Shown here: positions 1 through 42,785 of the stretch, piece by piece
Position numbering within the stretch: position 1 is the first letter of the stretch
How the letters are laid out: the number at the start of each line of letters is the position of its first letter
Assembly: GCA_019135865.1 (NCBI GenBank)
Contig: JAGVVD010000050.1
Coordinates: 1 to 42,785, forward strand
DNA length: 42,785 nucleotides
Reading direction: 5' to 3'
Source of the DNA: Elusimicrobiota bacterium
GTDB lineage: Bacteria; Elusimicrobiota; Elusimicrobia; Elusimicrobiales; UBA9959
Program-made: the position numbers and the translations under genes
The notes under the pieces: generated by a model
What the model was told of the DNA's origin: nothing
Database searches by the model: none
What the model saw: the letters and a program-made list of their open reading frames with translations, nothing else

Positions 1-402
1 GGTCGGCCTCCATGTCGAGGTCGAGTTCGAGCATGTCCTTGGGATAGCCGGTCTTGGCGGTTATCATGTCGAGGATCTCGGTCCTTACCGAGCCCTCGTC
101 GACGCCGCCGGCGGCCGGCGCCTGGGGCGCGGCTTGCGGCGCCGGAGCGGGCGCTGCGGCCGGGGCCGCGGCGGGCGCCGACTGAACCGGAGCCGCCGCG
201 CCGCCGCCCTTCTCGTTCAGCACGAACTTAATGCAGTGCCTGATGGTCGGGTAGTCCTTGAGCGAGACATCGTCCCTGCGCGGGATGCCGTAATGCTCGC
301 GGATGGCGGCGAAGAGTTCGGCCTGCTTGACGGTGTCTATGCCGAGGTCGGCCTCCATGTCGAGGTCGAGTTCGAGCATGTCCTTGGGATAGCCGGTCTT
401 GG
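1..402 (-). CDS. Tandem acyl-carrier-protein-like repeats of the synthase, partial, in a shifted frame
   Basis: Read on the minus strand in the frame whose codons include forward 356-358, this stretch encodes one ACP-like domain with core DMEADLGIDTVKQAELFAA. An Ala/Pro/Gln-rich linker follows, then the beginning of a second domain cut by the window edge. The repeat period is exactly 345 bp (115 codons). The residue aligned with the phosphopantetheine-bearing Ser of classical carriers (DSL / DSI) is Thr in the complete copy. The frame differs from the 337-5208 frame, so the two pieces cannot be one protein as assembled. They are almost certainly one gene broken by a deletion or an assembly collapse near 402. 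Confidence 0.75.
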
Positions 403-3400
403 GGCGGCCTGTACGGCAGGAGCGGGCGCCGGTCTGGGCTCGGCGTAATGCTCCGCCGCGGGCGCCGCCGCCGCCACTCCTACGGGTTCGCGGACCGGTC
501 CGGCAGATCGTACTGGGACACCATGCGGCATGGTGTCCCCCGCTGATGCCGGGCGGAAGGGCTCGCCCTTGCCGGCGGCTTTCCTGTCCTTTATCCTCAG
601 GGTATTGAAGACCACCTCGAGCTCGGGCTGCGGGTCGCCGGATACGGCCTCCAGCCAGGCCTTGTAGGTGTTCTCGTTCTCGAAACGGGACTCGCCGGCC
701 GTGTAGGTCTTCTCTATGAAGGACATGCCCATGTGCGAGCCGAAGCCGGCCGCGAAACGCAGCGCGTACTTCAGGTCGTACTTGCCGCCCTTGGAGAGGT
801 TGATGCCGGCCAGCTCCGGATCGGGTTCCTTGTAGTTGGCTATCGGCGGTATCAGGCCGGTGTTCAGCGCGCGCACGGCGACGGCGTCCTCGAGCGAGGC
901 GCCCATCGTGTGGCCGGTGAAGCCCTTCACGTTGCTGACGACCACCTGGTCGGCGGCCGGCCCGAAGGCGCGGCGCAGGGCCTTGACCTCCGCCGAGGCG
1001 CTGCCGCCCCTGGCCGGGGTATAGGTCTCGTGCGACATGAAAAGCGTCCTCGGCGCCATCTCGGCGCGGTTCAGGCCGTAGATGCGCTCTATCTTGGAGA
1101 CGAAGCCGTCCATGACGGAGGCGACATGTTCGGTGTCGAGCCTCGTGACGTGGAAAGCGCTGTTGGCGCTCTCGGTCAGCAGCAGGCGGGCCAGCGGCTT
1201 CATGCCGCGGGCCCTGACCAGCGTCTCGTCCTCTATGACCAGCGAGACGGCCGCGGAGCCCACTATCAGGCCGTGGCGCCTGCGGTCGAAGGGCAGGGCC
1301 GCCTCGGCGATGTTCTCCTTGGTCGTCGCCGTGCCGGAGGCCAGGAAGCCCGGCATCGTCCACTGCTGTATGGTCTCGTTGGTGATGTCGTCGGCGGCCA
1401 CCACGACGACGCGCTTGCACTTGCCCGCGCGTATCCAGCTCTCGGCTATGTGCACGGCTTGCGTCGTGGAGGCGCAGGCCGCGCTCATGTGCACGGCCGG
1501 GCCCTTGGCCCCGACCCACTGCGCGAACTGGCTGTCGCCTATCGGTATGACCTTCAGGAGGAAGTTCTGGCTGAAGGCGTAGGCCTCGGGCGAGCCCGCG
1601 GGCGCGCCGGCCGGGAAGTTCTTCTGCATCCACTCGCGGATCTCGCGCTTGTCCTTGGGATCGCTGAGCCGGCCGACCAGGTTGTCGTAAACGTCCCACA
1701 TCCGGTCGGGCGAGACGCCGCCGTACTTGGAGTTGAAGTAGGAGGTTATCTCCTCTATCATCTGCTCGGTGACGGGGAAGGCCGAGGCGAACACCACGCC
1801 GGTCTCGGACGCCACCGGTTCCGGCAGCGCCCATTTTTCCGGCAGCCAGCCGCCGGTGGTGGTGCGTTTGTAATAATGTATCAGCGGCAGGCCGGCGTCC
1901 TTGAGCGCCAGCACGCCGGCGGCCAGCGCCATGCGGAAGACGGACCCCATGGCCTTGGCCATCGTCGGCGGCACGCCGAAGTCCTTCTCGAAGTCGAAGA
2001 CTCCCTTGCGCGCCGAGAGCTTGATGGCCTGGTCGGCGGAGTCTATCCTCTCTATGCTGCCGGAACCGTCCGCCGCCTTGACGACGCGCAGGATGTTCTT
2101 GTCCACCTGCTTCTCCCGCCAGGCCTGCGGGATGGGCTCTATCATATTCCTGCCCTCGAGGATCTCGTCGAGGCTGCGCTCGCGGAAGAGCTGCTCGCGG
2201 GTGCCAGGCGAGCCGCCGGCCACGCCGGAGACCGCTATCGGGTTGAAGTTGAAGCCGTACTTCTCGGCGAACGAGGCTTTTTCGGCCGGCAGCGCCGACG
2301 GGGCCGACGCGGACTGCGCCGTCACCGGCGCGGGGTTCCCCCCGCCCGAGGTCTGCAGCGCCCAGTTCTGGTAATAAGGATTGAAGAAGGTCCCTCCCCG
2401 CGCCGGGGCCTTGCCGTCCCAGTTGACCGGGATGCCGAGCGCGGTCATGTTGGCCAGCAGGTCGTTGAGCTCCGTGATGCCGCCGCGCTTGGGATGGTTG
2501 GAGGCCAGCACGGTGACGTCGGGCCTGCCCTTGAGCGTGGAGGTGGCGAAGGCGCTGAGCACGCGCTTGGGGCCGCACTCGATGAAGGTGCGCACGCCCT
2601 CGTCGTACATGCGCTCGAGCTGCTTGATGAACTCGACCGGGCTGGTCATCTGCTTGATCAGCATGTCGTAGATGCCCTGCGTGTCCTGCGGGAAGAAGTC
2701 CGCGGTCACGTTGGAGAGGATCTTCATGTCGGCCGGCTTTATCGGTATGCTCTCGAGGAACCTGCGGTACGGGCCCATCGCCGACTTGATGATCTCGGAA
2801 TGGAAGGCGTGGCTGACGGCTATCTCGCCGGCTTCCACCCCCATCGCCTTGAAGTGCGCGACGGCGTCCTCCACGGACTTCGCCTCGCCGGCTATGACGG
2901 TCTGCAGCGGGCAGTTCTTGTTGGCGCAGATGACGTAGCCCTTTATCTTTTTCAGTTCCACGTCGACCTTGTCGCAGCCGAGCGCGACCGAGGCCATCTT
3001 GCCCGGGTCGGCGACCTTGACGTTGGCCATCTCCTTGGCGCGGTTGGTGACGGCGCGCAGGCCGTTCTCGAAGCTGAAGATGCCGGCGGCGGTGGCGGCG
3101 GCGTACTCGCCCAGCGAGTGGCCGATGGCCATGTCCGGCTTTATGCCGAACTCGCGGAACAGGCGGTACATCGCTATGTCGGCCGTCATCATCGACGGCT
3201 GTGTGAGCTGGGTCTGCTTGATGGCCGCTTCGCGCTTCGCTAGGTCCTCTTTGGATTCGCCGGGCCTGGACCAGATGGCCTCGGTGAGCCGCACGCCTAT
3301 CATCTTGTCGAGGATGACGTCGGCCTCGTCGAAGGTCGCCTGCACCACCTGGTACTTGGCGGCGAGGTCGCGCATCATGTCCACGTACTGCGAGCCCTGG

Positions 3401-5208
3401 CCGGGGAACAGCAGGCCGACCTTGGCCTGGTTCACGCCGGTCCTGAAGGTGTAGACGCCCTTGAGCTTGAAATTGAGCGGCGGCTCGCTCCAGGCCTCGT
3501 CCCTGCCGTTCTTGGCCATGAACTCGACCTTGTCGGCAAGGTCCTTGGGCGACTTGGCCACGATGGACACTCCCCACGGACCCCTGGGCTTCGTCATGGA
3601 CGGCTGCGCGTAAACGGCCAGCGGGTAGTTCTCGGGCCATTTGGAGAGAACGGCGGCGGCCTCCGCCTTCGCGTTCTTTATCACGTCGGCCGGGCTGGAG
3701 CCGGTGAAGGTGACGGCTTCGCCCTGCAGGGCGGAGAAGGGCGCCTTGGGGTCCTCTACGACGGGAGCGGAGGACACCGACACCGCGGCGGCGCGGGCGG
3801 CGGGGGCTTCGGGCTTCTGGCCGGCGTATTCCTCCATCGCTACGTGGAAGTTGGTGCCGCCGAAGCCGAAGGACGATACTCCGGCGCGGCGGATGCCGTC
3901 CTTCTCCCATTTCTCGGGCTTCGTGATGACGCGGAAGAGGTTCAGGTCTATCTTGGGGTTGGGCTTTTCGTAGTTGATCGAGGTCGGCAGCGTCTTGTGG
4001 TGCAGCGCCAGGGCGGTCTTGACCAGGCTGACGGCGCCGGCGGCGGCCTTGGAGTGGCCGATCTGGGATTTCACCGAGGTCAGGCCCAGCTTGCGGCCCC
4101 GGATGTGCGGCCCGAAGACTTCCTTGAGGGTCTCCACCTCGGCGGCGTCGCCGGCCACGGTGGCGGTGCCGTGGCATTCGACGAAGTCCACGTCCCCCGG
4201 GCCGTAGTCGAGTCCCTTGAAAGCGGCCTCGATGGCCAGCTTCTGGCCTTTCGGGTTCGGGGCGGTGATGCCCTTGCCCTTGCCGTCGGAGGAAGCGCCG
4301 ACGGAATTGATCAGCGCGTAGATCTTGTCGCCGTCGCGCACCGCGTCGGAGAAGCGCTTGAGGAGGTAGACGGCCACGGCCTCGGCCATGACGAAGCCGT
4401 TGGCGCGTTCGTCGAAAGCGTAGGACCCGTCGGCCGAGAGCGCTCCTATCTTGCAGAACTTCACGAAAGCGGGCGCGCTCATCATCTCGTCGGCGCCGCC
4501 GGCCACGGCCATGTCGAACTTGCCGGAGCGCAGGCCCATGACGGCGTAGTCCAGCGCGGCCATCGAGGAAGCGCAGGCGGCGTCCATCGTCATGTTGGGA
4601 CCGTTGAGGTTGAAGATATTGGCTATGCGGCCGGCCGTCACGTTGGAAAGTTCGCCGGGCATGGTGTCCTCGGTGATCTTTATGATGCCGTTGTCTATGC
4701 CGGCCTCGAACTCGCGGATCATCTCCTCCTGCTTCCCGCTCGGCAGGGACGAGAAGGCGGAGGTCTTCCGGAGGATGTCCTCGTTGTAGAACTTGTAGAC
4801 GCGCAGGTCGGTGATCTCCTTGCGCATCGCGCCCATCGCGTTGCCCAGCACGGCGGCCGTGCGGGTATTGTCGAAAGGCTTCTTGTCGTAGCCGGCGTCC
4901 TCCAGGGCCATGCGGACGGCCTCGACGGTCATCTGCTGCAGGCGGGAGATCTGCGCGGCTATGGTCGGAGGGATCTTGTACTTTATGGGGTCGAACTTGA
5001 AGCCTTCTATGAAACCGCCTATCTTGGAATAGGTCTTGTCCGCCGCCTTGCGGTCGGCGTCCCAGTAGAGACGCCAGTCCCAGCGGTCCGCGGGAACTTC
5101 GGAGATGCAGTTCCTGCCCTCCAGCACGTTGTTCCAGAACTGTTCCTTGTTCAGGGCCTTGGGGGCTATTATCCCGAGACCTACTATGGCTATTTTTTCG
5201 TTGTTCAT
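337..5208 (-). CDS. PfaA/HglE-like multidomain polyketide or polyunsaturated fatty acid synthase, KS-AT-KS
   Basis: Type I megasynthase that would extend an acyl chain on carrier domains. Residues 1-460 are a beta-ketoacyl synthase with Cys212 (DAACASS), His346 (ECHGTAT) and His385 (IGHSKAA). Residues 596-905 are an acyltransferase with FPGQGSQ, Ser698 in GHSLGE and His803 (AFHS). Residues 985-1500 are a second ketosynthase with Cys1245 (SAACAST), His1393 (SHETYTPA) and His1433 (TGHTMGA), so it looks catalytically complete rather than a chain-length factor. An Ala/Pro linker follows. From about residue 1602 (forward 402) the frame is wrong: the last 22 residues are nonsense, and the ACP frame continues in another phase to position 1. 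The ATG at 5208 has a GGAGG upstream (spacing about 13 nt). Reductase and dehydratase domains, if present, lie outside the window. Product unknown. Confidence 0.85.
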   Translation of the reverse strand: MNNEKIAIVGLGIIAPKALNKEQFWNNVLEGRNCISEVPADRWDWRLYWDADRKAADKTYSKIGGFIEGFKFDPIKYKIPPTIAAQISRLQQMTVEAVRMALEDAGYDKKPFDNTRTAAVLGNAMGAMRKEITDLRVYKFYNEDILRKTSAFSSLPSGKQEEMIREFEAGIDNGIIKITEDTMPGELSNVTAGRIANIFNLNGPNMTMDAACASSMAALDYAVMGLRSGKFDMAVAGGADEMMSAPAFVKFCKIGALSADGSYAFDERANGFVMAEAVAVYLLKRFSDAVRDGDKIYALINSVGASSDGKGKGITAPNPKGQKLAIEAAFKGLDYGPGDVDFVECHGTATVAGDAAEVETLKEVFGPHIRGRKLGLTSVKSQIGHSKAAAGAVSLVKTALALHHKTLPTSINYEKPNPKIDLNLFRVITKPEKWEKDGIRRAGVSSFGFGGTNFHVAMEEYAGQKPEAPAARAAAVSVSSAPVVEDPKAPFSALQGEAVTFTGSSPADVIKNAKAEAAAVLSKWPENYPLAVYAQPSMTKPRGPWGVSIVAKSPKDLADKVEFMAKNGRDEAWSEPPLNFKLKGVYTFRTGVNQAKVGLLFPGQGSQYVDMMRDLAAKYQVVQATFDEADVILDKMIGVRLTEAIWSRPGESKEDLAKREAAIKQTQLTQPSMMTADIAMYRLFREFGIKPDMAIGHSLGEYAAATAAGIFSFENGLRAVTNRAKEMANVKVADPGKMASVALGCDKVDVELKKIKGYVICANKNCPLQTVIAGEAKSVEDAVAHFKAMGVEAGEIAVSHAFHSEIIKSAMGPYRRFLESIPIKPADMKILSNVTADFFPQDTQGIYDMLIKQMTSPVEFIKQLERMYDEGVRTFIECGPKRVLSAFATSTLKGRPDVTVLASNHPKRGGITELNDLLANMTALGIPVNWDGKAPARGGTFFNPYYQNWALQTSGGGNPAPVTAQSASAPSALPAEKASFAEKYGFNFNPIAVSGVAGGSPGTREQLFRERSLDEILEGRNMIEPIPQAWREKQVDKNILRVVKAADGSGSIERIDSADQAIKLSARKGVFDFEKDFGVPPTMAKAMGSVFRMALAAGVLALKDAGLPLIHYYKRTTTGGWLPEKWALPEPVASETGVVFASAFPVTEQMIEEITSYFNSKYGGVSPDRMWDVYDNLVGRLSDPKDKREIREWMQKNFPAGAPAGSPEAYAFSQNFLLKVIPIGDSQFAQWVGAKGPAVHMSAACASTTQAVHIAESWIRAGKCKRVVVVAADDITNETIQQWTMPGFLASGTATTKENIAEAALPFDRRRHGLIVGSAAVSLVIEDETLVRARGMKPLARLLLTESANSAFHVTRLDTEHVASVMDGFVSKIERIYGLNRAEMAPRTLFMSHETYTPARGGSASAEVKALRRAFGPAADQVVVSNVKGFTGHTMGASLEDAVAVRALNTGLIPPIANYKEPDPELAGINLSKGGKYDLKYALRFAAGFGSHMGMSFIEKTYTAGESRFENENTYKAWLEAVSGDPQPELEVVFNTLRIKDRKAAGKGEPFRPASAGDTMPHGVPVRSAGPVREPVGVAAAAPAAEHYAEPRPAPAPAVQAAPRPAIPRTCSNSTSTWRPTSA
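346..402. repeat. 57-bp exact copy of window positions 1-57 (ACP repeat unit)
   Basis: Positions 346-402 are identical to 1-57, at an offset of 345 bp. Similarity stops abruptly at 402/57. To the left of the junction the sequence matches an ACP domain. To the right it is the Ala/Pro linker of the synthase, so the expected first helix of this ACP copy (residues like EILDMITA) is missing. This is the point where the synthase frame breaks. Confidence 0.85.
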
Positions 5209-5244
5209 ATCTTGTGTGACGCCTCCGGGCGTGAAAAGCCGTCC

Positions 5245-5266
5245 GCGCCGGCGGCTCTGCCGGCGC
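5245..5266. other. Hairpin in the leader of the synthase gene
   Basis: GCGCCGGC (5245-5252) and GCCGGCGC (5259-5266) form a perfect 8-bp stem with a 6-nt loop. It lies about 40 bp upstream of the synthase start, in the 277-bp divergent intergenic region that also holds an A+T-rich stretch at about 5366-5386. No T-tract follows on the minus strand, so a leader hairpin is likelier than a terminator. Confidence 0.35.
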
Positions 5267-5432
5267 TTTCAGCGGATTGGGCTTATAAGTGTTCGCTCAT
5301 TTCAAGGGCAAGATCGGTATGGAGCGCGGAGCGGCCGGTCCGGACTCGCTCAGCGGGATCCCCATATATATACTTTATTAAATCCCGGGGTTCCGGTTCA
5401 AGTTCCGCCGGGGTCCGCGGCCGGCCCCGCTA

Positions 5433-5461
5433 TTGTAAAGAAGACGGGATTTATATTAATA
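5433..5461 (+). promoter_or_regulatory. Possible promoter of the metallo-hydrolase operon
   Basis: TTGTAA (5433-5438) is followed after 17 nt by TTAATA (5456-5461), inside a local A+T-rich patch about 25 bp upstream of the hydrolase start. The hexamers are only partial matches to the sigma-70 consensus. Confidence 0.3.
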
Positions 5462-5485
5462 TGGCTTTTTCCGGCTTGCGCTGAT

Positions 5486-6331
5486 ATGAAGATCAAATTC
5501 TGGGGCGCCCGCGGCAGCATCCCCGTTTCGGGCGAAAAATATCTCAAATACGGCGGCGACACCACCTGCGTCGAGATACGCGCCGCTTCCGGCGAACTCG
5601 TGATAGTGGACGCCGGTTCCGGGATACGCCTGCTCGGAAAGGAGCTCGTGAAGGAAGGCCTTTCCCGGTTCGCGATGCTCTTCACCCATTCCCACTGGGA
5701 CCACGTCCTGGGCTTCCCTTTCTTCGCCCCGATCTACCGCAAGAAGGTCGCGATAACTATGATGGGCTGCTCTTTTTCCGAGGAGGAGCCGCTGCGGGAG
5801 ATCATCAGCAAGACCATGCGGCCGCCGGGTTTCCCCGTGAAGTTCGAGGAGATCTCCGCCTCCTTCAGTTTCGCCCCCATCTGCCGGAAGGGGTTCGAGG
5901 TCGGTTCCATGAAGATAGATCCCATAGAGATCAGCCACCCGAACCAGGGCCTGGGCTACAAGTTCACCGAGGACGGGAAGACCTTCGTTTTTCTTACCGA
6001 CAACGAACTGGGCTACCGGCACGAGGGCGGGCGCAATTTCGAGGAATACGCGGCCTTCGCGAAAGGGGCCGACGTCCTGGTCCACGACGCGGACTATACC
6101 GACGAGGAATATCCCCTCCACCGCACCTGGGGCCATTCGACCTCCGGCCAGGCCCTCGAACTGGCCGTGGCGGCCGGGGTCTCTTCGCTCGGGCTTTTCC
6201 ATCATAACCAGGAGCGCGGCGACGCGGAACTGGATTCGATCGTGGCCGCCTGCGCCCGCCAGCTCGAAGGAAGGGACGGGGCTCCTTCGTCGGTGTTCGC
6301 CGTCCGGCCTGAACAGGAGATCATACTGTGA
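5486..6331 (+). CDS. MBL-fold metallo-hydrolase (phosphodiesterase-like)
   Basis: Metallo-beta-lactamase-fold hydrolase of about 281 residues, probably a cytosolic di-metal phosphodiesterase; substrate unknown. The start MKIKFWGARGSIPVSG is the hallmark of the subfamily related to PhnP-type and cyclic-nucleotide phosphodiesterases. It contains the metal site THSHWDH (H-x-H-x-D-H), a DAD at the bridging-Asp position (HDADYTDEEY), and the later His in LFHHNQ. The frame is open further upstream, but the conserved domain begins at the ATG at 5486; no clear Shine-Dalgarno precedes it. The stop overlaps the next gene's GTG by 4 nt, so the two are probably translationally coupled. Confidence 0.85.
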   Translation: MKIKFWGARGSIPVSGEKYLKYGGDTTCVEIRAASGELVIVDAGSGIRLLGKELVKEGLSRFAMLFTHSHWDHVLGFPFFAPIYRKKVAITMMGCSFSEEEPLREIISKTMRPPGFPVKFEEISASFSFAPICRKGFEVGSMKIDPIEISHPNQGLGYKFTEDGKTFVFLTDNELGYRHEGGRNFEEYAAFAKGADVLVHDADYTDEEYPLHRTWGHSTSGQALELAVAAGVSSLGLFHHNQERGDAELDSIVAACARQLEGRDGAPSSVFAVRPEQEIIL

Positions 6332-6852
6332 AATTCAGCGTCTATTCGCTCTGGACCGATCCCTATTTCTACCTCGCGGCCGCGGGACTGGGGTTCGGCC
6401 TTTTCCTGCTGATCTATTCGATCCGCCGCTACCTGGAGCTGGCCAACCGCTCCGAGCTGGAGGACGAACCGTCGCCCGTCGCGGAAGAACCAGGCGCGGG
6501 CGCGGCCGACGAGCCGCAGGGCGAGCTTTTCCAGGCGCAGCCCGGCGAGCCCGTCGCCCCGGTCTACGGGGAGAGTTCCCCCGAAGGGGCTTACGCGGAA
6601 GAACGGGCGGACGCCGGGCAGCAGCCGGGGGAGCCTTCCCCCGCCGAGACCTTCGTAATGGGGATCTACGAATCCCTGAAGTCCCTCGACGCCAGGATGG
6701 GAAAGCTGGAAAAGGCCCTGGGCGCCGGACGCATCAGCTCCGAGTTCACCGTCAAGTTCCTGGAAGACATCCTCTCCGATTACGACTCGCTGGACAAGGA
6801 AAAGATCAAGGCCAGGCTGGCATACCTGGTCTCCGACCTGAAGGGCAAGTGA
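6328..6852 (+). CDS. Small single-pass membrane protein with charged linker and C-terminal helical domain
   Basis: No family recognised. The 174 residues start with a GTG inside the previous stop (GTGA). Residues about 10-30 (PYFYLAAAGLGFGLFLLIY) form one membrane segment. An acidic, Pro/Gly/Glu-rich spacer covers about 45-105. A helical C-terminal segment has a short coiled-coil flavour (SLDARMGKLEKAL) and ends LVSDLKGK. The topology suggests an inner-membrane anchor that presents a soluble helical domain. Its position between the metallo-hydrolase and the outer-membrane barrel hints at an envelope role, but this is inference only. Confidence 0.7.
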   Translation: MKFSVYSLWTDPYFYLAAAGLGFGLFLLIYSIRRYLELANRSELEDEPSPVAEEPGAGAADEPQGELFQAQPGEPVAPVYGESSPEGAYAEERADAGQQPGEPSPAETFVMGIYESLKSLDARMGKLEKALGAGRISSEFTVKFLEDILSDYDSLDKEKIKARLAYLVSDLKGK

Positions 6853-6862
6853 TCCCGCCTAA

Positions 6863-8257
6863 GTGAAAACGCGAAGCGGAAGACATCTCCCGGTACTGGC
6901 CGCGGCGCTGCTGTCCTGCGCCGCGCCCGCCCGCTCCGGTCTGCTGCCCGAAGGGGCTTTCTCCGACGACGCCCGCGGGACCACCGCGGCCGCTTTCCTG
7001 AAAGCCCCTCCGGCCGCCAGGATAGAGGCGCTGGGCGGCGGCGGCCTGGCCGCCCCGGCGCCCGATTCCGTCTTCTTCAATCCCGCCGCGCTGGCCGGCC
7101 TGCGCGGCGCCTACGCGGTCTCCGGCTACGAGGCCATGCTCGAATCCGCCTACAGGGCCGCGCTGGCCTTCTCGCTCCCCGGTTCCGGCGGGACCACCTG
7201 GTCGGCCGGCGCCGTTTTCGGCTCGGCCGGCAGGCTCGACCTGCTCGACGCCCGCGGCGACCACGGCGGCTCCTTCACCCATTACGACGCCGCGCTTTTC
7301 GTCTCCGCCGCCTTCCCCCTGCGCGCCGGCGGCTTCGGGGTTTCCGTAAAAGGGATCAAAAGCGCTATCGGCGACGTTTCGGCCGAAGGAGCCGCGGCGG
7401 ACCTGGGCTATATAAATTATTCGAAGCGCAGGGGCGGCGCCGACCTGGCGCTGGCCGTGCGCAATCTCGGCACCCCGCTGAAGTACGAGAGCGGGAGCGA
7501 CCCTCTGCCGCTCGAACTGGCGGCCGGCGCGCTCTGGCGCTATGACGGCGGTTTCCGGCTGATGGCCGACGGGAAGATGCCCGTCGACCATTCCCCTTAT
7601 CTCGTCGTCTCCGGAGAGTACGGCGTGCCGGTCGGGGAAAAGGCGTCCTTCGCCCTGCGCGCCGGCTTCAGCAGCCGGAACCTGGAGGACCTGGGCGCGG
7701 CCGGCGCGGTCAGCGGCGGTTTCGGGCTGGGCCTGGGCGCCGCCGCTTTCGACTACGCTTTCGTGCCCTACGGCGATCTGGGCTCCACCCACCGGGTGAC
7801 GCTCAGCTGGATGCTCGGCGCTCCGCGTCCGGGGCCGGAGCCCGCGCGCGCCGCTCCGCCGGCGCATCCCGTCAGGACGGTGGTCGCTTCTTTCGCCGGC
7901 GGCGGCGCGGGCCTGGTCGTTTCGAAGTACCTGCAGGAGCGGCTGGGGGCCGCCGGCGCCGGGACCGTGCCGCGTTCTTCGCCGGAATTCACGGCCGCCG
8001 AGCGCAGGCTGCTGACGGTCCAGGACGCGCCGTCCAACGCGGAACTGGCGGCGCTGGGCCGCGCCGTCGGGGCGGAACGCGTGGTCCACGGTTCGGTCTT
8101 TTTCGACGAGAAGGAAGGTTACCGTATCGAGGCGGTCATGGTGGGGTCGGCGTCCGGTTCCGTGCTGTCGTCGGGCGCCGAGACCGCGCGCGACGGCTAC
8201 GCCCTCGAGGAAGCCGCCGGCCGCCTGGCGGACGCGCTGCTGCGCGGACTGCCCTGA
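6863..8257 (+). CDS. PorV/UPF0164-type outer-membrane barrel fused to a CsgG/TolB-like domain
   Basis: The 464-residue protein has a signal peptide (LPVLAAALLSCAAPARS). The N-terminal barrel signature of the PorV/PorQ group follows: FLKAPPAARIEALGGGG, then DSVFFNPAALAGL. Alternating aromatic/Gly beta strands run to about residue 320. After a Pro-rich hinge, residues about 330-464 resemble the periplasmic alpha/beta domain of curli-secretion (CsgG) or TolB-N-like proteins, as in LAALGRAVGAERVVHGSVFF. The family normally acts as a transport or anchoring channel at the outer membrane; I did not recognise the fusion as a standard architecture. The GTG start at 6863 is 10 nt after the preceding stop. 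The 3' end overlaps the convergent gene by 61 bp. Confidence 0.7.
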   Translation: MKTRSGRHLPVLAAALLSCAAPARSGLLPEGAFSDDARGTTAAAFLKAPPAARIEALGGGGLAAPAPDSVFFNPAALAGLRGAYAVSGYEAMLESAYRAALAFSLPGSGGTTWSAGAVFGSAGRLDLLDARGDHGGSFTHYDAALFVSAAFPLRAGGFGVSVKGIKSAIGDVSAEGAAADLGYINYSKRRGGADLALAVRNLGTPLKYESGSDPLPLELAAGALWRYDGGFRLMADGKMPVDHSPYLVVSGEYGVPVGEKASFALRAGFSSRNLEDLGAAGAVSGGFGLGLGAAAFDYAFVPYGDLGSTHRVTLSWMLGAPRPGPEPARAAPPAHPVRTVVASFAGGGAGLVVSKYLQERLGAAGAGTVPRSSPEFTAAERRLLTVQDAPSNAELAALGRAVGAERVVHGSVFFDEKEGYRIEAVMVGSASGSVLSSGAETARDGYALEEAAGRLADALLRGLP

Positions 8258-9036
8258 GCCAGCCGTTTTTTTATTATCGCCAGCATCGCCCGGTTCAACC
8301 GGCCGTTGGCGGCCAGCGTCTGGGGGCCGAAGTCCGCCGGTTCCCGCCGGCCCTTACCCGAAAAATCGCTGACCTTTCCCCCCGCCTCTTTCACCAGCAG
8401 CAGACCGCCGGCCACGTCCCAGGGTTTGAGGTTGAATTCCCAGTAGCCGTCGAGGCGGCCGCAGGCGGTCCAGGCCAGGTCCAGCGCCGCGGAGCCCATT
8501 CTGCGTATGTCGTGCGAGATCTTCAGGAAGTCCGAGTAGAAGGAGCAGTAGAACTCCGCCCTCTCGCCGCGGTCATAGGCGAAGCCGGTGGCCAGCAGGG
8601 CTTTCGACAGCGAAGGCGTACTGGAAACGCGCATCCTCCTGCCGTTGAGCGAGGCTCCGCGTCCCTTCATGGCGAAGAAGAGCTCCCCGCGGAACGGGTC
8701 GAACGTTCCCCCCGCCCGTATCTCCGCGCCGTCGTAGTACGCGGCGGTCACGGCCGCGGCCGGGAAACCGTGGGCGTAATTGGTGGTGCCGTCGAGAGGG
8801 TCTATGATCCAGGCCGGGCGGCCGGGACGCAGGGTGTCCACTCCTTCCTCGGCCAGCAGGCCGTGGTCCGGGAAGCGGCGGCGTATGAGGGCGATGGCTT
8901 TCTTCTGCGAGGCCAGGTCGGCGGCCGTGAGCAGGTCGGCGCGGCCTTTGAGCGAATAACCGACCTTGCCGAACTTGGACTTCAGTATCTTTCCGCAGGA
9001 CAGTAGTATCTCTTTGAGCAGTTTTTCAGGCGTCAT
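8197..9036 (-). CDS. Inositol monophosphatase family protein (SuhB/CysQ/FBPase-like)
   Basis: Mg-dependent sugar-phosphate or nucleotide phosphatase. The metal motifs are LLAEEGVD (Glu-Glu) and WIIDPLDGTTNYAHGFP (DPxDGTTNxxHG), and the later motif is KPWDVAGGLLLVKEAGG (WD-x-A-G). The ATG at 9036 (MTPEKLLKEILLS) is preferred over upstream starts: homology begins there, a GCAAGGA lies 6-12 nt upstream, and the open frame further upstream consists of repeat element A. The last about 20 residues (Ser/Ala/Arg-rich) are antisense to the end of the barrel gene and may be a read-through tail. The true substrate (inositol-P, fructose-1,6-P2 or PAP) cannot be told from sequence. Confidence 0.85.
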   Translation of the reverse strand: MTPEKLLKEILLSCGKILKSKFGKVGYSLKGRADLLTAADLASQKKAIALIRRRFPDHGLLAEEGVDTLRPGRPAWIIDPLDGTTNYAHGFPAAAVTAAYYDGAEIRAGGTFDPFRGELFFAMKGRGASLNGRRMRVSSTPSLSKALLATGFAYDRGERAEFYCSFYSDFLKISHDIRRMGSAALDLAWTACGRLDGYWEFNLKPWDVAGGLLLVKEAGGKVSDFSGKGRREPADFGPQTLAANGRLNRAMLAIIKKRLAQGSPRSSASARRPAASSRA

Positions 9037-9063
9037 AAATCGGTCCTTGCTCCCCGCCGGGTA

Positions 9064-9234
9064 TTCCGGGGCGCCACGGTCCGGCTTTTTGAAATGCACC
9101 CTGCGCTGCGCTCGGCCGGGCACGAACTCGGCCCGGGCGCATAGCGCCTCGGGCCTCAGACATTCATGCCCGTCCGGCAGTGCCGGTTCCCTCGCTCCGC
9201 TTGGGAAAAAGCCTCCATCATGTAGTATGACCGG
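9064..9234 (-). repeat. Dispersed inverted-repeat element, family 1, copy A
   Basis: Positions 9064-9185 match 27937-28058 with four mismatches over 122 bp and no gap. A 20-bp segment present here (about 9185-9205) is absent from copy C but present in the diverged copy B. Then AAAAAGCCTCCATCATG (9206-9222) is shared again. The ends hold inverted GGCTTTTT / AAAAAGCC and CCGG blocks. A GGCGC-ATA-GCGCC hairpin lies in the middle. The element sits 28 bp upstream of the phosphatase start and supplies the stop codon and last codons of the kinase-like gene on its other side. No transposase is near. Confidence 0.8.
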
Positions 9235-10093
9235 AGACCTCCCTTCGGCCCCGCTGTTTCCTTATTCCTTTGGACGATCTTAAAGCCTTGAGGGCGCAGA
9301 AGAGTTCGGGGGGCAGGGACGGGCGGAGGACTTTTATCTTGCGGCCGAGCCGTTTCTCGAGCGCGCGGACCAGGCCGGCCCGGAACCAGGGGTCGTCCGT
9401 GAGGCCGCCCCAGAGCGCGGCCGCCAGCGGGCCGCGCCCGCCCGGCAGGAAGCCGTCGTCCTTCAGTTCGCCGGCCAGTCCGGCCAGCGCGGTCCAGGAG
9501 AGTTCCGCCAGCTCCAGCGCGGAAGGGTCCCCTTCCCGGGCCTTTTTGACCGCTTCGGCCGCGAAAGCGGCCGCCTTGCCCGGAGCGCCTTCGCCGGAAG
9601 GGACCTTTTTTCTCTTGAGCTTCAGCCAGGCCAGGCCCAGCCAGAACCCGGAGCCCGGGTCGCCGCCTTCCGGGGCGTGACCGCCGGCCTTGATGAACCC
9701 TCCGCGCCCGTCCGGCGCCATGGCCACCGAGCCCGTCCCGGCGATGAGAAGAACTCCTTTTACGCTCCCCAGCGCCGCCCCGTAAGCCGCCTCGGCGTCG
9801 GAGATCACTCCCACGGTGTCGGCGCGCCCGGCCAGGGCGGCGGTGATGAATTCTTTTTTCCAGGTCCGGGAGAAGGCTCCCCGCGTGGCCACGAAGAGCG
9901 GCACCCCGGCGGGAGCCCCGCAGCGGTCCAGGAAGGTTTTTATCATGGACGGGAAAAGTTTTATTCCCCGGGTCGGCAGGCGGTCCCGCTTCAGGACCCG
10001 CCCGCGCCGGTCCACGGCGCAGAACCTGGTCCAGGAGGCGCCCCTGTCGGCGCCGGCCGCTGCCGGTAAGCCCCGGGGTTTGACGGGCGGCAT
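9218..10093 (-). CDS. BadF/BadG/BcrA/BcrD-type ATPase, N-acetylglucosamine-kinase-like
   Basis: The 291-residue member of the ASKHA sugar-kinase/ATPase superfamily probably phosphorylates an amino sugar or related substrate in the cytosol. The phosphate-1 loop is GADRGASWTRFCAVD. The connect/phosphate-2 region is ISDAEAAYGAALG, followed by LLIAGTGSVAMA (GTGS), then a Gly-rich block GDPGSGFWLGL as in GlcNAc kinases. The loop has Gly-Ala-Asp-Arg-Gly rather than the usual GxDGGxTKT, so activity is not assured. The C-terminus (REVSGHTT) runs into element A and may not be ancestral. It is divergent from the PTS-like gene, with 36 bp between starts. Confidence 0.65.
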   Translation of the reverse strand: MPPVKPRGLPAAAGADRGASWTRFCAVDRRGRVLKRDRLPTRGIKLFPSMIKTFLDRCGAPAGVPLFVATRGAFSRTWKKEFITAALAGRADTVGVISDAEAAYGAALGSVKGVLLIAGTGSVAMAPDGRGGFIKAGGHAPEGGDPGSGFWLGLAWLKLKRKKVPSGEGAPGKAAAFAAEAVKKAREGDPSALELAELSWTALAGLAGELKDDGFLPGGRGPLAAALWGGLTDDPWFRAGLVRALEKRLGRKIKVLRPSLPPELFCALKALRSSKGIRKQRGRREVSGHTT

Positions 10094-10129
10094 GGACTAA
10101 TGATAGCATAACTCCGTCGTCGCCTTTAT

Positions 10130-10606
10130 ATGATGAAGCAACAGGATTCCGCAACCCTCGCCTCGCTGCTGTCCCCGGACAATATCTTTTACCTGGAAGG
10201 GAACTACGACCGGCCCGGCCTGGTCGCCCTCCTGGCCTCCAAACTGCATCCGCGGGTGGCCTCCGTGATCGACGAGAAGGCTCTTGTGGCCCGCCTCAAC
10301 GAGGTGGAAAAGCTCAATAATGTGCTGGAGACCGGCCTTTACATTCCGCACGCCAAGCTGCCGGACCTCCCCGATTTCCAGGCCGCCATGGCCGTGATCC
10401 CCGCCGGCCTCAAAGACCCCGCTTCCCCCTACGCGGTGCGGGCCGCCATACTGCTGCTCTCCCCCGGCAAGCCGGCTTTTTTCCAGCGGCACCTGAACAT
10501 GCTGGCCTCCATGGCCCGCACCTTCCAGGCCCCGTTCATAGACAAGCTCTGCTCCCTGCGCTCGTCCGCGGAAGCCGCGGCCCTGTTCTCTCCGGACGAA
10601 CCCTGA
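10130..10606 (+). CDS. PTS EIIA type-2 (fructose/nitrogen-type) domain protein
   Basis: Stand-alone EIIA domain of about 158 residues, probably a phosphoryl acceptor in a regulatory or sugar PTS relay. The conserved region LETGLYIPHAKLPDL carries the phospho-accepting His within IPHA, and the flanking fold matches (VASVIDEKALVARLNEVEK as the helix before it). No EIIB or EIIC is encoded in the window, so a regulatory function resembling PtsN is likelier than sugar transport. The start is ATGATG at 10130/10133, with no convincing Shine-Dalgarno. The permease gene follows after about 90 bp. Confidence 0.75.
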   Translation: MMKQQDSATLASLLSPDNIFYLEGNYDRPGLVALLASKLHPRVASVIDEKALVARLNEVEKLNNVLETGLYIPHAKLPDLPDFQAAMAVIPAGLKDPASPYAVRAAILLLSPGKPAFFQRHLNMLASMARTFQAPFIDKLCSLRSSAEAAALFSPDEP

Positions 10607-10616
10607 GCCCGGGTCT

Positions 10617-10645
10617 TCCGCGGCGCAGTCCATTAAATATATAAT
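10617..10645 (+). promoter_or_regulatory. Promoter of the permease gene
   Basis: A perfect TATAAT (10640-10645) sits in an A+T-rich patch about 51 bp before the start codon. The -35 position (about 10617-10622, TTCCGC) is a poor match to TTGACA. Confidence 0.45.
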
Positions 10646-10696
10646 ATCACCTGTTATCCGCGCGGGGGCAATTCCCGCCGCCGCGGGTCCTTAAAA

Positions 10697-12712
10697 ATGA
10701 ACCCTCCCCCTTCTTCCGGCAGGCCTTCGCTCAAAAAAGTCTTCGTCCTCAGCACCGCGATGCTGAGCTTTATCTCCTTCTGGAAGGCCTCCGCCATAGT
10801 CCTCTGCGATTTCGGCTCCAGCGCCTATTATTCCGGCGGCATAGCGATGAACGCCTACGGGCCGGCCTTCCCGTGGTTCGTCATGGGCGTCATGCTCTTC
10901 GCCGGCGTCATGCTGGCCGTCTATGTGGAATCCTGTTCCATGTTCGTCCGCGGCGGCGTCTACGTGGTGGTGCGCCACGCGATGGGCAAGTTCCTGGCCA
11001 AGATAGCCGTCTCCTCGCTCGTTTTCGACTATGTCCTGACCGGCCCCATAAGCGCGATAAGCGCCGGGCTCTACATTTCCTACCTGGCCAAGAGCCTGCT
11101 GGGCATGGCCGGCCTCCCGGCCGACTTCTCGCCCAAAATGCTGGCGGTGGTCTTCGGCGTGGCCGTGATCGCCTATTTCTGGAAAGAGAACATAAAGGGC
11201 GTCAAGGAATCCGGCGATACCAATGTCCGCATCGTTCTCTTCGTCGCCGTCATAGCGGTAATACTGCTGCTGTGGTCGTTCCTTACCGTTTACGTACGCG
11301 GCTTCACGCTGCCGCCGTTCAAACTGGAGTTCAGCGAGGAGGCCCTCGGCTGGTCCAGGCATATCTCCTGGCTTAAGCCGATAGGCTTCATCGGCATATT
11401 CATGGCCTTCGGCCACTCTATCCTGGCGCTCAGCGGCCTGGAGAGCATGGCGCAGGTATACCGCGAGATAGAGGACCCCAAGGTCCCCAACCTCAAGCGT
11501 ACGGCCGTGATAGTCTTCGTCTTCAGCGTGATGTTCACCGGCGTCCTGACCTTCCTCTCCTCCATGATCATCCCCGGCGACCTGATCGCCGGCGAGTACG
11601 CGGAGAACCTGCTCAGCGGCCTGGCCCTGCATCTGCACGGCCCCTACTTCGCCCGGCTGGCGCTGCAGGCGCTGGTCGTCATCTCAGGCGGCCTGATACT
11701 GATGGGCGCGGTCAACACCTCCTTCGTCGGCGCCAACGGCATACTCAACCGCGTGGCCGAGGATGGCATCCTCCACGACTGGTTCCGCCGCCTGCACCCG
11801 AAGTACGGCACCACCTCCCGCATAATCACCATGGTCGCCGTCCTGCAGATCATCATCATCCTGGTTTCGCGCGGCGACATCTTCCTGCTGGGACAGGCTT
11901 ACGCCTTCGGAGTGCTGTGGAGCCTGGTCTTCGACACGCTCTCCCTGATAGTCCTGCGGTTCAAGGACACGGAGTTCGAGCGCGAATGGCTGTTCCCGTT
12001 GAACATAAAAGTGAAGCGTTACCAGGTACCCGTCGGCCTGATGGCGGTCCTCGCCGTGCTGCTGATAACCGGCTGCCTGAACCTGGTCACCAAACCTACC
12101 GCTACCGTAGCCGGCGTTATTTTCACCGCGGTCTTCTTCACCCTCTTCCAGGTCTCCGAGAAGATGAACGAGAAGAAGGCCACCCTGCACGTGGAGGACG
12201 AGGAGGCGGAGGAGAAGCTTAATCTCAAGAGCGAGCCCGATATCAATACCATACTCCCGGAGCTCGACAAGCCCGACCGCATACTGGTGCCGGCCCGCAA
12301 TCCCGACAATCTGGTGCATCTCAAGCATATCCTGGAGACGGTGGACGACGAGAAAACGGATATCATCGTGCTTTCGGCGAAGGTAGCCAAGGCGATGGAA
12401 TTCGGTCGTGAGGAGACTCCCGTCACCGACGAGGACAGGGACCTTTTCCGCAACGTGGTGCTGCTGGCCGAGAAATACGGCAAGACGGTCAAGCCGATGC
12501 TGGTCTTCTCCAACGACCCTTTCCTTTCCATCGCCCAGGTCGCGCGCGACGCGCGGGTCTCCGAGATAGTGATGGGCGTCTCCGGCTCCGTCGGCGCCGA
12601 GGTGCAACTGGAGAAGCTGGCCATGGCCTGGGGCATGCTGCAGAAAGAGGACGGCCTGCAGGTGACCGCCAGGATCGTCTGGCAGGGCCGCGAGCTGACC
12701 TACAAACTTTGA
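10697..12712 (+). CDS. APC-superfamily amino-acid permease with universal-stress-like cytoplasmic tail
   Basis: The 671-residue inner-membrane transporter has about 12 hydrophobic segments through residue 480, beginning KKVFVLSTAMLSFISFWKAS. Conserved loops include SGLESMAQVYREIEDPKVPN, typical of APC amino-acid/polyamine transporters. From about 530 to the end is a soluble alpha/beta domain (PDRILVPARNPDNLVHLKHI ... SEIVMGVSGSVGAEVQLEKL) resembling UspA. Permeases with such tails often respond to nucleotides or stress signals. Substrate unknown. The gene may begin a transcript that runs through def, fmt and beyond, since the gap to def is 8 bp. Confidence 0.85.
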   Translation: MNPPPSSGRPSLKKVFVLSTAMLSFISFWKASAIVLCDFGSSAYYSGGIAMNAYGPAFPWFVMGVMLFAGVMLAVYVESCSMFVRGGVYVVVRHAMGKFLAKIAVSSLVFDYVLTGPISAISAGLYISYLAKSLLGMAGLPADFSPKMLAVVFGVAVIAYFWKENIKGVKESGDTNVRIVLFVAVIAVILLLWSFLTVYVRGFTLPPFKLEFSEEALGWSRHISWLKPIGFIGIFMAFGHSILALSGLESMAQVYREIEDPKVPNLKRTAVIVFVFSVMFTGVLTFLSSMIIPGDLIAGEYAENLLSGLALHLHGPYFARLALQALVVISGGLILMGAVNTSFVGANGILNRVAEDGILHDWFRRLHPKYGTTSRIITMVAVLQIIIILVSRGDIFLLGQAYAFGVLWSLVFDTLSLIVLRFKDTEFEREWLFPLNIKVKRYQVPVGLMAVLAVLLITGCLNLVTKPTATVAGVIFTAVFFTLFQVSEKMNEKKATLHVEDEEAEEKLNLKSEPDINTILPELDKPDRILVPARNPDNLVHLKHILETVDDEKTDIIVLSAKVAKAMEFGREETPVTDEDRDLFRNVVLLAEKYGKTVKPMLVFSNDPFLSIAQVARDARVSEIVMGVSGSVGAEVQLEKLAMAWGMLQKEDGLQVTARIVWQGRELTYKL

Positions 12713-12720
12713 GGTAAATT

Positions 12721-13287
12721 ATGGCGATACGACGCATCTGCAAGTACGGAGAGAAGATACTCTCGAAAAAGACGAAAGCGGTGGATTTCAAGGCGCTCAA
12801 GCCGTCGCTCGCGGCGCTGCTGGCCGACATGTTCGATACGATGGACATCGTCGGCGGGGCGGGCCTGGCCGCCAACCAGATCGGCCTGGACCTGCGGCTG
12901 GCGGTCATAAAGGTGGCGCGCGAGGAGGACGAGGTTCGCGTCGTCATCATAAACCCCGAGGTCGTTTCCGGGTCGGATCCCGTCGAGGAGGACGAGGGCT
13001 GCCTGTCCTTCCCGGGGCTTTTCGCCAGGATAAAGCGCTTCTCCAAAGTTAAGGTGCGCGCGCTCAACGAGAAGGGGATGCCCGTCGAGATAACGGCCGA
13101 GGGGCTGCTGGCGAAAGCCTTGCAGCACGAGATAGACCATCTCGACGGGGTGGTCTTCATAGATCACCTGCCCGTGATGACCCGCCTCAAGCTCAAGCCC
13201 GTGCTCATGCGCCTCAAGCGCCAGTGGAAGAAGACCGACGAGAGCCGCATGGTCCGGAGGCCCTCGGGCGGGAGAGCGGCGAAATGA
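12721..13287 (+). CDS. def: Peptide deformylase
   Basis: Removes the formyl group from nascent N-terminal fMet. All three metal/catalytic motifs are present: GGAGLAANQIG (GxGLAAxQ), DEGCLSFPG (EGCLS, metal Cys) and LQHEIDHLDG (QHExDH, two His ligands and catalytic Glu). The 188-residue length is normal, with a basic C-terminal tail. GAGGT lies just before the ATG at 12721. The stop overlaps the ATG of fmt (ATGA), the classical def-fmt arrangement that pairs formylation with deformylation. Confidence 0.96.
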   Translation: MAIRRICKYGEKILSKKTKAVDFKALKPSLAALLADMFDTMDIVGGAGLAANQIGLDLRLAVIKVAREEDEVRVVIINPEVVSGSDPVEEDEGCLSFPGLFARIKRFSKVKVRALNEKGMPVEITAEGLLAKALQHEIDHLDGVVFIDHLPVMTRLKLKPVLMRLKRQWKKTDESRMVRRPSGGRAAK

Positions 13288-14258
13288 GGAGCGTTCCCAG
13301 GCTGGCGTTCCTGGGTACTCCCTCCGTCGCCTGTCCCTTCCTGGAAGCGCTGGTCTCGGCCGGTTTCGACCTCGCGGGCGTCATAGCCCAGCCGGACCGG
13401 CCCGTCGGGCGCGGCATGAAGCTCTGCTGCCCTCCCGTCAAGGATTCCGCGCTCGCCCACAAGCTCCGCGTCCTCCAGCCCGGCTCCGGCGCGGAGCTGC
13501 GCGACGCCGTGGCGGAGCTGAAGCCCGACCTCGGCGTGGCGGTGGCCTACGGCAGGCTGATAAAAAAAGAGGTGCTCTCCCTCCCCCCGCTGGGGTTCAT
13601 AAATCTGCATTTTTCCCTGCTGCCCAAGTACCGCGGCGCCGCGCCGGTACAGTGGACGCTGATGAACGGCGAAAGGGAGACGGGGGTCACGGTGTTCCGC
13701 CTCGACGAGGGGATGGATACCGGCCCCGTCGTCGCCTCCGCGCGCACGCCGGTGGGACCGGACGAGGACGCTCCCGCGCTTTTCGCCAGGCTGACGGAAC
13801 TGGGCCGGGGCCTGCTGGTCTCCGCCGTCCGCGACATGGCCGAAGGCCGCGCCAGTTTCGTTCCGCAGGCCGGGGAGCCTTCGCAGGCCCCCAAGATAAA
13901 GCCCGCGCTCTCTTTCCTGTCCCCTTCCATGACGGCCGCCGAGGCCTTCAACAGGGTGCGGGGCCTGGCCTGCGGGCCCCGCGCCAGGTTCCTGACGCCG
14001 GGAGGCCCGGTAGTGCAGGTCATGAAGGCCTCGCTGCCGGCCGGCGCCCCCGCCGGCGGTCCGCCCGGCTCCGTCGTCCGCGTTGAGGCCGGGAAAGGTT
14101 TTTTTGTAAGATTCAGCGACGGGAGCCTGTTCTTCGAGGAGCTCAAACCCGAAGGAAGGAAGACCGTCGGAGCGGCGGATTTCCTCAACGGCGCGCGGCT
14201 CGGTCCCGGCGACGCCCTGCTGGCCGCGCCGCCGGCCGGGGAAGGTCTGGAAAAATGA
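13284..14258 (+). CDS. fmt: Methionyl-tRNA formyltransferase
   Basis: Formylates initiator Met-tRNA using 10-formyl-THF. The N-terminal Rossmann-like domain starts MRSVPRLAFLGTPSVACPFL. The active-site region is INLHFSLLPKYRGAAPVQW (Asn, His, SLLPxYRG), then ERETGVTVFRLDEGMDTGP. The C-terminal tRNA-binding beta barrel covers about residues 215-315. Of several in-frame starts, the ATG at 13284 fits the family's N-terminus and overlaps the def stop by 4 nt. Its own stop overlaps the next ATG, so def, fmt and the PASTA gene are coupled. Confidence 0.95.
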   Translation: MRSVPRLAFLGTPSVACPFLEALVSAGFDLAGVIAQPDRPVGRGMKLCCPPVKDSALAHKLRVLQPGSGAELRDAVAELKPDLGVAVAYGRLIKKEVLSLPPLGFINLHFSLLPKYRGAAPVQWTLMNGERETGVTVFRLDEGMDTGPVVASARTPVGPDEDAPALFARLTELGRGLLVSAVRDMAEGRASFVPQAGEPSQAPKIKPALSFLSPSMTAAEAFNRVRGLACGPRARFLTPGGPVVQVMKASLPAGAPAGGPPGSVVRVEAGKGFFVRFSDGSLFFEELKPEGRKTVGAADFLNGARLGPGDALLAAPPAGEGLEK

Positions 14259-15253
14259 AAAAGGTCATCGAGAACATAAAGAGAGTGCAGGAGGACATCC
14301 CGATAAACTTCGTCTTCGCGGCGAAGATCGGCTCGCTGGCCCTTTTCGTCTTCCTGCTCACCTATTTCTCCTTCTCCTGGACGATGCGGACCGTCGTCCA
14401 CCACCGCAAGGAGGTCATCGTTCCCGACATCAAGGGCAGGTCCTCCGTCAGCGCCCTGCAGCTGCTCTCCGAGAGCGACCTGGCGATGCGCATAGGCGGT
14501 TACGAGTTCAACGAGGGCGTGCCGATAGCCACCGTGCTGCGCCAGCACCCCACCGCCGGCACCACCGTGCGCGAGGGCAAGATCGTGACCGTGGTCTTCA
14601 GCCAGGGCGGCGAGTCCGTCTTCGTGCCCAACCTGGTGGGGCTGCCGCTGCGCAACGCGGAGCTCTTCCTGCGCCAGCGGCAGCTGCTGCTGGGCGAGGT
14701 CAGCGAGTCCTACTCGCTCAAGGCCGACAAGGGCACCGTGCTTTCGCAGGACCCCAGGCCGGAGACCAGCGTCGGCAAGAGCAAGATGATCAACGTCGTG
14801 GTCTCGGCCGGGAACCCCCCTTCGGGCATCAACCTGATGCCGGACTTCAGGCAGAAGAAGGCGGACGACGCTTACGCCTGGGCCTCGGTCTCCGGCCTCG
14901 GCATCAATATCCTCGAGGACGAGACCTCGCTGTTCCCTCGCGGCACCATCATAGACCAGGCCCCGCCGCCGGACACCGTGGTCTCGCAGGAGAGCCGCAT
15001 CAGCCTCACGGTCAGCGCGCGTTCCGTCTCGGCCGAGCCCGAGCTGGAGTACCATGTCCGCTACGACGCCCCCCAGAGCGGCGTGCAGCGCCACATACGG
15101 ATAGTTTCCGTCAGCAAGTCGGGCGACAAGGAGATCTTCAACGGCCTGCGCGACCCCGGCTCCAAGATAGACCTCACGATCCCCTTCGGCAGCGCCGACA
15201 AGATCCGCATCTTCGTCAACGGCATCCTGGTCGAAGAGCGGCCCGTAAAATGA
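14255..15253 (+). CDS. Membrane-anchored PASTA-domain protein
   Basis: The 332-residue protein has one N-terminal membrane segment (SLALFVFLLTYFSFSW, about residues 29-45) and an extracytoplasmic part with three PASTA repeats. These begin near VIVPDIKGRSSVSALQLL, VFVPNLVGLPLRNAELFL and NLMPDFRQKKADDAYAWA; each ends with a QxPxxxxxV-type strand such as VLSQDPRPETSVG. PASTA repeats bind muropeptides or peptidoglycan in kinases and PBPs. Here neither a kinase nor a transpeptidase domain is attached, so a cell-wall sensor or scaffold role is an inference. It overlaps fmt and rpe by 4 nt each. Confidence 0.85.
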   Translation: MKKVIENIKRVQEDIPINFVFAAKIGSLALFVFLLTYFSFSWTMRTVVHHRKEVIVPDIKGRSSVSALQLLSESDLAMRIGGYEFNEGVPIATVLRQHPTAGTTVREGKIVTVVFSQGGESVFVPNLVGLPLRNAELFLRQRQLLLGEVSESYSLKADKGTVLSQDPRPETSVGKSKMINVVVSAGNPPSGINLMPDFRQKKADDAYAWASVSGLGINILEDETSLFPRGTIIDQAPPPDTVVSQESRISLTVSARSVSAEPELEYHVRYDAPQSGVQRHIRIVSVSKSGDKEIFNGLRDPGSKIDLTIPFGSADKIRIFVNGILVEERPVK

Positions 15254-15927
15254 ACTTCCCCCTGCCCGACGGCCGCGTGGCCGTGGTCCCGTCGGTGCTG
15301 TCGGCCGACTTCACGCGCCTCGGCGCCGAACTCGCCCGCGTACGGAAGCACTCCGACTGGGTGCAGCTCGACGTCATGGACGGCCGGTTCGTCCCCAATA
15401 TCAGCTTCGGTCCGCACGTCGGCGCGGCGGTGGCCCGCGCCTCCGGCCTGCCGGTGGACGCCCATCTCATGGTGGAGCGGCCGGCCGGTCTAGTGGAGGC
15501 CTTCGCCCGTTCCGGCTGCGGCCTGATAACCGTCCATTACGAGTCGCGCGGGGTTTTGAGCGCGCTCCGGAAGATAAAAGCCCTGGGCCTGAAGGCGGGC
15601 CTGGCCGTCAAGCCGGGGACTCCGCTGGCCGGCCCGCTGCGGCTGCTGCCGCTGCTCGACCTCTTTCTCGTCATGACCGTGGAACCCGGTTTCGGCGGAC
15701 AGAAGTTCATCAAGGCCATGCTCCCGCGGATAAAGGCCGTGCGCGCCGCGATAAAAAGGTCCGGCCGGCCGGTCTGGCTCCAGGTCGACGGCGGAGTCAA
15801 CGCGGAGACCGCGCCCGGGGCCGTAAGAGCGGGCGCGGATTCGCTGGTCGCCGGCAGCGCTTTGTTTTCCGCCGCCAATCTTGTAGAATTTACCCGCGCG
15901 CTCAGGGGGAGCCGCAGGGGTCGGTGA
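15250..15927 (+). CDS. rpe: Ribulose-phosphate 3-epimerase
   Basis: Pentose-phosphate pathway epimerase (Ru5P to Xu5P), TIM barrel of 225 residues. Motifs are VVPSVLSADFTRLGAEL, WVQLDVMDGRFVPNISFG (metal His replaced by Gln in VQLD, Asp retained), VDAHLMVERP (HLM), VMTVEPGFGGQKFI and LQVDGGVNAETA. The first metal-ligand His of the usual HxDxMDG motif is Gln here (QLDVMDG), a variation to note. The start overlaps the PASTA stop (ATGA). One nucleotide separates it from the response regulator. Confidence 0.93.
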   Translation: MNFPLPDGRVAVVPSVLSADFTRLGAELARVRKHSDWVQLDVMDGRFVPNISFGPHVGAAVARASGLPVDAHLMVERPAGLVEAFARSGCGLITVHYESRGVLSALRKIKALGLKAGLAVKPGTPLAGPLRLLPLLDLFLVMTVEPGFGGQKFIKAMLPRIKAVRAAIKRSGRPVWLQVDGGVNAETAPGAVRAGADSLVAGSALFSAANLVEFTRALRGSRRGR

Positions 15928-15928
15928 G

Positions 15929-16300
15929 ATGGCCAAGAAGATCCTCATAATCGACGACGAGCCCATGATCGTGAAAGTGCTCGGCCTCCGCTTCGAGCAG
16001 TCCGGCTACGAGGTCGTTTCCGCTTTCAACGGCGAGGAAGGGCTCGAGGCCGTCAGGAAAGAGAAGCCGGACCTGATCCTGCTGGACATCGGCATCCCCA
16101 TTATAGACGGCAACACCCTCTGCGAGCTCATCAAGAACGACAAGGCCCTCGGGCACATCCCTATAATAATGCTGACCGGCAAGAGACTGGTCGGCGACAT
16201 GGAAGACGCTTTCAAGGCCGGCGCCAACATCTACGTCAACAAGCCCTACGACTGGCACCGCCTGCTGGAGCACGTCAAAAAGCTGGCCGGGCCCGCCTGA
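15929..16300 (+). CDS. Single-domain response regulator (CheY-like)
   Basis: The 123-residue receiver domain has no output domain. The acidic pair is in ILIIDDEPMIV, the phospho-acceptor Asp in PDLILLDIGIPIIDG, the conserved Thr in MLTGKRL, and the Lys in YVNKPYDW. It resembles stand-alone receivers that relay phosphate or act by protein contact. No histidine kinase is encoded in the window, so the partner is unknown. It is the last gene of the def-fmt run; a new promoter precedes rpsP. Confidence 0.9.
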   Translation: MAKKILIIDDEPMIVKVLGLRFEQSGYEVVSAFNGEEGLEAVRKEKPDLILLDIGIPIIDGNTLCELIKNDKALGHIPIIMLTGKRLVGDMEDAFKAGANIYVNKPYDWHRLLEHVKKLAGPA

Positions 16301-16331
16301 AGCCCGGGGCCCTTTCGCTGAATACCCGGAA

Positions 16332-16342
16332 TATAATATAAT
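16332..16342 (+). promoter_or_regulatory. Promoter region of the rpsP-khpA-trmD-rplS operon
   Basis: Two overlapping perfect TATAAT hexamers (16332-16337 and 16337-16342) lie in the 111-bp gap before rpsP. A GC-rich leader hairpin (GGCCGCGG ... CGGGCC, about 16347-16370) and a strong AGGAGGAG ribosome-binding site follow. The -35 position (about 16313-16318, TTTCGC) is weak. Confidence 0.5.
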
Positions 16343-16411
16343 AACAGGCCGCGGTCCCTGCGGGCCGCGCGTTCTTCACGATTTCTCAAACGCAGACCCA
16401 GGAGGAGTATT

Positions 16412-16675
16412 ATGGCAGTAGTTTTAAGGCTTCAGAGGTTCGGCAAGCGGGTGCAGCCCCATTACCGCGTGGTGGTCATCGAGAGCAACCGCGGTCCCCA
16501 CGGCAGGCCGCTGGAGATCATCGGGCACTACAATCCCAAGGCCGACAAGGACAAGGAGAAGATCACCCTCGATATCTCCAGGACCGACCGCTGGCTCAAG
16601 AACGGCGCCAAGCCGTCCCAGACCGTCGGCAGCCTGATCAGCAAGGCCCGCAAGCTCGTCGAGCCCCAGGCCTGA
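16412..16675 (+). CDS. rpsP: 30S ribosomal protein S16
   Basis: Small-subunit protein bS16, 87 residues, normal length. It begins MAVVLRLQRFGKRVQPHYRV, then IESNRGPHGRPLEIIGHYNP and a DRWLKNGAKPSQTV segment, all diagnostic. AGGAGGAG lies about 6 nt before the ATG at 16412. It heads the rpsP-khpA-trmD-rplS operon. Confidence 0.97.
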   Translation: MAVVLRLQRFGKRVQPHYRVVVIESNRGPHGRPLEIIGHYNPKADKDKEKITLDISRTDRWLKNGAKPSQTVGSLISKARKLVEPQA

Positions 16676-16696
16676 TACCCGTAAGGGAGACTGGAT

Positions 16697-16924
16697 ATGA
16701 AAGAACTGGTCACTTACATGGTGAACGCGCTGGTCGACGACAACCAGGGCGTGAAGCTCTCGATGGCGGAGGACGGCGGCGTGGTGCGTTTCAGGCTCAG
16801 CGTTTCCTCGTCCGACAGGGGCAAGGTCATAGGCCGGGAGGGCCGCACCATCAAGGCGATGCGCTCCCTGCTGCAGGCCGCGGCCGAGAAAGAAGGCAAG
16901 AAAGTTTTTCTCGACATAGTGTGA
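16697..16924 (+). CDS. khpA: KH-domain RNA-binding protein KhpA (YlqC)
   Basis: Small RNA-binding KH protein of 75 residues, beginning MKELVTYMVNALVDDNQ. The GxxG loop lies in KVIGREGRTIKAMRSLLQAA, and the protein ends EGKKVFLDIV. The KhpA/KhpB pair binds many RNAs in other bacteria. Its position between rpsP and trmD is the family's standard location. GGGAGA precedes the ATG at 16697. rimM, usually found between khpA and trmD, is missing here. Confidence 0.93.
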   Translation: MKELVTYMVNALVDDNQGVKLSMAEDGGVVRFRLSVSSSDRGKVIGREGRTIKAMRSLLQAAAEKEGKKVFLDIV

Positions 16925-16928
16925 ACCG

Positions 16929-17591
16929 ATGAGGGTCGACGTGGTCACCCTCTTCCCGGAGCTGGTGGACGGCCCCCTCTCCGGCAGCATAGTCGGCAGG
17001 GCCCGCGCCGGCGGGATCCTCGAACTGGGTTTCTCCAACCCGAGGGATTTCGCGGAGGACAGGCACCGCACCGTGGACGACAGGCCTTACGGCGGCGGCC
17101 CCGGGATGCTGATGATGGCCGAGCCGCTGTACCAGGCCGTCAAAAAAGTGAAGAAGCGCGGTTCCAGGGTGATCTTTCTCACCCCGCGCGGGCGGAAGTT
17201 CGACCAGCGGCTGGCCCGCGAGCTCTCTAAGGAAAAGCGCCTCGTGCTCGTCTGCGGGCACTACGAGGGCGTGGACGAAAGGGCGCATTCGCTGGCCGAC
17301 GACGAGATATCACTGGGCGACTTCGTCCTGACCGGCGGCGAGCCGGCCGCGGTGGCGGTGATAGACGCGCTGACGCGGCTGCTGCCGGGAACGCTGAAGA
17401 AGTCCGACGCGACCGAGAAGGAGTCCTTCACCGGGCCGCTGCTGGAGGCGCCGCAGTACACCAGGCCCGCGGTCTGGCGGGGCAAAAAGGTGCCGGCGGT
17501 GCTGACGAGCGGCGACCACGCGGCGATAGAGGCCTGGAGGGCGAAGGAAGCCCTGAGGCTGACGAAGAAGAACAGACCCGATCTACTTTAA
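16929..17591 (+). CDS. trmD: tRNA (guanine-37-N1)-methyltransferase
   Basis: SPOUT methyltransferase that makes m1G37, which prevents frameshifting. The 220 residues carry MRVDVVTLFPELVDGPL, RPYGGGPGMLMMAEPL, VCGHYEGVDERA and ISLGDFVLTGGEPAAV, which form the trefoil-knot SAM site. The C-terminus is slightly short of the usual 230-250 residues but ends in the expected helix. The ATG at 16929 lies 4 nt after the khpA stop. Confidence 0.96.
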   Translation: MRVDVVTLFPELVDGPLSGSIVGRARAGGILELGFSNPRDFAEDRHRTVDDRPYGGGPGMLMMAEPLYQAVKKVKKRGSRVIFLTPRGRKFDQRLARELSKEKRLVLVCGHYEGVDERAHSLADDEISLGDFVLTGGEPAAVAVIDALTRLLPGTLKKSDATEKESFTGPLLEAPQYTRPAVWRGKKVPAVLTSGDHAAIEAWRAKEALRLTKKNRPDLL

Positions 17592-17603
17592 ACTGGAGGA
17601 AGT

Positions 17604-18023
17604 ATGGAACAACTGCAGAAACACCTCGGACTGAAACCCGGCAAGTTCGAGTTCAGGGCCGGCGACACGGTCAAGGTCCACACGAAGGTCGTGGAAGGCG
17701 ACAGCGAGCGCATCCAGATCTTCGACGGGACCGTGATCTCCCGCCGCGGCAGCGGCATCGCCGAGACCTTCACCGTCCGCAAGGTCTCCTACGGCGTGGG
17801 CGTGGAGCGGGTCTTCCCGATACACTCCCCCCGCATCGACAGGATCGAACTGGTCAAGTCGGGCAAGGTCCGCAGGGCCAAGATCTATTACCTGCGCGAA
17901 CTCTCCGGAAAAGCGGCCAGGCTGGCCGAACTGAAGGACGAGAACGGTCAGGCCGCGGAGACCGCGGCGCCCGCCCCGGCCCCGGCTCCGGCCCCGGCCG
18001 CCCAGCCCGAAGCCCAGAAGTAA
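17604..18023 (+). CDS. rplS: 50S ribosomal protein L19
   Basis: Large-subunit protein bL19 at the subunit interface. The core (about residues 1-112) has [20 protein letters not shown]-like N-terminal strands, [20 protein letters not shown], and [20 protein letters not shown]. The last about 25 residues form an Ala/Pro-rich tail absent from the E. coli protein. GGAGG precedes the ATG at 17604. A strong terminator follows immediately, ending the operon. Confidence 0.96.
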
Positions 18024-18032
18024 GCGGCTTCC

Positions 18033-18070
18033 CCCGTCCCCCCGCGAAACCGGGGGGACGGGCTTTTTTG
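18033..18070 (+). terminator. Rho-independent terminator after rplS
   Basis: CCCGTCCCCCC (18033-18043) pairs perfectly with GGGGGGACGGG (18052-18062) around a short GCGAAAC-type loop, followed by CTTTTTTG. It lies 10 bp after the rplS stop and before rnhB. Confidence 0.9.
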
Positions 18071-18092
18071 TCCACTTAACGGAAGGTTGCGT

Positions 18093-18725
18093 TTGCCACT
18101 GGCCGGATTCGACCTCTCCCTCTCCCAAGCCTGCGGCGGCAAGCCCGTCATAGGCGTGGATGAAGCCGGCCGCGGCCCGTTGGCCGGCCCGGTCACCGCC
18201 TGCGCCGCCCTGGTCCCCCCCGGCGCCGCCGCCCTTCTCTCCGAAGTCGACGACAGCAAGAAGCTCACTCCCGCCCGCCGTGAAAAGGCCTTTACGCGCA
18301 TGTCCGGGGCCGGCGTGCTGTTCGGCTTCGGCTACGCGCTGCACTCCGAGATAGACGCCTCCGACATACTTTCGGCGACCTTCCTGGCCATGCGGCGGGC
18401 GCTGGAGCGTCTCTCCGCGGCCGCGGGCCGGCCGCTCTCCGATTTCATCGTCGCCGTCGACGGCCCCATGAAGATACGCGGTCTCGACGCCGACCAGCGC
18501 GCGGTGATCGGCGGCGACGGCAGGTCGCTGGCCATAGCCTGCGCCAGCGTGCGCGCCAAGGTCCTGCGCGACAGGTGGATGGCCAGTCTCGACGGGCTTT
18601 ACCCCGGTTACGGTTTCGCCGGCCACAAGGGCTACGGCAGCGCCGCCCACCTGGCCGCCATACGCGAGAAGGGCCCGTCGCCGGTGCACAGGCTGAGCTT
18701 CGCCCCGCTCAAGGTCCCCGCGTGA
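18093..18725 (+). CDS. rnhB: Ribonuclease HII
   Basis: Cleaves RNA in RNA-DNA hybrids and at single ribonucleotides in DNA. Motifs are VIGVDEAGRGPLAGPV (catalytic Asp-Glu), VDDSKKLTPARRE, FIVAVDGPMKI (Asp), and ASVRAKVLRDRWM (Asp). I prefer the TTG at 18093 over the TTG at 18087, because GGAAGG ends at 18086, giving 6-nt spacing for the later codon and none for the earlier one. No ATG is available near the start. The stop overlaps the GTG of yraN. Confidence 0.93.
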   Translation: MPLAGFDLSLSQACGGKPVIGVDEAGRGPLAGPVTACAALVPPGAAALLSEVDDSKKLTPARREKAFTRMSGAGVLFGFGYALHSEIDASDILSATFLAMRRALERLSAAAGRPLSDFIVAVDGPMKIRGLDADQRAVIGGDGRSLAIACASVRAKVLRDRWMASLDGLYPGYGFAGHKGYGSAAHLAAIREKGPSPVHRLSFAPLKVPA

Positions 18726-19081
18726 GCAGGGAGGTCGGCTCCCGTTACGAGGAGCTGGCCGCGGCCTGGCTGGCCGCTAAAGGCTACAAGGTGCTGGAGC
18801 GCTCCTTCTCCTGCCCGCTGGGCGAGGTGGACATAATCGCGGAGCAGGGCGGCGACCTGGTCTTCGTGGAAGTGAAGGCCCGCCGCGGCGAGGCCTACGG
18901 GCGGCCCTTCGAGGCCGTGACTCGCTCCAAGCAGTCGAAGATAATAAAGGCGGCGCTGGTCTATATCAAGTCCAAAGGGCTCAGGCCCGCCGGTATAAGG
19001 TTCGACGTGGTCTCGATAAAGATGGGTGCGGAGCCGGAGCTGATAAAGGGCGCTTTCGACGCGCCCGGTTACTACTACTGA
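18722..19081 (+). CDS. yraN: YraN/UPF0102 endonuclease-like protein
   Basis: A 119-residue protein of the restriction-endonuclease-like fold. The motif is PLGEVDIIAEQGGDLVFVEVKAR, with the D ... ExK active-site pattern, preceded by RYEELAAAWLAAKGYKVLER. The family is widely conserved and sits next to rnhB in many genomes; a DNA repair or uptake link is suspected but unproven. The start is the GTG at 18722 overlapping the rnhB stop (GTGA), which gives the usual short N-terminus. Confidence 0.92.
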   Translation: MSREVGSRYEELAAAWLAAKGYKVLERSFSCPLGEVDIIAEQGGDLVFVEVKARRGEAYGRPFEAVTRSKQSKIIKAALVYIKSKGLRPAGIRFDVVSIKMGAEPELIKGAFDAPGYYY

Positions 19082-19100
19082 AGAAGCAACGGGAGAGTAC

Positions 19101-19931
19101 ATGAAAAAGGAAGACAGATTCGCCGCCGTGCAAAGGACCGCCGCCTGGCTGCTGAAGAAGAACGGCGGCTTCCGCCCCGAGACCGCGATAATCGCGGGTT
19201 CCGGCCTGGCCAACGCCCTGCCGGACCTGGCCGGGAAGAAGACCGTCCCCTACGGCGAGATCCCCGGTTTCCCCAGGACCACCGTGAAAGGCCACAAGGG
19301 CGAGCTGGTGTTCGGCACGCTCGGCGGCAAAAAGGTGGTCATCATGCGCGGCCGCTTCCACTATTACGAGAGCGGCGACATGGCCTTCATCGCCTTCCCC
19401 GTGCGCGTGCTGGCCGCGCTGGGGGTCAAGAACCTCCTCGTCACGGCGGCCGTCGGCTCGCTCAGCCGCGACCTCCGCCCCGGCGACATCATGGCCCTGC
19501 GCGACCACATAAACCTGATGGGCTCCAACCCGCTCATCGGCAACCACCACGAGGGGTTCGGCGCGATGTTCCCCGACATGAACGATCCCTACGACGCCGC
19601 GCTGCGCAAGGTCTCGCTCGGGCTGATGCGCTCGGCCGGCCTGAAACCGCGCGAGGGCGTCTATTTCGCCGTCAGCGGTCCCACCTACGAGACCCCCGCC
19701 GAGGTGAAGCTCTACAAGCAGCTCGGCGGCAGCGTGGTCGGCATGTCCGTCGTGCCCGAGGTGATAGCGGCCAGGCAGCTCAAGGTCCGCGTCGCCGGCC
19801 TCTGCTGGATCTCCAATTTCGCCAGCGGCATCTCCAAGGAAGTGCTCGACCACGCCGACGTGCTGGCGCTGGGCGAGAAGGTCTCGGTCAAGATGAAGAA
19901 GCTGCTGGAAGGGCTCGTGAAGGCGGCCTGA
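19101..19931 (+). CDS. Purine nucleoside phosphorylase (PNP-I/trimeric type)
   Basis: Phosphorolysis of purine nucleosides to base plus (deoxy)ribose-1-phosphate. Motifs are IIAGSGLANALPDL (phosphate-binding GSGL), PGFPRTTVKGHKGELVFG, MRGRFHYYES, VTAAVGSLSRDLRPGDIMALRDHIN, SGPTYETPAEVKLYKQLGG and VGMSVVPEVIAARQ (GMSTVPE-like, with Ser-Val for Ser-Thr). The 276 residues fit the trimeric family. GGGAG precedes the ATG at 19101. It is first of three adjacent salvage genes. The gene is punA or deoD-like in common usage. Confidence 0.93.
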   Translation: MKKEDRFAAVQRTAAWLLKKNGGFRPETAIIAGSGLANALPDLAGKKTVPYGEIPGFPRTTVKGHKGELVFGTLGGKKVVIMRGRFHYYESGDMAFIAFPVRVLAALGVKNLLVTAAVGSLSRDLRPGDIMALRDHINLMGSNPLIGNHHEGFGAMFPDMNDPYDAALRKVSLGLMRSAGLKPREGVYFAVSGPTYETPAEVKLYKQLGGSVVGMSVVPEVIAARQLKVRVAGLCWISNFASGISKEVLDHADVLALGEKVSVKMKKLLEGLVKAA

Positions 19932-19950
19932 GGGCCGGAAGGAAAAATAT

Positions 19951-21261
19951 ATGCGAATGCTGGACCTGATATTCAAGAAGCGCTCCGGCGGAGAACTTAC
20001 CTCCGCGGAGATAGAGTTCATAGCGATGGGCGCCGCCACCGGCGCCGTGCCGGATTACCAGCTCTCCGCCTGGCTGATGGCCGTCTATTTCAAAGGCCTG
20101 ACCGGCCGCGAGACCGCCGACCTGACCCGCGCGATGGCGCGCTCCGGCGACAGGCTGGACCTGGGCGCCATAAAGGGCGTGAAGGTCGACAAGCATTCCA
20201 CCGGCGGCGTGGGCGACGGCGTCTCGCTGGCGCTGGCCCCCGTGGCCGCCGCCTGCGGCGTGGTGGTGCCGATGATGAGCGGCCGCGGCCTGGGCCATAC
20301 CGGCGGCACGCTCGACAAGCTCGAGGCCGTCAAAGGCTTCAAGGTGCGCCTGCCGCAGCCGCGCATCAAGGCCCAGCTCAAGGCCACCGGCCTGTCCATG
20401 TTCGGCCAGACCGACAACCTGGCGCCGAGCGATAAGAAGCTCTACTCGCTGCGCGACGCCACCTGCACGGTGGAGTCCCTGCCCCTCATCGTGGCCAGCA
20501 TCCTCTCCAAGAAGTACGCCGAGGGCATCAGCGGCCTGGTCATGGACGTGAAATACGGCTCCGGCGCCTTCCTGCGCGACTACAAGCCCAGCCGCGAGCT
20601 GGCCGTGGCGCTGATGAAGACCGCCAACCTGCTGGGCATCCGCTGCGTGGCGCTGCTGACCGCCATGGAAGAGCCTCTGGGCCTGGCGATAGGCAACGGC
20701 ATAGAGATGGAGCAGTCGATAAAGATACTGCAGGGTGAGAAGGGCCCGGAGGATTTCACCGAAGTCCTGGAGGTCCTCGCCGGCTGGATGATAAAGCTGG
20801 GCGGCAAGGCCCGCACGCCCGACGAGGGCCGCGAGAAGGCCCGCCGCGCCATCGCCGACGGTACGGCGCTGGAAAAACTGCGGCTGATGGTGAAATGGCA
20901 GGGCGGCGACCCGCGCGTGGCCGACGACCCGGTCCGCCACATGCCGCGCGCGAAGTTCTCCGCCGCGGCCAAGGCCCCGGCCTCCGGCTTCCTCTACCGC
21001 CTCGACGCCAGGACGATAGGGCACGCCAGCGTGGTGCTGGGCGCAGGCCGCGGCAAGGCCGAGGATAAGGTGGATTTCGGCGCCGGGCTGCTGCTGTCGG
21101 CCAAGCTGGGCGACAGGCTGGAAAAGGGCGCGCCGCTGGCGACGATCTACTCCTCGGACAGGAAGAAGCTCTCCGAGGGCGTGAAGATGTTCATGTCCGC
21201 CGTCGAGGTGAAGAAGTCGAAACCCTCGAAGCCCAAGCTCATACGGGAGATACTGACCTGA
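19951..21261 (+). CDS. Pyrimidine-nucleoside / thymidine phosphorylase
   Basis: Phosphorolysis of thymidine, uridine or deoxyuridine, 436 residues. The phosphate site is VDKHSTGGVGDGVSLALAPV, then MSGRGLGHTGGTLDKLEAV, and Lys/Ser motifs in VMDVKYGSGAFLRDY. The C-terminal alpha/beta domain is complete. The sequence cannot separate DeoA from Pdp specificity. GGAAGGA precedes the ATG at 19951. The stop overlaps the upp start (TGATG), so expression is coupled and released uracil can pass to Upp. Confidence 0.94.
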   Translation: MRMLDLIFKKRSGGELTSAEIEFIAMGAATGAVPDYQLSAWLMAVYFKGLTGRETADLTRAMARSGDRLDLGAIKGVKVDKHSTGGVGDGVSLALAPVAAACGVVVPMMSGRGLGHTGGTLDKLEAVKGFKVRLPQPRIKAQLKATGLSMFGQTDNLAPSDKKLYSLRDATCTVESLPLIVASILSKKYAEGISGLVMDVKYGSGAFLRDYKPSRELAVALMKTANLLGIRCVALLTAMEEPLGLAIGNGIEMEQSIKILQGEKGPEDFTEVLEVLAGWMIKLGGKARTPDEGREKARRAIADGTALEKLRLMVKWQGGDPRVADDPVRHMPRAKFSAAAKAPASGFLYRLDARTIGHASVVLGAGRGKAEDKVDFGAGLLLSAKLGDRLEKGAPLATIYSSDRKKLSEGVKMFMSAVEVKKSKPSKPKLIREILT

Positions 21262-21887
21262 TGAAGAACGTATTCGTCTCCAACCACCCGCTCGTGCTGG
21301 ACAAGGTGGCGCGGCTGCGCGACCGCCGCACCAATGTCGCCGATTTCCGCCGCCTCATGGGCGAGATCTCGATGCTGCTGGGCCACGAGGCGCTGGCCGA
21401 AGCGAAGCTCAAAAAGGTCCGCGTGCGCACGCCGCTGGGCGTCTCCGAGTCGCAGGCGCTGGCGCAGGACCTGGTCTTCGTGGCGATACTGCGCGCGGGG
21501 CTGGGCCTGCTGGAGGGCCTGACGCGGCTGGCGCCGGAAGCCAGGCTGGCGCATATCGGTCTCTACCGCGACGAAGAGACGCTGCGGCCGGTCAATTACT
21601 ATGTCCGGTTCCCTAAGGACATCTCGTCGAGCTTCGTGCTGCTGGCCGACCCGATGCTGGCGACCGGCGGCTCCGCCGTCGAGGCGGTGAACATCCTCAA
21701 GGCGCGCGGCGCGAAGAAGATCTCTTTCGTCTGCCTGATAGCCTCCAGGGAGGGCCTGCGCAAGCTGGCGACGGCCCATCCGGACGTCCCGATCTACGTT
21801 GCCACCGTCGACGAAAAGCTCAACGCCGACGGCTACATCATGCCGGGCCTGGGCGACGCCGGCGACCGCATGTTCGGCACCAACTGA
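21261..21887 (+). CDS. upp: Uracil phosphoribosyltransferase
   Basis: Converts uracil plus PRPP to UMP, 208 residues. The N-terminus is KNVFVSNHPLVLDKVARLRD. The PRPP loop is LLADPMLATGGSAVEAVNIL, and the uracil-binding C-terminus is YIMPGLGDAGDRMFGTN. The ATG at 21261 overlaps the previous stop. It ends the salvage cluster; no simple terminator is visible before the two inverted-repeat elements that follow. Confidence 0.97.
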   Translation: MKNVFVSNHPLVLDKVARLRDRRTNVADFRRLMGEISMLLGHEALAEAKLKKVRVRTPLGVSESQALAQDLVFVAILRAGLGLLEGLTRLAPEARLAHIGLYRDEETLRPVNYYVRFPKDISSSFVLLADPMLATGGSAVEAVNILKARGAKKISFVCLIASREGLRKLATAHPDVPIYVATVDEKLNADGYIMPGLGDAGDRMFGTN

Positions 21888-21924
21888 CCCTCCGTCGTTC
21901 CCCGGCAGGCAAGGAATAACTATT

Positions 21925-22112
21925 CCGGGTGCCGCCGGGGCATCACTACGCAAAGACGCGCTCGTACACCGTACTCGCGCTCCGACCTCGCCGCTCTCGC
22001 TCGTATGCGTCTCCGCTCCGCGGGAAGCAAAGCACCGTCAGCTGCGACGCATACTCCGTAAGCTCGCGGCTTCGGACGGCTTTGCTTAAGTGATACCCCG
22101 CCATCCCCCGGC
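21925..22112 (-). repeat. Inverted-repeat element, family 2, copy Y
   Basis: The left end (CCGGGGCATCACTACG, 21935-21950) and right end (AAGTGATACCCCG, 22088-22100) are imperfect terminal inverted repeats sharing ATCACT, GGGG and CAAAG blocks. Inside are two perfect 9-bp inverted pairs whose arms alternate: GTATGCGTC 22003-22011 with GACGCATAC 22046-22054, and AAGCAAAGC 22025-22033 with GCTTTGCTT 22079-22087. On the minus strand the interior shares blocks (CCGTCCG, CGAGCTT, GAGCGAGAGC, ACGGTGT) with the element at 35490-35640. No protein is credible here. Confidence 0.65.
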
Positions 22113-22142
22113 TGTCTCTTCATGGACGCTGAACGGGTAAGG

Positions 22143-22298
22143 CTCCCGCGCCGTGCCTTCCGAAGCCACATGAGGAGCCGTCGCCCCGAGCGGAGCGCGG
22201 GTACCGGCACTGCCGGACGACCGAGAATGTCTGAGCCCGGAGCGCTATGCGCGATCAGCGACGGCGAACCGTGGCGGAGTGAAGGCACGACGCGGGAG
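22143..22298 (+). repeat. Inverted-repeat element, family 1, copy B (diverged)
   Basis: Terminal inverted repeats CTCCCGCGCCGTGCCTTC (22143-22160) and GAAGGCACGACGCGGGAG (22281-22298) match at 17 of 18 positions. The core is related to copies A and C read on their minus strand: CCGGCACTGCCGGACG, then AATGTCTGAG, then GCGCTATGCGC, in the same order. AGCGGAGCGCGGGTACCGG (22189-22207) corresponds to the segment present in A but missing in C. It lies directly after element Y, between upp and the Crp/Fnr gene. Confidence 0.75.
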
Positions 22299-22312
22299 AC
22301 TCGGATAGTAAA

Positions 22313-22344
22313 TAAAAAAGGACGGCGGGGAGGCCGTCCTTTTC
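22313..22344 (-). terminator. Rho-independent terminator, probably bidirectional
   Basis: GGACGG (22320-22325) pairs with CCGTCC (22334-22339). On the minus strand it is followed by TTTTTTATTTAC, 17 bp beyond the stop of the Crp/Fnr gene. On the plus strand it is followed by TTTTCATC, so it could also end upp transcripts. Confidence 0.8.
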
Positions 22345-22360
22345 ATCGCGGGAACGCGGG

Positions 22361-23071
22361 TCAGTGGGCCTGGTGGGCTATCTTGACCAGCGTGTCCTTG
22401 TCGAGGATCCTGAGCGACTTGGTCTCGCGTTTGATGACCTTCTTCTTCTCGAGGTCGGCGAGAATGCGCACGACGGTCTCCAGGGCGAGGCCGGTGATCT
22501 CGGCTATCTCGGTGCGCTTGAGCCCGTAGATGGTGGGCACGGCGGTGTTCTTGCTCTTGAACGAGACGTGCTGGAGCAGCGTGGCCGCCACCTTGGCCTT
22601 GGCCGGCTTGTAGGCGGTGTCCTTGAGCTTGAACTGGATGCGCTTGATCTCGTTGGCCATCTTCCTGAGCATCAGCGGGTAGGTCCTGGGGAACTTCTCG
22701 AGGAAAGCCGTGAAACTGCGTCCGTCGATATGCGACAGCGTGACCGCGTTCATCGCCTCGGCGTTGCAGAAATACTCGGTGCCGGAGAACAGCGCGATGT
22801 GGCCGAACAGTTCGCCGGGATGGCGTATCCAGGTTATCATCTGCTGGCCCTTGGCGTCGGTGCTGTACACCTTGGCGCGGCCCCTGCAGACCACGTAGAT
22901 GCCCGTGGGCTTCTGGGTCTCGGAGTAGATGATCTGGCCGTCCTTGAGCTGAAGGACGCTGCGGCCTTCGTTCCAGGCCTTCTGCGCCGGGGCCTCCAGC
23001 GCGTCGAAAATGCAGTTCTGCCTGAACTGGCAGACGTAACAGTTGGTCTTTGTTTTCACGGAGCTTTCCAT
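22361..23071 (-). CDS. Crp/Fnr-family transcription regulator with N-terminal cysteine cluster
   Basis: The 236-residue regulator has a cyclic-nucleotide-binding-fold sensor domain (about 28-140: GRSVLQLKDGQIIYSETQKP, HPGELFGHIALFSG) and a C-terminal winged helix (LKRTEIAEITGLALETVVRI). Cys11, Cys14 and Cys20 have the C-x2-C-x5-C spacing of the FNR iron-sulfur cluster. The fourth FNR ligand position aligns with Thr in VTLSHID, but Cys102 lies nearby, so oxygen or redox sensing is plausible and not certain. The ATG at 23071 is preceded by AAAGGGAA. It is followed by its own terminator and transcribed divergently from the flippase gene. Confidence 0.88.
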   Translation of the reverse strand: MESSVKTKTNCYVCQFRQNCIFDALEAPAQKAWNEGRSVLQLKDGQIIYSETQKPTGIYVVCRGRAKVYSTDAKGQQMITWIRHPGELFGHIALFSGTEYFCNAEAMNAVTLSHIDGRSFTAFLEKFPRTYPLMLRKMANEIKRIQFKLKDTAYKPAKAKVAATLLQHVSFKSKNTAVPTIYGLKRTEIAEITGLALETVVRILADLEKKKVIKRETKSLRILDKDTLVKIAHQAH

Positions 23072-23170
23072 TTCCCTTTTCCCCCTGCCTGTATTTCATC
23101 CTTATTATAGCAAATTTACCCTCCTCCCCCGTCGGGGAGCGGCAAATATGATAAACTTTTCCATCGCCCC

Positions 23171-24640
23171 ATGAAGAAGGACATAGGCAGGCTCGGCGGT
23201 GAATCGCTGATATACGGACTTTCGACGGTCGCGGCGCGGCTGCTCAATTTCCTGCTGATGCCGTTCTACACGCATTACCTCCCCCCGTCGGGCTACGGCG
23301 TGGTGGCGGCCGTCTTCTCCTACATCGCCTTCCTCAACATAATCTACCACTACGGCCTCGACCAGGCCTATATGCGCCACCGCTCCGAGGACGCCGCCCG
23401 CGCCTGGAGCTCCGCGCTGGCCTGCCTCCTGGCCACCACCGCGCTCCTGACGGCCCCTTTCCTGCTGTTCCCGTCCGCGCTGGCGGAGCTGGCCGGCATA
23501 GGGCCCGGCGGCGGCCGCCTGATGCTCTATACCGCCGCCATACTGGCCCTGGACACTCTTTCCCTGCTTCCTTTCACGGAGCTGCGCATGCGGCACAAGG
23601 CGCTGCGCTTCGCCCTGGTGCGCACCGCCTCCATAGCGCTCAATGTGGCGCTCAATGTCTGGTTCCTGGCCGGGCTGGGGCTGGGCGTGGAGGGAGTCTT
23701 CCTGGCCAGCGCGCTGGCGGCGGCGCTGCCGCTGCTGCTGCTGGCCGACCTGCTCTTCTCCGCCAGGCCCTCGTTCGACCGCGGCATGGTCCGGAGCCTG
23801 CTTTCCTTCGCGCTGCCCCTGCTGCCGGCGGGCCTGGGCTCCATGGCCGTGCAGGTCATAGACAGGCCGATAATGCTGGCGCTCTCGGGCGCGGCGGCGG
23901 TCGGGCTCTACCAGGCCAGCTACCGGCTCGGCATCTTCATGATGCTGATCGTGAGCATGTTCGACGCGGCCTGGCGCCCCTTCTTCCTCGAACGGGCCGG
24001 CAAGCCGGAGGCCCCGGCCGTCTTCGCGCGGGTGCTGACCTATTTCACGGCCCTGGGCGCCTGGACGCTGGTGGCGGTCTCGCTGCTCATCGAGGACGCG
24101 GTGAAAGCGGACCTCGGCGGTTTCACGCTGATACACCGGGACTACTGGAGCGGGCTGGCGATAGTCCCTGTGGTCCTGCTGGCCTATCTTTTCAACGGCG
24201 TCTACGTGAATTTCCTGGCGCCGGTCATAATCGCCAAGCGCACCGGCGAGATACTCAAGGCGACGCTGGCGGGCGCGGCGGCCAACGTGGCGGCCAATTT
24301 CCTGCTGATACCGCCTTTCGGCGCTATGGGCGCCGCCCTCGCCACCCTGCTCTCCTATCTCCTGATGGCTGCGCTCGTCTTCCGGGCGGGCCGCGCCGCC
24401 GGGCCGGTCCCTTACGAGTGGGACCGCCTCGCGCGCCTGGCGCTGGTGACCGCCGTTTTCCTGGCCGGCCACTACGCCCTGGGTTACGGTTCCTCGGGGC
24501 CGGGGCCTTTCGCGCTCAAGTCGGCCGCCGCCCTCCTTTTCCCCGCCGCGCTCTGGCTCTGCGGGTTCTTCCGACCCGGCGAAAAAGCCGAGGCCGCCGC
24601 CCTCCTGTCGCGTTTCACGCGCGGAAAGCCGGCGGCCTGA
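23171..24640 (+). CDS. Wzx-type oligosaccharide flippase (MOP superfamily)
   Basis: The 489-residue polytopic inner-membrane protein has about 14 hydrophobic helices. It begins RLGGESLIYGLSTVAARLLN and continues FLLMPFYTHYLPPSGYGVVA, the usual polysaccharide-synthase/flippase opening. It probably flips undecaprenyl-linked sugars for O-antigen, exopolysaccharide or a similar glycan. No glycosyltransferase neighbours it, so the substrate cannot be inferred. The ATG at 23171 is 99 bp from the divergent Crp/Fnr start, leaving room for promoters of both. It is convergent with the ABC permease. Confidence 0.88.
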   Translation: MKKDIGRLGGESLIYGLSTVAARLLNFLLMPFYTHYLPPSGYGVVAAVFSYIAFLNIIYHYGLDQAYMRHRSEDAARAWSSALACLLATTALLTAPFLLFPSALAELAGIGPGGGRLMLYTAAILALDTLSLLPFTELRMRHKALRFALVRTASIALNVALNVWFLAGLGLGVEGVFLASALAAALPLLLLADLLFSARPSFDRGMVRSLLSFALPLLPAGLGSMAVQVIDRPIMLALSGAAAVGLYQASYRLGIFMMLIVSMFDAAWRPFFLERAGKPEAPAVFARVLTYFTALGAWTLVAVSLLIEDAVKADLGGFTLIHRDYWSGLAIVPVVLLAYLFNGVYVNFLAPVIIAKRTGEILKATLAGAAANVAANFLLIPPFGAMGAALATLLSYLLMAALVFRAGRAAGPVPYEWDRLARLALVTAVFLAGHYALGYGSSGPGPFALKSAAALLFPAALWLCGFFRPGEKAEAAALLSRFTRGKPAA

Positions 24641-24658
24641 AGCCTCTCCGTAAAAACG

Positions 24659-25414
24659 TTACTTTTCCTGCTGTATGGCGCCGAAGGCCGCCACGCCCAG
24701 CGCCGTGGTGACGGCGCAGAAGGCCAGCAGCGCGGCCAGACTGGCCAGCGGCGGGAAATAGCCGTAGCCTATGAGGATATAGCGTATCAGGTCGACGGCG
24801 TAGGTGACCGGGTCGAAGAGCGCTACGACGCGGATGTAGGGCGCCGCCGTCGCCAGGTCGAAGAGCGCCCCGCTGAAGAAGAACATCGGCCAGGTGAGGA
24901 AGCTCATGACGAGCCCGAAGCCCTCCATCGACTTCATGCGCGCGCCGATTATCAGCCCGATATTGGTGATCATGTAGGCCGCGGGCACCGAGGCGGCCAG
25001 GCAGAGCAGCAGCTTCCAGAGCGGCAGCGGCATCACGAAGACCATGCCGATGGCCAGCAGCAGCAGCGTCTCGATCAGCCCGCCCAGCATCCCCCCCAGC
25101 GCCTTGCCCATGAACAGCGTGGTCCGCGAGATGGGCGCGGCCAGCACTTCCTTGAGGAAATCGAGCCGCTTGTCCCAGATGATATAGAGCCCGTAGGTTA
25201 TCGAGGTGAAGAGTATCACCATCGCCACTATTCCGGGGAAGATGAACTGCTGGTAGGAATAGCCTTCGGCCGGGCTGGAGCCGGTCAGGCCCTTGCCGAC
25301 GACGAACAGGAAGAGCAGCGGCGAGACAAGGATGGAGGCGATGCGCTCCTTCTCGCGGAAATAGATCAGGGCCTCTCTCATCAGCAGGGCGTAGATGGCG
25401 GGGAAGTTGAACAT
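24659..25414 (-). CDS. ABC-2 type transporter permease
   Basis: The 251-residue inner-membrane permease has six predicted helices and pairs with the ATPase 3 bp upstream. It contains the ABC-2 features YQQFIFPGIVAMVILFTSITYGLYIIWDK split across helices 2-3, GLVMSFLTWPMFFFSGALFD near helix 5, and a terminal periplasmic loop before the last helix. This DrrB/NodJ-like type usually exports drugs, lipids or polysaccharides. The substrate is unknown; the adjacent flippase makes an envelope glycan possible. Confidence 0.9.
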   Translation of the reverse strand: MFNFPAIYALLMREALIYFREKERIASILVSPLLFLFVVGKGLTGSSPAEGYSYQQFIFPGIVAMVILFTSITYGLYIIWDKRLDFLKEVLAAPISRTTLFMGKALGGMLGGLIETLLLLAIGMVFVMPLPLWKLLLCLAASVPAAYMITNIGLIIGARMKSMEGFGLVMSFLTWPMFFFSGALFDLATAAPYIRVVALFDPVTYAVDLIRYILIGYGYFPPLASLAALLAFCAVTTALGVAAFGAIQQEK

Positions 25415-25417
25415 ATA

Positions 25418-26392
25418 TCAGCGCCTGGTGCTCTTGCTTACCGCTATGCGCTCGAACATCGAGTGGTTCTCGGCCTCGTCCTTGATCTGGTGGCCGGCGA
25501 ACTTGAGGAACACGTCGTCGAGCGTGACGCGGCGCACCTCGACCTCCTCCACCTCGCCGGCGGCCCGGAGCAGCGCCGGCAGGTTGCGGCCGGAGTCCTC
25601 CAGCGTCAGGCGGACCCGGCCGTCCTCCTCTATCCCCTCGCTTATGAACGGCAGGCCTTTGAGCTTCTCCAGCGTGCCCGGCGCGCAGGTCAGGTAGACT
25701 ATGTCCTGACCGACCTTGCGCTTGAGCGCCGACGGGGTGTCGAGTTCGATGATATGCCCCTGGTCGATGATGCCGATGCGGTCGGAGAGGCTGTCGGCCT
25801 CCTCCATGTAATGGGTGGTCAGGATGATGGTGGTGTCGCCGGCCTCCTTGAGGCCGCGGATATAGGTCCACACGTCCTTGCGGCTGGCCGGGTCCAGGCC
25901 CAGCGTCGGCTCGTCGAGGAAAAGCACCTTCGGCCGGTGTATGAGGCCGCGGGCTATCTCCAGCCGCCGCCTCATGCCGCCGGAATAGGTCTTCACGAAA
26001 CTGTCCGCGCGGGCGGTCAGCCGCACCAGCTCCAGCATCCGCGCTATGCGGCCGTCGATCTCGGCGCGCGGCACGCCGTAGAGCAGCGAATGGAGCTTGA
26101 GGTTCTCGCGGCCGGTCAGCAGGTCGTCCACGCTGGGTTCCTGGAAGACTATGCCGATATTGCGGCGCACGGCCAGCGGTTCCCTGTTTATGTCGCGGCC
26201 GGCGACGAGAGCCGTGCCGGAGGTGGCCTTGAGCAGCGTGGAGAGCAGGTTGATAAGGGTGGTCTTGCCGGCGCCGTTGGGGCCGAGAAGGCCGAAGACC
26301 TCTCCCTCGCGTATCTCCAGGTTAATGGCGTCAACGGCAGTGAGCGCGCCGAAGCGCTTGGTGAGGTCCGTGGTGATTATCGCCGGCGGCAT
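25418..26392 (-). CDS. ABC transporter ATP-binding protein (DrrA-like)
   Basis: The 324-residue ATPase has the Walker A GPNGAGKTTLINLLST, Q-loop FQEPSVDDLLTG, signature TYSGGMRRRLEIARGLI, Walker B VLFLDEPTLGLDPA and H-loop ILTTHYMEEAD. The C-terminal about 90 residues (EVEEVEVRRVTLDDVFLKFA) match the regulatory extension of DrrA/CcmA exporters. The stop is followed 3 bp later by the permease ATG. The ATG at 26392 fits the family (PAIITTDLTKRFGALTAVD). Confidence 0.95.
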   Translation of the reverse strand: MPPAIITTDLTKRFGALTAVDAINLEIREGEVFGLLGPNGAGKTTLINLLSTLLKATSGTALVAGRDINREPLAVRRNIGIVFQEPSVDDLLTGRENLKLHSLLYGVPRAEIDGRIARMLELVRLTARADSFVKTYSGGMRRRLEIARGLIHRPKVLFLDEPTLGLDPASRKDVWTYIRGLKEAGDTTIILTTHYMEEADSLSDRIGIIDQGHIIELDTPSALKRKVGQDIVYLTCAPGTLEKLKGLPFISEGIEEDGRVRLTLEDSGRNLPALLRAAGEVEEVEVRRVTLDDVFLKFAGHQIKDEAENHSMFERIAVSKSTRR

Positions 26393-26405
26393 GGGAGATA
26401 TTCTA

Positions 26406-27254
26406 TCAAAGGTTCGCCCGGAAGAATCCGGCGACGCGTTTCTCGTACTCCCCGCCTGCCGCGCCGGAGGCCTGGCCGTGGTCCGCGCCCGGCACTATCC
26501 AGAGTCCCGCGTGCGGGAAAGCTTTCTTCAGTTCTTCGGAATGCGACGGCGGGATGGTGCGGTCCGATGAGCCGTGTATCAGCAGCAGCGGGTCGGCGCC
26601 GGGGCCGGCGGCGTGGCGCGCGTCGGCGGCGGAGAGGCCCGCGCCGAAAGCCAGGCGGTACCAGACGCTCATCGTCCATATCAGCGGACGGCGAAGCGGG
26701 CCCAGCCCGGCGAAGATGATGTCGAGCATGGCGCGCAGCGAATAATAGGGCGAGTCGCAGACGCGGGCCGCGACGAGCGGGTGATCGGCCAGCAGCGCGG
26801 TATTGCCGCCCATCGAGAAGCCGAACAGGCCGATCTTTTCCATCCCCCTGCCGGCCAGCCAGGCCGCGGCGGCCTCCGCGTCGCGGGCCTCCAGCGCGCC
26901 GCCGGAGGTCAGCCGCCCCCCGCTCCCGCCCATGGCCCTGTGGTCCGTCAGCAGCACATTGTAGTCCGCCGACAGGAAGGCTGTCATCGAGAGGATATTG
27001 CCCTTGTCCATAGGGTAGCCGTGCAGGGCCAGTACGGCCTTCTTCGAGGACTTGTGCGGGATGAACCAGCCGGCCAGGAGAGCGCCGTCGAAGGACTTTA
27101 TCTCCACGGTCTCATAGGACAGGCCTAGATCGGCGGGGGTGAAAGGACTGACATACCGCCTGGGGCGCGTGTACATCAGGAAGAAGATGACGGAAAAAAC
27201 GGCCAGCAACAGGCCGGAGTAAAGGAACAGGCGCAGCAGTATCTTTGCGGTCAA
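26406..27254 (-). CDS. Membrane-anchored alpha/beta hydrolase
   Basis: The 282-residue serine hydrolase has an N-terminal membrane segment (LLLAVFSVIFFLMYTRP) and an alpha/beta-hydrolase fold. The nucleophile is in GFSMGGNTALL (Gly-x-Ser-x-Gly), the oxyanion region in ALHGYPMDKGN, the Asp in HGSSDRTIP, and the His in GADHGQA. It resembles esterase/peptidase-like BAAT/abhydrolase proteins of the envelope; substrate unknown. The start is a TTG at 27252-27254 whose last bases overlap the pcm stop (TTGA), so the two genes are coupled. Confidence 0.85.
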   Translation of the reverse strand: MTAKILLRLFLYSGLLLAVFSVIFFLMYTRPRRYVSPFTPADLGLSYETVEIKSFDGALLAGWFIPHKSSKKAVLALHGYPMDKGNILSMTAFLSADYNVLLTDHRAMGGSGGRLTSGGALEARDAEAAAAWLAGRGMEKIGLFGFSMGGNTALLADHPLVAARVCDSPYYSLRAMLDIIFAGLGPLRRPLIWTMSVWYRLAFGAGLSAADARHAAGPGADPLLLIHGSSDRTIPPSHSEELKKAFPHAGLWIVPGADHGQASGAAGGEYEKRVAGFFRANL

Positions 27255-27913
27255 GCGTTCTTCCCCGTCAGCAGAGGCACGAAGGCCACGCCCCCGGCGT
27301 CCGCCGTCTCAGTAAGCTCTTCGCCCATACGGAAGACTTTGAGCCGCTGGGTGTCTTTGCCGAGCGGCGCCACCAGCAGCCCGCCGGGCCTGAGCTGTTT
27401 CTCTATCCCCGGGGGCAGGGTTTCGGGAGCGCAGGTGAAGATGATGCGGTCGTATGGCGCGTGCTCCGGCCAGCCTTTTGAGCCGTCGCCCCGCAGGCGT
27501 TTCACTCCGGGCGCGAACTGCGCCAGCGGTTTCGCCCCGAAATTGTAGAGATGCTCGTTTATCTCCACGGTATATACCTCGGCGCCTATGGCGGAGAGCA
27601 GCGCGGCGCTGTAGCCGGTGCCCGTGCCTATCTCCAGCGCCTTCTCCCCTCCCTTTATCTCCGCTAGCTGCGCCATCAGTACCGCGATGTAAGGCTGGGA
27701 GATGGTCTGGCCGTCGAGCACCTGCAGGGCGCAGTCGTCGTGGCAGCGGCTCCAGAGCTCGACGGGGACGAAGCGGTGACGGGGCAGGGCGACGAAGGCG
27801 TCGAGCAGGCGGCGGTCCTTTATCCCGCGCGCTTCGAGTTGCTCCTTCGCCATGTGCCTGCGCAGGTAGGCGAAGTAATGCTCCTGTTTTTCCGCCAGCA
27901 GCTTGTGGAACAT
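27251..27913 (-). CDS. pcm: Protein-L-isoaspartate O-methyltransferase
   Basis: SAM-dependent repair enzyme for isoaspartyl residues, 220 residues. Motifs are LDGQTISQPYIAVLMAQLAE (the family's ISQPY), ALEIGTGTGYSAALLSAIG (SAM loop), VYTVEINEHLY, and IIFTCAPETLPPGIEKQLRPGG. The ATG at 27913 (MFHKLLAEKQEHYFAYLRRHM) is chosen because a purine-rich GGGGGGAAG lies about 10 nt upstream and the open frame further upstream is repeat element C. It is coupled to the downstream hydrolase by a 4-nt overlap. Confidence 0.93.
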   Translation of the reverse strand: MFHKLLAEKQEHYFAYLRRHMAKEQLEARGIKDRRLLDAFVALPRHRFVPVELWSRCHDDCALQVLDGQTISQPYIAVLMAQLAEIKGGEKALEIGTGTGYSAALLSAIGAEVYTVEINEHLYNFGAKPLAQFAPGVKRLRGDGSKGWPEHAPYDRIIFTCAPETLPPGIEKQLRPGGLLVAPLGKDTQRLKVFRMGEELTETADAGGVAFVPLLTGKNA

Positions 27914-27929
27914 GATCAGCGGCTTCCCC

Positions 27930-28095
27930 CCGGCCCTTCCGGGCCGCCGCGGTCCGGCTTTTTGAAATTCACCCGGCGCTGCGCTCGGCCGGGCACGAAC
28001 TCGGCCCGGGCGCATAGCGCCTCGGGCCTCAGACATTCATGCCCGTCCGGCAGTGCCGAAAAAGCCTCCATCATGCGGCTTGCCGGAAGGGCCGG
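27930..28095 (-). repeat. Dispersed inverted-repeat element, family 1, copy C
   Basis: Terminal inverted repeats CCGGCCCTTCCGG (27930-27942) and CCGGAAGGGCCGG (28083-28095) are perfect over 13 bp. Inner GGCTTTTT / AAAAAGCC blocks extend them. The interior 27937-28058 matches copy A (9064-9185) at 118 of 122 positions. Its left end is 17 bp upstream of the pcm start codon, the same arrangement as copy A and the phosphatase gene. On the minus strand a 52-codon frame (28074 to 27916) ends 2 nt before the pcm ATG. Confidence 0.85.
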
Positions 28096-28113
28096 CGGAA
28101 ATCCGTTTTGTTC

Positions 28114-28485
28114 CTACCATACGCCCTTGGCGACCATGAAGCAGGCCGAGGTCGCCTTTATGCCGTATTCCTTCGCTTTGGCCAGCGCGGCGTCCGATTC
28201 GGAGCCCGGCTGCATCCAGACGGCCTTTATGCCCAGCCGGTTGCACTCCTCCACGACTTTCTCCGTGATCTCCGGGTGCACCACCGTGATGACCAGTTCC
28301 GGCTTCTTCTCCATCTCGGAGAGCGACTTGTGCACCTGTCTGCCCAGGACGAGGCCGCCCTTGGGATTTACTCCTTCGACGGGATAGCCCGCCTTGAGCA
28401 TATCGCGGAAGATGCGGTGGCCGTACTTGGAGGCGTCGTTTGAGACGCCGACGACCGCGATGAGCGAATATTCCCCGGGGTTCAT
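28114..28485 (-). CDS. CoA-binding (YccU-like) protein
   Basis: Small Rossmann-fold CoA-binding domain protein, 123 residues. It reads SLIAVVGVSNDASKYGHRIF, then GYPVEGVNPKGG, ELVITVVHPEITEKVV and GIKAVWMQPGSES, and ends TSACFMVAKGVW. Family members bind CoA or NAD; their cellular function is poorly defined. The ATG at 28485 overlaps the stop of the upstream peptidase gene by 3 nt, so the two are coupled. Element C lies between this gene and pcm. Confidence 0.9.
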   Translation of the reverse strand: MNPGEYSLIAVVGVSNDASKYGHRIFRDMLKAGYPVEGVNPKGGLVLGRQVHKSLSEMEKKPELVITVVHPEITEKVVEECNRLGIKAVWMQPGSESDAALAKAKEYGIKATSACFMVAKGVW

Positions 28486-30434
28486 TTTTTCTTCTCCAGC
28501 GCCGCTATGGCCGCCGCGGCGGCCTTTATCATGGGCTCGGGCGATATCGGTCCGCCGACGGCCTGCCGCATCCATTCGCCGGGCGTTATCGAGCCCAGGC
28601 GGCACATCCGCTCCATCTCGGCGGCCAGGCCGTGCTTCCTGAGATGTTCCTCCACCTGGAAGGCGATGATGTGGCCCAGCGGGTAATCCGGCAGGTAGAG
28701 CCCGGCGTTTATCATGTGCGAGTAGATCGCCAGCAGCGGGCTGCCCGTCGTTCCCAGTACCGGCGCGAAGTAGCGGTCCCAGACGCCCTTGGCTATCTCG
28801 GTGACGGCCTCGCGCAGTTCGCCGGGCTCGGCGTCGGCGTTCTTGTACATCCAGCGCCAGGCGTTCATGTCCACCAGCGCCACGCCGGCGATCTCCCGGG
28901 TGGCCCAGAAATTGTCCAGCGCCGACAGGTGGGCGGCCAGCGGGTCCTTGTTCTCCATTCCCAGCATTTCCAGATCGCGCGACTGGAAGACGAAGGCGAA
29001 ACCCTCGGTGAAGGCCGTGTTGGGCACGCCCGAGAGCAGGGTGTGGTCCACCTTGTAGAGAGAGATGACCTGCTCCACGCAATGGCCGAGCTCGTGCATG
29101 GCGATATTGAAGCCGAGGTAGTTCATGCCGCCCGCCGGCACGCGCGTGCGCAGGTGCGCTTTCTGCCCCCTCATGCCGGGCCCCCAGGCGTGGCCCGCCC
29201 CGCGGGCCGGGTCCACTTCGATCCTGGAGCCGATGAAATCGGCAGTCTCGCCGTCGAAGCCCAGCTTGCGCAGTATCGCGGGGATGTCCTTCTCGAAAGC
29301 CGCGGCGTCCGGGTAGAGGCGGGCGGCGGCCTTGTCCAGTTCCTCCTGGGCCATCGACGAGCGCGGTTTGAACCCGTCGTACCAGATGTCGAAGGCTTCC
29401 AGGTCCCGGCCCAGCCTGGTCTTTATCAGCGCCCCGGCCGCGGCGCCTTCGGGCGCCGTCAGCAGGCCGGTGAACATCTTCTCCACCTCCGCCTCGGGTA
29501 TCTCGCGGTCCAGGTGGAAGCGCCTGTCCATCAGCGTCGGCTCCGAAGGGTAGAAAGCGTCCTCCCCGCGGTGGGCGCGGAAGATCTCCAGCATGCGCGC
29601 GTAGCGGGCGCCGCCCTCGCCGGGCGCGGGCTTGCCGTCGAGAACGTTGGCGAAAGGCTCCCAGGGGCGGCGGTCGGAATTAACGGCCTTGGCCGGTATC
29701 TCCTGCGAGATTATCCGCTCCATTATCCTCTGTATGACGCGCTGGCGGCCGAGGGCGCCTTCTCCGCCGGCGTAGAGCCCCTTGAGCTGGTCGCGCAGGC
29801 CCCAGTGGGAGATGAGCCTGAGCCCTTTCGGGAACATGGGCCTGCCGTCGGGGTCGACCACGGCGTTCATGTGGATATTGTAGGAGTAGATGTAGGCGTC
29901 CGCCGCCGAGTAGGCCGCTGCTATCCTCTGGTTTATCTCCGGCGGCACCCGGAAGGCGAAGCGCCGCGCCAGGCGGGTGCGCGCCCATTCGTCCCGGTCC
30001 CAGCTCTCCCCCTTCTCCAGGCATTCCGCCAGGCGGCGCACCGGGAAGTTCAGCAGGACCATGAACGCCAGTTTAGAGGCGAACAGGTCCTCGGTCAGGT
30101 GGGCCGACGGGGAGAGCGCCGCGAAAAGCCGGTCGGCGGGATGCGGCGCGCCCGTGTCCTCGTCCATTTCGCGGCGCAGGTTCAGCGACAGCCCGTTGAA
30201 GGCGCCGGAGAAGGCTTCCAGCTTGTCCTCGAACCGGGCCAGCAGCGCCTCCAGGTCCGGCCCCGTCATCATGAAATTGGCGAAGCAGAAGTCCTTGAAA
30301 ACTTTAGGGCCCCCGTCCTTTTTAGTCCACATGGCGGCGGCCTGGTCCACGCCGGTCCCTATGCGGCCGGCCTCGCCCGGGTACTTCTTCAGCAGCTTTT
30401 CCTTGGTCCTGGCTACGGTCTCGGGTTTGAGCAT
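28482..30434 (-). CDS. Zinc metallopeptidase of the gluzincin type (M3-like)
   Basis: The 650-residue mostly helical protein has the zinc site HELGH at residues 447-451 (FNIAMHELGHCVEQVISLY) and a likely third ligand Glu477 in FTEGFAF, the pattern of gluzincins such as the M3 oligopeptidases. No signal peptide is evident (MLKPETVARTKEKLLKKYPG), so it is probably cytosolic. Length and helical content fit M3/M32-like oligopeptidases, but the residues around HExxH differ from the M3 consensus HExGH-x8-G, so I do not assign a named enzyme. It is coupled to the downstream CoA-binding gene. Confidence 0.75.
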   Translation of the reverse strand: MLKPETVARTKEKLLKKYPGEAGRIGTGVDQAAAMWTKKDGGPKVFKDFCFANFMMTGPDLEALLARFEDKLEAFSGAFNGLSLNLRREMDEDTGAPHPADRLFAALSPSAHLTEDLFASKLAFMVLLNFPVRRLAECLEKGESWDRDEWARTRLARRFAFRVPPEINQRIAAAYSAADAYIYSYNIHMNAVVDPDGRPMFPKGLRLISHWGLRDQLKGLYAGGEGALGRQRVIQRIMERIISQEIPAKAVNSDRRPWEPFANVLDGKPAPGEGGARYARMLEIFRAHRGEDAFYPSEPTLMDRRFHLDREIPEAEVEKMFTGLLTAPEGAAAGALIKTRLGRDLEAFDIWYDGFKPRSSMAQEELDKAAARLYPDAAAFEKDIPAILRKLGFDGETADFIGSRIEVDPARGAGHAWGPGMRGQKAHLRTRVPAGGMNYLGFNIAMHELGHCVEQVISLYKVDHTLLSGVPNTAFTEGFAFVFQSRDLEMLGMENKDPLAAHLSALDNFWATREIAGVALVDMNAWRWMYKNADAEPGELREAVTEIAKGVWDRYFAPVLGTTGSPLLAIYSHMINAGLYLPDYPLGHIIAFQVEEHLRKHGLAAEMERMCRLGSITPGEWMRQAVGGPISPEPMIKAAAAAIAALEKKK

Positions 30435-30448
30435 TTCCTCTCCGTGGT

Positions 30449-31138
30449 TCAGCGGGCGCTCCAGGGCGCGCCTTTCTCGTCGGGATGGGAGCAGTCGATA
30501 AGGACCAGGCCCAGGTTATCGGACGCCTGGCCGCTGAAATAGAGCCAGCCGCCGGAATCCGAGACTGCGGCGGCGGGGTCGTCGCCGAGCGGGCCGCCCT
30601 CAGCGTATTTTACGGACGACGAAGGCTCGTGGCCCGGCAGGTCCAGGGCGGGTATCGCCGGCAGGTAGTCGGGGACCAGCTCGTCCAGCGCGGCGGGCCA
30701 GCGCCCGCCCTTGTCGGCGAAGAAATCCTGCAGCGCGCGCCGCAGGCGGGCGAGGTCGCGCAGCGCCCGGGCCGCCGCGGCTTTTTCCCGCATGAGCGCG
30801 AGTTCCTGTTCCAGTTCCCTGGCGGCCTCAGGCGGCAGGGCGCGCTGGGTCCCCGCGGTTATGAAGGCCGCAGCGCTGCTTATCGCCAGCGCCGGTCCTT
30901 CGCCGGAGCCGGTCCAGTTCTTCTCCAGGTAGGACAGGCACAGCGCCGCCTCGGCCAGGGCGGCCGGCGGCTCGCCGGAGGCGGTGCGTACGGACGGGGA
31001 CGCCGCGGCGGTATGGATGGCGGACGGGACGGCGGTCTCCGTCGAGACCACGGGACTGTCGGATGCGGGGGCGGCGGCCGGCTGCGGCTCCTGCGCCGCG
31101 AGGGGCAGGGCCAGCAGCAGCGCCGTCAGATATCCCAT
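30449..31138 (-). CDS. Secreted pilin-like (GspG C-terminal-like) protein
   Basis: The 229-residue protein begins with a signal peptide (MGYLTALLLALPLAAQ) rather than a type IV prepilin leader. A Ser/Ala/Pro-rich stretch follows, then helical segments. The C-terminal half resembles the globular domain of pseudopilins: RRALQDFFADKGGRWPAALD, LVPDYLPAIPALDLPGHEPS, GGWLYFSG, IDCSHPDEKGAPWS. Such endings are common in Elusimicrobiota pilin-like proteins (recollection, not checked). Lacking the hydrophobic assembly helix, it is unlikely to enter a pilus; a periplasmic role is inferred. The start overlaps the surE end by 13 bp. Confidence 0.65.
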   Translation of the reverse strand: MGYLTALLLALPLAAQEPQPAAAPASDSPVVSTETAVPSAIHTAAASPSVRTASGEPPAALAEAALCLSYLEKNWTGSGEGPALAISSAAAFITAGTQRALPPEAARELEQELALMREKAAAARALRDLARLRRALQDFFADKGGRWPAALDELVPDYLPAIPALDLPGHEPSSSVKYAEGGPLGDDPAAAVSDSGGWLYFSGQASDNLGLVLIDCSHPDEKGAPWSAR

Positions 31139-31878
31139 GTCTCCAGCTCGCTGAGGAATTTGTAGTCGGTCAGGTCGAACTGTATAGGCGTCACCGAGAT
31201 ATGGCGCTTGTCTATGGCCTCCACATCGCTGCCCGGCGCCGCGGAGCAGGTGCGGAACTTGCCGGTCATCCAGTAATAGGTCTGGCCGTGCGGGTCGGTG
31301 CGTTTCTGGAACCAGTCGCGGAACAGTTCGTGGCTCTGGCTGGTGAATTTCACGTTCTTGAGGCGGGCCCTCGGGACGGCCGGGACATTGACGTTGAGGA
31401 GGGTGCCTTTCGGCAGGCGCTTCTTTTTCAGCGCCTGGGCCAGCCGGGCCGCGAAATCGGCCGCGGCCGAGAAGTCGGGCTTGACGAAGGTGTCGAGCGA
31501 GATGGCGAAGGACGGAATGCCGAGCAGCGCGCCCTCGGTGGCGCCCGACACCGTGCCGGAGTAGAGGATGTTCATCCCGGAATTGGCGCCCAGGTTTATG
31601 CCCGAGACCACCAGGTCCGGCTTCCCCTTCATTATGGACTTTATCGCCAGTTTCACGCAGTCGGCGGGCGTGCCGCTGGTGGCGTAGCCGAAGAACTTCT
31701 TGTTGCGGCGCGCCTCGGTCACCCGCAGCGGGTCGGTCAGCGTTATGGCGTGACCGACCGCGCTGCGCTGGGTGTCCGGGGCGACCACGGTCACCTCGCC
31801 GACGCGCTGCAGCGCGCCGGCGAGGGCGTAGATGCCTTCGGCGTAGATGCCGTCGTCGTTGGTGACCAGTATCCTCAT
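31126..31878 (-). CDS. surE: 5'-nucleotidase SurE
   Basis: Metal-dependent nucleoside-5'-phosphate phosphatase, 250 residues. The signature is MRILVTNDDGIYAEGI (NDDG), followed by VVAPDTQRSAVGHAITL, GTPADCVKLAI, PDLVVSGINLGANSG and YSGTVSGATEGALLGIPS, all diagnostic of SurE. In many bacteria surE lies beside pcm; here pcm is about 3 kb downstream on the same strand. The ATG at 31878 shares one base with the DUF1015 stop, indicating coupling. Confidence 0.96.
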   Translation of the reverse strand: MRILVTNDDGIYAEGIYALAGALQRVGEVTVVAPDTQRSAVGHAITLTDPLRVTEARRNKKFFGYATSGTPADCVKLAIKSIMKGKPDLVVSGINLGANSGMNILYSGTVSGATEGALLGIPSFAISLDTFVKPDFSAAADFAARLAQALKKKRLPKGTLLNVNVPAVPRARLKNVKFTSQSHELFRDWFQKRTDPHGQTYYWMTGKFRTCSAAPGSDVEAIDKRHISVTPIQFDLTDYKFLSELETWDI

Positions 31879-33134
31879 CAGAGCAGCGGGTTGGAGACGA
31901 CGCCGTCGGCCAGCTTGGGTTCGAACCAGGTGGACTTGGGCGGCATGACCTGGTTGTCGTCGGCCACCGAGATCAGCTCCCCGGGCGTGGTCGCGAACAG
32001 CGCGAAGGCCGCGGCCATCTCGCCGGAGTTGACCCGCTTCTCGAGTTCCCCCAGCCCGCGTATGCCGCCGATGAAGTCGACGCGGTCGGACTTGCGGAGG
32101 TCCTTGATGCCGAGTATCCGGTCGAGGACGAGGTCGCTGAGCACGCTGACGTCCAGCGCCTTCACCGGGTCCTCTTCCTTCGTCGGGGTCTTCACCGAGG
32201 GCTTCAGCATGTACCACTTGCCGCCCAGGTACATGCCGAACTCGCGGCGGGCGGCCGGCTTGGCCTGCCCGGAGACCTCTTTTACCTCGAAACTTCCCCG
32301 GACCTTCGCCAGGAACTGCTCCGGGCTGAGGCCGTTGAGGTCCCTGACCACGCGGTTATAGTCCCAGATCTTCATCTCGTTGACCGGGAAGGCGGCCGCG
32401 AGGTAGACATTGTACGGCTCGTCGCCCTTATGCGCCGCGCCGCGCTGCTGCACCATGAACTTCTTCACGCGGCTGGCGGCCGCGCTGCGGTGATGGCCGT
32501 CGGCGATATAGACGGTCTTCTGGCGCTCGGAGGCGTCCGAGATCGCCTCGATGTCCGCGGCGTCGTCGATGAGCCACAGCGTGTGCACCACGCCGCCCTG
32601 CCCCGTCGCGGAGAACAGCGGCTCCTTGGCCGTGTTCTTCTTTATTACGGCGTCTATCTCGGGCACCTGCTTGTAGGCGATGATGCCGGGGCCGGTCTGG
32701 GCCTTGACGTACTTTATCTGGTTGACGCGGTCGTCCTCTTTGACGGGGCGCGTGAACTCGTGCTTGCGTATGCGGCCGGCGTCGTAGTCATCCACGCAGG
32801 CGCCCACCATCAGGCCCGTCTGCACGTGGTCGCCCATCTTGAGCCGGTAGGCGTAGAAGCAGGGCTTCTTTTCGCGCACCAGCAGGCCGGCCTTCATCAT
32901 GCGCTCGAAGTTCTCGGCGGCCTTCTTGTAGACCGACTCGTCGTGCACGTCGGTGCCCGGGGGCAGGTCTATCTCCGCCTTGGAGACGTGCAGGAAGCTG
33001 TTGGGCCTGCCCTTGGCGAGTTCCCTGGCCTCTTCGGAGTCCAGCACGTCGTAGGGCGGGGCTATGATCTCCTGCGCCTTGCCGGGCGCGGGGCGTATGC
33101 CGTAGATCGGGGAGAAAAGCGGTAGTTTGGCCAT
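31878..33134 (-). CDS. DUF1015 family protein
   Basis: The 418-residue member of a conserved family of unknown biochemistry begins LPLFSPIYGIRPAPGKAQEI and continues IAPPYDVLDSEEARELAKG. It contains the family hallmark VYIADGHHRSAAASRVKKFM. Genes of this family often lie next to serA and serC, as here, which suggests a link to serine or phosphoserine metabolism; one proposal is a serine-kinase-like role (recollection). The ATG at 33134 lies about 20 bp after a terminator-like hairpin that separates it from serA. Confidence 0.92.
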   Translation of the reverse strand: MAKLPLFSPIYGIRPAPGKAQEIIAPPYDVLDSEEARELAKGRPNSFLHVSKAEIDLPPGTDVHDESVYKKAAENFERMMKAGLLVREKKPCFYAYRLKMGDHVQTGLMVGACVDDYDAGRIRKHEFTRPVKEDDRVNQIKYVKAQTGPGIIAYKQVPEIDAVIKKNTAKEPLFSATGQGGVVHTLWLIDDAADIEAISDASERQKTVYIADGHHRSAAASRVKKFMVQQRGAAHKGDEPYNVYLAAAFPVNEMKIWDYNRVVRDLNGLSPEQFLAKVRGSFEVKEVSGQAKPAARREFGMYLGGKWYMLKPSVKTPTKEEDPVKALDVSVLSDLVLDRILGIKDLRKSDRVDFIGGIRGLGELEKRVNSGEMAAAFALFATTPGELISVADDNQVMPPKSTWFEPKLADGVVSNPLL

Positions 33135-33153
33135 TATTTTATCCTCGGTGTCT

Positions 33154-33191
33154 TAAAAAGAGGCCCGGGGCCCCCCGCGGGGACCCGGGCC
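33154..33191 (-). terminator. Terminator or attenuator between serA and the DUF1015 gene
   Basis: On the minus strand, GGCCCGGG (33184-33191) pairs with CCCCGGGCC (about 33162-33170) around a GC-rich loop, followed by TCTTTTTAAG. It lies 14 bp after the serA stop, so it may limit transcription into DUF1015-surE or end the serC-serA transcript. Confidence 0.7.
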
Positions 33192-33204
33192 GGGGCGGCA
33201 AGGA

Positions 33205-34155
33205 CTATATCTTGTCGCCGTTGACCGCGTGTGTGCGCTTGCCGCAGAGCAGGTAGTCGGCTATCTGCTCCGCCGCCTGCCGCGCCACCGTGACCTGCGC
33301 GTCCTTGGTGGAGGCGGCGATATGCGGGGTGCAGATCACCTTTTCCATGCCGAAGAAGATGTGCTTCGTCGCCGGTTCCTCGGCGTAGACGTCCACGGCG
33401 AGGCCGGCGATGTGGCCGCTCTCGACCGCCGCCTTCACGTCGGCCTCGACCATGATGCCGCCGCGGGCGCAGTTGATGATGCGCACACCCTTCTTCATCT
33501 TGGCGATGGCGTCCTTGTTGAGCATGCCCTTGGTGGCCGGGTTGATGGTCACATGGTAGGTGATGAAGTCGGCCTTGGCGTAGAGCTCGTCGAGCGTGAC
33601 CATCTTGACGCCCAACTCGCGGGCGCGCTCGGTGGTCATGGACGGCGTGAAGACCAGCACTTGCATCTTGAGGCCGAGGGCCCGGTCGGCTACGACGCCG
33701 CCGATATTGCCGCAGCCTATGACGCCGAGCGTCTTGCCGGTGATCTCGACGCCCTCGAACTTGCTCTTCTCCCACTTGCCCGCGTGCGTGGACGCGTGGG
33801 CCTGCGGGATGTGGCGCGCCAGGGCGAACATCATCGCGATGGCGTGCTCGCCGGTCGAGACGGTGTTGCCGAACGGCGTGTTCATGACCAGCACCTTCTT
33901 CTCGGTGGCGGCCGGTATGTCGATATTGTCGACGCCGGCGCCGGCGCGGGCCACGGCCTTGAGGTTCTTCGCGTTGTCCATGATCTCGCGGGTTATCTTG
34001 CTGGCCGAGCGGACGATGATGCCGTCGAAGTCCCTGGCGAACTCCTTGAGCTCCTCCGGCTTCATGCCGGTCTTGACCACGGCCTCTATGCCGCGGTCCT
34101 TGAGAGTCTTCTCGCAGAGGGGATCGGCTTTATCGGCTATAAGGACTTTGCTCAT
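33205..34155 (-). CDS. serA: D-3-phosphoglycerate dehydrogenase, short form
   Basis: First step of serine synthesis from 3-phosphoglycerate, 316 residues. The NAD site is [20 protein letters not shown]. Catalytic motifs are [35 protein letters not shown] (Arg), DVYAEEPA (Glu), and [13 protein letters not shown] (His). The protein lacks the C-terminal ACT/regulatory domains of longer forms. It overlaps the serC stop by 4 nt (ATGA), giving a serC-serA operon. Confidence 0.92.
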
Positions 34156-35330
34156 TTCACTGTCTCCTTGGAATATTCTTTGGCTACCTGCTCATAAGCC
34201 CAGTCGAGCCAGGGTATGAGGGCCTCGATGTCCGAGGTCTCGATGGTGGCGCCGCCCCAGACGCGGATGCCGGCCGGGGCCTTGCCGTAGGAGTTGATGT
34301 CGTAGGCGACGCCTTCCTTGCCGAGCATGCCGGTGAGCTTCTTGGCGGCCGCGGCCTTGTCCTCGTCGGACAGCTTAAGGAACCAGTCGGCCTTTATCCT
34401 GAAGCAGATCGAGGTGCTGGACCTGGTCTCCTTCTTCTCGGCCAGGAAGTCTATCCAGTCCGACTTCTCCACCCAGCGCTCGAAGGCGGCCAGGTTGGCG
34501 GTGGAGCGCTTGATGAGGCCCTGCAGCCCGCCTACGGTCTCGGCCCATTTCAGCGCGTCTATGGCGTCCTCTACGCAGAGCAGCGACGGCGTGTTGATGG
34601 TGCTGTACTCCAGCTCGCCGGGCTTGAGTTTCTTCTCGTCGACGAGGCGGAAGATCTTGGGCAGCGGCCAGGCCACCTTGTCGTTCTGCTCCTCCATGCG
34701 CTTGACGGCCCTGGGCGAGAGTATTATCACGCCGTGGGCCGCTTCGCCGCCGAGGACCTTCTGCCAGGAGAAGGTGACCACGTCGAGCCTGGTGAAGTCT
34801 ATGTCCATCGCGAAGACGCCGGAGGTGGCGTCGCAGATCACGATGCCCTCGTGGTCCTTGGGCAGCCAGTCGAGGTTCGGGACCTTCACGCCGGAGGTGG
34901 TGCCGTTCCAGGTGAAGACTATGTCGTTGGCCGGGTTCGCCTTGGAGAAGTCCGGCAGCTTGCCGAAGTCGGCCTTGTACTCGTTGACGCTCTTGAGCTT
35001 GAGGTACTTCACGGCGTCGGTGATCCAGCCCTTGCTGAAGGCTTCCCAGCCGAAGATGTCCACCGGGCGCGGGCCCAGCAGCGTCCACATCGCCAGTTCG
35101 ACCGCCCCGGTGTCGGAGCCGGCGACTATGCCTATGCGGTAATCCTGTGGTAAGTTGAGCACCTTCTTCATCCGGTCGGAGACTTCCTGGAGGCGGGCCT
35201 TGCCTTCCTTGGAGCGGTGGGAGCGCCCGACCAGGGCGTTCTTCAGGGCTTCTACGGTCCAGCCGGGGCGCTTGGCGCAGGGGCCGGACGAGAAGTTGGG
35301 ACACTTCGTTTTCACTGTGGGTTTTTCCAT
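34152..35330 (-). CDS. serC: Phosphoserine aminotransferase
   Basis: PLP enzyme converting 3-phosphohydroxypyruvate to phosphoserine, 392 residues. The PLP lysine is Lys191 in [20 protein letters not shown]. The N-terminus [14 protein letters not shown] fits the family's substrate loop, and VCDATSGVF-like [15 protein letters not shown] holds the PLP Asp. The length matches the archaeal/Methanosarcina-type SerC rather than the about 360-residue E. coli form. GGAGG lies 8 nt before the ATG at 35330. It is the first gene of the serC-serA operon. Confidence 0.92.
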
Positions 35331-35378
35331 GTCTTTCCTCCGTGGGTGCTTTCGTACGAAGCGCGCTCGCGCGCGCGT

Positions 35379-35413
35379 AAATCAATATATACAAAATAGA
35401 ATATTTAAATATC
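35379..35413 (-). promoter_or_regulatory. A+T-rich promoter region of serC
   Basis: A 35-bp patch of almost pure A/T stands out in GC-rich DNA about 50-80 bp upstream of serC. On the minus strand it holds TATATT (35384-35389) as a possible -10. A palindromic CG-rich segment (35361-35377) follows in the leader. Confidence 0.35.
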
Positions 35414-35489
35414 CCTGTCCACCCCGCCCCGAAGGGCTCAAATGAAGATAACTATGCCGGGGGAGGCGGTATGGTCTCGCCCCGCTTTT

Positions 35490-35640
35490 ATCGGGAAACA
35501 ATGGGGGTGGCGGCGGATCCGCGGAGAAAAACCGTCCGGAGCTCCGAGCTTGCGTAAGCGCGAGGAGCGAGAGCCGGAAGCGCGCGCACGGTGTGCGCGA
35601 CGCTGTTTTTTCGGAGCGGACCGCCGACAGGACCCCGATA
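35490..35640 (+). repeat. Inverted-repeat element, family 2, copy X
   Basis: The ends are imperfect inverted repeats: left TATCGGG (35489-35495), GGCGGATCCGCGGAGAAAAA; right TTTTTTCGGAGCGGACCGCC (35606-35625) and CCCCGATA (35633-35640). The interior shares ordered blocks with the minus strand of copy Y: CCGTCCG, CGAGCTT, GAGCGAGAGC, AGCGCG, ACGGTGT. It lacks the about 50-bp central insert of Y. It occupies most of the 356-bp gap between serC and rnr; the open frames here are not credible genes. Confidence 0.6.
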
Positions 35641-35686
35641 GTTGTTTAAAAAGCGGGGGCTGAACCGGTCCCCACCCTCTACATGG

Positions 35687-37753
35687 TTATTTTCTTCTTT
35701 TCCTGACCGTCCAGTGGGGCGGCAGGCCGGGCTTCTCGGCGGGCGAGAGGTCTATCTTCCCGTCGATGGAGTTGATGGACTCTATCTTGACGCGCACGCG
35801 GTCGCCCGGCTTGAGCCAGGTCGCCCCGCGCAGCAGCCCGTCGGCGCCGCTCTCGGCCAGCGAGACGAAAGCCCCGCTGCCCGCCGCGGCCGTCACCACG
35901 CCATCCATGACCTGGCCTATCATCGTCCGCAGCAGCTCCGCCTTCATCAGGTCGGATATCTTGCGCTCGGCCTCGGTGGCCGCGCGCTCGCGCTCCGAGC
36001 AGTGTTCCCCCGCCTTTATCAGCGGCACCTGCGCCGCCTCTTTCTTGCCGGGGAATATCGCGTTGAAAGCCCGTATGATGTGGCCGGGCTTGGGCTTCAT
36101 GCCGTGCAGCAGCGCCTTGATAGCGCGGTGGGCCATCAGGTCCGGGTAGCGGCGTATCGGAGAGGTGAAATGCGCGTAGTAGCGGGCGGCTATGCCGAAG
36201 TGCCCTTTGGATTCGGGCGAGTAGACCGCCTGCCTCATGCTGCGCACTATCAGGGCGTTTATCGTGGCCGAGAGCGGATGCGTGCCCGTCCTGGCCAGTA
36301 TGTCCTGCAGGCCGCGCCGCGCGTTGGAGCCGCGGATGTGGCCGGCGCTCAGGCCCAGGCTGCCCAGCGTCTCGGAAAGGGCCAGCAGCTTGGCCGGGTC
36401 CGGGTCGTCGTGGCGCCGGTGAAGGAACGGCGACTTGGCCTGGCTGAGTTCCATAGCGATGGATTCGTTGGCCAGCAGCATGAACTCCTCCACCAGGCGG
36501 TGGCTCTGCAGCCGCGGCCGGCGGGAAACCCTTACCGGCAGGCCGCGCTCGTCGGTCTCCACCTTGTATTCGGGCAGGTCGAAGTCCAGCGCCCCGCGCT
36601 TTATGCGTTGGGCGTAGAGCTTGGCGGCCAGCGTACCCATCCTCCTGACGGCGGCATAAGCGGCCGGGGATATAGCGGGGATCCTTTTCCCCTCCAGTAT
36701 CTCCTGAGCCTCCTCGTAGGTGAGGCGGCGGCAGGACTTGATGACGGTCTCGGCCATGCGGCGCTTGAGCACCTTGCCGGACTGGGCCACGTCCATGAAC
36801 ACCGACAGCGTCAGCCGCTCCTGGTCGGGGACCAGGCTGCAGAGATTGTCCGAGAGAGCGTGAGGCAGCATCGGTATGACGCGGGCGGGGAGGTAGACGC
36901 TGGTGGCGCGCGCGTAGGCCTCCAGGTCCAGCGCCGTGCCGGGCTTGACGTAGTTGGCCACGTCGGCGATATGCACGCCCAGCCGCATTTTCCCCCCGCC
37001 GATATCTTCAAGCGAGACCGCGTCGTCGAAATCCTTGGCGTCGGCGCCGTCGATGGTCACCACCGGCAGGCCGAAAAGCTGCTCGCGGTCCTTCCAGTGT
37101 TTGGGCTCCAGTCTTTCGCCGAAGGAGGCGGCCTCCATCAGCACTTCCGGCGGAAAGGTCTCCCTGATATTGAGCGAGCGCACGATGGCCGTGGTCCTGG
37201 CGCGCAGATCGCCCGGGTCGCCGATAAGCTCGGTCACGACGCCCGAGGCTCCCCGGCCCTGCTCGGGCCAGCGCTTTATCTCCAGCGCGGCCAGCTGGCC
37301 GCTCTCGGGCCGGATGCCGGCGGCGAAGCCCTCCACGCGGGTGGGCGGCGCGAAACCCTTCTCCTGCTTGAGCACCCAGACGGTACCCTGCACCTGGAGT
37401 ACGCCCACTATGGAATTGCGCGCCCGCTTGAGGACCTTTATTATCTCGCCGGCCAGTCGGCCGTCGCGCTCCTTGAACGTGCGCGCCTGCACCCTGTCGC
37501 CGTCCATGGCGAGGTCCAGCGTGCGCCCGCGCAGGAACACGTCGCCCTGTCCCTCCTTCTCCGAGAGAAGGAAAGCGAAATTGCCGTGATGCTGTATGGT
37601 CCCTTCGGCCAGCGGTTCGCCGCGCCCGCCCTGCCGGGCGGCGGACCTTTCCCCGTCTCCCGTCCTGAAACCGCTTTTCCGCCCGCGGTTTTCGCCGCGC
37701 CGTTCGCCGCGTTTCTTGTTCTTGCCGCGGCCTTTCTGCCAATGTCTGTTCAT
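35687..37753 (-). CDS. rnr: Ribonuclease R (RNB/VacB family)
   Basis: 3'-5' exoribonuclease that degrades structured RNA, 688 residues. A basic N-terminal tail (residues 1-45) leads to cold-shock-like OB domains (about 50-180). The RNB catalytic domain has VVTIDGADAKDFDDAVSLED (Asp235, 238, 241, 243 region), HIADVANYVKPGTALD, and HFTSPIRRYPDLMAHRAI. The C-terminal S1 domain (about 615-675: MDGVVTAAAGSGAFVSLAES) binds RNA. The length is typical of short RNase R forms. GGAG precedes the ATG at 37753. Confidence 0.95.
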   Translation of the reverse strand: MNRHWQKGRGKNKKRGERRGENRGRKSGFRTGDGERSAARQGGRGEPLAEGTIQHHGNFAFLLSEKEGQGDVFLRGRTLDLAMDGDRVQARTFKERDGRLAGEIIKVLKRARNSIVGVLQVQGTVWVLKQEKGFAPPTRVEGFAAGIRPESGQLAALEIKRWPEQGRGASGVVTELIGDPGDLRARTTAIVRSLNIRETFPPEVLMEAASFGERLEPKHWKDREQLFGLPVVTIDGADAKDFDDAVSLEDIGGGKMRLGVHIADVANYVKPGTALDLEAYARATSVYLPARVIPMLPHALSDNLCSLVPDQERLTLSVFMDVAQSGKVLKRRMAETVIKSCRRLTYEEAQEILEGKRIPAISPAAYAAVRRMGTLAAKLYAQRIKRGALDFDLPEYKVETDERGLPVRVSRRPRLQSHRLVEEFMLLANESIAMELSQAKSPFLHRRHDDPDPAKLLALSETLGSLGLSAGHIRGSNARRGLQDILARTGTHPLSATINALIVRSMRQAVYSPESKGHFGIAARYYAHFTSPIRRYPDLMAHRAIKALLHGMKPKPGHIIRAFNAIFPGKKEAAQVPLIKAGEHCSERERAATEAERKISDLMKAELLRTMIGQVMDGVVTAAAGSGAFVSLAESGADGLLRGATWLKPGDRVRVKIESINSIDGKIDLSPAEKPGLPPHWTVRKRRK

Positions 37754-37754
37754 T

Positions 37755-37921
37755 TATTCGTAGTTCTCCATGTATATAAAAACCGGACCCTCGAGGGCCT
37801 GGTATCTCGCATGACCTGTAACTTTTGGGCTCGGTGCGGAAGGAACTGATCCGGAACTTTCGCTGCAAAATTCACTTTCGGTATGCCCGCGGCGTTATCG
37901 CCGCGATGGATATATTATAAC
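37755..37921 (-). promoter_or_regulatory. Promoter and structured leader of rnr
   Basis: A perfect TATAAT on the minus strand (37914-37919) lies about 160 bp before the rnr start, just after gpsA-side sequence. The leader holds a GCGGCG-ATAA-CGCCGC hairpin (about 37890-37905) and a CCCTCGAGGG palindrome (37781-37790) followed on the minus strand by GTTTTTAT, which could act as an attenuator. No known riboswitch is recognised. Confidence 0.45.
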
Positions 37922-37978
37922 TTAAAATCCCCGCCGCGGCTACAATACTCCGCGCCTTCTCCCTCGCCCCTTCCGTGC

Positions 37979-38983
37979 CTAACTAGCGCCCCTGAACCCC
38001 GCCGCCCGCAGTATGGACGACGGCCTGTGCCCCCTGTAGACTATGCGCCAGATGCAGTCGATGACCGGCGTCTTTATCCCGTGCCTGGCGCAGAGGCCGC
38101 GCGCGGTCCTGAGCGCTTCGAAGCCTTCCACGACGGTCCTTATCCGCTTGAGCGCCTCCGCCGGCGCGACGCCCTGGCCTATCTCTTTGCCGAACCTGAA
38201 ATTGCGCGACTTGGCCGAAGTGGCCGTCAGCAGCAGATCGCCCATGCCGCTCAGTCCCCAGGCCGTGCGGTTCTTGCCGCCCAGCGATTTGATTATGCGG
38301 CGCAGTTCGGAGGCGCTCTCGATAAGGAAAGCGGCCTCGCTGTTCTTGGACGCCTTCGACAGGCCGTCGATGATGCCGCTGCCTACGGCGTAAACGTTCT
38401 TGAGCGAGCCGCCCAGCTCCGCGCCCAGTCTGTCCTCGCAGGGCTCGAGCTTCAGCGGTCCGCCCTCCATCATTTTTATGGTCTCTTTAACTTCCGCCTG
38501 GTCCAGTCCGGCCAGGACCGCCTTGGTCGGCGCCCCGGCGGCCAGTTCCACGGCGAAACTGGGGCCGGTCATGATCATGGTCCCGCGGCGGACCCGCGGT
38601 ATCTCCTCTTCCATGATCTCGCAGACGGTAAGGAAAGAGCCCGCCTCTATGCCTTTGGAGACCGCCACTATGCGCGGAAGTTCTTTGCCGTCGAGCAGGG
38701 GCCTTATGGCGCGGGCCAGCGCGCGCACGTGGCGCGAATCCACCGCCATAAGGATGAGGTCGGGCGAACCTACGGCTTTCTCAAGATCGGTGAATATCCG
38801 CACGCCGGCGGGCAGCCGGAACCCCGGCAGCGCGGAATGCGTGCGGTTGTCGCGCAGATGGGCCGCCATGACGCGGTTGTATTCCCAGGCCCGCACTGAA
38901 TAGCCTTTCTTCGCCAGCAGCGCGGCCAGCGTGCTGCCCCACATGCCGGCGCCTATAACGGAAACTTCTATCTTTTTTTTCAT
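37979..38983 (-). CDS. gpsA: Glycerol-3-phosphate dehydrogenase [NAD(P)+]
   Basis: Makes sn-glycerol-3-phosphate for phospholipids, 334 residues. The NAD loop is VSVIGAGMWGSTLAALLAKK. Motifs are VAVSKGIEAG, IMTGPSFAVELAAGAPTKAV, LGGSLKNVYAVGSGIIDGL (catalytic Lys), and GLSGMGDLLLTATSAKSRN. I chose the ATG at 38983 (MKKKIEVSVIGAG). An upstream in-frame TTG at 39016 would add 11 unconserved residues and has no Shine-Dalgarno either. It probably shares a transcript with the pseudouridine synthase upstream. Confidence 0.94.
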   Translation of the reverse strand: MKKKIEVSVIGAGMWGSTLAALLAKKGYSVRAWEYNRVMAAHLRDNRTHSALPGFRLPAGVRIFTDLEKAVGSPDLILMAVDSRHVRALARAIRPLLDGKELPRIVAVSKGIEAGSFLTVCEIMEEEIPRVRRGTMIMTGPSFAVELAAGAPTKAVLAGLDQAEVKETIKMMEGGPLKLEPCEDRLGAELGGSLKNVYAVGSGIIDGLSKASKNSEAAFLIESASELRRIIKSLGGKNRTAWGLSGMGDLLLTATSAKSRNFRFGKEIGQGVAPAEALKRIRTVVEGFEALRTARGLCARHGIKTPVIDCIWRIVYRGHRPSSILRAAGFRGAS

Positions 38984-39042
38984 AAAGGGAGAGACCGCAG
39001 AAATATATGATAACAAAAAGGCGGTGGGATAGAGGCGCGGGC

Positions 39043-39855
39043 TCAGTCAGTGACCGTAATTCCGCGTGTCTCGCAGAAATCGCGCAGGTCGGCGGGCAGC
39101 GGCGCGGTGAAGACGCGCTTCAGCCCCGCCCCGCGCATGTCTATCTCGGCGCAATGAAGCGCCTGCCGCGGCAGCAGCAGCTTCTCCTCCAGGGCCGGCG
39201 TCCAGCCGGCGTCGAGGAAATCCAGGTAGCAGCGGGCGTCCGGCCCGTATACCTTGTCCCCCGCCAGGCTGTGCCCCAGCCATTGCGCGTGCGCCCTGAT
39301 CTGGTGCATGCGGCCCGTTCCGGTGACGACCCGCGCCAGCGTGAATCCGCCCCCTGTGGCGAGCGGGGTGAAGCGCGTCACCGCGGGCTGGCCGTCCGGC
39401 CTTACGCCGGCCTTGCAGTACACCGGGCTCTCTTCGTCGTCGCCCAGGGGCTGGTCCACCGTGACCGGACCGTTGAGTTCCCCAGTCATTATCGCAAGAT
39501 AAGCTTTGCCCACCTGCCGCCGCTGCATGGCGGTCTGCAGGCGTCCCGCCACCTCGGGATTCTTGGCGAACACCACCACGCCGCTGGTCTCGCGGTCGAG
39601 CCGGAAGACCAGGTGCGACGCGGCCAGGCCGAAGCGCTCGCGCACGGCGCCCGCCAGGCTGGACCAGGGCCCGTCCTTGGAAGGATGGCAGACCAGGTTC
39701 CCCGGCTTGTTCACGACTATGACCTGGTCGTCATGATGGACGATCCGGCCGTCGAGTTCTTCCGGTGTTATCCGGCGCACATTCACCAGCCTGGGCGGGC
39801 GCGGCCAGGGACAGGCCCGGCGCGGGTTGAATGCGGGGCGGTCGGGTGTTTTCAT
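39043..39855 (-). CDS. RluD/RluA-family RNA pseudouridine synthase
   Basis: Isomerises uridines in rRNA or tRNA, 270 residues. The catalytic motif is SHLVFRLDRETSGVVVFAK (RLDxxTSG, catalytic Asp). It is followed by KAYLAIMTGELNGPVTVDQP and GRMHQIRAHAQWLGHSLAGD (HQIRxHxxxxGHPIxGD-like). There is no S4 domain; the N-terminal residues read ITPEELDGRIVHHDDQVIVV. The ATG at 39855 overlaps the stop of the broken peptidase fragment upstream (ATGA). Further upstream codons belong to that fragment's antiphase and are not used. Target site unknown. Confidence 0.9.
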   Translation of the reverse strand: MKTPDRPAFNPRRACPWPRPPRLVNVRRITPEELDGRIVHHDDQVIVVNKPGNLVCHPSKDGPWSSLAGAVRERFGLAASHLVFRLDRETSGVVVFAKNPEVAGRLQTAMQRRQVGKAYLAIMTGELNGPVTVDQPLGDDEESPVYCKAGVRPDGQPAVTRFTPLATGGGFTLARVVTGTGRMHQIRAHAQWLGHSLAGDKVYGPDARCYLDFLDAGWTPALEEKLLLPRQALHCAEIDMRGAGLKRVFTAPLPADLRDFCETRGITVTD

Positions 39856-40088
39856 GCGCGGTTGATGACCTTGTGCGCGAGTTTCGGCAAAGATTTGCGC
39901 CAATCGGCTTCAAACTGTTTCCGGTCGAGTTTCAGAAATCCCGGGATGTCCCCGGTGTATGATCCCGTCAACACGCGCTTAAGAGCGGCGCGTCCCAGGC
40001 ATCCGCCGGGTCAGCCGGTCTTTCCATTGCCCGGTGACGTAGACGGCCAGGCCTTCGCTCCACCACTGCGGACTTACCGTTGCTCCCT
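39852..40088 (-). pseudogene. Remnant of a zinc peptidase (peptidase-MA-like), C-terminal part, frameshifted
   Basis: On the minus strand, 40088-39979 reads VSPQWWSEGLAVYVTGQWKD then stops. A second frame (about 39985-39852) continues LTGSYTGDIPGFLKLDRKQF ... LAHKVINRA and ends overlapping the pseudouridine-synthase ATG. The WSEGLAVY segment is the third-zinc-ligand region of peptidase-MA-like proteins. The HExxH half is missing, replaced at about 40090 by unrelated low-G+C DNA, and at least one frameshift separates the two pieces. The gene therefore looks truncated by an insertion or rearrangement. Confidence 0.6.
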
Positions 40089-40376
40089 AGTAAGGTGGGA
40101 TACTATCCTGTCGTATCCCCGTCTGTATTTCATCAATAATGACAGGAGTTTTGGACAGTATTCGCTTTCTCTATTTGACGACACCTGTTTTCTTTTATGC
40201 ATGTATTATTAAACCTCAATGTTAGTATAGCAGGCTTCCCGCTGGGCGTCACTAGGCGGGTGACATCTCATCACTCGATGCGTGAGTGCTGGTTGCTCAT
40301 GGGGACTCATAATCTGGGGTATTTCGACTTCGAGGGAAAAAGATTTGAGCCCATCGGGAATCCCTTTGGGCTCAAA

Positions 40377-40424
40377 GTGTTACCTATGTATCCGGTATAA
40401 TGTGTTACCGATGTGTCCGGTATA
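40377..40424. mobile_element. Tandem terminal repeat of an insertion sequence (IS21/IS481-like end)
   Basis: Two 23-bp copies, 40377-40399 and 40402-40424, match except at two positions and have the form GTGTTACC-N-ATGT-N-TCCGGTATA. Repeated TGTTACCxATGTxTCCGG motifs are what I recall at the ends of IS21- and IS481-type elements. No transposase gene remains in the window, so this is a solitary end. Confidence 0.5.
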
Positions 40425-40738
40425 CACCTACACCTTTTAAATTTTGGGGTGAGTTTCAGTACGAAGTAATAACCTTCTTTGCGCAACATCCCGAGGAATC
40501 TTTATAACTTCCGCCTGGATCTGCGGTACGGGGAAGCTTATCCGCGAGATGCTTACCCGGCCGCCTGCGGCGGCCGTACAACGCAGAAAATTATTCCCCG
40601 CGCGCACTGCAACCGAATTGAACTCATATCTATACAGACTCTGCCCGCGCTCGCCAGTGGCTGCTGCCACTCGCGGCGCGGGCCTGTTCCTGATTTCTAT
40701 CTTAACTGACATTCCGGTGGCAGCAGATTAATTAAAAC

Positions 40739-40780
40739 ACCGCCCCGGCGTCCGCTTCGCGGCCGCCGCGGCGGTCTTTT
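40739..40780. terminator. Bidirectional terminator-like hairpin
   Basis: ACCGCCCCGGCG (from 40739) pairs with CGCCGCGGCGGT (ending 40775) around a short TTCG-containing loop, with one or two mismatches. It is followed on the plus strand by CTTTTCT and on the minus strand by GTTTTAATTAAT. It could end minus-strand transcripts from the 40917-41831 gene. Confidence 0.6.
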
Positions 40781-40830
40781 CTGTAAATTATCGCCGCCAC
40801 CGGCAGAGGCCGAAACGGACCATAAGGAAC

Positions 40831-40882
40831 GGGCCAGGGCGGTAGCTTCGGCCCCTGCTGGCCTCCGCCCCCGCCCTGGCCC
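40831..40882. repeat. 12-bp perfect inverted repeat
   Basis: GGGCCAGGGCGG (40831-40842) and CCGCCCTGGCCC (40871-40882) are exact reverse complements with a 28-nt GC-rich spacer. They lie 35 bp past the end of the downstream AT-rich gene. There is no T-tract. Confidence 0.6.
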
Positions 40883-40916
40883 ACTTACTACCCTGTTTAG
40901 CAGTTTCTTGGTGTAA

Positions 40917-41831
40917 TTAAAAAGTTCCCAATCGGTTAAGTAATTGAGAGGGTAAAATCTTTCTTAGTATAGATTCTGCATATCCATCTTTTGTAACGAA
41001 CAAATTTATATGCGGAATGTAGATAACCTGTCGAGTGTCAAATGCGTCGCCACCTTCTGGTGTCCTATATTGTCCAGCAATACAGTCACGTGCAATCTCA
41101 ATCAGATAGCGATGTGATAACCAACATCCTGTAGTTCTTAAAGATGTTGCTGGAATGCTTTCTATTTGGTCCGGGGATAAATTCTTGCTTATAAGATAAC
41201 GATAGGTGGCAATTGTTGCCCATTCATCTTTTAATGAGTCCACCCAAAAAAGGATTGACCTATCTGTCTTGGTCGGGATTTCTGCTAACAGTTGTTGTTC
41301 TGAAAAAGGATTTAAGCGTGTCTGGATACTAGTAAAATCAGTTATTGTGGCAGACTTCTTTATCTTTGCTAAATTACTTAGAACTGCAGCAAAAAACAAA
41401 ATCTCTTTGCGTTGCCCGTCTTTAAAACTCTGAATCGAATCTATCGTTGCCGCCGGAATCGGTTGATCTGCTTTCGTAATAACTTCAAGCCATTCTCTTG
41501 TCCAGGGCGAAGTCGGTTTGCATACTAAATCAGAAATAGGTATGGGTGCGGGGGCGATTCCTGCCATAAGGCACTTTATTTCATGTGTCTCAATGTTGTC
41601 TGCATCTGTAATGATTCTATCGGCAGCTTTTGAATGTAGGAAAAGTAGGCGATCTTTGCGAGAGAGCACATTTGTCATTAACAACAACTCTTGAAAATTA
41701 ATGGGAGTGATATGGATGTTTTGCAGTTGCGCTACTATATTGGTAGGCATTTTTGATTCCCGCCACTGATCAATTGCGGAGTTATCTGCAATAGATATTG
41801 ATACAGTTGCTAGGTTTTGAGGAGTCTGCAT
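40917..41831 (-). CDS. Hypothetical protein, possible PIN-like nuclease
   Basis: The 304-residue protein is encoded in low-G+C DNA. No family is recognised with certainty. The layout recalls PIN-like nucleases: an early strand with Asp (SISIADNSAIDQW), then ITPINFQELLLMTN with Glu at the position of the conserved acidic helix residue, and near the C-terminus DAFDTRQVIYIPHINLFVTK followed by DG. The last resembles the closing D..Q..Y......FVT.D pattern of PIN domains. The middle 130 residues would be an insertion. The ATG at 41831 lies 33 bp after the helicase fragment's stop, so the two were probably cotranscribed. Confidence 0.6.
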   Translation of the reverse strand: MQTPQNLATVSISIADNSAIDQWRESKMPTNIVAQLQNIHITPINFQELLLMTNVLSRKDRLLFLHSKAADRIITDADNIETHEIKCLMAGIAPAPIPISDLVCKPTSPWTREWLEVITKADQPIPAATIDSIQSFKDGQRKEILFFAAVLSNLAKIKKSATITDFTSIQTRLNPFSEQQLLAEIPTKTDRSILFWVDSLKDEWATIATYRYLISKNLSPDQIESIPATSLRTTGCWLSHRYLIEIARDCIAGQYRTPEGGDAFDTRQVIYIPHINLFVTKDGYAESILRKILPSQLLNRLGTF

Positions 41832-41864
41832 ATAAGTTGCCTATATTGCCAATATGAATGAATC

Positions 41865-42689
41865 TTAAATGATCCCAAGTTCTCCTGGACCAAGAAAACG
41901 TGATGGGCGATTTCTATAGTCAGAGTAATCTGTAAAATACATCAATATTCGTCGTGGACGTGTGATTGCGACATATAGTAGCCGGCGGCCTTCATCAATT
42001 TCGCACTCCGATTTCGCGCTTGAATGCGGAATTCTCCTTTCATGCAAATCAACAATAGCCACGGCATCGAATTCTCGACCTTTGGCTCGGTGCATTGTAA
42101 GCAGTTTAATGCTGTTGTCTGGGTTGGCGTAAAGACCTAAGTCATGGGTGGTTAAGTGTAATTGATTCGCTTTTTGCTTCCGTATATCGGCAATCATGTC
42201 TTCTGCGGACTGTGATAATATCCCTGCGGAAGATTTATTAAGGAACCCATCTCGGCAAAGTATATCTTCAAACCGTGATGAGGCAGAGCGTAGCCAGCCA
42301 ATTGCATCCGGATTGGAGCCTTTTATTTCCATCGCAGCATATAGCAGGGAAAGGACAGTAATTCGCCCTTTATATGAAAAGATGTTCTGTTCTCTGCCTG
42401 TTATTGAAAGTGTCAGGAAAAATAGTTCTTTCTCTGTTTGTCTGAGTAGTCTGGGTGTAGGGTTTTCGACATATGCGCAAATCTGCTCCGCTAAAAGCGA
42501 AAATAGGTGGCTGCGCTTGTAGGGACGTGCTCCAGGCCCGACTACGGGTATACCCAAATCCCTAAGTCCTCTGCTTATCGGTAGAAGAAAAAACCATGCG
42601 GGAGCCAGAATCGCTGCTTCTCCATAGGGGATTCCGAGAGCTTTGATTTTGGGAAGGAAGTTGTCAGTCAGTAAAAGGGTCGGGGTTGT
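41865..42689 (-). pseudogene. UvrD/Rep-type superfamily 1 helicase, C-terminal half only
   Basis: The open frame of 274 codons starts after a TAG at 42690-42692 and has no proper start. The first methionine-like codon is a TTG at 42557, but homologous sequence extends further upstream (IPYGEAAILAPAWFFLLPIS ... RGLRDLGIPVVGPGARPYKR). Motif V is TMHRAKGREFDAVAIVDLHE and motif VI EGRRLLYVAITRPRR, giving the 2A/2B half of a DNA helicase. Walker A, the DExQ box and motif III are absent. The gene is therefore truncated at about 42690 by rearrangement or a contig join. G+C is far below that of the chromosome. Confidence 0.75.
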
Positions 42690-42785
42690 CTAGACCAATT
42701 CTAGGCCATTGCTAAGGTTAAATCCTCTCCGACTCTGACCGCGTTTTCCGCTCTCTCCGTTTCTCCGAAGTAAACCTGCGCCGGT

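What the first reader, a model, noticed from the sequence alone, without database searches (positions are those of the whole stretch)
40917..42689. Low-G+C gene pair: helicase fragment plus possible PIN-like nuclease
The two adjacent minus-strand genes differ sharply in composition from the chromosome and are flanked by an IS end and a broken peptidase. A UvrD-type helicase beside a candidate nuclease recalls two-gene anti-phage modules (for example Gabija pairs a UvrD helicase with an OLD nuclease). The nuclease here is of another, unrecognised type, so this may be an undescribed system or a remnant of one.
Basis: partly seen in the sequence, partly recalled or inferred. Interest (0 to 1): 0.6.

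Follow-up and report, generated by a model that had tools for sequence, protein, structure and literature searches.

The report
Broken Gabija locus with orphan gene
The 'helicase fragment' is the back half of GajB, a protein of the well-known Gabija anti-phage system, cut off by a jumping gene; the 304-residue gene behind it is a real open frame with no detectable relatives, so this is a decayed known defence system plus an orphan, not a new two-gene system.

Summary
The sequence observation holds. Two minus-strand frames (G+C 0.40 and 0.45, against 0.63-0.68 for their neighbours) lie between a broken peptidase and an IS end. The helicase, however, is not merely like Gabija: it is Gabija. It matches PADLOC GajB at E 2.6e-95 over profile positions 317-587 of 589, and in 63 of 63 relatives with enough upstream sequence a gajA gene sits directly in front of gajB. 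In the window the N-terminal half of gajB is missing. The frame runs into 114 bp that also end another contig and that match the end of an IS3-like element in a related genome. No gajA is in the assembly. The retained piece lacks the Walker A, DEXQD and GajA-contact regions, so it cannot act as Gabija. The 304-aa ORF is far longer than chance gives, but no homologue or family match was found, and single-sequence AlphaFold failed (pLDDT 33). None of 66 related gajB loci carries a homologue. A PIN-like order of acidic motifs is present (0.2% of shuffles, post hoc) but could not be tested by homology or fold. Most likely: an IS-truncated, horizontally acquired Gabija remnant beside an orphan passenger. 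Most novel reading not excluded: an optional third Gabija effector.

The parts
41865..42671 (-). 3' part of gajB (Gabija UvrD-like helicase), about the last 270 of ~590 codons; N-terminal half missing, own C-terminus intact
   Evidence: PADLOC PDLC00130 E 2.6e-95, profile 317-587/589; 38-48% identity to GajB of 62 loci; gajA directly upstream in 63/63 relatives; 43 of 45 highly conserved columns kept
40917..41831 (-). 304-aa orphan ORF, 33 nt behind the gajB stop codon
   Evidence: ORF; longer than any of 300 random controls; no homologue
42672..42785 (-). end of an IS3-like (rve transposase) element that interrupts gajB; runs off the contig
   Evidence: 100% repeat of C20:1-114, where it also truncates a gene; terminus 83% identical over 41 bp to the end of an element with an rve transposase in L148
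40436..40882 (+). genus-specific intergenic repeat with terminator-like hairpins, marking the high/low G+C border
   Evidence: copies at 73-81% identity in own and three sister genomes; composition on both sides
40340..40423 (.). IS-terminus-like remnant: 16-bp palindrome and two 25-nt direct repeats, shared with the C31 copy
39852..40130 (-). relics of a peptidase gene, broken by deletions at the left border of the foreign tract
   Evidence: intact in sister species G119 (L118:3405-4145)

Best explanation
The pair is the leftover of a horizontally acquired Gabija locus. SHOWN: the helicase frame is the C-terminal half of gajB; an IS3-like element end abuts and truncates it; gajA and the gajB N-terminal half are absent from the assembled genome; the tract is low in G+C and no other of 340 genomes of the phylum carries this gajB type. 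INFERRED: the ancestral order was gajA-gajB-(304-aa gene); an IS insertion or IS-linked deletion removed or split off the front; the remaining piece is inert, because ATP binding (Walker A), the DEXQD box (both subdomain 1A) and the GajA contact (1B residues 147/150 in B. cereus GajB, PMC10781630) lie in the missing half. The 304-aa gene is most likely an independent passenger of the same foreign segment. If it acts at all, its best (weak) guess is a PIN-like nuclease or effector with a large insert.
For: PADLOC GajB E 2.6e-95; gajA PDLC00092 and gajB PDLC00130 together in the closest plasmid loci; gajA upstream in 63/63 relatives; no N-terminal gajB or gajA elsewhere in the genome (only other large SF1 helicases and one 22-bit ATPase hit); IS end shared with C20, and similar to the end of an rve element; low G+C and GC3; gajB type unique in the phylum; conserved columns kept, so truncation is probably recent; no homologue of the 304-aa protein at 66 gajB loci.
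Against: The contig ends inside the IS, so the rest of gajB-gajA could sit on an unassembled or unbinned contig beyond it. The short 33-nt gap and common strand would also fit co-transcription of the 304-aa gene with gajB.
Confidence: 0.87

Rival explanations
1. Three-gene Gabija variant: the 304-aa protein is an accessory effector (for example a PIN-like nuclease) belonging to this gajA-gajB operon; the whole operon is now broken.
For: Same strand, 33 nt behind gajB; other loci of this gajB type carry optional and variable third genes behind gajB, 70-150 nt away: TIR (L051, L074), CoiA-like nuclease (weak match, L047), PolB-type exonuclease (L058, similar 5' end in L075), DUF4365 (L070), C92/U49 peptidases (L007, L081); PIN-like motif order.
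Against: No homologue of the 304-aa protein at any of 66 gajB loci; only 26 of 66 have any same-strand ORF of 100 aa or more within 250 nt, and defence genes cluster in islands anyway.
Confidence: 0.12
2. Undescribed two-gene system: this helicase with the 304-aa PIN-like nuclease as its own partner.
For: Adjacency; PIN-like motif order D16..E48..D264/267..D284 in 41 of 20000 shuffles and 1 of 906 long ORFs.
Against: The helicase is GajB by profile and by synteny with gajA; the fragment ends exactly at an IS, so the two-gene look is a truncation product; no related helicase has such a neighbour.
Confidence: 0.02
3. Assembly effect: gajA-gajB is intact or IS-split in part of the population, and only this contig's end is misleading.
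For: Draft genome in 59 contigs; contig ends in a repeat; conserved residues still intact.
Against: The frame switches to the repeat at one point, as expected of a real insertion, and C20 shows the same element truncating another gene; no gajA or gajB N-terminus anywhere in the other 58 contigs.
Confidence: 0.08

Closest known systems
Gabija (GajA OLD-type nuclease + GajB UvrD-like helicase), PADLOC type PDLC00092/PDLC00130
   Same: Helicase fragment covers profile positions 317-587 of GajB PDLC00130; nearest relatives 44-47% identical, with gajA directly upstream
   Different: Here gajA and the GajB N-terminal half (ATPase motifs and GajA contact) are missing; gajB is cut by an IS; an extra orphan gene follows
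PIN-domain nucleases
   Same: Order of motifs: strand-D16-N-S, [IT]....E48, D264/D267 and LFVTxD284 near the C-terminus
   Different: No Pfam, NCBIfam, PADLOC or PHROG match even at E 10 and over 200 residues between motifs 2 and 3, far more than a plain PIN domain; fold not predicted

Membership tests
Gabija GajB | Sequence match to GajB profile | tested here: met
   PDLC00130 E 2.6e-95 over the retained half; tree of 65 GajB rows
Gabija GajB | gajA directly upstream | tested here: not met
   Lost or off the contig in the window; met in 63/63 relatives
Gabija GajB | Walker A and DEXQD box in subdomain 1A (PMC10781630) | tested here: not met
   Profile positions 1-316 absent: IS boundary at 42672; so a fragment of a member, not a working member
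PIN nuclease (304-aa protein) | Profile match to a PIN family | tested here: not met
   No PIN-family match at E 10 in four libraries, nor in pieces against Pfam; a negative that does not exclude a remote member
PIN nuclease (304-aa protein) | Conserved acidic residues in the PIN order | tested here: inconclusive
   Order present, 0.2% of shuffles, but the pattern was written after seeing the sequence and there are no homologues to test conservation
PIN nuclease (304-aa protein) | PIN fold | tested here: inconclusive
   Single-sequence AlphaFold2 pLDDT 32.7, pTM 0.19

The most novel reading that the evidence does not exclude
Gabija loci of the PDLC00130 type carry an optional, frequently exchanged third gene behind gajB (TIR, nuclease-like or peptidase in other genomes), and the 304-aa orphan is one such effector: a PIN-like nuclease with a large insert.
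Probability: 0.1. Interest if true: 0.5.

Novelty: new member of a known kind. Interest (0 to 1): 0.2.

Why it matters
It shows a known defence system being taken up and broken by an IS in a phylum where none of 339 other searched genomes has this GajB type, and it removes a false lead for a new helicase-nuclease system. The one open point of wider interest is whether Gabija operons of this type recruit variable third genes; the 66 loci gathered here make that testable.

Tried and rejected
Homologue searches for the 304-aa protein: genome contigs, plasmids and phages by tblastn, 340 genomes of the phylum, 50 genomes carrying related gajB (its E 0.05-0.5 hits: those read are unrelated proteins), viral contigs with whole and partial queries. 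A degenerate-codon scan for its C-terminal YIPHINLFVT-KD motif in the phylum and in viral contigs found only itself or unrelated proteins. Pfam on fragments and on a fragment pair with the middle left out: nothing meaningful. Single-sequence AlphaFold2: failed, so no fold search was run. Rfam on the region: nothing. Papers: no three-gene Gabija with a PIN protein found. Idea that the repeat 40436-40882 is a dedicated insertion site: rejected as general, since about half of its copies adjoin ordinary genes.

Full report
OBSERVATION. The window is the whole contig C17 of a 2.95-Mb draft genome. Its right end holds two minus-strand frames, 40917-41831 (304 aa) and a helicase frame from the stop at 41865 up to 42692. 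G+C is 0.40 and 0.45 with GC3 0.33 and 0.39, against GC3 0.80-0.87 in the next genes (RluA, GpsA, RNase R). In 300 random sequences of the same composition and length the longest open frame averaged 114 and never exceeded 200 codons, so the 304-codon frame is not chance. The left border carries relics of a peptidase gene that is intact in a sister species (L118:3405-4145). It is followed by an IS-terminus-like remnant and a genus-specific repeat.

THE HELICASE IS GajB. Pfam gives essentially UvrD_C. PADLOC gives GajB PDLC00130 at E 2.6e-95, covering profile positions 317-587 of 589. Relatives were gathered from plasmids and 62 genome loci. In 63 of 63 loci with at least 1.5 kb upstream a gajA-like frame lies directly before gajB, usually overlapping its open frame by a few bases; examples of the gajA match PDLC00092. 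The window row keeps 43 of 45 columns that are at least 95% conserved in the others, and its C-terminus is intact. In the tree it joins a group of rows from several phyla, with good support for the larger group only. No other of 340 genomes of the phylum has this GajB type, which with the composition points to horizontal gain.

HOW IT BROKE. From 42672 to the contig end (114 bp) the sequence is identical to the end of contig C20, where it also cuts a gene. A related genome has 83% identity over 41 bp of this terminus right at the end of a gene with rve and HTH_21 transposase domains (L148), so it is the end of an IS3-like element. Neither a gajB N-terminus nor a gajA is found elsewhere in the genome. 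Published structures place the Walker A motif and DEXQD box in the GajB ATPase core (subdomain 1A) and the GajA contact at residues 147 and 150 of subdomain 1B (PMC10781630). All lie in the missing half. Inference: the remnant cannot hydrolyse ATP or join GajA.

THE 304-AA PROTEIN. No match in Pfam, PADLOC, NCBIfam, PHROGs or PDB even at E 10, and no homologue in the plasmid, phage, viral and genome collections, 340 genomes of the phylum, or 50 genomes that carry related gajB. Collection scans need short exact peptide matches, so remote relatives can be missed. None of the 66 gajB loci carries a relative within the flanks held. Single-sequence AlphaFold2 failed (pLDDT 32.7). A PIN-like motif order (D16, E48, D264/D267, D284) is present; a pattern written for it occurs in 41 of 20000 shuffles and 1 of 906 long ORFs. 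The pattern was written after seeing the protein, so this is a hint, not a test.

A LEAD. Behind gajB, other loci of this type carry different third genes on the same strand 70-150 nt away: TIR domains (L051, L074), a weakly CoiA-like protein (L047), a PolB-type exonuclease (L058), DUF4365 (L070), C92 and U49 peptidases (L007, L081). Only 26 of 66 loci have any such frame, and defence genes cluster in islands, so this may be no more than neighbourhood. If it were systematic, the 304-aa gene would be one of a set of exchangeable Gabija companions.

VERDICT. Observation confirmed; interpretation partly supported. The pair is a decayed Gabija locus plus an orphan gene, not an undescribed helicase-nuclease module.

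Noticed in passing
window 40436-40882; L024:3126-3775; L140:1722-2024; L119:6177-6651; L138:5967-6150: A ~450-bp intergenic repeat of this genus with terminator-like hairpins. In about half of ten copies it sits where G+C drops from ~0.6 to 0.41-0.51, with foreign cargo on its right side only (here the Gabija remnant; C31: AlwI-type restriction-modification).
   Followed up: partly
L024:2126-6593 (own genome C31): Fic-domain protein, IS-end remnant, the same repeat, then a low-G+C N6/N4 DNA methyltransferase and an AlwI-type restriction endonuclease.
   Followed up: partly
L007, L047, L051, L058, L070, L074, L081 (just behind gajB): Variable genes directly behind gajB in PDLC00130-type Gabija loci: C92 peptidase, CoiA-like, TIR, PolB-type exonuclease, DUF4365, TIR, U49 (Lit-type) peptidase.
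   Followed up: partly
L083:7400-8900: In Sinorhizobium meliloti 4H41 the gajB open frame is only 410 codons and its C-terminal part continues in another frame, so this Gabija also looks broken.
   Followed up: no
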